Source of the DNA: Chlorobiota bacterium
GTDB lineage: Bacteria; Bacteroidota; Ignavibacteria; Tepidaquicellales; OLB5
Length of the DNA: 64,000 nt
Direction: 5' to 3'
Assembly: GCA_022616535.1 (NCBI GenBank)
Contig: JAKEEM010000051.1
Coordinates: 1 to 64,000, forward strand
Both the position numbers and the translations under genes were made by a program. Of this stretch, positions 1 through 64,000 are shown piece after piece; within the stretch, counting starts at the first letter, position 1, and each line of letters starts with the position of its first letter. The notes under the pieces are model-generated. The model was not told the DNA's origin. It worked only from the letters and a program-made list of their open reading frames with translations, and made no database searches.

Positions 1-1934
1 ATTGCCGCATGCTCCCGCGATGAACCTTCGCCGTAATTATCCTCGCCAACTGCAACCCATGGAATATTTTTTGCCTTATATTCACGGGCAACATTGGGGA
101 CTTCATCATAGCTGCCTGTGAGCAGGTTTTTAACGGAGTTAGTTTTATCATTGAATGAATTAACCGCGCCGATAAACATATTGTTTGAAATATTATCAAG
201 GTGTCCGCGGAATTTGAGCCACGGTCCCGCCATTGAAATATGGTCGGTTGTGCATTTTCCCTTCACTTTAATCAGCACCCTCATATCCTTAAATTCTTTT
301 TCGAAATTTGGATGAACAAACGGGAAGAGTCTTTGCAGTCGTTTGCTGTTCGGGTCAATTTCAACCTGCACTTTAGAACCTTCTGTTGCCGGCTCAACGT
401 ATCCTTCATTCCCTTTTAAAAATCCTTTCGAAGGGAGTTCCTCGCCTTTCGGTTCATCCAGAGTAACAAGCTCGCCCATATCATTTACAAGCGTATCGGT
501 TAATGGATTAAACGTAAGCTTTCCGGCCAGTGCAAACGCCGTTACAATTTCCGGCGATGCGACAAATGCGTGTGTTGCGGCGTTTCCGTCATTGCGCTTT
601 GAGAAATTACGGTTATAAGAAGTAATGATTGAATTTTTCTCACCCTCTTTAACATCATGTCGCTTCCACTGTCCGATGCAGGGTCCGCAGGCATTTGCAA
701 GCACAAGCCCGCCGACTTTTTCGAATAACTCAAGCTGCCCGTCACGCTCGATTGTTGCGCGTATCTGCTCGGAACCCGGCGTAATTGTAAACTCTGACTT
801 TACCTTAAGCCCTTTTTCAATCGCCTGCTTTGCAACAGATGCCGCGCGTTCCATATCTTCGTATGATGAATTCGTGCAGCTTCCAATCAGTGCAACTTTT
901 AATTCCTCGGGATACTCTTTTTCCTTCACCGCATCCTTAAATTTTGAAACAGGCCAGGCGAGGTCGGGAGTAAACGGTCCGTTAATATACGGCTCAAGCT
1001 TACTTAAATCGATTTCTATAATTTCATCATAATATTTCTCGCTCCCCGCATCGGGTTTTAAATAATCTCCAAGCCCGCTTGCCAAATTGCCTATTTCTTC
1101 CCTGCCGGTTGCTTTAAGGTAGGTGAACATCCTTTCATCATAAGCGAAAATTGATGTTGTAGCTCCGATTTCCGCGCCCATATTGCAAATTGTTCCCTTG
1201 CCTGTGCATGAAATCGATTTTGCTCCCTCGCCGAAATACTCAACAATAGCACCCGTTCCGCCTTTAACTGTGAGAATACCGGAAACTTTTAAAATTACAT
1301 CTTTTGGCGAAGTCCACCCGCTCATTCTTCCGGTTAAGTGAACTCCGATGAGTTTAGGCCATTTGAGCTCCCAGGGCATGCCTGCCATTACATCGACCGC
1401 ATCAGCGCCACCTACTCCAATTGCCACCATACCGAGACCCCCTGCGTTTGGCGTGTGCGAGTCTGTTCCAATCATCATTCCCCCCGGAAAAGCGTAATTT
1501 TCCAAAACAACCTGGTGAATTATCCCGGCTCCCGGTTTCCAGAAACCAAGACCGTATTTATTAGACACGCTTGCGAGGAAATCATAAACCTCTTTGTTTT
1601 CGTCGAATGCTCTCAGCAAATCTTTTGCTGAGCCAACCTCCGCCTGAATCAAGTGGTCGCAGTGCACGGTTGAAGGCACTGTAACTCTGGGTATGCCGGC
1701 TGACATAAACTGAAGCAGCGCCATTTGCGCCGTTGCATCCTGCATTGCAACTCTGTCGGGAGCGAATTCAACAAAATCCTTCCCGCCTGAAAAGGGTTTT
1801 TCGGTTTTACTCCAAAGATGCGAATAAAGTACTTTCTCAGCATAAGTCATAGGGCGGTTTAGAACTTTCTTAGCTTCATCAACCTTGCCTTTAAATCCGG
1901 AATAAATCTTTTTAATTAAAACTAAGTCAAACAT
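1..1934 (-). CDS. acn: Aconitate hydratase, 3' part beyond window
   Basis: This gene interconverts citrate and isocitrate in the TCA cycle. The first 644 residues are present and the C-terminal swivel domain runs off the left edge, so the six-frame track missed it. Visible aconitase marks are [12 protein letters not shown] near residue 60, [13 protein letters not shown] near 156, and the three 4Fe-4S cysteines, C353 ([10 protein letters not shown]) and C416/C419 (ACGPCIGQW). The start is the ATG at 1934 (MFDLVLIKK). The layout resembles the mitochondrial-type aconitases of about 750 residues more than AcnA or AcnB, which is a family-level inference. It is the last visible gene of the rnhB-yraN-exonuclease run, 20 bp downstream of the exonuclease. 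Confidence 0.95.
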
Positions 1935-1954
1935 TTTATAACCCTGTTATACGA

Positions 1955-2680
1955 TTAATTTGTAAAACTTATATTTTCTTCTTTCAGTAATTCCAATCCC
2001 TTAAACTTCAACAGAAGCTGAGCCACGGTTACGACATCTTTCATGCAGTAATTTTTAATTCTTTCCAAATCTTTCTCAATCCAGTATGTGCTCCACACAA
2101 CGCTTCCGTCAATATCATTCTTTGGTGATTCTATCCCGAACACTTCCGCAAGCAGGTTAAGCGATGTAAAGCTTTTATAATCGCCGAACTTCCACATATC
2201 CATCGTATCAAGCAGCTGAACCTCCCACGGTTTTTTGCCGGAGTTATTCAGCAGGTGCGGGATCTCGACACCGTTTACAAGGCATCTCCTCGCAATGTAA
2301 GGAAAGTCAAACTCCCTGCTGTTATGCCCGCAAAGCATATGCTCATCGGTGCTGAAGCTTTTATTCAGCGTTTCGCAAAACTCAGCTAAAATCTTTTTCT
2401 CATCATCGCCGTAAAAAGCTTTTACCTTGAATGATAAGCCGTCTCCGTTATCATAAAAATATCCTGCACAGATGCAAATAATTTTCCCGAATTCGGCGAA
2501 AATTCCAGCTCTTTGGTAAAGCCCTTCTGGGGAGAGCCCTTCCTTCAATTCCCTCTGCATTTTCTTTTTCCAAAGCTCTTTCCACGGCTCTGGAAGCTCA
2601 AAATAGCTCGCGTACTGCGGAACAGTCTCTATATCTATAACAAGAACGTTTTTTAAATTTATCCTCTCAAGCATAAACAC
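1955..2680 (-). CDS. Predicted 3'-5' exonuclease, PolB-like DEDDy fold
   Basis: A 241-residue protein resembling the exonuclease domain of family B DNA polymerases, without a polymerase domain. It has the three exonuclease motifs: DIET near residue 16 (Exo I), GHNSREFDFPYI in the middle (Exo II) and YCMKDVV near the end (Exo III, the DEDDy tyrosine/aspartate). It probably trims DNA 3' ends in repair. The frame opens with GTG directly after the yraN stop, and an ATG two codons later (2674) is equally good, so the exact start is open. The tight spacing to yraN and rnhB indicates one transcript. Confidence 0.85.
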   Translation of the reverse strand: MFMLERINLKNVLVIDIETVPQYASYFELPEPWKELWKKKMQRELKEGLSPEGLYQRAGIFAEFGKIICICAGYFYDNGDGLSFKVKAFYGDDEKKILAEFCETLNKSFSTDEHMLCGHNSREFDFPYIARRCLVNGVEIPHLLNNSGKKPWEVQLLDTMDMWKFGDYKSFTSLNLLAEVFGIESPKNDIDGSVVWSTYWIEKDLERIKNYCMKDVVTVAQLLLKFKGLELLKEENISFTN

Positions 2681-3031
2681 TCAAAAAGCGTTTTCAATAT
2701 GATTAATCTTCTCCTGCTTGCCGTTGAATGTTATTGCAATTACATCGAACCTTTTTTCGTAATCCGTATACTCATCGTGCTCAATCAAAAATCCTTCGGC
2801 TGATTTCAAAATCTGCTCCTGCTTCTGCTCTGTAACTGACTCCTCCGGTTCTCCGAAGAATTTGTTTTTTCTCGTTTTGACCTCCGCAAAAATCAGAATT
2901 TTCCTTTCGTCATCTTTAAAGATTAAGTCAATCTCCGCTCTATCGAATCGGAAATTCTGCTCAACCAGCTTAAACCCCTTTTTCTCAAAATGCTTTTTCG
3001 CAATTTCCTCACCGGTTTTGCCGAGATTCAA
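2681..3031 (-). CDS. yraN: YraN/UPF0102 family nuclease-like protein
   Basis: A 116-residue protein of the UPF0102 family, which has a restriction-endonuclease-like fold. The expected acidic core is visible: RFDRAEIDLIFKDD followed by FAEVKTRK, the E...D...ExK arrangement. The start is TTG at 3031 and overlaps the rnhB stop as TTGA. The TTG is accepted because the N-terminus (LGKTGEEIAKKHFEKKGF) matches the usual family start and no nearby ATG fits. Linkage to rnhB is a conserved neighbourhood in many bacteria. The cellular role is not settled; a DNA-processing function is inferred from the fold. Confidence 0.88.
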   Translation of the reverse strand: MNLGKTGEEIAKKHFEKKGFKLVEQNFRFDRAEIDLIFKDDERKILIFAEVKTRKNKFFGEPEESVTEQKQEQILKSAEGFLIEHDEYTDYEKRFDVIAITFNGKQEKINHIENAF

Positions 3032-3663
3032 AATAATTCTCCCTGCAGGACTTTAATATTAAACGAACGCCTGTGGATGCCCGTGTATCCGAACTCAAGC
3101 AGCTCATCAACATGCTTCTGCGTGCAGTAGCCCTTATGATGGGAAAAAGTAAAGTTGGGATAAAGATTTTCGTATTCAGTCATAATCCTGTCCCTTGTTA
3201 CCTTTGCAATTATAGACGCTGCCGCAACCGTAAAGCTTTTCTCGTCGGCTTTAATTAGGTTTTCAACCTTTGCCGAGCCGTTTTTATAAAAATTCCCGTC
3301 TGCAATTATCAATTCCGGCACCAAATTAAGCGTTGAAACCGCCTTATCCATCGCAGTTCTGGTCGCCTCAAGGATGTTAATCTCGTCAATTTCATTGTTG
3401 CACGATACCCCTATGCTGTATGAAAGCGCCGAGCTTATTATTTCCTCGTACAGCTCTTTCCTTTTGGCAGGCGGAACCTGTTTTGAGTCATACACCCCTT
3501 CAATATAAACGTCGTCGCTGAATATCACCGCAGCCGCCACAACGGGACCCGCAATCGGACCCCTGCCCGCCTCGTCGACGCCGCACAAAAGCCCGCCGTA
3601 CCTGCCTCTGATGCTGTTATCAAATCTTATAATAGAGTGAGTCCTTCGGGCTGTGTTCTTCAT
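3028..3663 (-). CDS. rnhB: Ribonuclease HII
   Basis: Cleaves RNA in RNA-DNA hybrids and removes single ribonucleotides from DNA. The N-terminal motif GVDEAGRGPIAGPVVAAAV supplies catalytic D30 and E31. IIADGNF carries the next acidic residue, and AASIIAKVTRDRIM is the usual downstream block. At 211 residues the length is typical. The start is ATG at 3663. It is the first gene of the rnhB-yraN-exonuclease-acn run and is divergent from comF across 68 bp, so that gap should contain promoters for both directions. Confidence 0.97.
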   Translation of the reverse strand: MKNTARRTHSIIRFDNSIRGRYGGLLCGVDEAGRGPIAGPVVAAAVIFSDDVYIEGVYDSKQVPPAKRKELYEEIISSALSYSIGVSCNNEIDEINILEATRTAMDKAVSTLNLVPELIIADGNFYKNGSAKVENLIKADEKSFTVAAASIIAKVTRDRIMTEYENLYPNFTFSHHKGYCTQKHVDELLEFGYTGIHRRSFNIKVLQGELF

Positions 3664-3731
3664 TTACCTGTTTGAACGCCAAAATTACCAAATTAACTTT
3701 GAATTTAAAATTCTATAAACTATCTTAATAT

Positions 3732-4433
3732 ATGTTCCGAAGAACTTTAAACAGGGTTTTAGACGAAATCGTTAACTTCGTTTTACCGAACAGCTGCTTA
3801 TGCTGTGAGTCACCCATTGCTCCCGATGAACGTTTTATCTGCATGAACTGCTTCAAAAAGCTTGAAAAATTTGGCCTGCCCCACCCCTGGAAAGAGGAAT
3901 TTATTGCAAAAAGCGTTATCGATAACTCGCTCAGTGCATTTTGGTTCAGGGAAGGAACGGCAATTCAAACCTTGCTCCATTGTATGAAATATGAGAAAAT
4001 GAAATCCGTCGGCAGAATGCTGGGAAACCAAATCGGCAGGCAAATTGCAGAGCTGAACGGAATGACATTTGATTATGTTGTTCCCGTTCCCCTGCATAAA
4101 GCAAGAATCCGCGACCGGCAGTATAACCAAAGCGAGTTTATCGCAAAGGGAATGAGCGAGGTCCTTAACGCAAAAGTTTTAAATGATGCTCTAATCAGAA
4201 TACGTTACACTCAAACGCAGACTAAGCTTAACAAAGCCGAGAGAAAAGAAAATGTCAAAGGCGCATTTGAGGTAAATCAAAAGCATAAGGATAAAATCAC
4301 GGCTAAAAACATTATAGTAGTTGATGATGTGATTACAACCGGCGCAACTATACTTGAATGCGCGGAGGTGCTGAAAAAATCCGGCGCGGGAAAAATATGG
4401 GTTTGCTCAGCCGCTTATGCTGCATTGGATTAG
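3732..4433 (+). CDS. comF: ComF family phosphoribosyltransferase-like protein
   Basis: A 233-residue ComF/GntX family protein. The N-terminal zinc-finger-like cysteines are SCLCCE (22-25) and CMNC (37-40). The C-terminal half is a type I phosphoribosyltransferase fold with the PRPP loop NIIVVDDVITTGATI. In competent bacteria ComF helps handle incoming single-stranded DNA; whether that applies here is unknown. Its TAG stop directly abuts the stop of the convergent gene at 4434. Confidence 0.92.
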   Translation: MFRRTLNRVLDEIVNFVLPNSCLCCESPIAPDERFICMNCFKKLEKFGLPHPWKEEFIAKSVIDNSLSAFWFREGTAIQTLLHCMKYEKMKSVGRMLGNQIGRQIAELNGMTFDYVVPVPLHKARIRDRQYNQSEFIAKGMSEVLNAKVLNDALIRIRYTQTQTKLNKAERKENVKGAFEVNQKHKDKITAKNIIVVDDVITTGATILECAEVLKKSGAGKIWVCSAAYAALD

Positions 4434-4820
4434 CTACTTTAAATAAATCATCTCCGCGTCGATTCTGTAGCCCTGAATGTTTGCGGTGTTTTCGTAGCCG
4501 AAAATTATACCGTATTTTATAAACGCCTTTACAATAACAGTTTTGCCGATAAAGCTGTTTACATCAAGCGAGGGCGCATTGGCAGTGAGGGGGTACTTAT
4601 AATTATCAGGCAGGACAAGCTCCCAGTCCCAGATTTTTTCATCGCCGAGCTTCGAGCTGTCGCGCGGCGGAACATACTCAATAATCTTCCCCTCAACAAA
4701 CGCATTTTGATTCTGGTGCGCCTCTAAATCCGTATATGAGCGGCAGGTATCAATCTCCTGCGCGCAGGCGCTTGATGTTATGAAAAGAAATGCGAAGATG
4801 AATGTTATGTGTTTGTGCAT
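4434..4820 (-). CDS. Small secreted hypothetical protein
   Basis: No family recognised. The 128-residue product has a clear signal peptide (ITFIFAFLFITSSACA, cleavage probably after ACA) and a mature part of about 108 residues rich in beta-prone segments. The segment DTCRSYTDLEAHQNQNAFVEGK followed by VIVKAFIKYG could form a small OB-like or beta-sandwich domain, but this is a guess. It starts 14 bp downstream of the first R-M cassette and may be read through from it, although its content points to an ordinary chromosomal gene. Confidence 0.75.
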   Translation of the reverse strand: MHKHITFIFAFLFITSSACAQEIDTCRSYTDLEAHQNQNAFVEGKIIEYVPPRDSSKLGDEKIWDWELVLPDNYKYPLTANAPSLDVNSFIGKTVIVKAFIKYGIIFGYENTANIQGYRIDAEMIYLK

Positions 4821-4834
4821 GTGAATAATTTAAT

Positions 4835-6184
4835 TCAATCTATTAAACTCATTTCAATTTGTTTCTCTAGTTCAAGAACCCAATCTATCTCAATAATTCC
4901 ACCTCTTCCTTTTCTATCAAAACGCATATAACGATTCTTAATTTTATACCCCCATTTATTAATAAGTTTAAAACCATTTCTTCGGGCAATTTCGATAACA
5001 ATATTCGCAGTATCAAAATAGGTGCCGCTAACTTTACTATCGCCTATTATTACAATGTAGGGTGTACCTACTGTTAAACATTTTGACATCTCTTTAAAGT
5101 GTTTTTCCATTTCTAAAAAATACTTATATGTAATATAGGAGTGTTTGTGGCCATTCTTCTTATCACTATTAAAAACTATTTGTAATTTCTTGTCTAAACT
5201 TTCTATGCCAAACGGCGTATTAATTGGAGTATAATGTTTAAATTCGACCTTGGATAAATGTTTGTTACCGATATATTCTCTTTTTTTACCATTTTGTTTA
5301 TCTTGAGTTTGCATATCAAACAAATCGCCAACCCAAAATAATTCTGCCATTTGATTGTAAATATAATCTATGGATTTAATGTAGGGTGGAGAAGTAATAA
5401 CTAAATCAATATTATGACCTTCGAGCTTATCCAGAAGAAATACGTTGCTTGATGTACAAACCACTTTACTATGCAAATTAGGGTTTACAATATCTGTAAA
5501 TAACCTTATTCGATCAAAAAATAAAACTAGTTGTTGAAAAAACAGATTATTTACTTCTTCTGGCATTTTTAATTTTGTATGGGAAACATATGTTTTTTGT
5601 GACTCATTATCAGCATTTGATACTCGCCTGATAATGGATGAAAAACAAATAATCAAAAGATCTACAATGTCTTTAATTTCCTTTTCGCTTCCAAATCTTA
5701 CTTGTATCTGGTCAATCAAACCCCTAATTAAACTAAGTTTTCTAATAGCATCTTCAGTAAACCAATGTTTCAAATTTTCACATGCCGGTTTAAAATTACC
5801 ATTACGTTTTCTTTTTATATTTTTAATTAACCAATCACAAATTATATCTAATGTAGGGACATCGATCCTTGTTATCTTAACTTTTGAAATTAATACAGAT
5901 AAAGGGTCAACATCAAACCCTATAACATTGTGACCGGCCAAAATACCTTCCACGAGGGTTGTCCCTGAACCGCAAAATGGTTCTAAAATTGTTTTGTTTT
6001 CAAAACCATTTAAATACTTTGATATTGCCCATTTAGGCAAATGTGGAATAAATTTTGCGGGGTATTTATGGAATCCATGGGTAAAGGAAGTTACTTCTTT
6101 CGTTGAGATGTTTAATATCGAACCTTCTTCAACTTCAATAGGAATAGTTTCCTTAACATAAACAAATTCCGGCTTAACTTTCAT
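4835..6184 (-). CDS. DNA methyltransferase of R-M system 1 (second)
   Basis: A 449-residue N6-adenine/N4-cytosine type methyltransferase. The S-adenosylmethionine loop ILEPFCGSGTT is near residues 67-76, preceded by HGFHKYPAKFIP, and the catalytic motif TSPPYIKSIDY follows near residue 265. Motif I before motif IV is the reverse of the common beta-class order. TSPPY is most often seen in N4-cytosine enzymes, so that modification is favoured but not proven. It overlaps the upstream methyltransferase by 4 bp (ATGA) and shares its architecture, which suggests an old duplication with each enzyme modifying one strand of an asymmetric site. The gene is more AT-rich than the neighbouring core genes. 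Confidence 0.9.
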   Translation of the reverse strand: MKVKPEFVYVKETIPIEVEEGSILNISTKEVTSFTHGFHKYPAKFIPHLPKWAISKYLNGFENKTILEPFCGSGTTLVEGILAGHNVIGFDVDPLSVLISKVKITRIDVPTLDIICDWLIKNIKRKRNGNFKPACENLKHWFTEDAIRKLSLIRGLIDQIQVRFGSEKEIKDIVDLLIICFSSIIRRVSNADNESQKTYVSHTKLKMPEEVNNLFFQQLVLFFDRIRLFTDIVNPNLHSKVVCTSSNVFLLDKLEGHNIDLVITSPPYIKSIDYIYNQMAELFWVGDLFDMQTQDKQNGKKREYIGNKHLSKVEFKHYTPINTPFGIESLDKKLQIVFNSDKKNGHKHSYITYKYFLEMEKHFKEMSKCLTVGTPYIVIIGDSKVSGTYFDTANIVIEIARRNGFKLINKWGYKIKNRYMRFDRKGRGGIIEIDWVLELEKQIEMSLID

Positions 6185-7614
6185 TTCTCTAGCAATATGA
6201 TACTTTCGCGTAAATATCTTTTCAGAAATTCTAAATTTTGTTTCTGTTGTGAACTTGTTGTTAAATGTCTAGTTATATATATACCTTTTACTTTAAACCC
6301 AATTTCTCTTGCTATATCTGAAATAAGTAAATCCGAAGGTACTATCACGCCAGAATACGCTGAATTACCCACCACAATCCCGACAATTCCGCCTTTTTTG
6401 GTTTGAATATAGGTCTTACTAAGTAAAATATTCATGTCATCAAAGTAACCTCTGATTACACTAGGTATTTTTTTGCTCCATAATTTAGCAACATCAAACA
6501 TTCCTATTAACTTCTCAAGGCTTTTATTCTTATAAAGAACAGTCTTATGATTTAATGAATTTGTATTTGACCTCAGTCCATTATTTCTTAATATACGAAA
6601 TTCTTCCTTATTCGAAACAAATCCTCCCAGCCATAAATCTATTTTATGAATTTCAAAATAATCGAAACAATTGCAATACGGCGGAGAAAAGAAAGTAAAG
6701 TTTATTTCATCTGTAAAGAAATCATCAAATTTTAAGCTATTCCCTTCAAATATACGTGGAATATAATTACTTGATCCATAGTTATTTTGCAGATCCGATA
6801 ACATCAGTTCCAATTGTTTTAGTAACGTTGATTTGACGAAATTGAATTTATCAATTGGATAGACTTTTTTTTCCCATATATCTTTTTTAATGTTAATATA
6901 ACCGTTCCGTGTCCTTTTTCTATTCTTGTATTTTATCCCATTACCTTCTTTCTTAATATTTGACACGCTCTCAATGATTGAAAGCCATGCAACAAAAAGG
7001 AAATTTCTTGCCTTTTCAAAATTTATATTTAGAATATAATTTTTAAATAAAATTAATGAGTTTAGAATATCGGAATTAAAAACCTTGGCTACTAATTCAA
7101 AATTTATGTTAATTTCTACTTCTTTATTCTTCAATAATTTTAACCTTTGAATTGCCTTCTTTATTTTTTTTATATCATCCATAGTGTAATGTGTATTTTC
7201 AACCCTTGCTACTAAAACAGAAATGGGGTTTACATCCATGCCAATTCCTTGTAGATCGCTTAAGCGCGCAGCGAGTAATGTTGTTCCGCTTCCACAAAAG
7301 GGGTCAAAAATGTTACCCTTAACATTGAATTCTTTTATAAAAGCATTCACTAACCTTAAGGAATAACCCTCTCTATAAGGGAACCACCTTTGAACGGGAA
7401 TACTATATGCATTTTGAAAATGTACTTGGCTTCGCAATGAGCTTGCATTGAACAAGACAAATTTTCGTTCTAAATCTTTATATATCTTTAATTGTTCATG
7501 TTGCTTACCGCTAACTTCTGGTTCAAATAAAGGGAAGACGTCTACTTGCTCGTTAACAAACGTAACCCTAAATTCATCAAAATACTCCCTATATGGCACT
7601 ATAGTCAATGACAT
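6181..7614 (-). CDS. DNA methyltransferase of R-M system 1 (first)
   Basis: A 477-residue methyltransferase parallel to its downstream neighbour. It has IFDPFCGSGTT near residue 100 for cofactor binding and FFSPPYCNCFDYFEIH near residue 315 as catalytic motif IV. The SPPY form fits N4-cytosine or N6-adenine methylation, and the sequence cannot decide which. The ATG directly follows the TAA of the HNH endonuclease gene (TAAATG), so endonuclease and methyltransferases are translationally linked. Lysine- and isoleucine-rich codon use marks it as likely acquired with the rest of the cassette. Confidence 0.9.
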   Translation of the reverse strand: MSLTIVPYREYFDEFRVTFVNEQVDVFPLFEPEVSGKQHEQLKIYKDLERKFVLFNASSLRSQVHFQNAYSIPVQRWFPYREGYSLRLVNAFIKEFNVKGNIFDPFCGSGTTLLAARLSDLQGIGMDVNPISVLVARVENTHYTMDDIKKIKKAIQRLKLLKNKEVEININFELVAKVFNSDILNSLILFKNYILNINFEKARNFLFVAWLSIIESVSNIKKEGNGIKYKNRKRTRNGYINIKKDIWEKKVYPIDKFNFVKSTLLKQLELMLSDLQNNYGSSNYIPRIFEGNSLKFDDFFTDEINFTFFSPPYCNCFDYFEIHKIDLWLGGFVSNKEEFRILRNNGLRSNTNSLNHKTVLYKNKSLEKLIGMFDVAKLWSKKIPSVIRGYFDDMNILLSKTYIQTKKGGIVGIVVGNSAYSGVIVPSDLLISDIAREIGFKVKGIYITRHLTTSSQQKQNLEFLKRYLRESIILLEK

Positions 7615-8889
7615 TTAATTTTTAAATTTAAAATTACGGTGATACCGGATAAATTCTGCGAGGGGCATCTTACTATCAATCCGACTCTTTATTACAATAC
7701 TATTACTTGAAAGAATTACAGTTTTTAAATTTTGATCTACAATCTCTGAGAATTTTGGAGAAGTTATTATTCTATGATCATCGGTTAAAGAAAAATAACC
7801 CTTATCAAACGCAATATGGCAGTGTCGACACAAACAAATTCCATTCAAAATATGAGTTCTATGAGGTGGAGCACCATCAGGCACATTATCAGGTTTAATA
7901 TGCGATGCTTCCACAAAAATTTGACCATTTACATCACAATTAGGTACAGCACAAATATAATTATATTTCTTTTTTATCCTAATTGCCCATGCAGCATTCC
8001 TCATCCTCCTTGTACTATTTGCAAATCTTAAATCTGTGCTTAATATATCTAATTCCGGTATCTGACTTTCTTCTTCTTCGGAAACAGCTTCCACTAAGGG
8101 AGCCGTATAAATTTCATCTGTGATTTGCTCCTCAATACTTTGTTGTTGTGTGATGTTTTCGAAAATTTCTTTTATAGATACCTTAAAAGGTGAGATTTCA
8201 ATTAAGGGATTATCTCTTATCGATTCCCAATCTGCATCGCTTAACAAAGTATTCGGTGTAAAATTTTTTATTTCTCTAACAAAATTTGGGTATTTGCTCG
8301 TATAAATTAGTCGATCATTTAATTCATTAAAAAGACCTGAATTAATCAGATCTCTTTTCCAGTATGATGCATCTCTTGCCACGCCTTCCTTTGTACCATC
8401 TACAAGAGCTGAGAATTCTGTTAAGGAAATTGAATTATCATTGTCAAGGTTATTCAATAAAAATTTTAATGGGATATCACCTTGAGCGGGATTTGTCGAA
8501 TATTGTGCATGAGAATCATTAAAAGCAAAAATCGCTAATGAAATCGAAAGGGTGAGCTCATAAATTTGTTGCGCTGCAATGTAATTACCAATAGTATATA
8601 GATCGTTCCATATCGAGCCCATTCGCGTCCATATAAGGGGGCACAAATTCCCTTCTTTAATAAATCCATATCTTATCATCGTGCGTATTTTGGTTTGCAT
8701 TGTTGAGGGTTGCACTCCAACGATTTCTGCAAATCTATATTGCATTGGATCAGTATACCTACTACCCGACCACCTCCATCCTGAATAATCAGGTTTTTGG
8801 CTTTCAATTACTAATTCTCTAACCGCAAGTAGCTCCTCTAAATTTGAGCTACTCCTAGAATGAAACCAATCACCATTTATTGAGGCCAT
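7615..8889 (-). CDS. HNH restriction endonuclease, R-M system 1
   Basis: A 424-residue protein with a C-terminal HNH nuclease domain of the zinc-stapled kind. CAVPNC and CLCRHC supply four zinc cysteines, EASHIKPDN the first histidine, LNG the asparagine and CHIAFDKG the last histidine. The N-terminal 300 residues show no motif I recognise and presumably read the DNA site. Cotranscription with two methyltransferases makes it the restriction subunit of a type II, possibly IIS, system. It is first in the operon, ahead of its protective methylases, an order that usually needs some delay mechanism; none is visible. Confidence 0.85.
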   Translation of the reverse strand: MASINGDWFHSRSSSNLEELLAVRELVIESQKPDYSGWRWSGSRYTDPMQYRFAEIVGVQPSTMQTKIRTMIRYGFIKEGNLCPLIWTRMGSIWNDLYTIGNYIAAQQIYELTLSISLAIFAFNDSHAQYSTNPAQGDIPLKFLLNNLDNDNSISLTEFSALVDGTKEGVARDASYWKRDLINSGLFNELNDRLIYTSKYPNFVREIKNFTPNTLLSDADWESIRDNPLIEISPFKVSIKEIFENITQQQSIEEQITDEIYTAPLVEAVSEEEESQIPELDILSTDLRFANSTRRMRNAAWAIRIKKKYNYICAVPNCDVNGQIFVEASHIKPDNVPDGAPPHRTHILNGICLCRHCHIAFDKGYFSLTDDHRIITSPKFSEIVDQNLKTVILSSNSIVIKSRIDSKMPLAEFIRYHRNFKFKN

Positions 8890-8953
8890 GATAACAATTT
8901 ATATCCAAAATTAAGCATTATTTTCTACCTACTCAATGCAACAAGTTTATTTT

Positions 8954-10417
8954 CTAATTTTTAATTTCTTTCACTTCCACCCCGCCTTTTTTATCTATAA
9001 TCACATACCCCAGCTCTCTTACTTTATTTCTTAATTCATCTGCCAGCTTAAAGTTCTTAGCCGCTTTCGCTTCTGCGCGCTTGTTTATAAGTTCCAAAAC
9101 CTCAGAGGGTATCCCCTGCTTTATTGGAGCATCTGGAATTTCAAACTCCGCCCAACTAATTTGTCCTCGTCTCGATTCATCAACAAATTTTTTAAGTTCC
9201 AAACCAAGCACACGGTCGAAATCATAAATCAGCTCAAGCTTGTTTTTGTCCGAAATGCCCGTGTTCCTTACAACTTCCCACGTCACCGCAAGCGCCTGCG
9301 GCATGTTGAGGTCATCGTTTACTGATTCCAGGAAATCCGATTTATATAAATTAACCCTGTCCTGCTCTCCTGATTTGCCCGGAGCATTTTCTTCCTTCAT
9401 CCTGATTATGTTTTGCTTCAGCCGGTTAAATGAATTCTTGGCTGAATCCAGCACGTCCCAGCTGAAAAGCAGTCTCTTGCGATAATGCGTGCCCAGGCAC
9501 ATATAGCGGTAATCAAGCGGCGAATAGCCCTTATCCGTTAAAGTCTTGAGACACAGAAACTCGCCCTTTGATTTGCTCATCTTTCCGTCATCTTCTTCAA
9601 GAAATGCCCCGTGGAGCCAGTAATGCGCAAAAGGCTTCCCCGTGCATGCCTCGGATTGCGCAATTTCGTTTGTGTGGTGAATAGGTATGTGGTCTATTCC
9701 CCCGCAGTGTATATCGAACGTATCGCCGAGAAATTTTCTGCTCATTGCCGAACACTCAATATGCCACCCGGGGAATCCAATCCCCCAGGGCGACTTCCAC
9801 TCCATCTGCCTTTTGGTATCCTTTGGCGAAAACTTCCACAGTGCAAAATCAGTCTTGTTGCGCTTCTCTGCGGAAAACTCAATCCTTTTGCCTTCCTCAA
9901 GCCCCTCCACATCGATTTGCGCCAGCTTGCCGTAATCACTCAGCTTGGACGTATCAAAGTAAACCCCGTCGCTTGTAATATAGGTAAATCCCTTGTCCTC
10001 AAGGCATTTAATCATATCAATCTGCTCTTTGATGTAATCCGTTGCTTTGGTATATTTTGTTGCCGGAATGATATTAAGCAGCTTTACATCGTCGATAAAG
10101 GCTTTTGTGTAGTAATCTGCAATTTCCCAAACGGATTTTCCCGTGCGCGCAGAACCTTTTTCCATTTTATCTTCGCCCTCGTCGGCATCCGATACCAAAT
10201 GCCCTACGTCTGTAATGTTCATAATATGGGTAACTTCGTAGCTATTATACATCAGTATGCGTTTTAAAAAATCCTCGAATAAATATGTTCGCATATTCCC
10301 TATATGCGGGTAATCGTAAACGGTCTGCCCACAGGTATACATTCCCGCTTTATGGGGAGCGATAGCCTCGAAGACCTGCTTTTGGCGGCCTAATGTGTTG
10401 AAAAACTGTAATTTCAT
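8954..10417 (-). CDS. cysS: Cysteinyl-tRNA synthetase
   Basis: Charges tRNA-Cys with cysteine. The class I signatures are present: PHIGN at residues 37-41 (HIGH) and KMSKS at 279-283. The zinc ligands expected from the E. coli enzyme fall at C29, C222, H247 and E251, all visible in the sequence. At 487 residues it is slightly longer than average. The C-terminal DALR-type helical domain ends with a lysine/glutamate-rich tail. The start is ATG at 10417, 7 bp downstream of the secreted-protein gene at 10425, so the two may share a transcript. Confidence 0.98.
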   Translation of the reverse strand: MKLQFFNTLGRQKQVFEAIAPHKAGMYTCGQTVYDYPHIGNMRTYLFEDFLKRILMYNSYEVTHIMNITDVGHLVSDADEGEDKMEKGSARTGKSVWEIADYYTKAFIDDVKLLNIIPATKYTKATDYIKEQIDMIKCLEDKGFTYITSDGVYFDTSKLSDYGKLAQIDVEGLEEGKRIEFSAEKRNKTDFALWKFSPKDTKRQMEWKSPWGIGFPGWHIECSAMSRKFLGDTFDIHCGGIDHIPIHHTNEIAQSEACTGKPFAHYWLHGAFLEEDDGKMSKSKGEFLCLKTLTDKGYSPLDYRYMCLGTHYRKRLLFSWDVLDSAKNSFNRLKQNIIRMKEENAPGKSGEQDRVNLYKSDFLESVNDDLNMPQALAVTWEVVRNTGISDKNKLELIYDFDRVLGLELKKFVDESRRGQISWAEFEIPDAPIKQGIPSEVLELINKRAEAKAAKNFKLADELRNKVRELGYVIIDKKGGVEVKEIKN

Positions 10418-10424
10418 TTAAAGG

Positions 10425-10898
10425 TTACTTTCCGTAATTTATCTCAAATGTGCCGTCGGTAAAATATTTTTCGTCGGCATATTTGCTTGCGGTCCCGCTT
10501 TCCGATGCAACAAATCCAAACTCACCGTAAACTCTTCCCCCTTCATTGTATCTCACATTCAAAAACCCTGCCTTTGTCACAAATTTTGCAAAGCTGTTGA
10601 AGTTTACGTAGCGAAGTACAACACCGGGGCTGCTTCCGTAAAAATCAAAGATGCCTGTCTTTATCTCGGAAGGACCGCTGATGTAATTCCACGCAAGCTT
10701 GACTTCGTAATTTTTATCGCCTGCGCTTACTTCATACGAATAGGGATTTAACTCGGCGAACAAATCGCCTGTGTACTGCACGCCGTTTATCTTAACGCTT
10801 AGGGTTCCAACTTTGTTTGGCGGAGCCGTGATTCCAAAAGCCGCGCCTGAGAGTGTAACCAGAAAACAAAAGATTAAAAACCCTGGTTTTTGCTTCAT
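10425..10898 (-). CDS. Secreted hypothetical protein upstream of cysS
   Basis: No family assigned with confidence. The 157-residue product begins with a signal peptide (LIFCFLVTLSGAAFG). The mature part looks all-beta and begins with VGTLSVKINGVQYTGD, a pattern often seen in small calycin-like or DUF6252-like Bacteroidota proteins; that link is a weak inference. The gene runs into cysS with a 7-bp gap. A 180-bp AT-rich stretch upstream separates it from the divergent lipoprotein gene at 11155. Confidence 0.7.
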   Translation of the reverse strand: MKQKPGFLIFCFLVTLSGAAFGITAPPNKVGTLSVKINGVQYTGDLFAELNPYSYEVSAGDKNYEVKLAWNYISGPSEIKTGIFDFYGSSPGVVLRYVNFNSFAKFVTKAGFLNVRYNEGGRVYGEFGFVASESGTASKYADEKYFTDGTFEINYGK

Positions 10899-11154
10899 GT
10901 AGTATTCCCCTTTTTAAGTTAAAAGAACTATGCTGCTTATTTACAAAAATAACTTTATTTATTTAATTGGCAAAGAGTTTTAAGAAAAAAATAGAAAACT
11001 CTAAAAGCTGCTGAAACGTCCTTTGGGTTTGTGCCTTGGTTGTAATTAAAAATGTTACACAACTTTCATTGATTACGCTATGTTATTTCAGGGCTTACGT
11101 AAATATTTTTGTATGATACAAATTTTTAACCGTTACCAGAAAGAAAAAAATCAA

Positions 11155-11547
11155 ATGAAAAAAAAGCTTGCAGCCCTGCTGCAATTAGGATTAGCATTAT
11201 TTATCTTCAGCTGCTCCGATAATTTTTCCCCTTTGGAACCATCCATTACAACCGACCGTCCGGCACCAATCGTCAATTTCATGGTCTGGCAGACCTATTA
11301 CTGGCCCGGCGACCCCTTCCAGGAAGAAGGATATTATGTGAACCTGCTGACCAATTCTTTTGGCCAGTTTCAAACCGGTGATTCTGTTTGGATTGTCGGA
11401 AACGGAAGGGATACCCTGTATCATGTAAATTTTTCAATTGAGTATAACTCGAATGCTAATTTTTGCATAGATGAAGTCCAGTGCTTTCAGGGAACAGGCA
11501 ATGAGTTAATAAACCTAAACTGCGGCAGTACACATAGTATCTATTAG
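11155..11547 (+). CDS. Small hypothetical lipoprotein
   Basis: The ORF track opens at 11080, but the internal ATG at 11155 gives a proper lipoprotein signal (MKKKLAALLQ...LFIFSC, lipobox FIFSC), so I prefer that start and a 130-residue product. The mature protein has PLEPSITTDRPAPIVNF and a four-cysteine C-terminal region. No family is recognised. It stands alone and is divergent from the 10425 gene. Confidence 0.65.
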   Translation: MKKKLAALLQLGLALFIFSCSDNFSPLEPSITTDRPAPIVNFMVWQTYYWPGDPFQEEGYYVNLLTNSFGQFQTGDSVWIVGNGRDTLYHVNFSIEYNSNANFCIDEVQCFQGTGNELINLNCGSTHSIY

Positions 11548-11625
11548 ACGCATATAAAAATCATATAAAGCCCTAAGGCATATCATTTTTACTTTGCCGG
11601 CTCATTCTTCTAAAAAAATGTCATT

Positions 11626-11684
11626 CTGAACTTGTTTCAGAATCTCATAAAAAAATCAAATGAACGACCTTGAAACAAGTTCAG
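11626..11684. repeat. Imperfect inverted repeat of CATTCTGAAC type
   Basis: The arm CTGAACTTGTTTCA at 11626-11639 is perfectly complemented by TGAAACAAGTTCAG at 11671-11684. The pairing continues outward through TGTCA/TGACA with two mismatches. The 31-base loop is AT-rich. The outer GTCATTC...GGTGAC sequence resembles the CATTCC-type elements at 46914 and 54869, so it looks like a dispersed palindromic element. It could also act as a terminator between the convergent genes on either side. Confidence 0.7.
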
Positions 11685-11717
11685 GGTGACAAATCGAGGG
11701 GTGGTGAAATATGACAC

Positions 11718-13703
11718 TTACGATAAATACCCAACTGCCTGTTCCACCTGCTCATGGGTTCCCATAAGGATAATAACATCTCCTTCTTTTAGCTTTAAAT
11801 CCGCGGCGGGATTTGAAAAATGTTCTTTATCTCTCACAACTGAAATTATCGTAGCCCCGGTTTTTGCTCTTATATCCAGCTCTGCGATGCTTTTGCTTTC
11901 AGCGGAGCATTTACGGCTGATTGTAAATGAATCGATACTTATTTCCTCGTGTATTACACTGTGAATTCTATCGGTAAGCTTTCTCTCCTCGCGTTTATTT
12001 CGTATCTCGGCATATCTCTGCTTGTGAAGCTCGTTAATTTCCCTGCTGATTGATTCCTTTGAAAATCCGTATGACATCATCACGCGGGCAAGGATTTCTA
12101 TCGAAGTCTCATACTCCTCCGCAAAAACCATATCGGCTCCAAGCTCATACAGGCGGTCGATTTCCGAAACATATTTCGTTCTTGCTATAATATAAATCGT
12201 TGGATTCAAATCCCTTGCAATTGCCACGGCACGGTCAATTACAAGCGGGTCGCTGATTGCAAATGTTATGACTTTGGCAGTTTTTATCCCCGCCTCAGTT
12301 AAAATACCTTCTCTTGTTGCGTCTCCGTAAACTACATTCTCGCCCCTTTCTGCTGCCTCGGTAACAGTATCGGGATTCAGCTCGATTATTGAATAGCGAA
12401 TCCTTCTCTTTTTTAAAACTCTGGCTAGATTCTTCCCGTTCAGTCCGTAGCCGACAATAATCACATGATTTTCAAGCAAAAGCTTTTCTTCTCCCGAATC
12501 AGCAACTCCCTCTTTTGCGGCAAGTCTTGCAAGGGGTCTGAACATCCTTCCTTCTTCGAATCTCCGTGCCGCGCGGGGTGAAAGCTTAAAAGCAAATGGA
12601 GTGAAAATCATTGTCAGTATCGATGAAGATAAAAACGCCTGAAAAATCTCGTTTGAAATAAGCTCATACTGCAGTCCAAGCTTTGCGAGAATGAATGAGA
12701 ATTCGCCAACCTGCGCAAGCCCCATTGCCGATATTACGGCAACCCTGATGGGATACTTCAATGCCGCAACCAGAACATAAATAATAAGCGATTTGAGCAG
12801 AAATATTCCGAGTCCCAGTGATAATACCATGGGAATATTTTGCAAAACATAGCTTAAATCCATAAGCATTCCAATCGAGATAAAAAACACGCTGTAAAAA
12901 GTTTCCTTAAATGGAAGTATATCGGCAATTACCTGGTGGCTGTAACGTGATTCGGAAATTATAAGCCCTGCAATAAACGCTCCTAAGGCAAGGGAAAGCC
13001 CCATTGAGTTTGTTAAAAACGCCATCCCCAGACAAAGAAAAAGCGAGGCGATTATAAATATTTCCTTCAGCCGCGTTTTGACAATTACATTTAACAGATA
13101 GGGCATCATCTTTCTTGCAGTGAAAAATATTACGTTTATTGCAATGAATGCAATTGCTACTCTTGTCAGAACTGTATAGATATCCATATCTCCTCTTAGA
13201 GCTAAAATGGGTATGAGAATAACTATCGGCACTACGCACAGGTCCTGAAAGAGCAAAATACCAAGCTCAATTTTTCCCTGCGGGGAGTCAATCTGCCTTC
13301 TTTCCTGAAGCAGTTTTAAAACAATCGCTGTACTGCTAAGCGAGACAAGGAAGCCGAAAAATATGGCGGTTGCAAAGGAAAACTCGAGCAAAACGGAAAT
13401 TGCCGTAACCGCTGTAATGGTTAAAATGACCTGCCCGCCGCCTCCGACTGCGATAAGTTTTTTTATTCGGTTAAGCTTTTTGATGGAAAACTCAATGCCG
13501 ATAATAAACATCATCAGCACAACGCCTATTTCGGCGAGAATTTCTATGTCATGCGTGTTTTTAATCAGGCCAGTTGTATAAGGTCCGATTGCAAGTCCCG
13601 TTAGCAGAAACCCGACGACCGAAGGTATTTTAAGCTTGCCGGAGATTACAATAATTACAATCGCCGAAAGCAGAATAATTACTATGTCCTGAAGTATATG
13701 CAA
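11718..13703 (-). CDS. Kef/CPA2-type cation:proton antiporter with TrkA domains
   Basis: A 661-residue protein. An N-terminal Na+/H+ exchanger domain of about 12 membrane segments (residues 1-380) is followed by a cytoplasmic TrkA-N Rossmann domain (HVIIVGYGLNGKNLARVL near 410) and a C-terminal TrkA-C domain ending in KEGDVIILMGTHEQVEQAV. It probably exchanges K+ or Na+ for H+ and is gated by NAD(H) or another ligand on the regulatory domain. KefB/KefC have similar architecture, but glutathione regulation is not implied. The frame opens with TTG; MHILQDIVIILL is a typical family N-terminus and no ATG fits nearby. Confidence 0.9.
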   Translation of the reverse strand: MHILQDIVIILLSAIVIIVISGKLKIPSVVGFLLTGLAIGPYTTGLIKNTHDIEILAEIGVVLMMFIIGIEFSIKKLNRIKKLIAVGGGGQVILTITAVTAISVLLEFSFATAIFFGFLVSLSSTAIVLKLLQERRQIDSPQGKIELGILLFQDLCVVPIVILIPILALRGDMDIYTVLTRVAIAFIAINVIFFTARKMMPYLLNVIVKTRLKEIFIIASLFLCLGMAFLTNSMGLSLALGAFIAGLIISESRYSHQVIADILPFKETFYSVFFISIGMLMDLSYVLQNIPMVLSLGLGIFLLKSLIIYVLVAALKYPIRVAVISAMGLAQVGEFSFILAKLGLQYELISNEIFQAFLSSSILTMIFTPFAFKLSPRAARRFEEGRMFRPLARLAAKEGVADSGEEKLLLENHVIIVGYGLNGKNLARVLKKRRIRYSIIELNPDTVTEAAERGENVVYGDATREGILTEAGIKTAKVITFAISDPLVIDRAVAIARDLNPTIYIIARTKYVSEIDRLYELGADMVFAEEYETSIEILARVMMSYGFSKESISREINELHKQRYAEIRNKREERKLTDRIHSVIHEEISIDSFTISRKCSAESKSIAELDIRAKTGATIISVVRDKEHFSNPAADLKLKEGDVIILMGTHEQVEQAVGYLS

Positions 13704-13731
13704 GTTATAAAACAGAAAAGATTAAAGTAGC

Positions 13732-13750
13732 GTTCGCTCTCAGAGCGAAC
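13732..13750 (+). repeat. REP palindrome beside RAYT gene
   Basis: A perfect 9+1+9 palindrome GTTCGCTCTCAGAGCGAAC preceded by GTAGC and followed by AAAT. It belongs to the same family as the palindromes at 23258, 48425 and 48937 (shared frame GTAGCGTyCG...CGAACrrACA). It lies 38 bp beyond the 3' end of a RAYT gene, the usual position for REP sequences tied to their transposase. Confidence 0.85.
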
Positions 13751-13764
13751 AAATCCACCCGGTA

Positions 13765-13786
13765 CGACAGGCATTCCTGCCTGTCG
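13765..13786. repeat. Second palindrome CGACAGGCA...TGCCTGTCG
   Basis: A 9-bp perfect stem with loop TTCC directly before the RAYT stop codon. Together with the REP at 13732 it forms a double-hairpin module. Related GCCTGC/GCAGGC hairpins occur near 20980, 29733 and 45236. Besides being a transposon end it could serve as a terminator for the convergent transcripts, although a T-run is missing. Confidence 0.75.
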
Positions 13787-13787
13787 G

Positions 13788-14252
13788 TTAATATTTTAGA
13801 GCCTCTTCGTTAAGATACCAGCCGTGATAGTTTTCAGTATCTTCTGTGAAACCGCTTTTAATTGGATTATTAAACATATATGCAAGTTTTTCCATAAACT
13901 CATCGTAATCTCTGACTATTCTATCATATGATTCTTCAAGCCATATAGAACCACTGGTGTTTCTTAATTGGTTAATTTGATGTGCTGTAACACCTTTTAT
14001 TCCTTTCATTATTCTGCTTAGAGAATAACTCTCATTTGGCTTCAGCAACAAATGCACATGGGTAGGCATAACAATAACCGCATAAAGAATATAAAACTTG
14101 TTATCGCCCCCTTTGATATGCTCTAACAGTAATTTCTGTTCCTTAATTGATAACTTAATGGCTAAACAAGTAAATGTGACGAAATAAACAGAACCTTCCA
14201 AAGTCCAGTGAGGTAAATGCCTTCGAAATATTTTTAATTCATTTCCCTTCAT
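13788..14252 (-). CDS. REP-associated tyrosine transposase (RAYT), copy 1
   Basis: A 154-residue HUH-type transposase of the IS200/IS605 superfamily (Y1 Tnp). The metal-binding HUH motif is PTHVHLLLK and the putative nucleophile tyrosine lies in the C-terminal helix YDRIVRDYDEF. The N-terminus LPHWTLEGSVYFVTFTC is typical of RAYT proteins. Such enzymes cut and join single-stranded REP hairpins. Two hairpins lie at its 3' side, and none is seen in the 30 bp before recN. It appears intact. It is clearly different from the copy at 48447, so it is not a recent duplicate. Confidence 0.9.
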   Translation of the reverse strand: MKGNELKIFRRHLPHWTLEGSVYFVTFTCLAIKLSIKEQKLLLEHIKGGDNKFYILYAVIVMPTHVHLLLKPNESYSLSRIMKGIKGVTAHQINQLRNTSGSIWLEESYDRIVRDYDEFMEKLAYMFNNPIKSGFTEDTENYHGWYLNEEALKY

Positions 14253-14282
14253 ATTTTTCAGAATAACCGCGTAATAACCAAA

Positions 14283-15965
14283 CTATGGCCCTATCAGCTC
14301 TTTTGCGCTTTTAATGCTTGCATCGGTAACCTTCTCGCCGCTTAAAAGCTTTGCAACCTCGATAACTTTCTCGTTTTTATCAAGCGGGCGGATTTTCGTA
14401 ATTGTTGAATCGCCCTCGGTCTCTTTTTCAACAAGCAGGTGTTCATCGGCAAGAGCAGCTATCTGGGCTAAATGAGTTATTGCAATTACCTGCCGGTATT
14501 CGGAAAGCTTTTTCATAACCCTGCCCACCTTCTGCGCTATGCGCCCGCTTATGCCGATATCAATTTCGTCAAACACCAGCATGTTGACCTTATCGGCATC
14601 GGCAAGAACAGTTTTAACCGCAAGCATAATTCGCGATACCTCGCCGCCCGAGGGAGTCTTTCTGAGCGAGGAAAATGCGTCGCCTTTGTTAATTTTAACC
14701 ATAAACTCAACATCGTCAGTCCCGCTTGGACCTAAGGATTCAACCAGGGTAAGCGCCACTTTAAACTCCGCATTTTCAAACCCAACTTCATTCAGTATTT
14801 TCACTATATCCTGTGCCAGAGTCTTTGATTTTTCCTTCCTGATTTTTGATATTTCCCCTGCTTTTTTAAAAAGGCTTTCTTTTGCTTGTTTGATTTCATT
14901 TTCAAGCTTTGCAATTTTCTCATCAAAGTTATCTACTAAAGCGAGGTCACTTTCCAGCTTTTCTTTCAGCTTTATCGCTTCATCAAGCGAACCGCCGTAT
15001 TTTTTCTTAATGAACTGCAACTTGTAAAGCCGCTCGCGGATTTGTTCAATCTGCCCGGGGTCAAAGCTCAAATTCTCAATTAAGCGCTGAACCTGCCTGC
15101 TTGCTTCGTTTATAGCTGTTGATGTCGTCTCGATTTCGTTAAGTATTTTCCGGAATTCGGAGTTGTATTCTGCTGTTTTAGCAAGCTCTTTTTCCGTAAT
15201 TTTTAATCTTTCGCTTATTGAGCCTGAGTCCTCGTATAAATTCAAATACGCTGCAGTTAGCCCCTGCCGTATGCTTTCTATATTCTCCCCTGTTTTAAGT
15301 TCGTTTTCAAGCTCGTCATCTTCACCTGGGGCGGGATTTACCTCCTTAATTTCCTTCAGCTGAAACTCTAGGAAATTTCTTTTACTGTCCAGTTCTTCCT
15401 TTTTTTGTTTAATATTTTCATACTCACTCGTTTTATTCAACAAATTAACATATTCCTGTTTATAATTATCCAGCTTTTCTATAAATTTCTTCCCTTCTGT
15501 TTTGCATAAATATGAATCCAAAAGCTCAATATGCACTTCCTTTTTAAGCAGTGACTGGTGTTCGTTCTGCGAATGTATGTCCACCATTACATCGCCAAGC
15601 GAAGCAAGAACACTTGTCGGGACAGGGCTGTCGTTAACGAAATTTCTGCTGTATCCTTTTGAGTATAATTCCCTTCTTATTATCAAATTATCGCCAATTG
15701 AATCGATTTCATTATCGTTAAGTATTTTATTAATTACATCCTTACTGTCTTCTGAAATCTTAACAATTCCCTCAATGAACATCTTTTCCCTGTTGCTGCT
15801 GATGATGGAGTAATCCGCTCTTTCGCCCATAAGCAGCGAAAGCGCATTAATTAAAATGGATTTGCCCGCTCCGGTCTCGCCCGTAATTATATTAAAGCGC
15901 GGGGAGAAATCTATCTCAATATTTTTTAAAAGCAGATAATTTTTTATTATAAGTTTTTCTAACAT
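14283..15965 (-). CDS. recN: DNA repair protein RecN
   Basis: An SMC-like ATPase of about 560 residues that acts early in double-strand break repair. The N-terminal half has the Walker A loop ITGETGAGKSILINAL, the centre is a long coiled coil (KQKKEELDSKRNFLEFQLKE and later blocks), and the C-terminal half has the ABC signature region SGGEVSRIMLAVK and Walker B VNMLVFDEIDIGISG. The ORF track begins at a TTG three codons earlier; the ATG at 15965 gives MLEKLIIKNYLLL, the usual RecN N-terminus. The gene has its own 260-bp upstream gap towards dnaA. Confidence 0.96.
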   Translation of the reverse strand: MLEKLIIKNYLLLKNIEIDFSPRFNIITGETGAGKSILINALSLLMGERADYSIISSNREKMFIEGIVKISEDSKDVINKILNDNEIDSIGDNLIIRRELYSKGYSRNFVNDSPVPTSVLASLGDVMVDIHSQNEHQSLLKKEVHIELLDSYLCKTEGKKFIEKLDNYKQEYVNLLNKTSEYENIKQKKEELDSKRNFLEFQLKEIKEVNPAPGEDDELENELKTGENIESIRQGLTAAYLNLYEDSGSISERLKITEKELAKTAEYNSEFRKILNEIETTSTAINEASRQVQRLIENLSFDPGQIEQIRERLYKLQFIKKKYGGSLDEAIKLKEKLESDLALVDNFDEKIAKLENEIKQAKESLFKKAGEISKIRKEKSKTLAQDIVKILNEVGFENAEFKVALTLVESLGPSGTDDVEFMVKINKGDAFSSLRKTPSGGEVSRIMLAVKTVLADADKVNMLVFDEIDIGISGRIAQKVGRVMKKLSEYRQVIAITHLAQIAALADEHLLVEKETEGDSTITKIRPLDKNEKVIEVAKLLSGEKVTDASIKSAKELIGP

Positions 15966-16133
15966 AATTTTCAAGCATGCGTTACTATACTTATTCTTTA
16001 TTATATAAATAAAATTGCAGCAGTAGTAGTTCTGTTTATAAATGTAAAATTAAACAGAATTATTCATATTTAGAATATAAATAGGAATAATAAACTATAT
16101 TCTTGTTGAAGCACATGTTGAAAAGCAGAAGAC

Positions 16134-16142
16134 TTATTAACA
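16134..16142 (+). promoter_or_regulatory. DnaA-box-like 9-mer downstream of dnaA
   Basis: TTATTAACA, one base off the TTATNCACA consensus. It lies in the AT-rich gap between recN and dnaA. Taken with the 9-mers at 16216, 17902, 17917 and 18000 it suggests DnaA binding around the gene. A single 9-mer with a mismatch is weak evidence by itself. Confidence 0.35.
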
Positions 16143-16215
16143 TACTTTCTCATGCAAACGGGTGAAAAATAAAAAGCCGTCCTTTTTATGTGGACAGCTT
16201 GCGGGTTATAAATTA

Positions 16216-16224
16216 TTATCAACA
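16216..16224 (+). promoter_or_regulatory. DnaA-box-like 9-mer at dnaA 3' end
   Basis: TTATCAACA, one base off TTATCCACA, located 4 bp beyond the dnaA stop codon. It supports a cluster of DnaA-binding sites on both sides of dnaA. Chance occurrence in AT-rich DNA cannot be excluded. Confidence 0.35.
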
Positions 16225-16227
16225 AAT

Positions 16228-17736
16228 TTATGTTAACAGCATCTCTTTGATTTGCTCGAGTTTATCCGTGAAACTGGAATCATTGTTAATAGAATCCTCA
16301 ATACACCGGCAGGCGTGAATTACCGTGGCGTGGTTTCTTCCCCCAAAATGCGCTCCGATTGTCTGCAAAGATGAGGACGTAAGCTCTTTGGAAAGATACA
16401 TTGCCGTATGCCTTGCCTGAACTATTTCCTGCTGCTTGGTTTTCAGCCTCAGCAGCGACTCGTCGATATTAAAAAACTTCGCAACCGCAGAAATTATAGA
16501 GCTTATATCAATATTATGCTTTCTGTTTTTAATCCCCCCGAATTTCAGCACGCTTCTTTTTGCCATGTCCAGATTTATCGGGCTGCGTGTAATCTCAGCG
16601 TCAAATATAAGACTTTTCAGGCAGCCCTCAAGGGAGCGGATGTTATCCTTAATGTTAAGCGCAATGAACTCAAGAACTTCATAGGGAACCGGAAACCCTT
16701 CTTTTTCGCACTTTTTATTTAAAATGGCAATCCTTGTTTCCAAATCCGGCGCCTGTATGTCTACCGTTAGCCCCCACTGAAAGCGGGTTATAAGGCGCTC
16801 TTCAAGCCCTTCGAGCTGGTGAGGGGGTTTATCGCACGAAAGCACGATTTGCTTTTTCAGCTGGTAAAGCGAATTAAATATCTGGAAGAATGAATCCTGT
16901 GTGCTTTCCTTGCCCTCTAAGAACTGGACATCATCGACAATAAGCAAATCCAGTGATTTATAGAATTTTTCAAATTCATGAGCCCGGTTCATTCTTATGC
17001 TCTGCACGAAGCTTGTTGTAAACTCGGGTCCGGAAATATACATAATCTTCATCGGCGGATTTTCAGCTTTAACGTGATTGCCGATTGCCTGCATTAAGTG
17101 AGTTTTGCCGAGACCCACGCCGCCGTAGAGCATCATTGGGTTATACTGCGCTCCGGGCCTGCTTGAAATTGAAATTGCCGCCGCAGTAGCAAACTCGTTG
17201 TTTTTTCCCTTAACGAAGTTTTCGAAAGTGTACTCGGAATTTAAAATACATTTGGGGGAATAAGAGCTTTCATTGCCGGAACTTGGGTAACCGAACTCAT
17301 CTGCGTTTACAGTTCGCGGCAAATTTTGCGAAGGCTGCTCAGCCGGTTTATCAAAAAACGACGGCTCAGTATTGTAAACAGAGCTATCTGAAGAAGAACC
17401 TGCCGAAGTATCGATTTCATATATAATTTTGCCTCCATCGCCGAGTATAGCTTTAATTGCTTTTGAAACGACATCACCGAAGCGGGAGACTATCATCTCA
17501 TAATAATCCTGGCTTGGGACCACAATTAAAAGTGAGTTATTCTCAAGTGATTTTGCCTTAATCGGCTTAAACCACGTATTAAACTTAAGCTCGGACACAC
17601 CCTGCCTGAAAATTTCCATAAACTTTACCCACGTTTCAACGGCCATTTGCTGAGCAGGCAGCTTTTCCCCGACACTATCTGATGAAGAACTCTCTTTGCC
17701 CGGCAAACTCTCTTCCTGAAAATCGAATCCGTTCAA
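16228..17736 (-). CDS. dnaA: Chromosomal replication initiator DnaA
   Basis: Opens the replication origin. Domain I covers the segment VETWVKFMEIFRQGVSELKFNTWFKPI. A low-complexity Ser/Pro linker follows, then the AAA+ domain with Walker A YGGVGLGKTHLM and Walker B LLIVDDVQFLEG. Domain IV carries the DnaA-box reading motif FGGRNHATVIHACRCI. The longest frame starts with TTG at 17736 and adds a serine-rich 30-residue leader. The ATG at 17646 (MAVETWVKF) gives 472 residues, the more usual length, and is a serious alternative. The neighbourhood (mnmE-mnmG-rsmG on one side, recN on the other) and flanking 9-mers suggest a location at oriC. Confidence 0.96.
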   Translation of the reverse strand: MNGFDFQEESLPGKESSSSDSVGEKLPAQQMAVETWVKFMEIFRQGVSELKFNTWFKPIKAKSLENNSLLIVVPSQDYYEMIVSRFGDVVSKAIKAILGDGGKIIYEIDTSAGSSSDSSVYNTEPSFFDKPAEQPSQNLPRTVNADEFGYPSSGNESSYSPKCILNSEYTFENFVKGKNNEFATAAAISISSRPGAQYNPMMLYGGVGLGKTHLMQAIGNHVKAENPPMKIMYISGPEFTTSFVQSIRMNRAHEFEKFYKSLDLLIVDDVQFLEGKESTQDSFFQIFNSLYQLKKQIVLSCDKPPHQLEGLEERLITRFQWGLTVDIQAPDLETRIAILNKKCEKEGFPVPYEVLEFIALNIKDNIRSLEGCLKSLIFDAEITRSPINLDMAKRSVLKFGGIKNRKHNIDISSIISAVAKFFNIDESLLRLKTKQQEIVQARHTAMYLSKELTSSSLQTIGAHFGGRNHATVIHACRCIEDSINNDSSFTDKLEQIKEMLLT

Positions 17737-17900
17737 TTTATGTTAAGTTTATATTTTAAATAAAGAAAGATTGTTAGTTTAAGATTAAGTTTAAGTATAT
17801 GACTATAACTACACAAAATAATTTTAAATCACAAAGTAATTAACAACCAAATCAAATAATAAACCCTTGTATTTTAATGCTTTGATAACGTCTTCAGAGG

Positions 17901-17926
17901 GTTATTAACATATAATTGTTAATAAC
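17901..17926. repeat. Perfect 10-bp inverted repeat in dnaA upstream gap
   Basis: GTTATTAACA and TGTTAATAAC are perfect complements separated by TATAAT. The inner 9-mers each resemble a DnaA box, so this may be a pair of opposed boxes. The sequence continues into TTTTTT on the plus strand, so an intrinsic-terminator-like hairpin is the other reading. No plus-strand gene precedes it, which makes the terminator explanation less natural. Confidence 0.6.
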
Positions 17927-17999
17927 TTTTTTGGAGCAGCACTCAACCACATTTATTGAAGGTGACAGATTTGAACAACATAGGTTAAGCTTTCAACAT

Positions 18000-18008
18000 T
18001 TATTCACA
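18000..18008 (+). promoter_or_regulatory. DnaA box TTATTCACA
   Basis: A full match to TTATNCACA, 264 bp upstream of the dnaA start used here. Nearby CTGTTAACA and the opposed pair at 17901-17926 strengthen the view that DnaA binds here, for origin function, dnaA autoregulation or both. Confidence 0.5.
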
Positions 18009-18203
18009 ATCTGTTAACATGAAAATTCAGCGACTCGCCTTGCATAATAATTAAAAAAAAAAATTATGTCAACTTTTTATGTTAAAATACTGCTACTACG
18101 TTAACGCAAATTTAACAATTATCCGATGTTTACAAAAATTTCCGTAACTTTCTTTTGGTATGCCTGCCAAAACTTTTGTCATTTTTTGATATAAGCTCGC
18201 AGC

Positions 18204-18300
18204 CATCCCCTCTCCCAATTGGAGACCCGCCTTTCCACGACTCCTGCGAGTCGTTGACTAGTGGAGCAACAGACAGAGGGAAACGAGGGTGAGGTTATCG
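18204..18300. repeat. CCCCTCTCC/GGTGAGGTT repeat with inserted hairpin
   Basis: The left edge CCCCTCTCCCAATTGGAGA and the right edge GAGGGAAACGAGGGTGAGG match the family seen intact at 18489-18527 and 55853-55905. The middle contains an additional perfect hairpin ACGACTCCTGCGAGTCGT (18237-18254) absent from those copies, so a second palindromic element seems nested in the first. Confidence 0.6.
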
Positions 18301-18488
18301 CCTAACGTATGGAAGCTCCTGTTTCAAAAAAACTAATTTAATATCTTAATTTAATGTCTTCAAAGCTAAATGTAAATGAATTTTAATTGTCCTGAACCCC
18401 AATCTGCATTTTAATGAAAAGTTTTAGGGTAATAGCTTTAAATTCCTTAATTAATCCACATCAGCTATAGACATCGACCGCTTAACAT

Positions 18489-18527
18489 CCCCTCTCCTCA
18501 TAGGAGAGGGGAACGAGGGGTGAGGTT
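18489..18527. repeat. Palindromic repeat CCCCTCTCCT...GGTGAGGTT, intact copy
   Basis: A perfect 10-bp stem CCCCTCTCCT / AGGAGAGGGG with loop CAT, followed by AACGAGGGGTGAGGTTA. The same tail occurs at 18285 and 55894, which defines a dispersed intergenic element. It lies downstream of the SDR gene that ends at 18555 and could terminate its transcript. Confidence 0.8.
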
Positions 18528-18554
18528 AAATAGCGGAGCCCGGAAACCTACTCG

Positions 18555-19232
18555 TCAAAAATTGCCTTTAATCAGCCCTTCGCTGTTTTGAATTATATCC
18601 TTTACTTCAAGAATATTTTTTGAATAGCCGTTTAACGCACAGTTAATCATAGCTATGCCGACTTCTTTTAAAGTGCAGGTAAACTTTGGCATTACGAGCT
18701 TCATAAACGGGTAAGATATTTGCCAGCCCCAATATGCTTTTAAAATTCTTCTCTGCCCTTTCGTAGGCTTCAAATATCCCGGGCGGAACATATAGGCATT
18801 TTTTCCGAAAATCTCCGATAAGCGGTTTTCTGTTTTCCCTTTGACTCTCGCCCACATATATTTCCCTTTTTCTGAGCTGTCAGTGCCGTAGCCGGAGATG
18901 TAAAAAAATTTAGCTTTGGGATTTTGTTTTTTAAATGTTTCGGCAAAATTAACAGTCAGCCCGTAAGTTATTTTATAATACTCGTCCTCACTCTTGCCAA
19001 TTGACGAAACTCCCGCACAGAAGAAACAAGTGTCATAGCCAGCCAGCTTATCTTCAATAGCTGAAAGGTCCGCAAAATCTTTAGTCAAAGATTCCGTGAG
19101 TTTGGGGTGATTTCTTCCGCTTGAGTGTCTGCCTATAACAAGAACTTTCTCAACCTCCGGGTGGGCAAGACACACGAGCAGCACTCCCTCGCCCACCATT
19201 CCTGTAGCGCCGGTTAGGATTATTTTAAGCAT
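18555..19232 (-). CDS. Atypical SDR / NAD(P)-binding protein
   Basis: A 225-residue Rossmann-fold protein related to atypical short-chain dehydrogenases such as the HTATIP2/YbjT group. The nucleotide loop is LTGATGMVGEG at residues 6-16. The TCFFCAGVSS segment (a C-A-G version of the usual A-G motif) and a FFYISGYGTDSS segment are present, and Y.AR.KG replaces a strict YxxxK. The substrate is unknown. It is a single-gene unit with the origin gap downstream and a repeat-rich gap upstream. Confidence 0.75.
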   Translation of the reverse strand: MLKIILTGATGMVGEGVLLVCLAHPEVEKVLVIGRHSSGRNHPKLTESLTKDFADLSAIEDKLAGYDTCFFCAGVSSIGKSEDEYYKITYGLTVNFAETFKKQNPKAKFFYISGYGTDSSEKGKYMWARVKGKTENRLSEIFGKNAYMFRPGYLKPTKGQRRILKAYWGWQISYPFMKLVMPKFTCTLKEVGIAMINCALNGYSKNILEVKDIIQNSEGLIKGNF

Positions 19233-19585
19233 AAGTTAGTTTGAATAACTCAATATAACATTTTGCAAGAAATTGATTTTAGCAAAAATTTTGACATTAT
19301 ATTATTAATAAATGCAAAGATGTTCGCCTGCCTGCAGGAAAGAACGTCCTAAAAAAATAAATAATAAAGCGGGGTGTTCAGTTAAACACCCCTACAGGAG
19401 TATTTTTAATATAACCGGAACAGTGGCGAGGACAAGTTTATTATTTGTAATTGATTATTTGATATTTATTTGACATTTGTCATTCGGAATTTGTCATTTC
19501 TTTTTATTCATTGTTCACCCGAACAAATTTAGGTATCTTTGCCAACCCCTGACCCCGAGGACTCGGGGGAAGGGTCTCGGTTTTT
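19233..19585. other. Intergenic gap between SDR gene and mnmE
   Basis: 353 bp without a supportable gene. It holds a degenerate GCCTGCCTGCAGG block (near 19327) and the hairpin at 19371-19392, then AT-rich sequence that must contain the mnmE promoter. The ATG of mnmE is preceded by GACCCCGAGGACTCGGGG, a short palindromic stretch that may be another repeat remnant or fold over the start region. Confidence 0.5.
19371..19392. repeat. Hairpin GGGGTGTT...AACACCCC
   Basis: An 8-bp perfect stem with loop CAGTTA, flanked by AAGC and TACAGGAG. It is similar in style to other CAGGGG/CCCCTAC hairpins in intergenic gaps of this window (30050). It is read as a dispersed palindromic element; a terminator role is possible. 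Confidence 0.6.
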
Positions 19586-20950
19586 ATGCCATACGATAAC
19601 AAAACCATATTCGCCCCGATATCAGCCGTAGGCGAGTCCGGAATCACCGTTTTCAGGATTTCCGGGCCGGAGATGTTTTCTATTATAAGTGACGTATTTT
19701 CAACAAGTAATGAGAGGTTTTCCAGGGTTGACTTCCAAAATTTTGCGACCCACACCTCGCACCACGGCTGGCTTTGGGATTCAGGTGAGCTTGTTGATGA
19801 AGTCATATTAACAATATTCCGCGCGCCTAATTCATACACCGGCGAAGATGTCACGGAGATTTCCTCGCACGGCGGCTCATATATTTACAGAAAAATTTGC
19901 TCGTTATTTATTAAGCAGGGAATAGACTATGCAGAGCCGGGTGAGTTTTCCAAACGCGCATATCTAAACGGCAAAATGGACCTTGCTCAGGCAGAAGCGG
20001 TGGCTGAACTGATTAAAGCAAAAACGGAAGAATCAAACAAGCTCGCGCTTAAGCAGCTTACGGGTGAGTTTTCAAAAAAAATAAATGAGCTTCGGGCAGA
20101 TTTGATTAATTACTGCTCACTGCTTGAGCTTGAGCTTGATTTTTCCGAGGAGGGGATTGACCTTGTTTCAAAAAACGAACTGCTTTCAAAAATTGATGGA
20201 ATTATTGAAAAATTCAATAAATTAACAAAATCTTATGAAAGCGGCAAAATTATACAAAATGGTGTCAATTTGGCAATCGTAGGTAAGCCAAATGTTGGTA
20301 AATCAACAATTTTCAATTATTTATTGAAAGAAAATAGAGCTATTGTAAGTGATATCCCCGGAACAACCCGTGATTACCTCCAGGAGCCGCTAATTATGGA
20401 AGGAATTCAATTCAACGTTATTGACACAGCGGGAATACGTAAGTCCGGAGATATAATTGAGGAAGAGGGTGTCAGGCGTTCCATCCAGAAAATTGACGAA
20501 TCGGATATAGTTTTAGAAATTGAGGATTTAACGGATTTGAAGTCCAGTGGCGCTGAGCTAGTCAATGATGTTGATACATCCAAAATTATAAAGATTTACA
20601 ACAAACTTGATTTATCAAGAAACGGAAAAATGGACGGTCTTTGTGTATCAGCTAAAACGGGAGCTAAAATGGGTGAATTGCAGAAAATAATTGTAAAAAA
20701 GGCAAAATCTTTAATGAAATCTGACCAAAGCTCCGATTTGATTATAACAAACCAAAGGCACAGGGATTGTTTGTTGAAATCATGTGAATTTCTTGTGAAC
20801 GCAAAAGAACAAATAAAACAGGGGGGTGGTAATGAATTGATTTCGTTTGAGATAAGAGCTGCAATGGATTCACTTTCTGAGATAATCGGCAAAACATCAA
20901 ATGTTGATATCTTGAATAATATCTTTTCTAAGTTTTGTATAGGGAAATAA
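19586..20950 (+). CDS. mnmE: tRNA U34 modification GTPase MnmE
   Basis: Works with MnmG to put a carboxymethylaminomethyl-type group on wobble uridine. The N-terminal tetrahydrofolate-binding domain begins IFAPISAVGESGITVFRISG and includes the motif PGEFSKRAYLNGKMDLAQAEAV. The central G domain has G1 VGKPNVGKST, G2/G3 IPGTTRD and DTAGIR, and G4-like NKLD. The C-terminus is the catalytic CIGK (residues 451-454). The length of 454 is normal. mnmG follows on the same strand after 371 bp, so coregulation is plausible but not a tight operon. Confidence 0.98.
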   Translation: MPYDNKTIFAPISAVGESGITVFRISGPEMFSIISDVFSTSNERFSRVDFQNFATHTSHHGWLWDSGELVDEVILTIFRAPNSYTGEDVTEISSHGGSYIYRKICSLFIKQGIDYAEPGEFSKRAYLNGKMDLAQAEAVAELIKAKTEESNKLALKQLTGEFSKKINELRADLINYCSLLELELDFSEEGIDLVSKNELLSKIDGIIEKFNKLTKSYESGKIIQNGVNLAIVGKPNVGKSTIFNYLLKENRAIVSDIPGTTRDYLQEPLIMEGIQFNVIDTAGIRKSGDIIEEEGVRRSIQKIDESDIVLEIEDLTDLKSSGAELVNDVDTSKIIKIYNKLDLSRNGKMDGLCVSAKTGAKMGELQKIIVKKAKSLMKSDQSSDLIITNQRHRDCLLKSCEFLVNAKEQIKQGGGNELISFEIRAAMDSLSEIIGKTSNVDILNNIFSKFCIGK

Positions 20951-21321
20951 CGTCAATTCAGAACCCGCCTAAGGAGGGTGCTTGCCTGCAGAAGGCAGGA
21001 AAGAATTCCATAACTACATCGATTAGCTTAGCAAACGATAGCAAAATAACCAATTTTACTATACCTTTGAACCATTTGAGACAAATAAGAAAATTGACTT
21101 TAATTTTCTTAAATTTTTAAGCATTTTTGTGTTTTGTATCACTACCTTCTGAAAATGTCGCACATGTGATTGTAAATTTCTTCAAATTTTGAGGTTTTTT
21201 TTAGAGAAAGTTCGTATCCCTTTCAGAAGGTATTGAGACAAAAAATGGTCCGAAATGGGTATAAATTCAACAAAAATAGCAAATGTTTCACGTGAAAACA
21301 TACACAAACTAAACGGGGCAA
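20951..21321. other. Gap between mnmE and mnmG
   Basis: 371 bp with no supportable gene. It contains a CCTGC/GCAGG hairpin near 20984, three copies of TTGAGACAAA (21076, 21233 and 21322, the last forming the mnmG start), and a 90-bp segment bounded by the perfect 12-bp inverted repeat TACCTTCTGAAA / TTTCAGAAGGTA. The mnmG promoter should be in the last 90 bp. Confidence 0.5.
21143..21232. repeat. 90-bp segment with perfect 12-bp terminal inverted repeats
   Basis: TACCTTCTGAAA at 21143-21154 and TTTCAGAAGGTA at 21221-21232 are exact complements with 66 bp between. This could be a small non-autonomous element, or a long-range stem in the mnmG leader RNA. No obvious target duplication is visible immediately outside. 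Confidence 0.6.
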
Positions 21322-23211
21322 TTGAGACAAAACTTGCCTAAATATTATGATATAATAGTAATCGGCGGAGGACATGCTGGTATTGAAGCAGCATGGACTG
21401 CTTCCCGAATGGGACTTTCCGTTGGCATGGTTACAATGGATTTGGATGCTATTGGCAGAATGTCCTGCAACCCGGCGATTGGTGGGTCTGCTAAAGGGCA
21501 TTTGGTTAAGGAAATCGATTCACTCGGAGGTGCTATGGGAAGAATTGCTGATGAAACCGGAATTCAGTTTAGAATGCTTAACCGCTCCAAAGGTCCCGCA
21601 ATATGGTCACCCCGCTGCCAAAACGACAGGGAACTATATTCAAAAGTTGCAAAAGAATATATTCTAAATTGTCCAAATGTGGAATTGATTCAGGATACTG
21701 TTGAAGAGCTAATTACTGAAAATAAAAAAGTGAGAGGTATTTTTACCTCCCTCGGACGTAAAATAGATTGCAACGCTGTCATTATTACAAGCGGCACTTT
21801 TTTAAATGCAGTCATGCATACAGGCCGCAGGCAAACAGAGGGGGGCAGGTTCGGCGAGAAATCCGCAAAGGGTCTTTCGAATTACCTGCTTAAAAACGGT
21901 TTAGTAACAGGCAGGCTAAAAACCGGAACTCCGCCCAGACTGGCTCTTAATACAATTGATTTTTCGAGCTGCGAAGAGCAGCCCGGAGATGAAAACCCAG
22001 CCCCGTTTTCTGTTTTTTCAAACGGTAATTTTCCGAAATTAAAACAAATATCATGCTATTTAACATACACAAATAAGGACACGCATGAGATTCTGCGGAC
22101 CGGATTTGATGATTCACCTATGTTTACAGGGAGAATTAAAGGTATCGGTCCACGCTACTGCCCTTCCATCGAGGATAAAATTTTCCGCTTTGCAGATAAG
22201 CCGCGCCACCAGATATTCCTTGAGCCGGAGGGACTTAATACAGACATTGTTTACATGAACGGCTTTTCATCAAGCCTGCCTGCAAATATACAGAAACAGG
22301 CGCTTAAAACTGTGCCCGGACTAGAAAACGCTAAAATGCTGCGAGCCGGCTATGCGGTTGAATATGATTTCCTGCCCACCCACCAAACAAAGCTCACGCT
22401 TGAAACCAGGCTGATTGAAGGGCTTTATGTTGCGGGACAAATCAACGGCACATCTGGTTACGAAGAGGCAGCAGCGCAGGGTCTGGTAGCGGGTATAAAT
22501 GCTGCATTAAAGATTCAGGACAAAGAGCCGTTTATACTCAAAAGAAATGAAGCATATATTGGTGTATTAATCGATGATTTAATCAATAAAACCCCCGATG
22601 AGCCGTATAGAATTTTCACTTCCTGTGCTGAATACCGGCTTATTTTAAGGCAGGATAACGCGGATGAACGCTTGATGAAATACGGCAGCAAATTCGGCTT
22701 AATTCCGGATGATATTTATAAAGATGTAGTTGAAAGGCAGGAACTTGTAAAAGAAGCAATCGGGTACTTTAAATCCACTTATGTTTCTCCCTCTGATGTT
22801 AATTCATACCTTAGTTCTGTCGGCTCACAGGAGCTAAAGCAATCGGATTCACTTTCACAGCTCATTAAGCGAAACGAAACAAAACTTCAGGATTTTCTTG
22901 AAACAGATTATTTTAACGAAAATATGCTTGTTGATGAATTGAAATCGAACATTGATGCTATGAACGAGATTGAAATTGAATTAAGATACGAGGGCTATAT
23001 TCAAAGGCAAATTGAGCAGGCAGAAAGCTTTAACCAGGTTGAAGGGATTGAAATACCGGAGGATTTTGATTTCGGCAAAATCAAATCGCTATCGACCGAA
23101 GGCAGGGAAAAGCTAAGTAAAGTCCGCCCGCGTTCAATAGGACAAGCTTCAAGAATTGCAGGGGTTTCACCCGCCGATGTTTCCATTTTAACGGTTTACA
23201 TCAAAGGATAG
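21322..23211 (+). CDS. mnmG: tRNA U34 modification enzyme MnmG (GidA)
   Basis: The FAD- and NADH-dependent partner of MnmE. The FAD-binding N-terminus is [20 protein letters not shown], followed by the family blocks [18 protein letters not shown] and LKTGTPPRL. The C-terminal helical domain that contacts MnmE ends with [19 protein letters not shown]. The 629-residue length is standard. An in-frame stop lies 12 bp upstream, so the TTG at 21322 is the earliest possible start, and no ATG is available before the FAD motif. Confidence 0.98.
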
Positions 23212-23257
23212 TTACAATAAACAATAAACAATTAGCAATAGGTAATAGAGTTGTAGC

Positions 23258-23276
23258 GTCCGTTCGCCGAACGGAC
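23258..23276 (+). repeat. Solitary REP palindrome between mnmG and rsmG
   Basis: Perfect 9+1+9 palindrome GTCCGTTCGCCGAACGGAC preceded by GTAGC and followed by ATTT. It is nearly identical to the palindrome at 48425 next to RAYT copy 2 (GTCCGTTCTCCGAACGGAC), so it is a likely off-site product of that transposase. Confidence 0.85.
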
Positions 23277-23302
23277 ATTTACCATGCTGTGTATTTCAAT
23301 TA

Positions 23303-23908
23303 ATGAATAAACCAGATAATTGGCAGGCAATCTTAAAGGAAAAACAGTTCAATGACCTTCTGATTGAATGGAATAAGAAAATTAACCTTGTTTCACGCAA
23401 AAAACCCGACGTTTTTGATTTAATTGAAGATAGTAAGCTTTTCTTTGAGGCGATTAATTTCACCCCCGGAAATAAAATCCTTGACTTAGGCACAGGCGGA
23501 GGATTTCCCGGGATTGTTATTGCACTCCACCACCCCGAAGCCGAGCTTACGCTTATTGATTCAATCCAAAAGAAAATAAATGTTGTATCCGATATTGTTA
23601 AGCAAATGGAGCTGCAAAATGTAAATGTAATTTGCGCAAGAGCGGAGGAAATTTCACAATCACCAGAGCATAAAAGTATATATGATTATGTCGTCGCCCG
23701 CTCGGTAACAGTGCTGCAGGATTTGGCAAAATGGTCAAAAGAGCTGTTAAAACCTTCAGGCAAGCTGGTGGCAGTTAAGGGAGGCGATATAAAAGGTGAG
23801 CTCAGCAAAACAAAAAGATTAAGTTTTGTTAAAAATGTCAGGAGAATAGAGAAAAATGAAAGAACAATAATAATTGTTGAACTAGCTAACTATCGAAAAA
23901 CTGGATAA
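23303..23908 (+). CDS. rsmG: 16S rRNA G527 N7-methyltransferase RsmG (GidB)
   Basis: Methylates G527 of 16S rRNA. The SAM-binding motif I is KILDLGTGGGFPGIVIAL, followed by the GidB blocks LTLIDSIQKKINVV and VVARSVTVLQDLAKW. At 201 residues it is slightly short but complete. It follows mnmG with a REP palindrome between them. Its last 23 bp overlap the 3' end of the convergent VOC-domain gene. Confidence 0.97.
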   Translation: MNKPDNWQAILKEKQFNDLLIEWNKKINLVSRKKPDVFDLIEDSKLFFEAINFTPGNKILDLGTGGGFPGIVIALHHPEAELTLIDSIQKKINVVSDIVKQMELQNVNVICARAEEISQSPEHKSIYDYVVARSVTVLQDLAKWSKELLKPSGKLVAVKGGDIKGELSKTKRLSFVKNVRRIEKNERTIIIVELANYRKTG

Positions 23909-24404
23909 GATTTCCGTCGGGATCAGCAATCAAAAAAGTCCTCTGTCCGGAAACCTCGTCGGTTACGACTTTGCCCCAAAAACTAACGCCAAGCAATTCA
24001 AGCTGTTTAATCCAGACGTCAAACTCCATGACTACAAACCCAAACTTATAATATCCAAGCAATTCCGTTCCTTTCTGATGGTCCTTCAAACATTCCTGCG
24101 GACTGAGCATTAGCTTAAGCTCTACAAGCTCAATCATAATCCCGCTCCCTGTTAATACCGCCTGTTTGAATCCCCGCTCTTCGGAATCAACCCTGTTCCT
24201 TTGTACAAGTCCAAGCGTTTTTTTATACCATGCAATCGAGCTATCAATGTTTTTTACTGTAATAGCTGTAAAATTAGGTTTTAACTGGATGGTACCAGAT
24301 TCAGATTTCGTAAAAGCATCCTGAGTGAAAGCTTGTAAGTTAAGGAGCGTAGAAAGTAATAAAAAAAGTATTTGAGGACATTTGAAATCTCTGTTTGTTT
24401 TCAT
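23886..24404 (-). CDS. Exported VOC/glyoxalase-fold protein
   Basis: A 172-residue protein with an N-terminal hydrophobic signal (CPQILFLLLSTLLNLQAF) and one vicinal-oxygen-chelate domain: FTAITVKNIDSSIAWYKKTLGL starts the first beta-alpha-beta-beta-beta module and FLIADPDGNLIQFF ends the second. The substrate is unknown; export to the periplasm is unusual for this mostly cytoplasmic family. The 3' end overlaps rsmG by 23 bp tail to tail. Confidence 0.82.
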   Translation of the reverse strand: MKTNRDFKCPQILFLLLSTLLNLQAFTQDAFTKSESGTIQLKPNFTAITVKNIDSSIAWYKKTLGLVQRNRVDSEERGFKQAVLTGSGIMIELVELKLMLSPQECLKDHQKGTELLGYYKFGFVVMEFDVWIKQLELLGVSFWGKVVTDEVSGQRTFLIADPDGNLIQFFDS

Positions 24405-24576
24405 AAAATCTAAATTAAAGGGATAGGGTTTTTAAATCAAGAGGGAAAGAGAGACTTATTTATGGCGGTACATTTCCGAATTCGTTACCTCTTAAGTAGT
24501 TCTGCAAACTTCAATTGAATTTAAAAGTTTATTGCTATAATTTAATAAATTCTTGAATTATTAAATTCAAACGGTA

Positions 24577-25224
24577 ATGTCTGAAAACATAGAAAAGATG
24601 AAATCACGCGCTTTAAAAATCATCAATATTCTTGAAAATGAATACCCCGATGCCAAATGTCATTTGAACTATGACAATCCCTTTCAATTGCTGGTGTCAA
24701 CAATACTCGCCGCCCAATGCACAGATGAAAGGGTAAACGCTGTTATGGGTCCGATGTATAAGAAGTACAAAATCCCGGGTGATTTCCTCAAGGTTAAACC
24801 TGAACAGCTTGAAAAAGAGCTAAGCTCAATAAACTTCTACAGGAATAAAACAAAAAGTGTTATCAACTGCTCCAAAGCGCTTGTAGAAAAACATAACGGC
24901 AAAGTTCCCCGAACTATGGACGAACTAACTGCACTGGCAGGAGTAGGCAGAAAGACGGCAAACGTAGTGCTTGGCAATTGTTTCGGTGTGCCTGCTATTA
25001 TGACAGATACTCATTTAAACCGAGTCACACAGAGGCTTGGACTTGTAGATACGGATGTCCCGGATAAAATTGAAGCCGAGCTGAAGCAAATCATTCCCGA
25101 AAACAAACAGGTTAAGTTTTCACACGTAATAGGAGAGCATGGGCGACAAATCTGTAAAGCTAGAAAACCACTATGCGATGATTGTGCTATTAATTCATAC
25201 TGTCCGAGCAAGGGGAAGGTTTAG
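24577..25224 (+). CDS. nth: Endonuclease III
   Basis: A DNA glycosylase/AP lyase that removes oxidised pyrimidines. The helix-hairpin-helix segment LAGVGRKTANVVLG contains the catalytic lysine (GRKTA), the conserved aspartate follows in VPAIMTDTHLNRV, and the 4Fe-4S cluster is the exact C-x6-C-x2-C-x5-C at the C-terminus (CKARKPLCDDCAINSYC). The 215-residue length is standard. It has its own 170-bp upstream region. Confidence 0.98.
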   Translation: MSENIEKMKSRALKIINILENEYPDAKCHLNYDNPFQLLVSTILAAQCTDERVNAVMGPMYKKYKIPGDFLKVKPEQLEKELSSINFYRNKTKSVINCSKALVEKHNGKVPRTMDELTALAGVGRKTANVVLGNCFGVPAIMTDTHLNRVTQRLGLVDTDVPDKIEAELKQIIPENKQVKFSHVIGEHGRQICKARKPLCDDCAINSYCPSKGKV

Positions 25225-25253
25225 TTTTTGGTATTATGAAATTAATAGAAACC

Positions 25254-25637
25254 TTAAAGCTTAAATGCTTTTGTGCATGGGTCGCAGTCAAACTTAAGCT
25301 CCTTGCCCAGGCATCTCCATTTTCCGCTTCGCTTTACATGCACATACGCCAAATCAACCGGCTGGCTAATTGTCCGACCGTCGGAAGTCGTTCCAGTTAT
25401 GTAAATCTCATAATATGAGGGGTCGTCGGCTTTTTTGTAGCTTATGCGTTCAACGTTTACTTTGATTTTCGGGTCATTATCACAGCAGGCACACCAGATA
25501 ACAACCCGGCTGATGTCTTCATCCTCAAAATAAGAGACTGTCTTTTCCGCCTGTTCTTTGGTTATCCATGCTAACTGGTCAGAATACGAGGTATTGATTG
25601 CAAAAACTAAAAATGCCATTAAAAGAACTTTCTTCAT
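25254..25637 (-). CDS. Small secreted cysteine-containing hypothetical
   Basis: No recognised family. The 127-residue product has signal peptide MKKVLLMAFLVFAINTSYS and cysteines in WCACCDND and in KFDCDPCTK near the C-terminus, which could form disulfides or bind metal. It starts 19 bp after the zinc-ribbon gene at 25657 on the same strand, so it could be the last gene of that cluster, though its function need not be related. Confidence 0.7.
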   Translation of the reverse strand: MKKVLLMAFLVFAINTSYSDQLAWITKEQAEKTVSYFEDEDISRVVIWCACCDNDPKIKVNVERISYKKADDPSYYEIYITGTTSDGRTISQPVDLAYVHVKRSGKWRCLGKELKFDCDPCTKAFKL

Positions 25638-25656
25638 TTTGTTCTAGAATTAATTT

Positions 25657-26415
25657 TTATGAAAATGCAGTAAAAAACGGGTTATTTAACCTTTCCTCCA
25701 TTTGTCTTTGGTAAAACTCTTTTTTGTCGGGCACGTTTTCCATTAAATAGCCGTAGTATTTTTTCCAGTATTCCTTCATTGCATTTTTATCGGTTCTTGA
25801 CCTCAATTTCTCTGAAAAAGCATGTTCTTCAGCTAAGTGATTTATTACATAATATTCGAGCACCCTCACCCTGTCATCCGGCTGGTAGGTGTTAACGGAA
25901 CCGCAGCTGTCACACTTTATATTGATTGCCATAAATGAATAAACGTTAATCGGAAGTTCGCCTGCACACTGGGTGCATTTGTGCATTTTCTTTTCGTCTA
26001 TGTGTTTTTTTACGTTTTCAAGAATTTTCCTCGCAGCCTTTGCGTAAACAGAAATGTTGTATTTTTCGTATTCGATTTCCACCCAATATTTAAACTCAGC
26101 TGCCTTTATTCTCTGTGCAGAAATATCATTTCCCGATGCACTGATTTTTTTCATCTCGGCTTCCATTTTGTCCCATCCGGCATCGGCTTTTTCCGAAAGC
26201 TGTGTTACGGTTTGATTCTTTAAACCGTTCGTAATATTATGAATAATCACGGTATCATACTGGATGTTGTTAATTACATCATTTAAAGGTCCCTCGGATT
26301 GCTGGAGGACTTCATAATACCGTGCTTCGAGTTTTTTTAAATACTCGCCCCACCTTGCAACAAGCGCCTGAAATTCAGGTGATGTTATATCTGCTGATTT
26401 ACCGAATAATCCCGT
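25657..26415 (-). CDS. Zinc-ribbon protein with apparent ACG start
   Basis: The ORF track begins at a GTG (26250), but the same frame stays open upstream to a TAA at 26419-26421. That extra stretch reads as normal protein (LFGKSADITSPEFQALVARW, then YLKKLEARYYEVLQQSEGPL). It contains no ATG, GTG or TTG before the 26250 GTG that fits; the natural N-terminus GLFGKS is preceded by ACG at 26415-26413 with GGGG about 10 bases upstream. The 252-residue reading has a charged helical N-terminal half and a CTQC...CDSC zinc ribbon near residue 145. The function is unknown. Either ACG initiates, or an ATG start has mutated or been misread. Confidence 0.65.
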   Translation of the reverse strand, partial: TGLFGKSADITSPEFQALVARWGEYLKKLEARYYEVLQQSEGPLNDVINNIQYDTVIIHNITNGLKNQTVTQLSEKADAGWDKMEAEMKKISASGNDISAQRIKAAEFKYWVEIEYEKYNISVYAKAARKILENVKKHIDEKKMHKCTQCAGELPINVYSFMAINIKCDSCGSVNTYQPDDRVRVLEYYVINHLAEEHAFSEKLRSRTDKNAMKEYWKKYYGYLMENVPDKKEFYQRQMEERLNNPFFTAFS

Positions 26416-26446
26416 AGATTAATGCCCCATAGATGGATATTTTTAA

Positions 26447-26953
26447 TTATACCCGTTCAAATAATTTGCTTCCGCAGAAAAGGCAATTATCGTACTGCAT
26501 TTCCTCTAGGCGAGGCGCTCCGCAGTTTTTGCATTTGTAGGTGCTTTGCTTTTCGCCTTTGAGTCCCTGTGAATATTTTGCTGTGCCTGTCGAAGCGTTT
26601 TTGAAAATATCGCCAAGTCCCGAAAACGGCTTAATCTTCTGATAGTACTCAAGCACCTTAGTTTCTATATCAAATCCGTTTATCGCCGATTGCAGCGGCT
26701 GATTTCCGCCTGCTTGTGCTGAATATTTTCCGATAATTGCCTCGTAAACGCGCCTCAGTTCGATTGGAAAAGCGCCTCGAACTATTTTCATTTCGGAGTT
26801 AAGGAGCTTTTCCTTCATTTCCTGTGAAAGCCCTTCTGATCCGTATGAATCCATTACGCCTTTCCATTTTGCATCGCCGCCTTTTTCCGCGTGGTAGGCG
26901 GACTGGAATGCCTGCTCAATTTCGGAATTAAAATTCATTACTGTGTCATCCAT
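26447..26953 (-). CDS. Zinc-ribbon hypothetical protein
   Basis: Not a recognised family. The 168-residue product is mostly helical (NSEIEQAFQSAYHAEKGGDA opens it) and ends with a zinc ribbon CKNCGAP...CLFCGSKL in the last 30 residues. It lies between the duplicated-repeat gene (5 bp upstream) and another zinc-ribbon protein (31 bp downstream), all on one strand. Shared zinc ribbons at such close spacing suggest the products work together, possibly in one complex; that is inference. Confidence 0.78.
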   Translation of the reverse strand: MDDTVMNFNSEIEQAFQSAYHAEKGGDAKWKGVMDSYGSEGLSQEMKEKLLNSEMKIVRGAFPIELRRVYEAIIGKYSAQAGGNQPLQSAINGFDIETKVLEYYQKIKPFSGLGDIFKNASTGTAKYSQGLKGEKQSTYKCKNCGAPRLEEMQYDNCLFCGSKLFERV

Positions 26954-26958
26954 TGTAT

Positions 26959-27474
26959 TTAAAACTCAAGGTCACTGTGTGAATCTGTTTTCATGCTTTC
27001 GTATTTTTTCTGGTACTCGTTCATTAACGTTTGCATTTTAGCTGCAAGTGAGAAATCCGACATCATTTTACCGCTCCAGTATGAGCTGACGTTTGAATAA
27101 TCGGCAACAGTCATTCCGAAATCATTCAGCACGTCCTGCGCGTCTCGTCCCTGCTTACCAAGTACATCCTGCGCAACCATTGCCTCAACATATTTTTCAA
27201 AGGGGATTGAATCAGCCGTAATCCCGGCACCGCTGCCAAGATTGCCGGTTGCGGATTGGTTAAATGCTGCGGAATACTTTGTTGCAATTGTAAATGATGT
27301 GTCGTTGCTCATCCTTGTAAGCCATTCATTGTTAACCCTGTCCCATTTGGGAGCGTCTATTCCCAGCTGTTTGATAACATCATCTTTTGTGCCGCCGGAG
27401 GCGAGCTTTGCGTTTGCCTGAGCCCATTGGTCAAGCGTAATGCCTTCTACAGGTTCTAAAAGTGGATTTGCCAT
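26959..27474 (-). CDS. Hypothetical protein with internal duplication
   Basis: A 171-residue protein built from two similar halves of about 60 residues. LDQWAQANAKLASGGTKDDV...WLTRMSNDTSFTIATKYSAAF aligns with FEKYVEAMVAQDVLGKQGRD...WSGKMMSDFSLAAKMQTLM. The N-terminus NPLLEPVEGI resembles a DUF6620-like family as I remember it, which should be treated as tentative. No signal or membrane segment is seen. It is first in a four-gene minus-strand run and likely sets its promoter in the 50 bp before 27525. Confidence 0.75.
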   Translation of the reverse strand: MANPLLEPVEGITLDQWAQANAKLASGGTKDDVIKQLGIDAPKWDRVNNEWLTRMSNDTSFTIATKYSAAFNQSATGNLGSGAGITADSIPFEKYVEAMVAQDVLGKQGRDAQDVLNDFGMTVADYSNVSSYWSGKMMSDFSLAAKMQTLMNEYQKKYESMKTDSHSDLEF

Positions 27475-27524
27475 AACTTTATTAGTTTAATTAAGAATTT
27501 ATAAATAAATTAATGATTTGTTTT

Positions 27525-28091
27525 TTACCGAGCGGTTAGTTCTTTCGGTTTCAGAAAAACCCTGTATATGAAATACACAAGAACTATTACCGTAAAGATA
27601 CCCATTAAAATAGGTAAAACAATAGTCAAAATTGACATCATAATTGACGCTAAATGCTCAAAAGTCGCAATAATCCAGTTAGCCCAGCCGGCGGTGAATA
27701 AGCTTGACTTAAGCCGCGCCATGCTTGCACCGGTTTTAATCACAGCAGCGCTCCCGCCGCCGACTATTATCCCAAGCGTCCATTGAATCATAGGTGGTAA
27801 TTCTGCGAAGAATGTTACCGATAGAAGTGTTCCAGCAAGTGTAGCAAGGGGAATTGCAATTGTGTCGAGCGCATTATCAAGCCAGGGAATGTAGTAAGTG
27901 CCTATTTCGATAATTGTGGCCGAAAGGAACACTGCAAACGCAGGCCAGCTTCCCATCCATTCAAAACCGCTGGAAAGTTTAACCCAGCCGAGAAGCGAGC
28001 CAATGTTTGTTACAAGTAGCGGCACAAATACTCTGAACCCGCAGCTTGCTGCAAGTCCCAAACCCAAGCATATTCCGATTGCTAAATCCAT
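27525..28091 (-). CDS. DUF4126-like membrane protein
   Basis: A 188-residue inner membrane protein with about five hydrophobic segments. ICLGLGLAASCGFRVFVPLL near the N-terminus and a glycine-rich GIIVGGGSAAVIKTGASMAR in the middle are typical of DUF4126 members. Function is unknown; a transport role is possible. It lies upstream of the zinc-ribbon cluster with a 50-bp gap, so it may head the same transcript. Confidence 0.8.
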   Translation of the reverse strand: MDLAIGICLGLGLAASCGFRVFVPLLVTNIGSLLGWVKLSSGFEWMGSWPAFAVFLSATIIEIGTYYIPWLDNALDTIAIPLATLAGTLLSVTFFAELPPMIQWTLGIIVGGGSAAVIKTGASMARLKSSLFTAGWANWIIATFEHLASIMMSILTIVLPILMGIFTVIVLVYFIYRVFLKPKELTAR

Positions 28092-28186
28092 TTACACAAG
28101 ATACATTTGAGTACACCGAAATTTTCCATTTTTGAACTGGGAAATTATGCACAATTTACACAAATGTATCAGCAAAGTAAACCTAT

Positions 28187-28693
28187 TTGAAAGAACTCAG
28201 CAATATCGACTTTTCCAAAATCACCTTTGTATTAATGGATTGCGACGGTGTCTTAACCGACGGCTCACTTCTATACTTTCCTTCCGGCGAAGTCATAAAG
28301 GTCTTCCATGCCCATGATGGCTACGGCATTGAAAGAGGGCGCCAGCACGGCTTGAAGTTTGCAATCATCAGCGGAAAAAGCGCAGAGGTTAACCGGTTGC
28401 GTGCCAAAAGGCTCAAAATTGAGGAGCTTTACGAGGGCTCTATTGACAAGGTTTCCGCAGCAGAGGAGATCAAAGCCAAATACGGCTTAACGGATGATAA
28501 CCTGTGCTTTATAGGCGATGACGTTTTCGATTTGCCCCTGCTCAGGAAAGTTGCCTTCTCCTGCGCACCGCCCGAAGCTGTGGAGGAAGTCAGAAACGAG
28601 GTCCACTACATCACCAAAACCCGCGCCGGCAGAGGGTGCGTGCGGGAGGTGATTGACTTGATATTGAAAGAGCAGAAAAAGCTTGAACCATGA
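28187..28693 (+). CDS. kdsC: KDO-8-phosphate phosphatase KdsC (HAD)
   Basis: Removes phosphate from KDO-8-P in lipopolysaccharide inner-core synthesis. HAD motif I is LMDCDGVLTDG, motif II IISGKSA, and motif IV IGDDVFDLPLL. The 168-residue length and absence of a cap domain fit KdsC tetramers. The start is TTG at 28187 (KELSNIDFSKI); no ATG fits before motif I. It converges on menA, with a gap of about 20 bp. Confidence 0.93.
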   Translation: MKELSNIDFSKITFVLMDCDGVLTDGSLLYFPSGEVIKVFHAHDGYGIERGRQHGLKFAIISGKSAEVNRLRAKRLKIEELYEGSIDKVSAAEEIKAKYGLTDDNLCFIGDDVFDLPLLRKVAFSCAPPEAVEEVRNEVHYITKTRAGRGCVREVIDLILKEQKKLEP

Positions 28694-28715
28694 TTTTCCC
28701 GATTTACGGTTCAGA

Positions 28716-29642
28716 CTACCCCGCGAACTTTGTAATCACCAGCGATATCGAGAGCAGCATACCGAACATTAATGTCAGTTGGGCGGTCATTGCGTCAAGC
28801 ATTGCGATTTTACCCGTGTCCTCAATCCTTACGCCCTTAATCATGTTCATATTCTTCAGCGCAACGGGAAGACTCAAAAACACCAGAAGCGACCAGAGCG
28901 ATAACACATCAAATAGAACAAGCACTACAACCGTCAGGTAGGCGCCAATAATCAGAAACAGATACTCGCCCTTTGCAAATCCCCCGCCGAAAATCGTTGC
29001 AAGCGTCTTGATGTTCGCCTTGCGGTCGTGGATGATATCGCGCAGGTTGTTTGCCTGAAGTATGCCTGTGATTAAGAGTCCAAGCGGTATGGATGCGTAA
29101 ACCGTAGTCCAGTCAAAAGTGCCGGTTAGGGCGAAAAACGTGCCTGCAACTATAGCGGGACCGTACATAAGGAATATGATAATATCGCCGAGCGCGTGGT
29201 ATTTAAAGCTGAACGGCTTTGCGGTGTAGAAATATCCGCCGATGATTCCGATTATGCCGAGCAGAAGGATTATAAGCCCGTGTTCAAGTATTATGGGGAT
29301 TGAAACAACAATTGCGAGCGCAAACAGCGTGAATCCGAAGCGGAGCATTTGCTTTGGCTCCAGAAGCTTTTGGACAAGCACGCGCGAGCCGCCCATTGTT
29401 TCCTCGCGGTCGACGCCCCGGTTGAAGTCGTCGTAATCGGTTGTAACGTTTGATGCTGCGTGCAGAAGCAGAAGCGACACCACTATAAATGGCATCAGCC
29501 ACCAGCTGACTCCGGTACCCATCAGCAGGGCAAGCATTGCGCCCAGCAGACAGGGTATCATAGATGCGGGGAACGAGAATGTCCGTACTGCCTGAATGTA
29601 AGCGGCGGATTTGGATGCAGAAGCATTTTGAGCCGAGTTCAT
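28716..29642 (-). CDS. menA: 1,4-dihydroxy-2-naphthoate polyprenyltransferase
   Basis: A UbiA-superfamily prenyltransferase that attaches the isoprenoid tail in menaquinone synthesis. The Mg-pyrophosphate motifs are NVTTDYDDFNRGVDRE near residue 65 and ANNLRDIIHDRKANIKT near 190. About eight membrane segments are present and the length of 308 is normal. The MenA assignment over UbiA follows from the NNLRD block. No other men genes are in the window. Confidence 0.92.
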   Translation of the reverse strand: MNSAQNASASKSAAYIQAVRTFSFPASMIPCLLGAMLALLMGTGVSWWLMPFIVVSLLLLHAASNVTTDYDDFNRGVDREETMGGSRVLVQKLLEPKQMLRFGFTLFALAIVVSIPIILEHGLIILLLGIIGIIGGYFYTAKPFSFKYHALGDIIIFLMYGPAIVAGTFFALTGTFDWTTVYASIPLGLLITGILQANNLRDIIHDRKANIKTLATIFGGGFAKGEYLFLIIGAYLTVVVLVLFDVLSLWSLLVFLSLPVALKNMNMIKGVRIEDTGKIAMLDAMTAQLTLMFGMLLSISLVITKFAG

Positions 29643-29753
29643 ATACGTTTATCCTTCCTTGATTTTTGAGTTATGACGCAAAAATAGTGAATATTTGATA
29701 AAAGGTAAATTCATATGTGCAGACCCTCTCCCGCCTGCTGCGGGCAGGCTGTA

Positions 29754-29776
29754 TCTCCCCCTTACTAAGGGGGAGA
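29754..29776. repeat. Perfect palindrome TCTCCCCCTTA-C-TAAGGGGGAGA
   Basis: 11-bp arms around one central base. It resembles the CCCCTTAT...ATAAAAGGGG element found within rimO at 53509-53575, so both may derive from one element type. Confidence 0.75.
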
Positions 29777-30049
29777 CGGTTTCTCGTCCCCTCCTTAGCA
29801 AGGATTGATATCCGCCAGCTAGCGGACGGGGCGGCCTCAAAACTCCTCCGTTTTCGGCAAAAAAGGATAGGGCAAAATGGCAGTTGCAAAATTTCGCCGT
29901 ATTGAGCAAAAAACAACACGGCAGAAAAAAAACCATATTGCAAATCCGGCATTATGTAAAGTTGGTAATTTAGAAACCTTATTTTTATCTCATTTTCGCT
30001 GTGTTGATATTTTGACATTTTGTCCATTTTTAATTCTTGCGATGCAGGG

Positions 30050-30066
30050 GCGACCCGCCGGGTCGC
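30050..30066. repeat. Hairpin GCGACCC-GCC-GGGTCGC
   Basis: A 7-bp GC-rich stem with loop GCC, flanked by CAGGG and ACCCTACAG so that pairing extends outward. The flanks resemble those of the hairpin at 19371. It belongs to the palindromic intergenic elements of this genome. Confidence 0.65.
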
Positions 30067-30251
30067 ACCCTACAGCTTACAGGTGCAAACTACGTGAGAT
30101 AAGCTGAAAAAATATCCTTTTGATTAATATTTTAGCAGGGCTATATTTTACAACATTTTAGAACAGAACACCTACCTCACGGGGTAAATATAACACTATT
30201 AAAATTGTTTATCAAGGGAATTTTTGTCCTTGTAAGAATTACAAAAATTAT

Positions 30252-31505
30252 TTAGCTTTTTGTGAAACCAAAAACCTCTTTCAATATATCTTGATTATAT
30301 TTCTGCATTTTATTGACTAAACTTCCTTCATAAAGGGCGGTGCGGCCATTTTTTGCTGTTATCCTGCTTTTTCCGTCAATATCATCTAGATGAATTTCTA
30401 ATGGTGTTGCAGACAATACCATATTCTTATTATCATTTTTAGTTTTCTCCGCATGCTTATCTTTTTTTAAATATATCAAGTTTTGCCAGTTATCAATAAG
30501 CTTGAACTCAACTTTATTTCTTGCAGATGAAAAAGGAACAACATGGTCAAGCTCAAAAATTAAGCTTCTTCTAATTTTATCCGAAATTCTATGCTTTTTA
30601 AAATATTCGCGCTTAGCACCCAGACTCCGTTTCTTAATCAGTTTGTCACTAAAGATTCCGTAAGTACCTGTGTTAAGTCTTAAACTATTTTCAGTTATGT
30701 CAAAATAAACTGTGTTTTTAAGTAAAGTAAATATTTGTTGAATTTCGTTTTTCCAGTTACCAAAATCCCTTCGTATTGTTTTGTTGCCCTTAAAATTTGA
30801 AGGATTACAATATTGTCTTATTAATTCTATTGCTTTTTCTCGTTGCCACCGCTCCAACTCGCGGAATGAATCAATAAGCGAGATTTTTTTCTTATTAGTT
30901 CCTGGTCGGTCATCCGACAGAATAAGCATAAATTCAAATATTCCAATCCGATCCTTTTTATAATTGCTATAATAAATTGTTTCCGCCCATTGTGTAATTG
31001 CATCTCCAAACAATTTATCAATAGCATCAGTAAAGATTTTATGTCGTTCAATAATAGATGTGTCTTTTAAAAAAATTAAAGATTTATCTGTTAATTTTGC
31101 ATAATGAACCACGCCTCGTTTATTTGGAGGAATCAATTGTTGTTTTATATTAAAACGATTCAAAAGACCCATTCTGTGAAAATCTACAAAGAAATTCTTT
31201 TTTAATGAATTTATGGTTCCTAAGTCAGCAGAATCCTTAACTGATTTAACTATTTGATAGTATTCATTACAGTCAGGGTTATAAATACCTTTATCATCGC
31301 CCAAAGGGATACGGAACATTTTATCTCCAACAATTTTATATATACCTTTTAATATATTGCTCAATCTATCCAAATCGTATCTATTATGTTGAGTTATGTG
31401 ACGACCTCTATAATCCTTATCTTGAATTCTTTCTACAATGTAATTCAAAAAAAGATTACTGTGTTTTATAGAGATAATTTCTCTTAAAATTTCTTTAGGA
31501 TTCAT
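30252..31505 (-). CDS. HNH restriction endonuclease, R-M system 2
   Basis: A 417-residue protein with a C-terminal HNH domain lacking zinc cysteines: FELDHVVPFSSA supplies the first histidine, WQNLIYL the asparagine and KDKHAEKT the last histidine. The N-terminal 300 residues are lysine-rich and not recognised; they probably read the DNA site. Its ATG overlaps the end of the adenine-type methyltransferase gene by 11 bp. It differs from the system 1 endonuclease, which has a zinc-stapled HNH, so the two cassettes are unrelated arrivals. It is last in its operon, after both methyltransferases. Confidence 0.82.
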   Translation of the reverse strand: MNPKEILREIISIKHSNLFLNYIVERIQDKDYRGRHITQHNRYDLDRLSNILKGIYKIVGDKMFRIPLGDDKGIYNPDCNEYYQIVKSVKDSADLGTINSLKKNFFVDFHRMGLLNRFNIKQQLIPPNKRGVVHYAKLTDKSLIFLKDTSIIERHKIFTDAIDKLFGDAITQWAETIYYSNYKKDRIGIFEFMLILSDDRPGTNKKKISLIDSFRELERWQREKAIELIRQYCNPSNFKGNKTIRRDFGNWKNEIQQIFTLLKNTVYFDITENSLRLNTGTYGIFSDKLIKKRSLGAKREYFKKHRISDKIRRSLIFELDHVVPFSSARNKVEFKLIDNWQNLIYLKKDKHAEKTKNDNKNMVLSATPLEIHLDDIDGKSRITAKNGRTALYEGSLVNKMQKYNQDILKEVFGFTKS

Positions 31506-32286
31506 AGTTATTAAGGGTTTTTTTTATATTTTGTTTTGCTAGCTCTACATATTTCGGATTAGAATCACAACACAAGAATTTCCTACCTAATTTCAATGCG
31601 GCTTGAGCCGTCGTTCCGCTTCCAGCAAAGCAATCGAGGACAATATCGCCTTCATTACTACTGGCTAAAATTATTCTTTCTATCATTTCCAATGGCTTTG
31701 GAGTTAAGTGAGGCATTTTAGGTGTTTTCCCATTGATTTTATTTTTATGCCTTGCACTGGTAATATGCCAGACCTCTCCACATAGTTTTCCTTCGGGGTT
31801 AGGATACCAACGTTTTCCATTTTTTAAAATACCTTTTATTTCCGCGTGTTTTATCCTGCTGGTGGATTCATAAGGCAAACGTACAGCATTATAATTAAAA
31901 GTATGGTTATTATTTTTTGTAAAAAATAAGATGGTTTCTTGGCCGTTGCTGTAGCGTCTTTTTGCTCCACCTAATCCATCTCTTTTATCCCATGTTATCC
32001 AGTTTTGGAAATTTAAACCTTTCTCTTTCAAATACAACATAATATAAGCGGAGTTATGTGGAGTGTTAAAAATATATAAACTCCCGTTGTCTTTCAATTT
32101 GGGAATTAATGTATCAACCCAACGAAATGTGAACTTGAAAAATTGGTCTGGACTATCAAATGTGTCCCAATCTGCTTTATTCAAATTATATGGAGGGTCT
32201 AAAATGGCAAGATGGATACTGTTGTCTTGAACCTGATTCAAAAAATCAAAACAATCAGCTTGATAGATTTGATTTAATTCGAGCAT
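31495..32286 (-). CDS. DNA methyltransferase DPPY type, R-M system 2
   Basis: A beta-class methyltransferase of about 263 residues. Catalytic motif IV LAILDPPYNLNKADW is near the N-terminus, and the SAM motif VLDCFAGSGTTAQAALKLGR near the C-terminus. DPPY usually means N6-adenine methylation. The track starts at a TTG (32295) overlapping the previous stop as TTGA; the ATG at 32286 (MLELNQIYQADC) is the more conventional choice. The gene is AT-rich relative to menA and other core genes. Confidence 0.9.
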   Translation of the reverse strand: MLELNQIYQADCFDFLNQVQDNSIHLAILDPPYNLNKADWDTFDSPDQFFKFTFRWVDTLIPKLKDNGSLYIFNTPHNSAYIMLYLKEKGLNFQNWITWDKRDGLGGAKRRYSNGQETILFFTKNNNHTFNYNAVRLPYESTSRIKHAEIKGILKNGKRWYPNPEGKLCGEVWHITSARHKNKINGKTPKMPHLTPKPLEMIERIILASSNEGDIVLDCFAGSGTTAQAALKLGRKFLCCDSNPKYVELAKQNIKKTLNNYES

Positions 32287-32291
32287 GGTGT

Positions 32292-33131
32292 TCAAAACAA
32301 ACTGTCACTCAACTTTGTGCTGATAACTTTTTCATAGCTTTTAGAAATTTCATAACCAACGTAATTACGCTTTAATTCTTTTGCGACTTTAAGGGTTGTT
32401 CCAGAACCAGCGAATGGATCCAAAACATTATCATCGACATAAGTATATAATTTAATACATCGGCGCACGATTTCCTCAGGCATAATTGCTGAATGCTCGC
32501 CAAATGCAATGTCATTTTTGCCAGGAATTGGAATGTTCCATATTTGCTTAGTAAACTCAACCCATTCTTTTTCTGTCAATTTACTTTTCTCTTTTAATTC
32601 AATTGGAAGGTTATTTTCAGATACACCATCTTTCACGTAAACAGATATGAACTCTATTGTATTTTGTGCATAAAAGTTTCTAGGGTAAGGATAACTACCA
32701 AACATTAACCTTTTGCTAGGATTAGTCCTATTCCAAATATAAATATCAAGTAAGAATAAATTTGTTCCTTTTAAAATTGAATGTTGAATATCACTATTAA
32801 TGTCAAAAATATGCCTGTTATAATGTGTGTTTAGAACTTTTTTTAGCATTGGCATTAAGGGAGAATTTATCACCAGTTTACCATTTGGTTTTAATACTCG
32901 TTCACACTCTTTCCATATAATTAACATTTCTTCAATGTATCTATCATAATCATGAATATCGCCAATTTGTCCATTTATTTTATCAGTCCTTTTGTTTTTT
33001 TGGTAACCGTCCAAAGAATAATCTTTTATATTAAAATAAGGAGGACTAGTGACTATCAAATGTATTGAGTTTGAAGGTAATTCTGTCATTTCCCTTGCGT
33101 CTTTGTAATATACTTTGTTCAGAAAGTCCAT
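32292..33131 (-). CDS. DNA methyltransferase TSPPY type, R-M system 2
   Basis: A 279-residue beta-class methyltransferase with motif IV LIVTSPPYFNIKDY at the N-terminus and motif I VLDPFAGSGTTLKVAKEL at the C-terminus. TSPPY favours N4-cytosine, but N6-adenine members exist. The pair of different methylases in one cassette fits an asymmetric recognition site with one enzyme per strand. It is first in the operon, so protection would be made before the nuclease. A 330-bp AT-rich gap upstream holds the promoter. Confidence 0.9.
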   Translation of the reverse strand: MDFLNKVYYKDAREMTELPSNSIHLIVTSPPYFNIKDYSLDGYQKNKRTDKINGQIGDIHDYDRYIEEMLIIWKECERVLKPNGKLVINSPLMPMLKKVLNTHYNRHIFDINSDIQHSILKGTNLFLLDIYIWNRTNPSKRLMFGSYPYPRNFYAQNTIEFISVYVKDGVSENNLPIELKEKSKLTEKEWVEFTKQIWNIPIPGKNDIAFGEHSAIMPEEIVRRCIKLYTYVDDNVLDPFAGSGTTLKVAKELKRNYVGYEISKSYEKVISTKLSDSLF

Positions 33132-33461
33132 TTTATCATGTAAACTTTTTTAATTGGCTTAACGCATAAGGTCTTATAATATGAATTTTGTTCTAAAATA
33201 ATTACCCTAAGTTAGTACGATAGTCATTTTACCCAATTAGGTTTGTTAACTGCTATTTTAAAATGTTCAAGAATAAATCCTTACGAAAATATTGATTTTT
33301 GTATGATTTTGCAATAACAAACCCATTTTTTTAATCCTAATTACAAAATTAAGTTAATAAAGAGGCTTAGGGGTATCATTCAGTGATACTAATTACATTT
33401 CCTTTTAGTTTTCACAGAGTCTCTCCAGCGCTGAGTGAGGAATTTGCGATGTTGGAACTCT
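33132..33461. other. AT-rich gap upstream of R-M system 2
   Basis: 330 bp with no supportable gene. It contains a hairpin GTATCA-TTCAG-TGATAC at 33373-33389 and otherwise AT-rich sequence. It should hold the promoter of the methyltransferase operon. I do not see a conserved controller (C-protein) box, and no C gene is present. Confidence 0.5.
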
Positions 33462-33713
33462 TTACCTTCTGTTTCTTTTATTTCCGCTGCCTTTTTTGTT
33501 CCGGTTCTGTTTCTTTAAATATTTTTTATCCTTCGTACAGCTTTTATCGCGCTTTTTAATGCGGTCCCGCTTTTTTTGCTGTATTTTTTTCTTTTGCTGA
33601 ATCTGCTCATTGCCCTTTTTCGGGGGGTTTTTGTCCTGTGAATAAGCTGTTGTTATTACTGCGGATGAGGTTAGCAGAGCCAAAACGAGCATTTTTGCTA
33701 TTAATGACTTCAT
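33462..33713 (-). CDS. Small secreted lysine-rich protein
   Basis: An 83-residue product with a signal peptide (AKMLVLALLTSSAVITTAYS) and a mature part made almost only of K, R, Q, N and G, with one cysteine. Very basic, low-complexity secreted peptides of this kind may bind envelope polyanions, but no function can be assigned. The coding sequence is A-rich, and low complexity raises some risk that it is a chance frame; the clean signal peptide argues that it is real. Confidence 0.6.
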   Translation of the reverse strand: MKSLIAKMLVLALLTSSAVITTAYSQDKNPPKKGNEQIQQKKKIQQKKRDRIKKRDKSCTKDKKYLKKQNRNKKGSGNKRNRR

Positions 33714-33734
33714 TTTTTTTGGTCTCCGTTTTTA

Positions 33735-33764
33735 CCCGGTGAGATAGTCAGTTATCTCACGGGG
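33735..33764. repeat. Hairpin GTGAGATA-gtcagt-TATCTCAC
   Basis: An 8-bp perfect stem extended by CCC/GGG with one mismatch, upstream of the lysine-rich protein gene. The right flank CTCACGGGGT also occurs at 30176, suggesting a shared element on both sides of R-M system 2. Confidence 0.6.
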
Positions 33765-33856
33765 TTAATTTACTTTACAAAAATTAGACAAGGAAATGAG
33801 GGAAAAGGTTTAATGAAACGGTTGTCTACGACCCTTCGGGTCGATAGACCCATAGG

Positions 33857-33914
33857 GCAGGTTGAAAGTTTCAGGTTGCAGGTTTCAGGTTACAAGTTGC
33901 AGGTTATAATTAAG
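33857..33914. repeat. Degenerate tandem repeat of CAGGTT
   Basis: A run of CAGGTT/CAAGTT units with spacers TGAAAGTTT, GCAGG and TACAAG, next to a CGACCCTTCGGGTCG hairpin (33829-33843) and a CCCCC/GGGGG hairpin at 33955-33971. It is an intergenic composite repeat at the 3' side of the metallophosphoesterase gene. Confidence 0.65.
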
Positions 33915-33982
33915 GTTCAATATGAGATTCACTCCGTAGCCCTTGCGGGTGCTTCCCCCGAGAACTGGGGGTCAATTAAAAA

Positions 33983-35233
33983 CTACACCAGCTTAATTTT
34001 GGTAATTTCGGGGGGACAGTTGATGCGGATTGGAAGTCCCACGGTTCCAATCCCGCGCGATACATACATATTTGATTTTCCGATTTTGTAAAGTCCTTCG
34101 ATATACTTGCTCACAGTAGCGGCGAATGAGAGATTGAAGTTTCCGAATTTTATGGGGACAACCTGTCCCCCGTGCGTATGACCCGCGAGTACAAGGTCGA
34201 TTTCTTTTTGGGCAAGCGCGTCGAATCCGTACGGCTTGTGGCAGAGAAGAACTTTCGGAGCGTTGTTAAAATTCGGGTCGTTTTGTTTTAAATTATTTTC
34301 AACGCTCTCATAATACTTAATAACTTCAGGCATATAGGCGCCTGCGCCGCGAGTATCATCAACTCCAATAATATATAAATCTTTTCCCTTGATTGTAATT
34401 TTCTTTGCATCGTTTCTGAGCAGCGTAACAGGTGATTCGTTAATGATTCCCTTTGCAACGTATTCCACGTCCTGGAAGAAGTCATGATTGCCGAGCGAGC
34501 CGTAAACACCGTATTTTGCCTTCATGTCACGGAAAGCTTTTGCAAGCGGGTGAATGTCCCTTACATCGAAGTTCACAAAATCACCCGGTATGCAGATTAT
34601 GTCCGAGTTCATCTCGTTTACAATCTCCGCATATTCCCTCATATCATTTTCATCCATGTACTGTCCCGCGTGTATATCACAAATCAAAGTAATTGTAGTT
34701 CCCTTAAGCTCTTCAGGCAGGTTAGCGATTTTAATATCCTTGTGCTCGATTCGGTATGCATCGTGGCGAATCATTCCGTAAGCGGCGCCGCCGAATGCGT
34801 ATGTGCTTACTCCCATTGTAACGTAGCGGACAAATTTTCTGCGTGATAAATCGACTCGTTTTATTGCTTTATGCTCTTTCCACTCGCCAATTTTTTTCCT
34901 TAGCGGTTTGATGAGCTTTGCAATCCAAACAGGAATCTTGAACGGAAGCTTAATGAGCTTCCCGATTAACAGCCAAAGGGAAATGAAAAACGTTGCCGCC
35001 ATCCAAATGTAAAAAGGGTAGACTCCCGCGTATTTAAACCACAGAGGCGGGGCGAAATTTCTCCCCCACGTTAGGTTAATTACAATAAATGATACATTAA
35101 ACAGCACAAAGGGAACCAAAGCCCACCACCTGTGCGAGGGCTTATAAATTCTTGTAGTCTTTAAGTAATTGATAAATGTGAAATAAACAAGAAGTTGTAA
35201 GCCAATAATAATTAACGGTAATAATCTCCACAT
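33983..35233 (-). CDS. Membrane-anchored metallophosphoesterase
   Basis: A 416-residue YkuE-like protein. The first 160 residues form about four membrane segments and a basic stretch. The phosphoesterase domain follows: ITLICDIHAGQYMDE (D-x-H), IICIPGDFVNF (GD), YGSLGNHDFF (GNHD) and VLAGHTHGGQV (GHTH), a complete two-metal site. It probably hydrolyses a phospholipid or envelope phosphoester on the outer side of the membrane; the substrate is unknown. Confidence 0.92.
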   Translation of the reverse strand: MWRLLPLIIIGLQLLVYFTFINYLKTTRIYKPSHRWWALVPFVLFNVSFIVINLTWGRNFAPPLWFKYAGVYPFYIWMAATFFISLWLLIGKLIKLPFKIPVWIAKLIKPLRKKIGEWKEHKAIKRVDLSRRKFVRYVTMGVSTYAFGGAAYGMIRHDAYRIEHKDIKIANLPEELKGTTITLICDIHAGQYMDENDMREYAEIVNEMNSDIICIPGDFVNFDVRDIHPLAKAFRDMKAKYGVYGSLGNHDFFQDVEYVAKGIINESPVTLLRNDAKKITIKGKDLYIIGVDDTRGAGAYMPEVIKYYESVENNLKQNDPNFNNAPKVLLCHKPYGFDALAQKEIDLVLAGHTHGGQVVPIKFGNFNLSFAATVSKYIEGLYKIGKSNMYVSRGIGTVGLPIRINCPPEITKIKLV

Positions 35234-35384
35234 AATATATTGATAACTGTTTCTATCCTTTAAAACGTTTCAAACAATTTTCTGATTTTTTTAATAATTG
35301 TAAATTCAAATCGCCTTACCAATTCCGGCACATTTTCTTAATTACCTTTTTGTGCTCTTATTTTATTAATATTATAGACTTATA

Positions 35385-36155
35385 GTGAATACTTTAAATC
35401 GAATAAAGAGCCAATACAAGCAGGTAAACAGAGTTTATTATTTGGATGAATCCAAGCCGGATTTCGAAGATATTTACATAAAGCTTAGAAGCGCCGAGGG
35501 CAGAGTGTACAGCGACTCAGAGGTGAAGCCGCTTCCTGATATCAGTCCAAACCATAAACATTATAAAGAATGGCAGGTTAGAAAGAAATCATCAGAAATG
35601 CTCGTTGATTACATCAGGCAGAAAGAAAATCATAAAAGTATTCTGGATTTGGGTTCGGGAAACGGATGGCTTACACATAAGCTTGGTGAAATAAATCAAT
35701 TCGAAGTCATTGGAATGGATGTAAATATTACTGAGCTTGAACAGGCGGCTAGGGTCTTTAACGATAAACCTAACTTAGCCTTTGTATGCGGGGATATTTT
35801 TAAACTTGAACTGAAATTCGATTACATTATTCTTGCAAGCGTAATTGCGTATTTTAATGATTTGAAGAAATTGATTTCCGCACTGCTTAACAACTTAAAC
35901 AGCGGGGGAGAGATTCACATAATAGATAGTCCTTTTTACAATGATACTGCAAAAGCAAAACGTAATTCAGAAATTTATTACAATCAAATCGGTTTTCCGG
36001 AAATGGCGAAACATTATAATCACCACAGCTTGGATGCATTAAAAGAGTTCAATTACTCAATATTGTATAACCCAAACTCAGCTTTAAACAAATTTAAACG
36101 ATTTTTTAAACCCTCTCTTTTACCGTTTTATTGGGTGAGGGTAGAGGGGTTTTAG
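35385..36155 (+). CDS. Class I SAM-dependent methyltransferase
   Basis: A 256-residue methyltransferase with motif I SILDLGSGNGWLTHKL near residue 85 and the post-I acidic VIGMDVNITELEQAA. The acceptor is unknown; the local set of glycosyltransferases suggests a cell-envelope glycan or lipid. The start is GTG at 35385. The final residues PSLLPFYWVRVEGF are encoded within a palindromic repeat-like segment that also carries the end of the convergent GT87 gene; the two genes overlap by 50 bp. Confidence 0.82.
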   Translation: MNTLNRIKSQYKQVNRVYYLDESKPDFEDIYIKLRSAEGRVYSDSEVKPLPDISPNHKHYKEWQVRKKSSEMLVDYIRQKENHKSILDLGSGNGWLTHKLGEINQFEVIGMDVNITELEQAARVFNDKPNLAFVCGDIFKLELKFDYIILASVIAYFNDLKKLISALLNNLNSGGEIHIIDSPFYNDTAKAKRNSEIYYNQIGFPEMAKHYNHHSLDALKEFNYSILYNPNSALNKFKRFFKPSLLPFYWVRVEGF

Positions 36156-37350
36156 TTTTTGATACGGTGATAAGCAATGTTGTAATTATTAAAATTGCTC
36201 CGTAAAGTCTGGGATATGCCAAAAGATATATTGGGAAGTCCGAAAATTGAAGTGCCCTGAAGTTTATAGATGTAGCAAGTAAAATAACTCCCGAAATGAA
36301 AAAAATTTGCTCAGATTTAAGACTTTTACGATTTTCGTAAATTAGCTTTGCTACAAGGTATATTAATGGTAAATAAAGTACATTGCTGTAATCTTCGGCT
36401 ATTGGAGCAAATAATACGTTTAGAGCAATAGATACTGCAAATAATGCAATAATATTTTTTTTATATAATCCTTTAGAAATAAAATAAACAGCTACTAACC
36501 CTGAGATTTGAACTGTATAATAAATATATGTCTGTGGTATATTTAATAAAGAGTGCGGATTTTTGAATTCATTAAAAACCATCAGGTGGCTTAAAAAGCT
36601 GATTATGGTTTGATACGCGGTATTTGAAGCATCCTCATTTAAGCCAAACATAGAGAAAATTCTCGTATAAAAAAGAATCCAGCTATCAATATGTATTAAG
36701 GGAAGCGTAACCAAAATTATCACTAAAGTGATAAACACAACTGCAAAAAACTCCTTGTATTTTTTAGAAAGTAAAAGAGCCAGCAAAGGGATAATTCCGT
36801 AGCCCCGGTATAAAAGTATAAAGGCAATTGAAACCGAAGCAAGCCATAGATTATTTTTCTTTAATCCGTAAATTGCAGCTGAGAAAAACAACAGCATTAC
36901 TGAGTAAGACTGTCCCAAAAGGGAATTGTAATATAGCGGATAGAAAAGAAATGTTATGCTTATTAAAACCAGTCCAAGGCTGCTTTTATAGTTTATTTCG
37001 AAAGCGGTAAAAAGTGCAGCTATAGATAAAAAGACAGCTATTACTGAAATACCAACCCATGCCATTTTTGCGGGTGTTGGTTCCATCCACGCAATTGGCA
37101 AGAGTGAAAATGAACTTGTTGGAGTATTGGGAAGGTCCTTTATGTTATTAAAACCGTATTCATTAATTTTCTGATTGAAATAGGTAGTATCGTATGCTTT
37201 TTCAATTGTACCCTCGGTTAACAGCAGGCGTGAAAGGGTGTAATGCGAAGCAAATCCGTTTGTCAGTTTTGTTGATTTAACAGCAGAGTAAGTAAGAAAT
37301 AATACAGCGGATAGAATTGATATAATAATTAAAATTCTGCGGATTAACAT
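36106..37350 (-). CDS. GT87/DUF2029-like membrane glycosyltransferase
   Basis: A 414-residue protein with about ten membrane segments and an extracytoplasmic loop after the first (KLTNGFASHYTLSRLLLTEG, then LPNTPTSSFSLLPIAWM) that resembles the GT87 group of polyprenol-phosphate-mannose-type transferases. The assignment is by architecture. The C-terminal TPLPSPNKTVKERV is poorly hydrophobic and is encoded by the repeat-like overlap with the convergent methyltransferase. Confidence 0.72.
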   Translation of the reverse strand: MLIRRILIIISILSAVLFLTYSAVKSTKLTNGFASHYTLSRLLLTEGTIEKAYDTTYFNQKINEYGFNNIKDLPNTPTSSFSLLPIAWMEPTPAKMAWVGISVIAVFLSIAALFTAFEINYKSSLGLVLISITFLFYPLYYNSLLGQSYSVMLLFFSAAIYGLKKNNLWLASVSIAFILLYRGYGIIPLLALLLSKKYKEFFAVVFITLVIILVTLPLIHIDSWILFYTRIFSMFGLNEDASNTAYQTIISFLSHLMVFNEFKNPHSLLNIPQTYIYYTVQISGLVAVYFISKGLYKKNIIALFAVSIALNVLFAPIAEDYSNVLYLPLIYLVAKLIYENRKSLKSEQIFFISGVILLATSINFRALQFSDFPIYLLAYPRLYGAILIITTLLITVSKTKTPLPSPNKTVKERV

Positions 37351-37383
37351 TAATTCAAATTTATATAATATACATAAATAAAA

Positions 37384-37405
37384 AACCCCGAAATTAATCG
37401 GGGTT
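37384..37405. terminator. Hairpin AACCCCG...CGGGGTT terminator
   Basis: A 7-bp stem with loop AAATTAAT, preceded by AAAAA on the plus strand, which is a T-run when read on the minus strand. It lies between the minus-strand GT87 gene (upstream boundary 37350) and the minus-strand barrel gene ending at 37433, so it fits an intrinsic terminator of the 41229-37433 operon. Confidence 0.8.
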
Positions 37406-37432
37406 AAATAAATGTAGATCTGAGTTACAATT

Positions 37433-38095
37433 TTACCGGAAACCTATGCCAAGTATAAACTCAAATGTTTTATTTCTAAAAGATTGACCATATTCAAAAG
37501 TATATAGGTCCCCGTTATATTTGAAGTCATGTATCGGGCTGGAGTGCATTTCATAATCATATTTAAATTCAAATGATATGGTGATTTTCTGCGATAATGT
37601 TTTTTGAATACCTGCTCCAACATCAAGTGAAATAGTGTTTGTCCTCACATTTTTGAAAATGCCATTAAATATATCTTCTTTTCGCGCTATAAGCCAGTTC
37701 ATAGAAGTTCCCAAAAGAAGGTATCCAGTAATGAATTTAGCGGTAAGCTTTGGCTTACCCAACAATGATATTGAAAAATATGTTAAGGAAGGGCTTACAT
37801 TACCATAGTTCTCAAAATATGTGGAGAAAAATGTAGTGAACCCTTTTTGTGTTATTCTTGGTTCAATCAATAAGTTGAAATAATTACTATTAATAACACT
37901 CGCGAAAATGCCGATATTATATCCTAAACGATTTTCTGAATTGTCGATAGGGTAGCTATCTTCATCTGTCTCTATATATGAACTTTGATATGCAGAATTT
38001 AGCCCAACTTTAACACCATACTCATTAATTATTTGAGAGTTGATGCTAAACAACGTATTTAAAAGAAATAAAAAAATAAATACTTTCATTATCAT
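37433..38095 (-). CDS. Outer membrane beta-barrel protein
   Basis: A 220-residue protein with signal peptide (MIMKVFIFLFLLNTLFSINS) and alternating amphipathic strands through the mature part, ending in a C-terminal FEFILGIGFR with terminal aromatic/arginine. It resembles the small porin-like Bacteroidota barrels (OMP_b-brl_2 type). It follows the subtilase by 7 bp and is last before a terminator. Confidence 0.8.
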   Translation of the reverse strand: MIMKVFIFLFLLNTLFSINSQIINEYGVKVGLNSAYQSSYIETDEDSYPIDNSENRLGYNIGIFASVINSNYFNLLIEPRITQKGFTTFFSTYFENYGNVSPSLTYFSISLLGKPKLTAKFITGYLLLGTSMNWLIARKEDIFNGIFKNVRTNTISLDVGAGIQKTLSQKITISFEFKYDYEMHSSPIHDFKYNGDLYTFEYGQSFRNKTFEFILGIGFR

Positions 38096-38102
38096 TTTAC
38101 AA

Positions 38103-40328
38103 TTATTTTAACAATACCATTTTCTTTGAGTCTACAAAATTACCTGCTTCAATTTTGTAGACATAAACACCCGTAGAAACATTTGAACCTTGATTATTTG
38201 TTCCATCCCACGTCACGAATTTATAACCTGCATCTTGATATTCATTTACAAGTGTTTTAATAACTCTGCCCAAAATATCATAAATTGTAATTTTCACATA
38301 TGTATTTTCTTTCAGTGCATATCGCATTAATGTTGATGGATTAAACGGATTGGGGTAATTTTGTAATAAAGAAAATTCCAATGGTTTATTATTTGATTCG
38401 AGCATTTTGCCATCACTTAAATAAGTAGAAGAGTTTTTAAAAGGAATCGATGTAAAATCATAATTTGTTATTGGATTATCCATTGTTACTATTTTAGCAG
38501 TAAAAGTTGCATTTTGCAATACTGTAAAGGGGGGTGTTAAGATAACAGAATTTCCCGCTTCAAAAGTTATATTACCAATAACTTCAATCAAACTTCCATT
38601 GCAAGAGGCTTGTAAATCATTAGTAGCTTGAAATGTATAGGTACCCATATATTGCGCGGGTCCATTTAGACATAGGTTTTGAGGGTAAACATTTCTGACA
38701 CATGCATTTACGTCTAAGACACCGTATCCAACTTCATAGTTCCAAGTTCCGAATTGATGGTATTCATTGTAATTATAACCACCGAATTTATTTGTATGGG
38801 TTAAAAGAATAGTTTCATATTGTGCTCTCGTTAAGTCTGGATTAATAGCTGCCATTAACGCAATAGCACCACACACTAAAGGCGCAGCAAAAGAAGTGCC
38901 GTCCGGTCCATAATCAAAAGTATAATTCCCAGGAAAACTACAATTGAATGAACTTCTAACATCAGTTGTAAACATGTGCCAAGATGGAGCAACTAAATCT
39001 AATCCTGCACCATAATTCGCTGAAGGCCACTTTTTTTGTTCGCTATGAGGAATTATTCCAGTTACGTAAAGGTATGTGCCACCTACTGCGATTGTATACT
39101 GGGAACTGGCAGGATACCATATATTATTAGAACCCTCATTTCCACTACAAAAAACCATGGAAGTTCCTTTGCCTCCTCTCATATTGTTTCTAAGATTCTG
39201 GAGTACACTTTCAACATTGGAGGTTTGTTGAATTCTCCAACTACAATTTATGGCAACAACATTCGTGTTTAAGTAATTATTAATCAAATATTGCTCAGCC
39301 CTTACTAAATCAGATTCTTTCAGATGTTGATTATGAGGGTAATTTAAATCAACACTTATTATTCTTATTGGTAAAAATTTAGTATTAAAGCCTATTGAAG
39401 CAATTCCATTACCATTATTTGATAAAGCACCTAAAACTCCAGCCACTCTTGTTCCATGAGTTTCATAACAATTAGCAACAACATTATAATTGTTATCAAT
39501 AGCATTATACTGTCCTAAATACTTACCAGTGAACTCAGGGTGCGGTAAATCAAAGCCCATATCAAGTATTGCTACGATTACATATTGTGAACCCTGTGTT
39601 ATATACCACGCATAGGGAACTCTGGCGGCTTCACACCGCTTTAAATACCATTGCTTTCCCCAATAATATTGATCATTTGGTTCAAAGTAAGGATCATCTA
39701 AGCAATCAGATTCGGCATCCAATATTTCACCTGTTCCAAAAGGTTCATCAATTTCTAGTATATTGTCGAAATTTGGATGTGCGAATTCAACTAACTCACT
39801 TTCGTATAATTGGTTCGCAACGTCAATAACGTTGTATTCGTAGTTAATGCTGATTAAATATTTTTCAGCATAGCCGACATTAAATATCTCCTCAACATTA
39901 GGATTATATTCTATAAGTTCCTGTATTATATCTTCAATAGATATACCATTTTTGGGAAGACAAATTAAGGTGTTGTCAGTTAATACATAATTACTTGCAC
40001 CTCTGTAAAGAACAGGATAATAGGAAATAACTCCTTCAAACCTACTTAAAAGATTATATAATTCTTTGTTTTTAGTTTTGACCTTAAATACAGAATTTTC
40101 GATTTGTTGAATTTCAGAATCTTCGAATATTGCATTGAAGTTTCTATTGATTGTAGAATTGTTTAGCTTAATATTGAATTCAGAGTAATCTGGTTGTAAG
40201 GTTAACTTTTCGTTGTAGTAATAATAAAAATAATTTTTTTCTGCTTTTAAAGTTAAAACAAAAAAAAATAATGTAACAATAGAAAGTGAAATTTTTAAAT
40301 AGTACATAGCTACCTCACTTTTCCTCAT
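38103..40328 (-). CDS. T9SS-exported subtilisin-like serine protease
   Basis: A 741-residue S8 peptidase. A signal peptide is followed by a pro-region of about 190 residues. The catalytic blocks are VIVAILDMGFDLPHPE (aspartate; DMG instead of the common DTG), ETHGTRVAGVLGAL (histidine) and GPDGTSFAAPLVCG (serine). A beta-rich region of about 90 residues then leads to a C-terminal type A sorting domain, LLQNYPNPFNPSTLMRY through YKIEAGNFVDSKKMVLLK. It should be secreted to the cell surface by the type IX system. The gene overlaps the upstream fibre-like gene by 14 bp. Confidence 0.93.
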   Translation of the reverse strand: MRKSEVAMYYLKISLSIVTLFFFVLTLKAEKNYFYYYYNEKLTLQPDYSEFNIKLNNSTINRNFNAIFEDSEIQQIENSVFKVKTKNKELYNLLSRFEGVISYYPVLYRGASNYVLTDNTLICLPKNGISIEDIIQELIEYNPNVEEIFNVGYAEKYLISINYEYNVIDVANQLYESELVEFAHPNFDNILEIDEPFGTGEILDAESDCLDDPYFEPNDQYYWGKQWYLKRCEAARVPYAWYITQGSQYVIVAILDMGFDLPHPEFTGKYLGQYNAIDNNYNVVANCYETHGTRVAGVLGALSNNGNGIASIGFNTKFLPIRIISVDLNYPHNQHLKESDLVRAEQYLINNYLNTNVVAINCSWRIQQTSNVESVLQNLRNNMRGGKGTSMVFCSGNEGSNNIWYPASSQYTIAVGGTYLYVTGIIPHSEQKKWPSANYGAGLDLVAPSWHMFTTDVRSSFNCSFPGNYTFDYGPDGTSFAAPLVCGAIALMAAINPDLTRAQYETILLTHTNKFGGYNYNEYHQFGTWNYEVGYGVLDVNACVRNVYPQNLCLNGPAQYMGTYTFQATNDLQASCNGSLIEVIGNITFEAGNSVILTPPFTVLQNATFTAKIVTMDNPITNYDFTSIPFKNSSTYLSDGKMLESNNKPLEFSLLQNYPNPFNPSTLMRYALKENTYVKITIYDILGRVIKTLVNEYQDAGYKFVTWDGTNNQGSNVSTGVYVYKIEAGNFVDSKKMVLLK

Positions 40329-41229
40329 TAATTTTTTCTTTTAAGTTTTCAATATCTTTTTGCAGTTCAATAATATATAATGTTAGTTCTTCAATTTTTT
40401 GTAACAATTTTGCTGTCATATCGCCAAGCTCAACTCCATTTTCGGTTACTTCCTTTTCGCTTGGAATTTCGGGTAAATGACCATTTTCTTTGATATAATT
40501 TTCAACTTCTTCAAGCGTTCTTAAATTATATTCAGATTTAAATACAAAATCTGACCAGTTACTTTCTACTTTAATTTCTTTTGCTCTTATTTTACCGTTT
40601 ACAGAAAGCTTGTAAGTTGAACTTGGTGATTCTGTTCCTATTCCGACACTGCCATTATTATGAACTACCATTGTTGCTGTACTACCAATTAAGTTAGTAG
40701 CGGCGTCAGTAAAAAATCTAATAGGTGCGTTATATGTAACAAACCTCATATGGTATCCATTTCTTTGTGAGTATAAACCCAAATCGCTTGTGCCTGTTAC
40801 GGCTGTGGGATTTAATTGGTCCATATCTTGAATAACACCGTTTCTAACACATAATTTATCTCCAACGTCCAGTCTTTGTATTGGCGCAATACTTCCTGTA
40901 TTAATTCCCACTCTTTCTGCCCCAAGAATCATATGAAGAGGATTACCTCCCCCAGGATTATAAGTAGAAATATGAACATAATCCCAATTTGAACCTGTTA
41001 TAACACCCATAGTTAATCTTTTGCCGCTATTGCTTGGGTTTAATATAGTCATACCTCCGTTTAATGTTAATTTATCATAAGTTGTAGATGTCCCAATTCC
41101 AACATTTCCTGAGTTTGTGTTGTAAATATCATTGCCGTTTTGCTCCCACCATTGTTGTAATTGTGAATGTAAAGAAAGTTGGGAAAAAACCAGAAAAAAA
41201 AGAATTAAGGTGAAATTAAGTCGTTTCAT
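40315..41229 (-). CDS. Secreted fibre-like protein with C-terminal coiled coil
   Basis: A 304-residue protein with signal peptide (FTLILFFLVFSQLSLHS). The glycine-rich repeats SGNVGIGTSTTYDKLTLNG and VGIGTESPSSTYKLSVNGK are typical of tail-fibre-like surface proteins in Bacteroidota. The C-terminus NYIKENGHLPEIPSEKEV plus a heptad coiled coil is also typical. Despite similarity to phage tail fibres, the signal peptide and the following protease point to a cell-surface protein. It is the first gene of the three-gene operon with the subtilase and the barrel. Confidence 0.82.
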   Translation of the reverse strand: MKRLNFTLILFFLVFSQLSLHSQLQQWWEQNGNDIYNTNSGNVGIGTSTTYDKLTLNGGMTILNPSNSGKRLTMGVITGSNWDYVHISTYNPGGGNPLHMILGAERVGINTGSIAPIQRLDVGDKLCVRNGVIQDMDQLNPTAVTGTSDLGLYSQRNGYHMRFVTYNAPIRFFTDAATNLIGSTATMVVHNNGSVGIGTESPSSTYKLSVNGKIRAKEIKVESNWSDFVFKSEYNLRTLEEVENYIKENGHLPEIPSEKEVTENGVELGDMTAKLLQKIEELTLYIIELQKDIENLKEKINEEK

Positions 41230-41523
41230 TTTGAATCTCCTTTCAAAATAAATTATTAATTAAGGAGCAGAAATAGTCTGCTTCTAAGGCGATGGCCTAA
41301 AAAAAATTTTATTTACTTATTAATAAAGTCGAGGGGCGATTGTCAAAAAATAAACTAAGGTGTTCATTTAATCATTGCTTTTTCAAATATAATTGTCAAA
41401 AGATGTAAAGTCAACGATTCATAGTTGTAATTAATAAAAATACCTGCTTTATATTAACCAAAAAGTTTATTGGCACTAATCACTTCATTATATTTATTAA
41501 CTCTTAATTGTATTATTGACTTT

Positions 41524-42573
41524 ATGACTCAAACGCAAAACAAAAGCAGGGATAAAAATTACCCTCCATCAAAAGTGCTTGTTATCAGATTTCACGCTAT
41601 CGGCGATATCGCCGCATCACTCCCCGCCTTTAACGGATTCAGAGAGTTTTTTCCTAATTCACAAATTGATTTTCTGACGAGCGATTATTGCGAGGGTCTG
41701 CCAATTGCATCGGAAATATTTGACAATGTTTACGCCCTGGAAATGTATTATCCCGCTGTTGAATCTTCAAACCCCCTAAAAAAATTGTATCTCAAATTAA
41801 AAATAAAATCAAATGCAATCAGACTTGTACTTGAGCTAAAGAAAAACTCTTATGATTTAATTATCGACCTTCAGAATAACACAACGAGCGGAATTTTTAA
41901 GAAAGTAATTAACCCACCATATTACAGTGAATTCGACCGATACTCGCCCAAACCGCATTCAACCAGAGCGCTTGAAACATTTCAAAAAGCAGGATTTGGT
42001 GAAATCAAACCTGATTTTAATATTAAAATTAAGGAAGAGCTAATCACCCGGGCAAGGCAAATCTTAGCCGAAAACGGATGGTATAGAAATAAAAAGCTTG
42101 TTGTCTTAAATCCCGCCGGACTGTGGATTACACGAAACTGGGAGCTTGAAAATTATGTGAAGCTTGGCAAGCTCTTGGTTAAGAAAAATGACTCGCAATT
42201 AATAGTAATAGGCGACTTAAGGATAAAGGAAAAAGCTGAGGAGCTTAAGCGCTCTCTTGGCGGTGATATGATAAACCTTACACAAAAAACTTCTCTTTGC
42301 GAAGCGTTTGCAGCACTTAAATTCTGTTCGCTTGTCATCAGTGAAGATTCAGCACTTGCCCATATGGCATGGGCTCTGGGTGTTCAAACGATTTTAATGC
42401 TCGGCTCTACAAGAAGCGACTGGACCTGCCATGAGGGGAGGCATATTATATGCCTCAATTCATCTGATTTGGAGTGCGGTAACTGTATGCAGCCCCTCTG
42501 CAAATACGGCGATGTCCATTGTCTTACCCGTTATACGCCCGAATTCATTTACGAAAAAGCCTTACTTTTTTAG
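41524..42573 (+). CDS. GT9 heptosyltransferase-like glycosyltransferase
   Basis: A GT9 family enzyme of about 349 residues, likely adding heptose to lipopolysaccharide core. The N-terminal KVLVIRFHAIGDIAASLPAF is the family signature and SLVISEDSALAHMAWALG is the C-terminal donor-site block. The track begins at a TTG; the ATG at 41524 (MTQTQNKSRDK) is preferred. The 3' end overlaps the convergent GT4 gene by 12 bp. Confidence 0.9.
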   Translation: MTQTQNKSRDKNYPPSKVLVIRFHAIGDIAASLPAFNGFREFFPNSQIDFLTSDYCEGLPIASEIFDNVYALEMYYPAVESSNPLKKLYLKLKIKSNAIRLVLELKKNSYDLIIDLQNNTTSGIFKKVINPPYYSEFDRYSPKPHSTRALETFQKAGFGEIKPDFNIKIKEELITRARQILAENGWYRNKKLVVLNPAGLWITRNWELENYVKLGKLLVKKNDSQLIVIGDLRIKEKAEELKRSLGGDMINLTQKTSLCEAFAALKFCSLVISEDSALAHMAWALGVQTILMLGSTRSDWTCHEGRHIICLNSSDLECGNCMQPLCKYGDVHCLTRYTPEFIYEKALLF

Positions 42574-43683
42574 AGAATAATAAAGTCTTGCAAACCCCTT
42601 AACTGAGCTGCTTAAAGAAAACCTTTCACTTAGGTTTCTGTAATCAACAGCCGGATTTTCCATCACATACAAAATCTTCTTTGCAAGACCCTCATAGTCA
42701 TGCGGCTTAACGATGTGAGGTGTTATTTCAGCAGCTACTCCGACATCGGTTGATACAACAGGAAGTCCGCAAAAAGCCGCCTCAAGCACTGCCATATTCT
42801 GCGATTCATACAATGAGCTTAATACAAAAATATCTGACTGGTGTAATGCATCGGGAATTTTTTCATATTCAATATACCCGTTAAGCTTTACGTTTTCTTT
42901 CAAATCCATTTCATCCGCTATTTTTTGAAGCGAGCTATCCACATTCTTACCGTAACATTCAAGCAAAACATTTGGGTATTTTTCCTTAACAATCTTCAAT
43001 GCCTTAAATAAATCGATGTGCGCCTTAACGGCAAACGCTGTTGAAATGTTAATAAGCTTAATCGTGCCGTCACTGCTTTTTTGTGCGGGGAAGAATACTT
43101 TTTCATCAACCCCAAAGGGAATTTTGACGGTTTTAACGTGAAATTCATAAGCAAAGTACTGCTTTATTTTGTAAGTAATGTAATCCGAGCCTGTTACAAT
43201 AACTTTTGCCTGCTTAAAAGTGCGGTTAACGAATTTTTTTTGCCAGAATTTAAGCCGTGAGCCGTATTTGATTTCGGGAATTTCACCAAGCTCGCCCCCG
43301 CCTATGCTCGTTGCAAGCGGTACATCATACTTTTTGCTTAAGAGCGAAGCAATGTAGCCCGATTCACCTGACCAAATTGAATGAATAACGTCGAATTTAA
43401 TTCTTGTGTGTTCCTTTTTAAATTTCTGCATGCATTTCATAAATGCTTTAAGCTTTTCAATCTTTGGCACACGCGTAGTTTTCTCTCCTTTATCCCTGCA
43501 TAAAAAAACATTTGCATTGTAGAAGCTGAAATCGCTGTTCCTGATTGGATAATAAAGGGCAAAAATGTTGAGGTCAATTTTTCCCGTTAATGAGAGTTCT
43601 TTGGCTAGATTGTGCAAAAACGCTGCTCCGTTATAATCTTGTTCATTTTCAACAAATCCCGTTGTAATCCACGCAACACGCAT
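42562..43683 (-). CDS. GT4 family glycosyltransferase
   Basis: A 373-residue GT-B enzyme. The N-terminal domain contains ATSIGGGELGEI, and the C-terminal donor domain contains SDIFVLSSLYESQNMAVLEAAFCGLPVVSTDVG with the E-x7-E motif of GT4 retaining enzymes. It probably transfers a sugar from a nucleotide donor in glycan assembly. It is spaced 1 bp from the methyltransferase at 43685, so the two form an operon. Confidence 0.92.
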   Translation of the reverse strand: MRVAWITTGFVENEQDYNGAAFLHNLAKELSLTGKIDLNIFALYYPIRNSDFSFYNANVFLCRDKGEKTTRVPKIEKLKAFMKCMQKFKKEHTRIKFDVIHSIWSGESGYIASLLSKKYDVPLATSIGGGELGEIPEIKYGSRLKFWQKKFVNRTFKQAKVIVTGSDYITYKIKQYFAYEFHVKTVKIPFGVDEKVFFPAQKSSDGTIKLINISTAFAVKAHIDLFKALKIVKEKYPNVLLECYGKNVDSSLQKIADEMDLKENVKLNGYIEYEKIPDALHQSDIFVLSSLYESQNMAVLEAAFCGLPVVSTDVGVAAEITPHIVKPHDYEGLAKKILYVMENPAVDYRNLSERFSLSSSVKGFARLYYSLKK

Positions 43684-43684
43684 A

Positions 43685-44491
43685 TTAATGACTTTTGTTC
43701 ATTATAATTATGAAATGGTCGCCAAGCCGGTTAAAAGGGAACAGTCCTTTAGTCAATTCATCGATTTTCATAAGAATTTTTGTAATGAGTTTTAATCCCT
43801 TGTAAAATCCCGTCAGATAGGGCGGGGGTGTGAAACATCCGTGCGAGTAGATTTTTTCCGTTTTAAAGCCCCCTTTGAAAAACCGTGCGAATTGTTTGGG
43901 AGTAAAATAAAATGTTCTTACCTTGCCTCCGTTTAGATTTGCATCAATTCCTTTTTTACCCAAACGCCTGAATGCAGTCTTTGGCTTTAGCTTGAGAAGG
44001 TAAAAAAATATTTCCCACAGGCAATACTTGTTTATAACTGCTGCAATAATTTTTCCCCCGGGTTTTAATTTTGCGTATAAATCTTTCGAGAGTTTTGAGA
44101 AATCATTTATACAGTTCAATCCTCCGAAATTGGAAATAACGCCGTCGAAATTATCTTCTTGAATTTCCCTGATTTCATCAAATGATTTCACAGCATATTT
44201 TATTTCACTTTTAAGTCCGTTTGATTGAATTTTTGCCTCAAGTATTTCAAGCATTTTGGGTGAAATGTCTGTGGCATAGACTTTAATTCCGTTCTTCGCT
44301 AAAAAAACTGCATCGATTCCTGTTCCCGAGTTCAGCTCAAGAAGTCTGTTGCCTTTTCTGAAATTATCGAGGTAAATTCCGTAAACAACCGAGCGCATCC
44401 ATTGGAGAACCGGATTTTTAAAATCGTCCTCATCAAATCCTGCGGCTGTGTTGTCAAACGCCTCTTTTGTTTTTTGCAGGAAATCTATCAT
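43685..44491 (-). CDS. Class I SAM-dependent methyltransferase
   Basis: A 268-residue methyltransferase with motif I RLLELNSGTGIDAVFLAKNG near residue 45 and VYATDISPKMLEIL after it. FDGVISNFGGLNCI is the motif II region. The product acts on an unknown acceptor, probably in the same glycan pathway as the GT4 enzyme 1 bp downstream. The C-terminal region is basic with aromatic clusters. Confidence 0.88.
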   Translation of the reverse strand: MIDFLQKTKEAFDNTAAGFDEDDFKNPVLQWMRSVVYGIYLDNFRKGNRLLELNSGTGIDAVFLAKNGIKVYATDISPKMLEILEAKIQSNGLKSEIKYAVKSFDEIREIQEDNFDGVISNFGGLNCINDFSKLSKDLYAKLKPGGKIIAAVINKYCLWEIFFYLLKLKPKTAFRRLGKKGIDANLNGGKVRTFYFTPKQFARFFKGGFKTEKIYSHGCFTPPPYLTGFYKGLKLITKILMKIDELTKGLFPFNRLGDHFIIIMNKSH

Positions 44492-44535
44492 GTTTATTTG
44501 CTTAATATTCCATTTTAATAGCTAATATAAAATGA

Positions 44536-44565
44536 AAAAAGCCCGTTTCAAAACGAGCTTCTTTA
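44536..44565. terminator. Terminator-like hairpin GCCCGTT...AACGAGC
   Basis: Preceded by AAAAAA and followed by TTCTTT, with one internal C/A mismatch. It lies 3' of the minus-strand secreted-protein gene that ends at 44594 and upstream of the methyltransferase at 44491, so it could separate these two transcripts. Confidence 0.65.
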
Positions 44566-44593
44566 AAAATATAAAATTTTACCTTTGAGTTTA

Positions 44594-45070
44594 TTACCTG
44601 TCTCTTTCCGGATTCTGGTGGTATAAAATAAGCGCAAAGTGCCCCGTCGATTCACCCGCTTTAAACTCATCCACCGTAACGGTAAACTCATACTGCTCGA
44701 AATCCTGCGGGTCAAGCCGAAGCTGGGGCTTATCGGCGGAGTATTCATCTACTAAAAGCCAATTGCCTGTAGGATTATCCTTTTTGTAAACGGTGAGCTT
44801 TATTTTGTTGATTCTTCTGTCGCCAAGTACGATAACATCATAATCAAATGAAGGGTCAAGATACCTCCAAAGCGATTTCTTCCCCTGGTTAACAAGCAGG
44901 TCAAAGGTCATATTCACCACTTCCATATTTTTCTGGTCCTCAAGCTCAACCACTTTCTTGGTAGCAGTTTCCAGTATATCCTGCATTGTTGTGGCTGACT
45001 GCGAGTTTATGCTGTAAGTTGAAATGAGCAAAAGTGAAATAGTTAAGGTTAAAAGTGCCGATATTTTCAT
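44594..45070 (-). CDS. Secreted hypothetical protein
   Basis: No family recognised. The 158-residue product has a signal peptide (LLTLTISLLLISTYSINS) and a beta-rich mature domain: DPSFDYDVIVLGDRRINKIK, then NWLLVDEYSADKPQLRLD and a FTVTVDEFKAGESTGHFALI close. It may be a small lectin-like or lipid-binding fold. It is a single gene. Confidence 0.72.
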   Translation of the reverse strand: MKISALLTLTISLLLISTYSINSQSATTMQDILETATKKVVELEDQKNMEVVNMTFDLLVNQGKKSLWRYLDPSFDYDVIVLGDRRINKIKLTVYKKDNPTGNWLLVDEYSADKPQLRLDPQDFEQYEFTVTVDEFKAGESTGHFALILYHQNPERDR

Positions 45071-45235
45071 ATTTTATCCTTTATTGTTTTATTAAGCGTT
45101 TTAAGTTTTATAGACGAAAATTGGGAAAATGTTTCAATAAAAATATACACCCTTGTAAAATAGACTTTAATTATTTTATTTTCAATGAAATCACTTTATA
45201 TTGCTTTTAAGAGTTTTCTAATTCTGAACTTAGCG

Positions 45236-45273
45236 TCTGCCTGCTGCCTAGCTGGCTTTAGACTGCAGGCAGA
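45236..45273. repeat. Hairpin TCTGCCTGC...GCAGGCAGA
   Basis: A 9-bp perfect stem with a 20-base loop containing TAGCTGGCTTTAGAC, in the gap before the DinB-like gene. It is one of several GCCTGC/GCAGGC palindromes in the window (13765, 20984, 29733). Confidence 0.7.
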
Positions 45274-45315
45274 TAAAAAATGCGGGCTCAGAGTTCAAAT
45301 TAATCGCGAAATTCT

Positions 45316-45777
45316 ATGGATAACTTAAAATACATTAAAAAACTGCTTAAAGACCATTTTAACGGTGAGCCGTGGATTGACGTTAATATATCAGGTGCTG
45401 TGAAAAATGTCTCAGCCTCAGAGGCGGCGGAAAAAACACAAGGGCTCAATTCAATATGGCAGATTGCAAACCATATGATATCTTGGCGCCTGGCGCTTCT
45501 TGCCAGGCTGAAGGATAAACCGGTAAACGTTCCCGATAACAATTTTATCGAAGAACTTAATGATACCTCTGAAAAAGCGTGGGCGGATACAATAAAGAAG
45601 TTTGAAAGCTCGCAGGAGGATATTTTGTCGTTTCTGGAAAACTCCGGTGATTCAATGCTTGAAAAAGTCTCACCCTCAAGCGGCTACTCTTATTATGAGC
45701 TTGCAGTATCAATTATGCTGCATGACACTTATCACCTGGGGCAAATTGTGCTGATAAAAAAACTACTATCTAAATAG
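45316..45777 (+). CDS. DinB-like four-helix protein
   Basis: A 153-residue DinB/YfiT-like protein. The metal-binding histidines expected for the fold are in IANHMISW near residue 55 and HDTYHLGQIV near 137. Members often use bacillithiol or related thiols or handle small toxic molecules, but no function is firm here. It forms a short operon with the YdeI-like gene 1 bp downstream. Confidence 0.85.
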   Translation: MDNLKYIKKLLKDHFNGEPWIDVNISGAVKNVSASEAAEKTQGLNSIWQIANHMISWRLALLARLKDKPVNVPDNNFIEELNDTSEKAWADTIKKFESSQEDILSFLENSGDSMLEKVSPSSGYSYYELAVSIMLHDTYHLGQIVLIKKLLSK

Positions 45778-45778
45778 A

Positions 45779-46369
45779 ATGCCTGAGCCGAACAATATAA
45801 AATTTTTTAAGTCACAGGGAGAGCTTAGGAAGTGGTTTCTAAAAAATCACAATAAGCTTCAGGAGCAATGGCTCGGTATCTATAAAAAGGGCTCAGGCAA
45901 GCCAAGCGTAACTTATGATGAAGCTGTAAACGAAGCTCTTTGCTTCGGGTGGATTGACGGTATCGCAAAAGGAATCGACAGCGAAAAATACTGCCAGCGT
46001 TTTACTCCGCGTAAAGCCAAGAGTGTTTGGAGCGCAGTGAATATTAAGAAAGTTAAGACTCTTATAAAAAGCGGAAAGATGATGCCCGCAGGATTGAAGG
46101 CGTTTAACGAACGGGATAAGAGTTTAACCAACCAGTATTCATTTGAACAGGAAAAGATTAAACTGTCCGCCAAGCTTGAAAAGAAATTCAAACGAAACAA
46201 AAAAGCCTGGGTGAATTTTAACCGAATGCCCCCCGGCTACAGGCGGACCGCAGCGTGGCTTGTAATAAGCGCAAAACAGGAAGCAACGCGCCTGCGCCGG
46301 CTTGAGGAATTAATTAAAGACTCCGAAGCGGGAAGAAAAATAAAACAGCTGAGAAGGGCTGGGGAGTGA
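45779..46369 (+). CDS. YdeI/OmpD-associated family protein
   Basis: A 196-residue cytoplasmic protein of the YdeI type, with WLGIYKKGSGKPSVTYDEAV at the start, LCFGWIDGIAKGIDSEKYCQ in the middle and PPGYRRTAAWLVISAKQEATR near the end. Members are linked to stress or bacteriocin protection, mechanism unknown. The ATG follows the DinB-like stop by 1 bp. Confidence 0.87.
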   Translation: MPEPNNIKFFKSQGELRKWFLKNHNKLQEQWLGIYKKGSGKPSVTYDEAVNEALCFGWIDGIAKGIDSEKYCQRFTPRKAKSVWSAVNIKKVKTLIKSGKMMPAGLKAFNERDKSLTNQYSFEQEKIKLSAKLEKKFKRNKKAWVNFNRMPPGYRRTAAWLVISAKQEATRLRRLEELIKDSEAGRKIKQLRRAGE

Positions 46370-46370
46370 A

Positions 46371-46864
46371 ATGAGGAAAATATTGGTAATCTTGATATTA
46401 TTAACCCTATACTCATGCAATAAAGCACTTTATGTTCAAAATGAAATTAATCCCAATGAATATGAAGTAATTGCAGCAGCTTTAAATGAACTTAATATGC
46501 CACCTTCTTTAGATGAAAATGTACAAATTGATATTATTTTAGATTCAACTTTTTTTGTTGAACCAAAACCTTGGTTGATAGATAGACACAGAGTGAAATA
46601 TTCTGAAGAAGATTACTTGATTCAAAATTTAATTCAACAAAGAAAGATATTTTGTCTTATACCAAAAGACAAAATAAAATCGACTTAGGTATTCCTCTAA
46701 TGACAACTCAGCTTTCCAAGCCATTTGTAGATGAAAAATATGGTAGGGCTATTATATTTGTTAGATATTCAAGTTCGGATTGGTCGAACAATCGATTTAT
46801 ATGGTTAAAAATGGATGACGAGAAATGGAAAATTTATGATGACTTAAATACGGACGAACATTAG
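46371..46864 (+). pseudogene. Frameshifted small lipoprotein gene
   Basis: Two track frames (46371-46688 and 46652-46864) appear to be one gene. The first encodes a lipoprotein signal (VILILLTLYSC) and ends KDKIKST; the second continues with IDLGIPLMTTQLSK and a normal C-terminus EKWKIYDDLN. Adding one A in the AAAA run at 46676-46679 joins them as KDKIKIDLGIPLM. It is therefore a single-base deletion in an A-run, either a real disruption or a sequencing or assembly error. A translational slip cannot be excluded. Family unknown. Confidence 0.65.
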
Positions 46865-46909
46865 TGTTTTTAATGTAATTAGTGGCTAAGGGTTTTCACT
46901 ATTTTGCTT

Positions 46910-48397
46910 CTAGATTCCCGCTTTCGCGGGAATGACAACGTTAGAGTTCCTTGTAATACTTTCCGTTCTCTCCTGTCTTTTCAGCTTTATTCCGTACCAC
47001 ATCCAGCCAAGCAGATAAAACGGCAGCTTCCATAATGATTTGAATCTTTTAAGGGGTTCACTCAAAAGCTGGCGTGAGCGGAACTGCTTATGCACAAATT
47101 TGTGCAGTATCCTGTAATATTCGGTTGAATACTCCCCGTCGAACATCATTTCAAAATCATCCGAAACCTCCCAGTTCTGTTTTGTTTTCATCTGCGCAGC
47201 GACTCTTTCATAAAACTTTGTTCCCGGAAGCGGGTAAGAAACGGAGATACCGATATCATCGGGCATTAGTTCGTTTACTAAGCGGATGGTCTGCTTAATC
47301 TCCTCCAGCGTTTCCTCGGTGTAGCCAAACTGCAGGAAGAAGCAGGTTTTAATCCCGTGCTTCTTAAGCAAGTGGGTTGATTCGTGTATCTGCTCAATAG
47401 TAGTGCCCTTATCCATCGCGTCAAGAATCTTCTGCGAGCCTGATTCAGCGCCCATCCAAACGGACTCACAACCTGAATTTGCAAGATGCGTGATGTTATC
47501 TTCCTTTAATAATAAATCAGCCCGGGATAAACATTTAAAAGGCACTTTCACGTTTTCTTTGTTCACAGTTTCGCTGAACGAAGCGGTCCATCCCGGCTTT
47601 AAGCCGAAAATATCGTCGCAGAACCAGATATGGTCGGGTGAGTATTTTTCCTTGAGCATTTTCATCTCATTTACAATATACTCAGGCGAATGTGAATTAT
47701 AAACCTGCCCGTAAATCGGTTTGGCGCACCAGTTGCAGTGGAACGGGCATCCGCGCGTGGTCACAAGGTTCATCGAAAAATACCCGTGATGCTTGAGCCA
47801 AAGTTGCCTGTATCGTTCAACATCAATTAAGCTCCAGTCGGGATAGGGAAGTGTGTCAAGCTCTTTTAAAACCTTTCTGGAAGCGGTTCTGACGATATTA
47901 CCGTTTTCTATGTAAGCGAGTCCATAAATTTGGGTTAGGGATTGCTTCGTCACTTCGTTCCTCGCAATTGTGCCAATTAATTCACCTAGGGTGATTTCGC
48001 CTTCCCCGCAAATAACATAATCTGCGCTGCGGTTAAAATATTTTTCAATGTGGTCGGCTGAATCAGACCCGGAGACTATTACCTTGCAGCCGTGCTCTTT
48101 TGCAATTTCGCTCATCCTGAATGCCGCCTCGCGCATTCTGCTAAGGCACATTTTGGTGAGGTAGTTAAACACATCATCATATATAACCATTACCTGCGGG
48201 TTGTGCCTCGAAAGCTCTGCTTTTAAATCCTCTTCGGAGTCAGCAAGCATTGTATCGAACAAAGCTGTTTCATATCCCTTGCTTTTAATATATGCCGCAG
48301 CGTAGAGAGTTCCGAGCGGGGCGTATAGGTTCATCGCACGGTATTCCTTCGGGTCGTGCTTCAGAAAATATGAATTTGCAAACAGTACGTCAGCCAT
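46910..48397 (-). CDS. B12-binding radical SAM protein
   Basis: A 495-residue enzyme. The N-terminal cobalamin-binding domain covers roughly residues 1-150, and the radical SAM domain begins TTRGCPFHCNWCAKPIYG, giving the C-x3-C-x2-C cluster ligands, followed by a SPASM-free C-terminal region. Such enzymes do C- or P-methylation and other difficult chemistry; the local glycan genes suggest envelope modification. The last residues NVVIPAKAGI are translated from a dispersed palindromic element at 46914-46933, so the native stop has probably been displaced. Confidence 0.9.
   Translation of the reverse strand: MADVLFANSYFLKHDPKEYRAMNLYAPLGTLYAAAYIKSKGYETALFDTMLADSEEDLKAELSRHNPQVMVIYDDVFNYLTKMCLSRMREAAFRMSEIAKEHGCKVIVSGSDSADHIEKYFNRSADYVICGEGEITLGELIGTIARNEVTKQSLTQIYGLAYIENGNIVRTASRKVLKELDTLPYPDWSLIDVERYRQLWLKHHGYFSMNLVTTRGCPFHCNWCAKPIYGQVYNSHSPEYIVNEMKMLKEKYSPDHIWFCDDIFGLKPGWTASFSETVNKENVKVPFKCLSRADLLLKEDNITHLANSGCESVWMGAESGSQKILDAMDKGTTIEQIHESTHLLKKHGIKTCFFLQFGYTEETLEEIKQTIRLVNELMPDDIGISVSYPLPGTKFYERVAAQMKTKQNWEVSDDFEMMFDGEYSTEYYRILHKFVHKQFRSRQLLSEPLKRFKSLWKLPFYLLGWMWYGIKLKRQERTESITRNSNVVIPAKAGI
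46914..46933. repeat. Palindrome ATTCCCGC-TTTC-GCGGGAAT in radical SAM gene end
   Basis: An 8-bp perfect stem followed by GACAACG, on the 3' end of the radical SAM gene. It is the same CATTCC-type as the element at 54869-54982 (GTCATTCC). It supplies the final codons of the gene and is probably also a transcription terminator. Confidence 0.8.
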
Positions 48398-48398
48398 T
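48372..48398. repeat. 27-bp direct repeat, copy at radical SAM start
   Basis: The 27 bases covering the first nine codons of the radical SAM gene (complement of its ATG at 48397) recur exactly at 48974-49000, on the far side of the RAYT module. Flanking bases differ, so the boundary is sharp. Confidence 0.9.
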
Positions 48399-48424
48399 TT
48401 TTAAAAAGATTATTAACCTGTAAC

Positions 48425-48443
48425 GTCCGTTCTCCGAACGGAC
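48425..48443 (+). repeat. REP palindrome at 3' end of RAYT copy 2
   Basis: GTCCGTTC-TCC-GAACGGAC, preceded by TAAC and followed by ATTTT. It is nearly identical to the solitary REP at 23258. It is 4 bp from the RAYT stop codon. Confidence 0.85.
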
Positions 48444-48446
48444 ATT

Positions 48447-48908
48447 TTAATCAATCAATCTGCTGAATGGATACTCCGTCCACTTATTAACCAATCCCCG
48501 CCTGACAGGATTATTTAAAATGTATTCTGCAATCTTAGTCAAAGATTCATCAGTCCTTACAACATGGTCATAATAGTTTTTTTGCCAAACATGCGGTATA
48601 TTAAATTTCTCCTTGGCAATTTTCGTTATATATCTTTTAAAGGAACTTATCCAAACCGACAAACTTTTCTTATAGTTTTCGTTAAGTGATAACAAAATAT
48701 GAATGTGGTTCGGCTTAATACAATAACAATACATCGTAACTTCTCCAAGCATAATTCTATAATCTATGGTATTTACTATAAATATAGCAAACTCAGTATT
48801 TTTAAAATAAGATTTATTTTCATTTGTGCAAATGGTAATGAAATAAGCATAACCGTCCCTGTAATCAAAATTCTTTAATCTTATGCTTTTTCTTTTAAAC
48901 GCCTTCAT
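48447..48908 (-). CDS. REP-associated tyrosine transposase (RAYT), copy 2
   Basis: A 153-residue HUH transposase of the RAYT group. The HUH motif is KPNHIHILLSL, and the candidate nucleophile tyrosines are in NYYDHVVRTDESL. The N-terminus RDGYAYFITICTNEN fits the family. It is flanked on both sides by REP palindromes in opposite orientation (48425 and 48937), then by 27-bp direct repeats. It looks intact and is a plausible source of the REP at 23258. Confidence 0.92.
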   Translation of the reverse strand: MKAFKRKSIRLKNFDYRDGYAYFITICTNENKSYFKNTEFAIFIVNTIDYRIMLGEVTMYCYCIKPNHIHILLSLNENYKKSLSVWISSFKRYITKIAKEKFNIPHVWQKNYYDHVVRTDESLTKIAEYILNNPVRRGLVNKWTEYPFSRLID

Positions 48909-48936
48909 TTTGTAAAATTAATGTAAACCTGTATTT

Positions 48937-48955
48937 GTTCGTTCGGAGAACGAAC
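48937..48955 (-). repeat. REP palindrome at 5' side of RAYT copy 2
   Basis: GTTCGTTC-GGA-GAACGAAC followed by GCTACGG, so on the minus strand it reads GTAGCGTTCG..., the same head as the REP at 13732. The two palindromes bounding the RAYT gene are in opposite orientation, as in a bimeric REP module. Confidence 0.85.
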
Positions 48956-48973
48956 GCTACGGATTTGTATGGA

Positions 48974-49000
48974 GAATTTGCAAACAGTACGTCAGCCATT
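48974..49000. repeat. 27-bp direct repeat, distal copy
   Basis: The exact 27-bp copy of 48372-48398, including the reverse complement of the radical SAM start codon. Only 59 bp separate it from the 3' end of the nucleotidyltransferase gene (49060). It does not lead to an extended open frame. Confidence 0.9.
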
Positions 49001-49028
49001 ATATTTGAGACGTGAGACGTCAAACGAA

Positions 49029-49071
49029 CGTTTCACTTTTCAGTTTTGCGTTTCTCGTTTTACGTTTCACG
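49029..49071. repeat. Degenerate heptamer tandem repeat (CGTTTyA)n
   Basis: Six units of about seven bases (CGTTTCA, CTTTTCA, GTTTTG, CGTTTCT, CGTTTTA, CGTTTCA) next to GAGACGTGAGACGTC. It overlaps the last codons of the nucleotidyltransferase gene, so its last residues are repeat-encoded. Confidence 0.6.
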
Positions 49072-49983
49072 TAGATTAAACTCTTTCAGCTTTGAGTCAT
49101 ATTCTGTTAAAATCTTTTTCTGCATGTTATTGGGGTGGGTTTTTGAAACATTTTCGGTTGACCTGAACATATGCTCCCTTTCTTTTTTATCAATGTGAGG
49201 GTATTTTTTATTCCAGTGCTTAATTGTCAGTTTCATAAAATATTTATTAAGCCTATCACCGATTTTTCCCATAAAAAATAATTCAAAGACTTTTTGTAAA
49301 CTGTTCGAGCGGTTATTCACCCTGCACCCCGCTTCGTGAAGTCTCAGGTCGCATAATAAGTAATTGGGAAAATAATCATTTATCCACGCGTTGGTTTTTA
49401 TAAACCTGACAGCTAAATCAGAGTTATAAACAGGCTTTATGGTTGCAATCTCCGTAGCTGTAAAAATATTTTTTTCCTCTATTTCAAGATGATTTTCAGT
49501 AATGAAATAGTTAATGCAGAAATATTTATAGCTGTTCAGCAGAAATACTTTTTTGAAAAGCATAAGCAGAGTTCTTGCTATCCACAGCCTTCCTTCGGAG
49601 GCAATTACCATAAAGTCCAAATCGCTCGAAGGGTCAGAGCTGTTTTTGGAAAGACTGCCGGTCACCATAACCGCTCTAACGAACGGAAAGCGTTTTATAA
49701 GATGAGTTACAATAGCAGCCCTGCTCCACATTTTTTTTGAATAGTCTTCTTTATATATTCTTTTATTTATATTTTCAGCATATGGCTTTATGTAATAATA
49801 ACCTTCCTTTTCGGCAAATCGGCAGGACTCGTCTCCGCTGAACTGCTTCAGCAGTGACCCAATGGTTTCCTTCGGTATTGAGTTTTTGGGCAGGAAAGTA
49901 AATATCTCCTCATCTTTTAACGGATGAGAAAATATATCATAATACAAAAGCGTTTTCAGAATGTTCTTCTTTAAAATTTCCAT
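49060..49983 (-). CDS. Nucleotidyltransferase-fold protein
   Basis: A 307-residue protein. The N-terminal winged-helix-like segment (residues 1-75) precedes a Pol-beta-type nucleotidyltransferase core with GSLSKNSSDPSSDLDFMV (GS...D-x-D) near residue 109, which binds the metal-nucleotide. The C-terminal half is helical and basic. It probably transfers a nucleotide to a protein or small molecule, substrate unknown. It lies upstream of the RAYT module. Confidence 0.78.
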   Translation of the reverse strand: MEILKKNILKTLLYYDIFSHPLKDEEIFTFLPKNSIPKETIGSLLKQFSGDESCRFAEKEGYYYIKPYAENINKRIYKEDYSKKMWSRAAIVTHLIKRFPFVRAVMVTGSLSKNSSDPSSDLDFMVIASEGRLWIARTLLMLFKKVFLLNSYKYFCINYFITENHLEIEEKNIFTATEIATIKPVYNSDLAVRFIKTNAWINDYFPNYLLCDLRLHEAGCRVNNRSNSLQKVFELFFMGKIGDRLNKYFMKLTIKHWNKKYPHIDKKEREHMFRSTENVSKTHPNNMQKKILTEYDSKLKEFNLRET

Positions 49984-50063
49984 CGTATGGCGGGAATTTC
50001 TGCATAAAATTTTATTAATTCAATATTGATATAAATCCTTTTAGTAGCTGATATATACTATTC

Positions 50064-50090
50064 AATAACGTTATTTGTATGGTATACAAA
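50064..50090. promoter_or_regulatory. Two overlapping palindromes upstream of nucleotidyltransferase gene
   Basis: AATAACGTTATT (50064-50075) and TTTGTAT-GGT-ATACAAA (50074-50090) are perfect palindromes sharing two bases. They lie 80 bp upstream of the ATG at 49983, in the region where a promoter is expected. They look like operator sites for an unknown dimeric regulator. Confidence 0.5.
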
Positions 50091-50160
50091 ACAATAAGAG
50101 TATCAATAAGGATTCGCGAAAAATAGAAAGATTATAAAAATTCCATATTTACTTTCAGGT

Positions 50161-50814
50161 CTACTTCGTGTAATAGGGTATATTCTTCCCCAAAATTAAG
50201 TCACGCTTACCGATTAATATGCCATCGGAATTCATTGTGAGGGAAATTATACCCGAACCGCACCGGTTTTGAATTCTTTTACGGTAACTTTCATTAACAA
50301 GCGGGTCGTCTTCGAAAACGAATTCATCTATCCAGTATTCGTTTTTTTCGGGCTCTTTTATAACAGGGTGAATGTGCGCAGGGTCGCTCCCGTTTGGATA
50401 AGGCGCCGGCTTTAAAGTGTAAAACTTGTATTCTCCCATATCGTTTGTCTTAATCCATCCCTTGATATATCCGTGCCTTAAGCCCCAGCCGGATTCACCT
50501 CCCTTTTTTGAGTAATAGCCCTTCTGGTCAGTGTGATAAATGTATAAAATCACACCCGGGGCGGGAGTAACACCGTCTGATTTGTAAATTACTCCGCTTA
50601 TTTCAAGCTTTGGTCCTGATTCGCTGAAGTCAGGCAAAGTATCAATCCAGTTAAGCTCCTCAAGCGGTATTGGACTTTCATAAACCGCTTCGCACCCCTC
50701 GCACATTCCACCTACATTTTGTTTGGGGAAGGAATCCGTTTTATTCTTATCCTGCGAGCAGGATATATTTGTGAACAGAAGCAGAATTGATGTTAATCGA
50801 TAAAGTATATTCAT
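50161..50814 (-). CDS. Intradiol-dioxygenase-like lipoprotein
   Basis: A 217-residue lipoprotein (lipobox near NISC) with an intradiol ring-cleavage dioxygenase fold: LEISGVIYKSDGVTPAPGVI opens the beta sandwich, YIYHTDQKGYYS supplies a tyrosine, and PAHIHPVI supplies the H-x-H iron ligands. Classical enzymes cleave catechols in the cytoplasm; an exported lipid-anchored version is common in Bacteroidota but poorly understood. No aromatic-degradation genes lie nearby. Confidence 0.8.
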   Translation of the reverse strand: MNILYRLTSILLLFTNISCSQDKNKTDSFPKQNVGGMCEGCEAVYESPIPLEELNWIDTLPDFSESGPKLEISGVIYKSDGVTPAPGVILYIYHTDQKGYYSKKGGESGWGLRHGYIKGWIKTNDMGEYKFYTLKPAPYPNGSDPAHIHPVIKEPEKNEYWIDEFVFEDDPLVNESYRKRIQNRCGSGIISLTMNSDGILIGKRDLILGKNIPYYTK

Positions 50815-50835
50815 GTGAATTTTTATAAATGCTAA

Positions 50836-50875
50836 AGCCTGTTTTAAAGAATAACATTCTATAGAAAAACAGGCT
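50836..50875. terminator. Hairpin AGCCTGTTTT...AAAACAGGCT
   Basis: A 10-bp perfect stem with a 20-base loop that contains a further AGAAT/ATTCT stem. It lies 3' of the minus-strand anti-sigma gene ending at 50907, so it fits a terminator of the sigma/anti-sigma operon. The following TTTAGCATTT on the minus strand is only a weak T-tract. Confidence 0.7.
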
Positions 50876-50906
50876 CGTAGCTCTTACGGAGGTAAGTATT
50901 TATATT

Positions 50907-52712
50907 TTATTTGTTTTCGTCTTTTTCAGATTCTTTTTCCTTTTGTTCTTCTTCCAGTTCTTTCTCCTTTTCTTTTTCCTTTTCAAGCTTTCTCTGCTCT
51001 TTCTCTAATTTACGCTGCTCTTTTTCAATCTCTCTTTGTTCTTTTTCAATTTTTCTTTGTTCTTTTTCAATTTCCTGTTTTTCTTTTTCTATTTCCCTTT
51101 GGACACCTTCCATCTCGCGCTTGAGTTCCTCGTTAACCCGCTCGAGCTCTTCCTTAACCTTTTGCATCTCTCTTTTGAATTCCTCGTTATCGAACTCGAT
51201 TTCGTTGTGCATTTCATTCAAATCGCGCTCGAGCTCTTCCATTTCCTCCGGTGTCGGGGCATACTGAAAATCATGCAGTATAATAGTATCCTTGCCTTCG
51301 GGAGTATAGTAATAGTACTTCCAGTTCTTTTTTATGTTCTTGTCCCAGTTCTTCTCCCAGTTTTTCTGCCACTCCTTATCCCAGTTTTCAAGGTCAAGGT
51401 TCTTCATCTGCTCTTCGACTTTTTGCATGTTTTCTTCTATGTTTTTGTGAACCTCTATCATAATTTTATCAACCCATTCGTTAAGGTTCTCAAGCTTTTT
51501 AAGCTTCGGAATGCTGTCGGTCGGAATACTTTCCGGCGGGGGGCAGAAATTAGCGACCTTTTCATAAACCTTTGTTTTATACTCATCGTCAACCCTCGGA
51601 ATAATGTTCACTAGCGTAACAGCGTCGTTTTTATTTGCATTCTTCAGTATTACGTTCACGCACTGCGCTCCGCAGTTTCCGAAATCAAACTCCATCAGTG
51701 CCTTCTTAAGCTCGGGTGCTGAATCTTCCCTGAACGGTGTACCGGGCCCGACATCTTTTTTGGTTACGCAGTATTTTCCTTCCGGAACAATTGATTCTCT
51801 CCCGCTTGCCGATTCGAGTGCAACCATACCTGAACGCACGTAAAGCAGGCCGTCTCCGTTTTTATCCATGCTGAACTTGTATGAGCATCCGAGGTCAACA
51901 GCGGTAACGTTCCCTGCATCGACGTAAAAAGAGCGAGGTGAAGCAATTATGCTAGCGTCTATTGAGCCGTAATCAAGCTCAATCCGGTGTTCGCCTTCGG
52001 TGCTCTTTACAAGCTTTACCTTTGTGTTGGGTTCCATTATTACGCTGCCGAGATTTGCTACATAAAGCTCCGCCCTGGAAGAATCGTCAGTAACTATATA
52101 GCCGCCTATTCCGAGGCTGTCGTATGCCTTCATTACAAGGTTGTTAATCATCGGGTTTCCTTTAATTGGAACAACTTTCCAGTGCGGTGAAGCTACATCA
52201 ACTATTCCGTCGGTGATTACAGTATCAGAGCCGCGTTTTAAAAACTGAGTAACTCCGAATATTACAAATGCAAGAACAAGAACTGCTGCAATGCCTGAGA
52301 TATAATATCGGAACGAGCCCCACCCGCCCGTTTTGGTTTGCTTAGCAGTCTCATCTTTTGAAGTGTAGGGAATATATTCGTCTTCAAGCCCGCTCATATT
52401 ATAAATGTGCGTATCGCCTGCAGGCTTAACGGAGCTTATTTTGAATTCAATCTTATTCCACATCTCCGTCTTCTTTCCTTTCGAGGGCATATTTGCGTCA
52501 CCATGCCTTTCGGCAGGCAGGCGCGAAAGCAATGCCGCCTTCTCGAGGATTACAACCGTATCTTCAAGGTATTTTTTGCACTCGGTGCAGCCGGCGATGT
52601 GGCTGTTCATTATATTTCTGTCCTCAGTGGAAATCATTCCGTCGAGGTAATCATCAATAAGCAGCTGGATTTCTTCGCAGCTTTTGTTCGTATTGGTGTT
52701 TTGTGTTTTCAT
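50907..52712 (-). CDS. Anti-sigma factor with FecR-like and coiled-coil regions
   Basis: A 601-residue membrane protein. The N-terminal zinc-finger anti-sigma domain has NMNSHIAGCTECKKYL-like H..C..C ligands (residues 37-45). One membrane segment YISGIAAVLVLAFVIFGV follows near 135. A FecR-like beta domain covers about 165-290, and a long charged coiled coil ends with at least six 7-residue repeats of the form IEKEQRK. It presumably holds the ECF sigma factor at the membrane until an envelope signal arrives. The start ATG overlaps the sigma stop by 4 bp. The long periplasmic coiled coil is unusual for an anti-sigma factor. Confidence 0.85.
   Translation of the reverse strand: MKTQNTNTNKSCEEIQLLIDDYLDGMISTEDRNIMNSHIAGCTECKKYLEDTVVILEKAALLSRLPAERHGDANMPSKGKKTEMWNKIEFKISSVKPAGDTHIYNMSGLEDEYIPYTSKDETAKQTKTGGWGSFRYYISGIAAVLVLAFVIFGVTQFLKRGSDTVITDGIVDVASPHWKVVPIKGNPMINNLVMKAYDSLGIGGYIVTDDSSRAELYVANLGSVIMEPNTKVKLVKSTEGEHRIELDYGSIDASIIASPRSFYVDAGNVTAVDLGCSYKFSMDKNGDGLLYVRSGMVALESASGRESIVPEGKYCVTKKDVGPGTPFREDSAPELKKALMEFDFGNCGAQCVNVILKNANKNDAVTLVNIIPRVDDEYKTKVYEKVANFCPPPESIPTDSIPKLKKLENLNEWVDKIMIEVHKNIEENMQKVEEQMKNLDLENWDKEWQKNWEKNWDKNIKKNWKYYYYTPEGKDTIILHDFQYAPTPEEMEELERDLNEMHNEIEFDNEEFKREMQKVKEELERVNEELKREMEGVQREIEKEKQEIEKEQRKIEKEQREIEKEQRKLEKEQRKLEKEKEKEKELEEEQKEKESEKDENK
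50960..51105 (-). repeat. 21-bp coding minisatellite in anti-sigma gene
   Basis: Tandem 21-bp units translate to the heptads IEKEKQE, IEKEQRK, IEKEQRE, IEKEQRK, LEKEQRK and LEKEKEK. Such arrays can change copy number by slippage while keeping frame, so coil length may vary between strains. Confidence 0.75.
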
Positions 52713-53290
52713 TTCATTAGCTCCTCTCTGAGCATTTTTCTTGCCCTGTGCAAGTGGGCTTTTGAAGTGCCGACCTCAATGTTCATCATTTCCGAAACCT
52801 CATGGTGTTTATATCCTTCGATATCATGCAGCACAAAAGCCATCCTCGCCTGTTGAGGCAGTTTTTTAAGCGCCCGTTCGATATCGATTCCCGAATCATA
52901 ATGATGCTTTGATTTATGAACAGGATTTTCACGGTTCATTATTTCGTTTAGTTCCGAGATTCTCTCGGAAAATCTTTTTTCTGAGCGTTTCATCATTAAA
53001 AACTGGTTCACTGCAATCGAATGAAGCCAGCTTGAAAACTTGCTTTCAAACTGGAATGTGTTCAGCTTTTCCCATGCCCTGATGAACACTTCCTGCGTAA
53101 GCTCTTCGGCCGTGTCTGTGTTCTGCGATATCCTTAAGCATACTGCATAAATGCGTGAAACATTGTTATTATACAGCTCCTTAAATGCGTGGGAATTCCC
53201 CGCCGCCGCCTGGCGGACAAGCTCAAATTCCCTATCCGGACTTGTCGTAACCAGCTCCAGAGCTCCCCCTTCAGCTAAATTAGACCGCAT
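52709..53290 (-). CDS. ECF RNA polymerase sigma factor
   Basis: A 193-residue sigma-70 family member of the ECF type. Region 2 contains AFKELYNNNVSRIYAVCLRI and DTAEELTQEVFIRAWEKL. Region 4 contains LPQQARMAFVLHDIEGYKHHEVSEMM and SKAHLHRARKMLREEL as the -35 binding helix-turn-helix. The 4-bp overlap with the anti-sigma gene indicates a regulatory pair that senses an envelope state. Its own promoter should lie in the 137 bp up to 53427. Confidence 0.95.
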   Translation of the reverse strand: MRSNLAEGGALELVTTSPDREFELVRQAAAGNSHAFKELYNNNVSRIYAVCLRISQNTDTAEELTQEVFIRAWEKLNTFQFESKFSSWLHSIAVNQFLMMKRSEKRFSERISELNEIMNRENPVHKSKHHYDSGIDIERALKKLPQQARMAFVLHDIEGYKHHEVSEMMNIEVGTSKAHLHRARKMLREELMK

Positions 53291-53427
53291 ATTTTCTCCT
53301 AAATTACATAATTATGATGCTTTTTAACAGGAAAGGGTTTAGTTGGTTTTAGTAAATAAATTGCTATTTTTATTGAAAATAACGTTAATAATTTACACAA
53401 TTGAAAATGAATACCCTTTATGCAAGC

Positions 53428-54789
53428 TCAAATTCCCCCGATTAAATCATATTCCTTTGCTTTGGTAATTTTGACTTCGGCAAAGTCACCGATGCGGATA
53501 TAATTTGACAACCCCCTTTTATTGCTCCGCGCTTCGCTGGTCCACCTTTGATAAGGGGAAGTTGCTGCATCAACATAAACCTCATTATCAACTTCGGGCG
53601 AGTCATATTCCGTTCTGCCGATGAAATAATCGCCTTCCTTGCGGTCAAAAAGTACACGCAGAGTTTTCCCGATGAGCGACTTATTATGCTCAAGCGAAAT
53701 CTTTTTCTGGAGCTTCATAATTTCATTGGCACGCTTTTGCTTAATTTTTTGGGGAACGTCATCACTTAAATTGTAAGCGTGAGTGTTTTCTTCATGCGAG
53801 TAAGTAAACACACCAAGCCGCTCGAATTTTGAATCTTCAACCCAGCGTTTTAATTCATCAAAATGCTCATCTGTTTCGCCGGGGTATCCGCAAATCAAAG
53901 TTGTGCGGATTGCAATTCCCGGGACTTTTTCCCTTATTGTGTTTATCAAATCTATTGTCCGCTCCCTTGTCGTTCCGCGGCGCATTGATTTCAGAATATC
54001 GTCATTAATATGCTGAAGAGGCATATCAAGGTATTTGCAGATTTTGGGTTCTTCTCTCATCACTTCAAGCACATCTAATGGAAATCCCTGCGGGAATGCA
54101 TAATGCAAACGCAGCCACTCTATTCCGTCAACCTCGCAGAGCTTTTTCAGCAGCTCACTGAGAACACGTTTTTTGTAAATGTCCATTCCGTAATAAGTTA
54201 AATCCTGCGCAATGAGAATCAGCTCCTTAACTCCCTGCCTTGCCAGTGACTTTGCTTGCTTAATAAGTTCCTCCACCGGAATCGAAATATGTCCGCCTCT
54301 CATTATCGGAATCGCGCAGAACGAACACGGCCTGTCGCATCCTTCGGATACCTTGAAATATGCATAGTGCAGTGGAGTTGTTAATAATCTTTCGCCAATT
54401 AACTCGTGTTTGTAATCTGCGTTCAGAGTTTTTAGCAGCCGCGGCAAATCCCTTGTGCCGAAGTATTCATCGACATTTGGGATTTCCTTCTCAAGCTCCG
54501 GTTTGTACCTTTCACTCAGGCATCCTGTAACGTAGACTTTCTCAACAAGCCCTTTTTGCTTTGCATCAGCCCACTGAAGTATAGTGTTAATCGATTCCTG
54601 CTTGGCGTTATCGATAAATCCGCACGTGTTGATAATTACAACCGGCGCGCCTGCGGAATCATCCTCATGCGAAACAATGAAATCATTTGCGCGCAGCTGT
54701 CCCATAAGCACTTCGGAGTCGTAAATGTTCTTCGAGCAGCCGAGAGTAATTAAATTAACCCTGTTATTTTTTATTGTTTTTGTTTTCAA
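53428..54789 (-). CDS. rimO: Ribosomal protein S12 methylthiotransferase RimO
   Basis: A radical SAM enzyme that adds a methylthio group to an aspartate of ribosomal protein S12. The N-terminal UPF0004 domain begins NLITLGCSKNIYDSEVLM, the radical SAM cluster is EGCDRPCSFCAIPIMRG, and the C-terminal TRAM domain ends GDFAEVKITKAKEYDLIGG. The start is TTG at 54789. The TRAM region contains about 20 residues (ATSPYQRWTSEARSNKRG and neighbours) encoded by a palindromic repeat inserted in frame, placing it after VYVDAA and before IRIGDF. The protein should stay active if the loop is surface-exposed. Confidence 0.93.
   Translation of the reverse strand: MKTKTIKNNRVNLITLGCSKNIYDSEVLMGQLRANDFIVSHEDDSAGAPVVIINTCGFIDNAKQESINTILQWADAKQKGLVEKVYVTGCLSERYKPELEKEIPNVDEYFGTRDLPRLLKTLNADYKHELIGERLLTTPLHYAYFKVSEGCDRPCSFCAIPIMRGGHISIPVEELIKQAKSLARQGVKELILIAQDLTYYGMDIYKKRVLSELLKKLCEVDGIEWLRLHYAFPQGFPLDVLEVMREEPKICKYLDMPLQHINDDILKSMRRGTTRERTIDLINTIREKVPGIAIRTTLICGYPGETDEHFDELKRWVEDSKFERLGVFTYSHEENTHAYNLSDDVPQKIKQKRANEIMKLQKKISLEHNKSLIGKTLRVLFDRKEGDYFIGRTEYDSPEVDNEVYVDAATSPYQRWTSEARSNKRGLSNYIRIGDFAEVKITKAKEYDLIGGI
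53509..53575. repeat. In-frame palindromic repeat within rimO
   Basis: Read on the minus strand, CAACTTCCCCTTATCAAAG is followed by an AGCGAAGCGCGG centre and ends ATAAAAGGGGGTTG, so the arms pair imperfectly. It is similar to the perfect palindrome at 29754 (TCCCCCTTA/TAAGGGGGA). The insert keeps the rimO frame open. Confidence 0.7.
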
Positions 54790-55097
54790 TTGTCTGAACC
54801 GTGATTCGCCTTATGATAAAAAACATTATTGAGTCAATGTTCTTGCATATTTACCTTTATCCCTCCAATTGTCATTCCGCACTTGATGCGGAATCCATCG
54901 AAAAATGCATGAATAGATGGCTCCGCGCTGCGCTGAGCCTGCTTTGACTTCGTCGCTACTTTGTGGTCGCAGGAATGACAATCAGAGCGGGAAAATAAAC
55001 CACTAACCTAATTAAGGTTCAGACAAATATAAGGAATTTAATTGTGCTTATATCGGTTATTTTTAATAAATTTGTATTTACACTAAATATAATAACT
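54790..55097. other. Gap between rimO and pirin gene, with repeat
   Basis: 308 bp without a gene. The central 114 bp (54869-54982) is a repeat element with terminal inverted repeats ATTGTCATTCC/GGAATGACAAT. The remaining AT-rich flanks should hold promoters for rimO and the pirin gene. Confidence 0.55.
54869..54982. repeat. 114-bp element with 11-bp terminal inverted repeats
   Basis: ATTGTCATTCC at the left and GGAATGACAAT at the right are exact complements. Inside is a GCGGAATC-like hairpin (CCGCACTTGATGCGG) and a GCTCCGCGCTGCGC stretch. The outer ends match the CATTCC-type palindrome at 46914. It looks like a small non-autonomous element. Confidence 0.7.
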
Positions 55098-55841
55098 ATG
55101 CCAATTACAATATATCCGTTTGAGCAGCAGGAACCGGGTGGATTTAACGACGGCGAAATCCTCGAAAACCGCCCGATAGTTATGTCGCACAACCCCGCGC
55201 ACCTTTTGCCGTATTCAAATTTATTTTACTGGGCGCACGCATGGTCAGATAATGGCAGCACCATAGGTGAACATCCGCATAAGGCATTTGAAATTATGAC
55301 ATTTATTCTTAAAGGCACAATCGAGCATTACGATACAAAAAACAGGAAATGGATTCCGTTAAACGCGGGTGATGCACAGCTCATAAGGGCGGGAAGCGGC
55401 ATAAGCCATTCGGAAAAGCTCAACGCCGGCTCGCACGTGTTCCAGATTTGGTTTGACCCCGACGTTAGGAAAACTATGTCCGAACCCGCAAGTTATAATG
55501 ATTATTCATCGAATGATTTTCCCGTTGCAAGCGTAAACGGATTTACTGTTAAGACTTTTGTCGGTCCGGATGCACCCGTTGAAATGGAATCACCCGGTAT
55601 AAAAGCAGTTGAAATATCCTTTAAGGAAGGTCCGCATAAGCTCAGCCTGAGCAAAGACAAAATAAGCTCATTGTATTTAATCGAAGGTGAAATTAAAACG
55701 GGTGATAAGCTGATAAAGGCAAATGACTTTGCAGTTATTAAAGATGAGGACTCACTTGAATTTGAATCAAACCAAGAAGGAAAATTGTTTTTAATTGAGT
55801 CACCCGTAAAGCTTGAGTATAAAACATATGCAGAATTTTAA
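55098..55841 (+). CDS. Pirin family protein
   Basis: A bicupin of about 247 residues. The metal-binding region is HAWSDNGSTIGEHPHKAFEIMTF with H-x-H...E ligands, and a further histidine lies in AGSGISHSEKL. The track start at 55044 is a TTG-like extension; the ATG at 55098 (MPITIYPFEQQEPGG) is the conventional start. Pirins have quercetinase-like or regulatory roles, undetermined here. Confidence 0.88.
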   Translation: MPITIYPFEQQEPGGFNDGEILENRPIVMSHNPAHLLPYSNLFYWAHAWSDNGSTIGEHPHKAFEIMTFILKGTIEHYDTKNRKWIPLNAGDAQLIRAGSGISHSEKLNAGSHVFQIWFDPDVRKTMSEPASYNDYSSNDFPVASVNGFTVKTFVGPDAPVEMESPGIKAVEISFKEGPHKLSLSKDKISSLYLIEGEIKTGDKLIKANDFAVIKDEDSLEFESNQEGKLFLIESPVKLEYKTYAEF

Positions 55842-55852
55842 TTATACACCTT

Positions 55853-55905
55853 ACCCCTTCCCCTCTCCTGATAGGAGTGGGTGTCCGTGAGAACGGGGTG
55901 AGGTT
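55853..55905. repeat. CCCCTCTCCT...GGTGAGGTT repeat, third copy
   Basis: CCCCTTCCCCTCTCCTGATAG, a GGAGTGGG arm, then GAACGGGGTGAGGTTAC. The tail matches that at 18518-18527. It lies between the pirin gene and the glutathione peroxidase gene. Confidence 0.75.
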
Positions 55906-55933
55906 ACATTAATAATTTTACAGATAACACGCA

Positions 55934-56533
55934 ATGAAAACAAATTATTTCTTTTTAATGGGATTATTATATAGTATTTTAATATTTTTGGGCTGCAAGC
56001 AAATTAAAACAAGACCTGAAAATACAATGGCTTCGGAGAAGAATTCAATTTACGAATACATTCAGTCCAATCCATCGGCAAAAATAAAATCGATTGACGG
56101 TGCGGAAGTCGATTTCAGCCAGTATAAAGGGAAAAAGGTTTTAATCGTTAACGTCGCGTCTGAATGCGGCTACACGCCCCAGTATGAGGATTTGCAGAAA
56201 CTGTATGAGGCAAATAAGGATAAGCTCGTTATACTCGGTTTTCCCGCAAATAACTTTGGGGGTCAGGAACCCGGAACTAACGAGGAAATAAAATCCTTCT
56301 GCCAGAAGAACTACGGCGTAACTTTTCCGATGTTTGAAAAAATTTCCGTTACCGGTGACGAGCAGCACCCCCTCTACAAATGGCTCACAAATTCTGAGCT
56401 AAACGGCTGGAACAGCCAGGCACCTGTATGGAATTTCTGCAAATACTTAATTGATGAAACCGGCGGGCTTGTGAAATATTATTCCATGAAGGTAAAACCC
56501 TTTGATGAAGAGATTACGTCTCAGTTAAAGTAA
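55934..56533 (+). CDS. Glutathione peroxidase-like lipoprotein
   Basis: A 199-residue lipoprotein (lipobox LGC near residue 21) with a thioredoxin-fold peroxidase domain. The catalytic block is NVASECGYTPQYEDLQ (cysteine instead of selenocysteine), followed by GFPANNFGGQEPG (glutamine) and PVWNFCKYLID (tryptophan and asparagine). It reduces hydroperoxides, probably using thioredoxin-like donors, outside the cytoplasm. It is single-gene, with a 240-bp gap before the metal operon. Confidence 0.93.
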   Translation: MKTNYFFLMGLLYSILIFLGCKQIKTRPENTMASEKNSIYEYIQSNPSAKIKSIDGAEVDFSQYKGKKVLIVNVASECGYTPQYEDLQKLYEANKDKLVILGFPANNFGGQEPGTNEEIKSFCQKNYGVTFPMFEKISVTGDEQHPLYKWLTNSELNGWNSQAPVWNFCKYLIDETGGLVKYYSMKVKPFDEEITSQLK

Positions 56534-56720
56534 CTATCTGAACCATGATTTTCATGATTATATGATTATCATGATAAATCCGTCAAGGCAATCCTTTAAT
56601 CCTTTGTGTCAAAGTTCAGAGGTCTTAAATTTATCTCCACCCCAACCTAATTAAATACCTGAAATTTTAATGATTTATATTGCTCTTTTTTTAACTTCTC
56701 AAAATCCTCTTGATTTTAAT

Positions 56721-56736
56721 TTTAGGTATACCTAAA
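56721..56736. promoter_or_regulatory. Perfect palindrome TTTAGGTATACCTAAA, DtxR-type operator
   Basis: A 16-bp perfect palindrome 36 bp upstream of the dtxR start, with a further half-site-like TTAACCTAA at 56749. Its TTAGG/CCTAA halves resemble sites of iron- and manganese-responsive DtxR proteins such as the TTAGGTTAG/CTAACCTAA boxes. It very likely binds the operon's own regulator (inference). Confidence 0.75.
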
Positions 56737-56772
56737 TTTGTAATGAGATTAACCTAATTCTTTTATTTAAGT

Positions 56773-57423
56773 ATGCCATCACAGTCCATAGAAGATTATT
56801 TAAAAAACATTTATCACATTCAGGAAGAAGGCGGCAAAGCAAACACGGGTAATCTTGCTTCGATTCTTTCGGTTTCACCCGCTTCTGTAAGCGAGATGGT
56901 TACAAAGCTATCGAAGCAGGGATGGATTGAAAACGAGCCTTACCACGGCTTTAAGCTTACAGGCGAGGGCGAAAAAATTTCTATTGCTTTGATACGCAAG
57001 CACCGTTTGCTTGAAGTTTTTTTGTACCAGAACATGAATTACCAGTGGGATGAAGTCCATGCCGAAGCAGAGCGTATTGAACACGTGGTATCCGATAAAT
57101 TTATCGATAAGCTTGATGAATATCTCGGATACCCGAAGTTTGACCCGCACGGCGACCCGATTCCGGACAAGAACGGGAAAATTCCACCGACACATTACAA
57201 ATTATTAAACAGTGCTGCACCGGAAAAAGATTATACAATTGCAAAGGTTAACGATTCGTCAAGGGAAATATTAAAGTATCTTTCCAAAATCGGGTTAAAG
57301 CTTAATTCAAAAATTCACTTAAGCGAAAAAATTGAATTCGACGGCTCGGTGTTAATTACTCTGAGCGGGAAGAAACATCTCTTAAGCCAGAAAATGTCGG
57401 AAAATATTTTTGTTGTTGACTGA
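56773..57423 (+). CDS. DtxR family metalloregulator
   Basis: A 216-residue metal-dependent repressor. The N-terminal winged helix (QSIEDYLKNIYHIQEEG, then SVSPASVSEMVTKLSKQGWI as recognition helix) is followed by the dimerisation and metal-binding domain with AEAERIEHVVSD and DPHGDPIPD, and a C-terminal SH3-like FeoA part ending VLITLSGKKHLLSQKM. It should repress the downstream uptake genes when Fe2+ or Mn2+ is high. It is the first gene of the metal operon, 28 bp before the solute-binding lipoprotein gene. Confidence 0.95.
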   Translation: MPSQSIEDYLKNIYHIQEEGGKANTGNLASILSVSPASVSEMVTKLSKQGWIENEPYHGFKLTGEGEKISIALIRKHRLLEVFLYQNMNYQWDEVHAEAERIEHVVSDKFIDKLDEYLGYPKFDPHGDPIPDKNGKIPPTHYKLLNSAAPEKDYTIAKVNDSSREILKYLSKIGLKLNSKIHLSEKIEFDGSVLITLSGKKHLLSQKMSENIFVVD

Positions 57424-57443
57424 TTATTAAAATTTAATTGCTG

Positions 57444-57493
57444 AGAACCAAATGAAAAGTAAGAACCAAATGAAAAGTAAGAACCAAATGAAG
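57444..57493 (+). repeat. 18-bp tandem repeat over the solute-binding protein start
   Basis: Unit AGAACCAAATGAAAAGTA present about 2.8 times, each copy with an ATG in the same frame (57452, 57470 and 57488) and the same AGAACCAA leader. The real start is ambiguous among the three, and slippage would alter the number of possible starts. Confidence 0.85.
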
Positions 57494-58393
57494 AAAATTT
57501 TGTTAATGCTCCTGATTTATGTTTTTGCCCTTTCATTAATGAGCTGCGGCGGGAAGCAGAGTGCAGACACAAAAAAAACGGATAAAATCATAACCGTTTC
57601 TACGATTACAATCATAAACGATGTTGTAAAAAATATCGGCGGCGATAAGGTGGAAACCAGAAGCATCTGCGGTGTGGGTATCGACCCGCATACATACAAG
57701 GCAAAGCCCAATGACCCAAGAACTGTCTCCGAATCCGATGTGGTTTTCATCAACGGGTTCGGGCTTGAGCACTGGATTGAAGAAATGGTGCGAAATGCAG
57801 GCGGCAATAAGAAAGTCGTTACCGTTACCGAAGGCATAACTCCTATGACCGATGAAAAGGGCTTCGGGGACCCCGACCCGCACGCGTGGTTCAACGTTCA
57901 GTATGTTAAAACTTATGCAAATAATATTGCAAAGACGCTTATTGAAATGGATAAGAAAAACGAATCTTATTACAAGGAAAATCTTGAAAGCTATTTGAAA
58001 AAGCTCGATTCGCTTGACAATTGGGTCAAAGCCGGAATCCAGAAAATTCCCGAGCAAAAACGTGTGCTGATTACTTCTCACGATGCCTTCCGTTATTTCG
58101 GCAAGGCGTACGGACTCGAAGTAAGGGGTTTGCAGGGCATTTCAACAGAAGCTAAAGCGCAGACCGAAGACGTGAAAAATCTTGTTGACTTGATAAAGGA
58201 AAGAAAGCTAAGCTCCGTATTTATCGAAACAAGCGTTAACCCCAAGCTGCTTGAGGAGATTTCCAAGGAAACCGGCGCCAGAGTCGGCGGCACATTGTAT
58301 TCGGACTCCGTAGGCGATGAGGGGACTTTCGAAGGGACTTATATAGGAGCGGTAACGCACAATGTTAATACGATTGTAAATGCACTGAAATAA
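57488..58393 (+). CDS. Metal ABC transporter solute-binding lipoprotein
   Basis: A cluster A-I (ZnuA/TroA-like) substrate-binding protein of about 301 residues. The lipobox is ALSLMSC after the ATG at 57488 (MKKILLMLLIYVF), which I favour over the earlier repeat-encoded ATGs. The metal ligands are visible: GIDPHTYKAKPND, DPHAWFNVQ, ITSHDAFRYF and VFIETSVNP / DSVGDEG. No long histidine-rich loop is present, so manganese or iron is at least as likely as zinc. It delivers metal to the ATPase/permease pair 2.9 kb downstream. Confidence 0.93.
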   Translation: MKKILLMLLIYVFALSLMSCGGKQSADTKKTDKIITVSTITIINDVVKNIGGDKVETRSICGVGIDPHTYKAKPNDPRTVSESDVVFINGFGLEHWIEEMVRNAGGNKKVVTVTEGITPMTDEKGFGDPDPHAWFNVQYVKTYANNIAKTLIEMDKKNESYYKENLESYLKKLDSLDNWVKAGIQKIPEQKRVLITSHDAFRYFGKAYGLEVRGLQGISTEAKAQTEDVKNLVDLIKERKLSSVFIETSVNPKLLEEISKETGARVGGTLYSDSVGDEGTFEGTYIGAVTHNVNTIVNALK

Positions 58394-58408
58394 CTTGTAT
58401 TAAATAAT

Positions 58409-59644
58409 ATGAGCAAAAAATACATTTATAATTATCTTGTAATATTTTCCCTGTCGCTTGCTCTTGTGGCGGTCTTTCATTCATGTGATTTCTTTTTGAC
58501 CCCGCCTGTAGCTGATGATGAAACACTTGACGGCCCGATTGAAGGTCTTACAAGCGACCAGCTTCGGATGTTCTTCCTCGGTGATGAACAGTTTAACAAA
58601 GTTTTTTCCTTTAATGAAGGGCTTGGACCGATTTTTAACAATACCGCATGCGGAAGCTGCCACGTTGATGACGGGAAAAGTCATCCTTCTGCAAATCTGA
58701 AGAGATTCCAGAAAAATTTAGGTAATGGAACCTATGACCCGCTCACAGAACTCGGCGGCTTACAGCTTCAGGATAAGTCTATCCCAGGCTATCCTGCTGA
58801 GACCATTCCGCCTGAGGCAAACGCAATTTCCGTGCGAAGCGGACCTATCGTAGTTGGACTTGGCTTGATAGAAGCCATTTCTGATTCAACAATACTTGCG
58901 TATGCCGACCCCAACGACCAGAACAATGATGGAATTTCAGGTAAGCCGCAGCTAATAAGCGCACCTTCTTTTTTAAACCTTCCTCCGGGACCTTACGGCG
59001 GTAAATACCTTGGGAGATTTGGAAGGAAAGCGGGGGCAATAAATCTGCTTCAGCAAACAGTTGAAGCTTATCATCAGGATATTGGAATAACTACTGATTT
59101 AATCCCCTCTGAAAATTACAATCCGTTAGCGGGCGGCTATATTGATCCGGTCCCAGACCCCGAAGTTACATCAAATACAGTTCAGTTCGTAGTCTTTTAT
59201 CTGAAAACTTTGAAACCTCCAATAAGAAGAATGCAAAATGACCTCAAAGTAATAGCCGGAAATACCAAGTTTAACGAAATTGGCTGCAACAGATGCCACG
59301 TTCCTTCAATGCAGACCGGTTACAGCCCCATAAACGCTTTAAGCTATAAGCAGGTGAATTTATACTCCGATATGCTGCTCCACGATATGGGGGATGAGTT
59401 AGCTGACAATTTTATCGAAGGCAAAGCAAATGAAAGAGAATGGAGAACAACTCCGCTATGGGGACTCGGAATCATCCATAATGCAACAGGAGGAATGCCT
59501 TTTTACATGCACGATGGCAGAACCTCTGACCTGATTGAAGCAATACGGCTGCACGGCGGTGAAGCCGAAGCCATAAAACAGGCGTTCATGAACCTGGGTG
59601 AAACGGACAGGCAGAATGTAATTGCATTTTTAAAGTCACTATGA
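58409..59644 (+). CDS. Di-heme oxidoreductase-like cytochrome c
   Basis: A 411-residue exported lipoprotein-like protein (signal ends near VFHSC) with two c-type heme motifs, CGSCH near residue 87 and CNRCH near residue 294. The segment LGLGLIEAISDSTILAYAD and WGLGIIHNATGGMPFYMHDG are typical of the DHOR/DUF1111 family. Such proteins oxidise thiols or metals; in this operon a ferrous iron or manganese redox role is suggested but not shown. It overlaps the Rieske gene by 4 bp. Confidence 0.88.
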   Translation: MSKKYIYNYLVIFSLSLALVAVFHSCDFFLTPPVADDETLDGPIEGLTSDQLRMFFLGDEQFNKVFSFNEGLGPIFNNTACGSCHVDDGKSHPSANLKRFQKNLGNGTYDPLTELGGLQLQDKSIPGYPAETIPPEANAISVRSGPIVVGLGLIEAISDSTILAYADPNDQNNDGISGKPQLISAPSFLNLPPGPYGGKYLGRFGRKAGAINLLQQTVEAYHQDIGITTDLIPSENYNPLAGGYIDPVPDPEVTSNTVQFVVFYLKTLKPPIRRMQNDLKVIAGNTKFNEIGCNRCHVPSMQTGYSPINALSYKQVNLYSDMLLHDMGDELADNFIEGKANEREWRTTPLWGLGIIHNATGGMPFYMHDGRTSDLIEAIRLHGGEAEAIKQAFMNLGETDRQNVIAFLKSL

Positions 59645-60084
59645 ATATCTCACGAAAAGATTTCTTAAAGAAAACAACACTCCTATCAGGCGGATTAATT
59701 CTACTCCCTGTGATTGGGAATTTATCGGGGTGTTCTGCCAGCGCGGAATCAACGAAGGTTACTGTTTCGCCGGAGGGAATTATTAAATACAATATCGCCG
59801 GCACGCTTAAAAACCCGGGTGACGGTGAATTGCTGGAGTTAGAGAAAACCGATTCGAAGATATTGCTGATTAAAAAGCAGGGAAACAGCTTCACGGCGCT
59901 GAACTCTGTTTGCACTCATAAGGGGTGCGAGCTGGTTAAGAAAAGGGATTTTCTTGATTGCCCATGCCACGGCTCGGAATTTGATTTCAGCGGAAAAGTG
60001 ATAAAAGGTCCCGCTAGCGAGCCGCTGCAGAGCTTTAAAACTGAGTTCGACGGCAAAAATACAGTAACAATTTTCCTAAAGTAA
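59641..60084 (+). CDS. Rieske 2Fe-2S protein, exported
   Basis: A 147-residue protein with a Tat-like signal (SRKDFLKKTTLLSGGLILL) and a lipobox-like SGC. The Rieske ligands are CTHKGC and CPCHGSEF, with DLP-like GPASEPL closing the domain. It is too short for a bc1 subunit and lies beside a di-heme cytochrome, so it may be its electron-transfer partner. The 4-bp ATGA overlap with the cytochrome gene supports that pairing. Confidence 0.9.
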   Translation: MNISRKDFLKKTTLLSGGLILLPVIGNLSGCSASAESTKVTVSPEGIIKYNIAGTLKNPGDGELLELEKTDSKILLIKKQGNSFTALNSVCTHKGCELVKKRDFLDCPCHGSEFDFSGKVIKGPASEPLQSFKTEFDGKNTVTIFLK

Positions 60085-60092
60085 GTTTACAT

Positions 60093-61256
60093 ATGAAAAA
60101 AATAATTATAATACTTATAATTCAATGGATTGTATTTCAGTCTTTATACTCACAGTCTAAAGACACAGCAAAAGTTACTGACCCATTATATCAAAAACCT
60201 TTTCTGCTTAAGTTCGGCAACCTGCAGCTTGGCGGATATACTGATATGAGCTATGAGTTTGAAAGGGAAAACGGCATCACGGAAGAAGCTACATTCAAAG
60301 CCAACAGGTTTAATATTTTTGTTTACTCAAGATTTTTCAACAGGGCAACAATATTCGGGGAAATAGAATTTGAAGAAGGAGCGGAGGAAATTGCACTAGA
60401 AATAGCGCAGCTTGATTTTGAATTAACCGAAGCATTGAACCTGCGCGCCGGAATTTTACTGCCGCCGCTCGGCAGGTTTAACGTAAACCATGATTCACCC
60501 AAAAATGATTTCACGCGAAGACCGCTTGTTTCGACAGAAATTATTCCATCAACTCTCTCGGAAGTCGGCGGCGGGTTATTCGGAAATGTTTATGCGGGGA
60601 GAATGAGATTCGCTTACAATATGTATTTAACTAACGGATTTACTGACGGAATAATTTTGAATGGGCAGGGAGGTACAAGCTTCCAGGCGGGCAAACCTTC
60701 GCTCGGCGAAGATAATAATACAGCGCCCTCATACACCGGCAGGATTGGATTTATCCCTGTTCCGGGAATTGAGGCAGGGCTTTCATTCCATACAGGTGCG
60801 TATAATACGTATTCGGTTGAAGGCGTGGACATAGATGAAAAAAGAAATGAGTTAATCTTAGCGGCTGACTGGGATTTTTCCAGAAGCTTTAAATTCGGTA
60901 CTCTCAGGTTAAGCGGTGAATTTGCTTACGCAAAGATTGATATACCTGAAAACCTTGCAAGCATTTATGCAGGAAAACAGCAGGGATATTATGTAGACCT
61001 GGCATATGATTTCCTCAAGGGTTTTGTAAAAATTCTGCCAAAGTCTTACTTTACTTTTGCTCTCCGGTATGATGAAATTCATTTAAACAAAGATATCGAT
61101 GGAGATTTGACAAGGCAGTTCTCGCTTGGCTTAAACTTCAGGCCGTTTGAGGATTCGGTATTCAGGATTAATTATTCAAGAGGATGGTCTTACGACAGAA
61201 TAAATAACTTAACGCATACTGCTTTGATGACAGCTTCAATTGCAACTTATTTTTAG
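60093..61256 (+). CDS. Outer membrane porin-like protein
   Basis: A 387-residue beta-barrel protein with signal peptide (IIIILIIQWIVFQSLYS). Alternating strands run from LKFGNLQLGGYTDMSYEFER through the C-terminal aromatic end ALMTASIATYF, and LPPLGRFNVNHDSPKNDF resembles the porin type OprO/P-like constriction region. It probably carries the metal or its chelate across the outer membrane for the ABC transporter encoded next. It is 8 bp after the Rieske gene. Confidence 0.85.
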   Translation: MKKIIIILIIQWIVFQSLYSQSKDTAKVTDPLYQKPFLLKFGNLQLGGYTDMSYEFERENGITEEATFKANRFNIFVYSRFFNRATIFGEIEFEEGAEEIALEIAQLDFELTEALNLRAGILLPPLGRFNVNHDSPKNDFTRRPLVSTEIIPSTLSEVGGGLFGNVYAGRMRFAYNMYLTNGFTDGIILNGQGGTSFQAGKPSLGEDNNTAPSYTGRIGFIPVPGIEAGLSFHTGAYNTYSVEGVDIDEKRNELILAADWDFSRSFKFGTLRLSGEFAYAKIDIPENLASIYAGKQQGYYVDLAYDFLKGFVKILPKSYFTFALRYDEIHLNKDIDGDLTRQFSLGLNFRPFEDSVFRINYSRGWSYDRINNLTHTALMTASIATYF

Positions 61257-61272
61257 TCAAGCATATTTAAAA

Positions 61273-62019
61273 ATGAACGTAATTTCAGTAAAAAACTTAA
61301 CTGTATCTTATCACAAAAAACCTGCTATCAAAGGCATTAATCTTGAAATTGATTCCGGAAGTGTGATTGGAATTGTCGGTCCCAACGGTGCGGGTAAATC
61401 AACACTGCTGAAGGGAATATTGGGACTGCTTCCGTTCGATAGCGGCGAGATTAAAATTTTCGGTAAGGATATCGATAAATCACGCAAACGCATTTCATAC
61501 ATCCCCCAGCGTGAGCAGTTTGACTGGGATTTCCCGATTAATGTGCATGATGTTGTGATGATGGGACGCTACGCACACCTGCCAATGATTGGCTTTCCAA
61601 AGGCAAAGGACAGGGAAATCGTGGACCAGGCACTGCAGAAGGTCGAAATGCTGAAATATGCCTCGAGGCAGATTAGAAACTTATCCGGCGGGCAGCAGCA
61701 GAGAATTTTCCTCGCGCGCTCGCTTGCGCAAGAGAGTGATATCTATTTTCTTGATGAGCCCTTTGTGGGAGTCGATGCGAAAACCGAGAAAGCAATTTTT
61801 AACCTTATGAAGGAGCTGAAAGACGAGGGCAAAACTATTCTTGTCGTTCACCATGATTTGGGAAAAGTGCTTGAATATTTCGATAAGCTGATACTGATTA
61901 ACCAGACGCTTATTGCTTACGGAAATACAAAAGATGTTTTTACTGCCGAAATGATAAACAAAACCTACGGCGGCAGGCTGACGATACTGCAAAGAACGGA
62001 AGAGCTTGTTGGTCAATAA
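61273..62019 (+). CDS. Metal ABC transporter ATPase
   Basis: A 248-residue ABC ATPase of the ZnuC/TroB type. Walker A is VGPNGAGKSTLLKG, the signature is LSGGQQQRIFLARSLA, Walker B is IYFLDEPFVGVDAKTE, and the switch histidine lies in VVHHDLG. The track begins at a TTG; the ATG at 61273 (MNVISVKNLTVSY) is the better start. Its stop overlaps the permease ATG by one base (TAATG), so translation is coupled. Confidence 0.95.
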   Translation: MNVISVKNLTVSYHKKPAIKGINLEIDSGSVIGIVGPNGAGKSTLLKGILGLLPFDSGEIKIFGKDIDKSRKRISYIPQREQFDWDFPINVHDVVMMGRYAHLPMIGFPKAKDREIVDQALQKVEMLKYASRQIRNLSGGQQQRIFLARSLAQESDIYFLDEPFVGVDAKTEKAIFNLMKELKDEGKTILVVHHDLGKVLEYFDKLILINQTLIAYGNTKDVFTAEMINKTYGGRLTILQRTEELVGQ

Positions 62020-63290
62020 TGGAAGTAATTTATAAATACATAATAGAGCCGGTTCAATACGAATTCATCCAGCGGGCACTGGTTGCATCGATTACAATTG
62101 GCATAAGCTGCGGATTAATCGGCACTTACATAATGCTCCGCAGGATGTCATTAATCGGTGATGCGCTAGCTCACGCTGTTTTGCCCGGCGTTGTAATAAG
62201 TTTTATGATTGCCGGCAAGGGCGAGCTGAGTCTTTTTATAGGGGCGGTTATTGCAGGTATTGTTACATCGCTTTTAATCGGATTTGTAAATCGCAACTCA
62301 AAGATTAAGGAAGACACGTCAATAGGTATTATCTTTACGGGAGCTTTTGCGCTCGGCGTGCTGCTTGTTTCGCAGTTAAAGCAGGTGCATATTGATTTAT
62401 CTTCATACCTCTTCGGTGATGTGCTCGGTGTTTCGACAGGCGATATAATACTATCGATGATTATAATGTTTGTAATTCTAACTTGCATAATTTTGTTTTA
62501 CAAACAGCTTCTGCTGACCTCGTTTGACCCGACTATGGCTATGACAATCGGAATTTCAGTAACGATTGTCCACTATCTTTTAATGTCGCTCCTTTCGATG
62601 TCGATAGTTGCCGGCTTGCAGTCCGTTGGTGTTGTGCTTCTGGTTGCAATGTTAATCACACCCCCCGCAACGGCATATTTGCTAACAACAAGCTTAAAGA
62701 AAATTCTGGTGCTTTCGTCGGTTCTCGGAGTTGCTGCATCGGTTATCGGATTATATATGTCTTACCATTTCAATTTTTCCTCCGGTGCATCGATTGTCCT
62801 GGTTGCGGTATTCTTCTTTATGCTGGCATTTGTTTTTTCCCCTAAGGAAGGGCTTCTCACCAGGTTCTTAAGGCGACGGGAAGCTTCAAAAGCCGTTATA
62901 ATGGAGGATATTATAAAGCTTGCATATAAATTCCAGACAGTCCTGGCAAAAGAAGAGCTCGTCGAAAAAATTTCAGGCGAGCTTGGCTTCAGAGCATCGA
63001 AAATCGAATCCTTAATCAGCCGGCTGGTTGAGGTGGGACTCGTTTCTTCTTCGGACGGGAAATATGAGCTTTCCGAAACCGGAAAAAAGGAAGCGCTAAG
63101 GTTAATCCGTATTCACCGCCTGTGGGAAACCTATATTACAAAGGAAAAAGTTACTGATATCGAGCACATTCACCCCGAGGCGGAAAAAATCGAGCACCTT
63201 CTCACCGAAGAGCTTGCCGACGAGCTTGACGAGGAGCTTGGCTTCCCCGAAAAAGACCCTCACGGCTCCGATATACCTAGGAAAAAATAA
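62019..63290 (+). CDS. Metal ABC permease fused to DtxR-like module
   Basis: A 423-residue fusion. The first 285 residues are an ABC-3 permease with about eight membrane segments (RMSLIGDALAHAVLPGVVI is the coupling region, VAMLITPPATAYLL near the end). After a linker (RRREASKAVIMEDIIKLAYK) the C-terminal 140 residues look like the winged-helix and metal-binding part of DtxR: ASKIESLISRLVEVGLVS, then HPEAEKIEHLLTEELADELD and DPHGSDIP. It lacks the SH3-like domain. Such permease-regulator fusions are known in Chlamydia YtgCR, where the regulator part is freed by cleavage. A stand-alone DtxR is also present at 56773. Confidence 0.92.
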   Translation: MEVIYKYIIEPVQYEFIQRALVASITIGISCGLIGTYIMLRRMSLIGDALAHAVLPGVVISFMIAGKGELSLFIGAVIAGIVTSLLIGFVNRNSKIKEDTSIGIIFTGAFALGVLLVSQLKQVHIDLSSYLFGDVLGVSTGDIILSMIIMFVILTCIILFYKQLLLTSFDPTMAMTIGISVTIVHYLLMSLLSMSIVAGLQSVGVVLLVAMLITPPATAYLLTTSLKKILVLSSVLGVAASVIGLYMSYHFNFSSGASIVLVAVFFFMLAFVFSPKEGLLTRFLRRREASKAVIMEDIIKLAYKFQTVLAKEELVEKISGELGFRASKIESLISRLVEVGLVSSSDGKYELSETGKKEALRLIRIHRLWETYITKEKVTDIEHIHPEAEKIEHLLTEELADELDEELGFPEKDPHGSDIPRKK

Positions 63291-63291
63291 C

Positions 63292-64000
63292 TTACCAAAC
63301 CTTAAATGTATTTACCACATTAATATTTGTGTTATACGCCGTAATCATGTAATTGTAGTTATTCACCACATCGTCATATAGGCGGTTGAACTCATTTACA
63401 TTGTTTGCGTTCGGCGCTTCATCGAAAAACTTCTTCCCCGCATCCAAAAAATTACCTGTCATTTTCGCAAAATAATCCTCGTAGCTGTATTTCATATACT
63501 TGGTTTTATCGGTGAACTCCGCACTTAAAACCGTATTCTTATCTTCTTTATAAGTTTTTTCAAATTCTTCAAAGCTTTTTTTGGATGCGCTTAAATCGCC
63601 TTTAAATTCTACCGCATTAAAATTATCGTAAAACTCCTCCGCCGCATCAAGCGTGCTTTCGTATGCATTCATAAGTATTGCAATTGATTTCTCGTCCGGG
63701 TTGGAAATCGTATTAGGGTCGCGGATTTCTCTTTTCGGCTTGTATTTTTTAATTGCGGCGGCAAACTTGTCAAAAGCGGATTTATATTTCTCGTAATCGC
63801 TTTTCATCTCCTCATCATAAGGCACGGTTTTGGATAAATCTTTTTTGAACTCGCCCTTGCTGTAATAATCCGATACTTTGCTTGCCGTGCCGTGATAATC
63901 CTCGAGAACCTTCAGCAGCTTTACAAGCTCGCCTTCGATTTCATTTTTCATTTCGCTTGCCGCGCTCAGCTTCGAAAGCTCACCCCCGTCATAATATGAG
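63292..64000 (-). CDS. DUF3829-like protein, partial at right edge
   Basis: The frame runs from a TAA at 63292 to the window end; the track's ATG at 63951 is internal, because upstream codons stay open (YYDGGELSKLSAASE). It resembles DUF3829/YiiG-like proteins, helical with many charged and aromatic residues (ALLNAYEST-like blocks such as ILMNAYESTLDAAEEFYDNF). These are usually lipoproteins of unknown role; the N-terminus is outside the window. It converges with the permease gene, with one base between the stops. Confidence 0.75.
   Translation of the reverse strand, partial: SYYDGGELSKLSAASEMKNEIEGELVKLLKVLEDYHGTASKVSDYYSKGEFKKDLSKTVPYDEEMKSDYEKYKSAFDKFAAAIKKYKPKREIRDPNTISNPDEKSIAILMNAYESTLDAAEEFYDNFNAVEFKGDLSASKKSFEEFEKTYKEDKNTVLSAEFTDKTKYMKYSYEDYFAKMTGNFLDAGKKFFDEAPNANNVNEFNRLYDDVVNNYNYMITAYNTNINVVNTFKVW

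Follow-up and report, generated by a model that had tools for sequence, protein, structure and literature searches.

The genes around dnaA

The window, the whole stretch of 64,000 nucleotides analysed, lies on an 89.7 kb contig (C76) of a genome of 2.89 Mb in 77 contigs (G000), and the closest dnaA relatives of this genome were Ignavibacteria metagenome-assembled genomes of a named collection. Comparisons were made within the window's own family (f1) and with a second family of the same order (f2). The genes dnaA, recN, mnmE, mnmG and rsmG, which the initial annotation had named from the letters and translations, were all confirmed by scores exceeding the NCBIfam cut-offs (Table 1). The minus strand carries cysS, a Kef-like transporter, a REP-type transposase, recN and dnaA; beyond dnaA come a gap, a probable NAD(P)-binding gene and then mnmE, mnmG, rsmG and nth on the plus strand. 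recN adjoins dnaA across f1 and in most f2 dnaA loci, and in f1 the mnmE-mnmG-rsmG cluster lies divergently beside dnaA. As dnaN was found away from dnaA, on contig C20 near dciA (G000:C20 47839-50470), an origin linked to dnaN was rejected. RNA families and tRNAs were looked for and none was found.

Directly 3' of recN is a gene resembling REP-associated tyrosine transposases (13788-14252, minus strand), scoring 79.1 bits against an NCBIfam cut-off of 80 bits. HNH-like restriction-type genes and a DNA methyltransferase-like gene, judged from their translations only, flank the region in low-GC stretches (7615-8889, 30252-32295).

Table 1. Genes and origin-related features of the dnaA region, in positions of the window
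Feature	Position	Strand	Remarks
recN	14283..15974	-	TIGR00634, 493.9 bits; synteny; conserved ATG start at 15965; conserved downstream neighbour of dnaA
Proposed unwinding half, oriC2 (dnaA-recN gap)	15966..16227	-	conserved block, 13 aligned f1 genomes
Predicted AT-rich unwinding element (DUE)	15983..16017	.	TATAATAAAGAATAAGTATAGT nearly invariant in f1
Four DnaA-trios CTACTACTGCTG	16018..16029	-	3'-GATGATGACGAC-5' on the strand that DnaA would capture; conserved
DnaA box TTATAAACA beside the trios	16033..16041	-	3 nt from the trios in most relatives
DnaA box TTATTAACA	16134..16142	+	
dnaA terminator-like hairpin, then T-rich tail	16174..16200	-	conserved AAGCT(A/G)TCC...GGA(T/C)(A/G)GCTTTT (alignment)
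DnaA box TTATCAACA, directly past the dnaA stop codon	16216..16224	+	
dnaA	16228..17736	-	502 aa; TTG start (conserved); TIGR00362, 494.8 bits; recognition helix FGGRNHATVIHA
Proposed oriC1, conserved portion of upstream gap (box cluster and dnaA promoter)	17737..18080	-	alignment of 13 f1 genomes
Inverted DnaA box pair GTTATTAACA-TATAAT-TGTTAATAAC	17901..17926	.	TTATTAACA at 17902 (+) and 17917 (-)
DnaA box TTATTCACA	18000..18008	+	within a row of TGTTNA-like words
dnaA promoter TTGACA-17-TATTAT	18044..18072	-	11 of 12 consensus positions; conserved in 13 of 13 aligned sequences
mnmE, mnmG, rsmG	19586-23908	+	scores above NCBIfam cut-offs

DnaA boxes on both flanks of dnaA

The initial annotation had placed a candidate origin in the gap upstream of dnaA on the strength of the neighbourhood (dnaA and mnmE-mnmG-rsmG within 8 kb), of TTATTCACA in an AT-rich gap and of near-matching 9-mers, which it also reported on the recN side. 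Both observations held: TTATTCACA is present, and 9-mers within two mismatches of TTATCCACA number 6 in the upstream gap (3.3 expected) and 6 in the recN-side gap (1.0 expected). Taken alone, the single TTATTCACA is weak evidence, and it counts for more than chance because it is conserved among relatives and because TTATNAACA is enriched here. Counts of the E. coli consensus by themselves were set aside as weak and misleading for this origin; the classical box TTATNCACA occurs at 0.07 per kb elsewhere on the contig, is weakly enriched around dnaA in f1 (0.71 vs 0.06 per kb) and is unenriched in f2 (0.061 per kb around dnaA vs 0.055 in the relative G026). The boxes here are thus not of the E. 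coli type, for which TTATNCACA should be enriched at the origin, and the scarcity of the classical box was counted against reading the locus as a bipartite origin.

The variant TTATNAACA gave a different picture, with 5 copies in the 657 bp of the two gaps, or 7.6 per kb, vs 0.14 per kb elsewhere on the contig. As the motif was derived from f1, f2 provides the fairer test, and there TTATNAACA reached 4.66 per kb around dnaA vs 0.18 in G026, about 24-fold. The locus thus has the intergenic box cluster at dnaA, denser than elsewhere, that is expected of an oriC, and has it on both sides of the gene, as expected of a bipartite origin. When scanned with the family box, both our contig and the sampled contig C1 of the f1 relative G001 had their two densest 400-bp windows at the two flanks of dnaA. 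At position 6 of TTATNNACA, the ratio of A to C was 48:9 in f1 and 76:1 in f2, and 29:37 in a set of 20 other families of the class, each represented by one genome. It appears that, within this order, the word bound by the initiator has changed from TTATNCACA to TTATNAACA.

Within the upstream gap, the conserved block runs from the promoter through a row of TGTTAACA, TGTGAATAA and TGTTNA words and the inverted box pair to a conserved AT-rich sequence that reaches the TTG start. The left arm of the inverted pair is invariant in all 13 aligned f1 genomes and a similar pair was seen in 8 of 17 f2 genomes. A promoter scan returned 13 matches vs 7.0 in shuffled sequence, so only the conserved TTGACA-17-TATTAT was retained. 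The interval flagged by the initial annotation (17737-18554) was too wide on one side, as the f1 alignment showed no conservation at ~18140-18554, and the more important gap at 15966-16227 had been omitted. The unconserved part, which separates dnaA from the next gene upstream, contains two repeat-like segments with CCCCTCTCC or GAGGG(G)TGAGGTT (18200-18310, 18485-18530). The window has 4 copies of CCCCTCTCC (0.23 expected). The longer word AACGAGGGNTGAGGTT, even when one mismatch was tolerated, matched only 4 sites in the genome, so it is not an abundant repeat family. This stretch was dropped as a part of the origin, being absent from the conserved blocks of relatives.

Predicted site of chromosome opening

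In the basal unwinding system of B. subtilis, a DnaA box is followed by a short spacer, DnaA-trios (3'-GAT-5' on the captured strand) and an AT-rich stretch (PMC6669920, PMC8287927), and the published rule requires a box, a spacer of at most 16 nt and at least three trios of the form 3'-NAN-5' (PMC8287927). Read on the minus strand, the dnaA-recN gap presents a hairpin-T terminator, boxes and then TTATAAACA-GAA-CTACTACTGCTG-CAATTTTATTTATATAATAAAGAATAAGTATAGT, so that a box, a 3-nt spacer and four trios stand in the order of that system. By nearest-neighbour energies, the contig is least stable in the 100-bp stretches that start at 15983 (the lowest) and 17743, the former coinciding with the AT-rich stretch directly after the trios.

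The pattern of box, spacer and trios had its sole match in the 89.7-kb contig in the dnaA-recN gap, and in ~1.7 Mb sampled from G001 the only match with a 3-nt spacer was again in that gap. When the module was defined by the published minimum of three trios, here of CT type and behind a short spacer, it was found 3' of dnaA in 11 of 13 f1 and 9 of 17 f2 genomes (base-shuffled expectation 0.42 and 0.30), and on the reverse strand downstream of dnaA in none of these 13 and 17 genomes. Two f1 and eight f2 loci failed this strict rule, several of them truncated or rearranged; the f2 count is lowered by loci where recN is not beside dnaA (L034, L040, L046) and by one cut by a contig end (L032). Other versions of the rule were discarded: four trios missed most relatives, a box with two trios (TAYNAACANNNCTNCTN) was too short and unspecific (4 matches in our genome vs 5 for the reversed-pattern control), and the pattern beginning TNNTNACA was in the wrong frame for this box. 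Other families of the class, compared by eye only, have TTATCCACATATCCACA-like boxes in tandem and then TTATTATTA-like runs in the same place, which supports TTATNAACA as the local box form.

What was observed directly (the box enrichment, the order, position and conservation of box, spacer, trios and AT-rich stretch, the promoter and the low helix stability) indicates that the locus is very probably oriC. The earlier proposal of a chromosome origin at dnaA is well supported by the conserved box clusters on both sides and the unique box-trio module. Its placement upstream of dnaA was right as to the boxes and the dnaA promoter, whereas the unwinding signature of box, DnaA-trios and AT-rich element lies downstream; the origin therefore looks bipartite, with the upstream gap as its box and promoter half. 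We hold it highly likely that this is a DnaA-dependent origin of the form oriC1-dnaA-oriC2 that opens at 15983-16017 beside the trios. Judging by sequence, the likeliest place of opening is the dnaA-recN gap and not the gap before dnaA.

Opening in the upstream gap (17737-18554), with the recN-side gap as an accessory, is unlikely. The conserved boxes, the inverted pair and the unstable stretch at 17743 would fit it; however, trio modules occur upstream in only 1 of 13 f1 and 2 of 17 f2 genomes, compared with the 11 and 9 downstream, and characterised bipartite origins melt in the half downstream of dnaA (PMC7561715, PMC5043019).

The initial annotation had named a GC-skew minimum elsewhere as grounds for abandoning the origin, and this was examined in relatives. 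Sampled skew in G001, whose two contigs were joined in listed order as an assumption, was lowest at 640-700 kb and highest at 2.485 Mb, with half a chromosome between the two; dnaA, at 760 kb, is close to the minimum. After correction for gene strand, the best switch point was adjacent to dnaA in G026 (1.72-1.80 Mb; dnaA 1.705 Mb) but displaced in G001 (640-680 kb; log-likelihood gain 30.5 vs 21.8 at dnaA) and by 80-150 kb in G005 (380-450 kb; dnaA 529 kb); in G001 the minimum or switch lies ~60-120 kb from dnaA. These offsets of about 100 kb in two of three relatives count against the proposed origin and would suit a real origin ~100 kb away on the mnmE side, with the boxes flanking dnaA serving only its autoregulation, a reading that we regard as improbable. 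No rival box cluster stood out near the G001 switch. Our genome, G001 and G005 differ on the mnmE side by rearrangements with inverted blocks, and autoregulation would have no need of recN-side trios and boxes. The corrected skew of our own contig, a local measure only, also changes sign near dnaA, being negative to its left, slightly positive for ~20 kb to its right and then mixed. Rearrangement of the mnmE side would explain the offset, and the skew supports the region, not the exact point. In G001, a stretch of ~300 kb (C1 ~1.8 Mb to C2 ~0.05 Mb) has a skew sign opposing that of its arm if C1 and C2 are joined; this is possibly a recent inversion, or the assumed join is wrong.

It is very improbable that the conserved dnaA-recN gap is only a dnaA terminator and recN promoter with CTACTACTGCTG resembling trios by chance, for although the gap has a terminator-like hairpin (one not called by a simple hairpin scan with a loop limit of 8) and a TATAAT-like sequence near the recN start, such a reading does not call for a box that stands, in both families, 3 nt from CTN triplets kept in phase on one strand, and leaves the box enrichment unaccounted for.

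For the bipartite origin, we propose that domain IV of DnaA would bind boxes of the TTATNAACA form on both sides of dnaA. The upstream boxes (17737-18080) probably autoregulate the dnaA promoter and supply DnaA to the other half; they probably repress dnaA, since the set sits just downstream of its promoter. The box at 16033-16041 would seed an ATP-DnaA filament that may enter the trios (16018-16029), capture one strand and open the AT-rich 15983-16017. Loading of DnaB would follow there, probably with the help of DciA. The two halves could be joined by looping. Such base-level predictions concern the site of chromosome opening in an uncultured lineage. TATAATAAAGAATAAGTATAGT (15983-16006) is almost invariant in f1, beyond the need of an AT-rich melting stretch, and may also be a protein-binding site or an element of a recN promoter.

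The initiator protein and known bipartite origins

The arrangement resembles the bipartite oriC of B. subtilis in its box clusters on both sides of dnaA and in the box, short spacer, DnaA-trios and AT-rich element downstream of the gene (PMC6669920, PMC8287927). It differs in that recN follows dnaA here and dnaN there, the boxes are of the TTATNAACA form with only one clear box beside the trios in f1, and DnaA has Asn and Ala in place of Asp433 and Thr435 (E. coli numbering). The order oriC1-dnaA-oriC2 is shared with Clostridioides difficile and with epsilonproteobacterial origins of the H. pylori type, where melting takes place in oriC2, as predicted here (PMC7561715, PMC5043019). The epsilonproteobacteria likewise have a changed DnaA contact motif and box core, although their core is TTCAC and ours AACA, the lineage is another one and melting at our locus is a prediction. 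It was stated in 2016 that a bipartite oriC was known in no Gram-negative other than H. pylori (PMC5043019), a statement that is superseded at least by the epsilonproteobacterial cases of that same paper. In Melioribacter roseus, which is related to the Ignavibacteria, the parts of the genome report consulted also place the predicted oriC in the gap directly downstream of dnaA, and they make no mention of trios; that gap, of 303 bp, precedes dnaN, whereas here recN follows dnaA and dnaN is on another contig near dciA (PMC3534657).

In E. coli, Thr435 contacts the box and a T435M protein is defective (PMC7561715, PMC5742627). All f1 genomes had the recognition helix FGGRNHATVIHA. Of the 15 f2 loci read, 13 had FGGKDHATVLY and two had HSTV, so that f2 DnaA mostly has Ala at this DNA-contacting position; B. 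subtilis (8btg) has FGGRDHTTVIHA there, and the 20 other families have FGGRDH[ST]T. Two other families (L192, L195) have Ser at the Thr435 equivalent yet only A-type boxes, and two f2 loci retain Ser. Given these cases and the shared ancestry of the order, the joint change of Ala and box amounts to one or two events and is an association, not proof. On balance, the sequences lean towards DnaA and its box having drifted as a unit in this order, Thr435 to Ala and TTATNCACA to TTATNAACA (position 6, C to A), on a bipartite, trio-bearing Gram-negative origin with the trios downstream of dnaA. If so, this would be an origin code overlooked by scans with the E. coli consensus, and a natural change in DnaA and box specificity that could be addressed by single substitutions (Thr435Ala vs box position 6). 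A Gram-negative lineage whose DnaA box has shifted would also join those with bipartite origins and trios. Origin finders that rely on the consensus may place the origins of this order wrongly or overlook them, as the classical box is unenriched around dnaA in f2. At the positions of the B. subtilis DnaA residues I190, I193, K222 and R264, the DnaA of the window has V, I, K and R.
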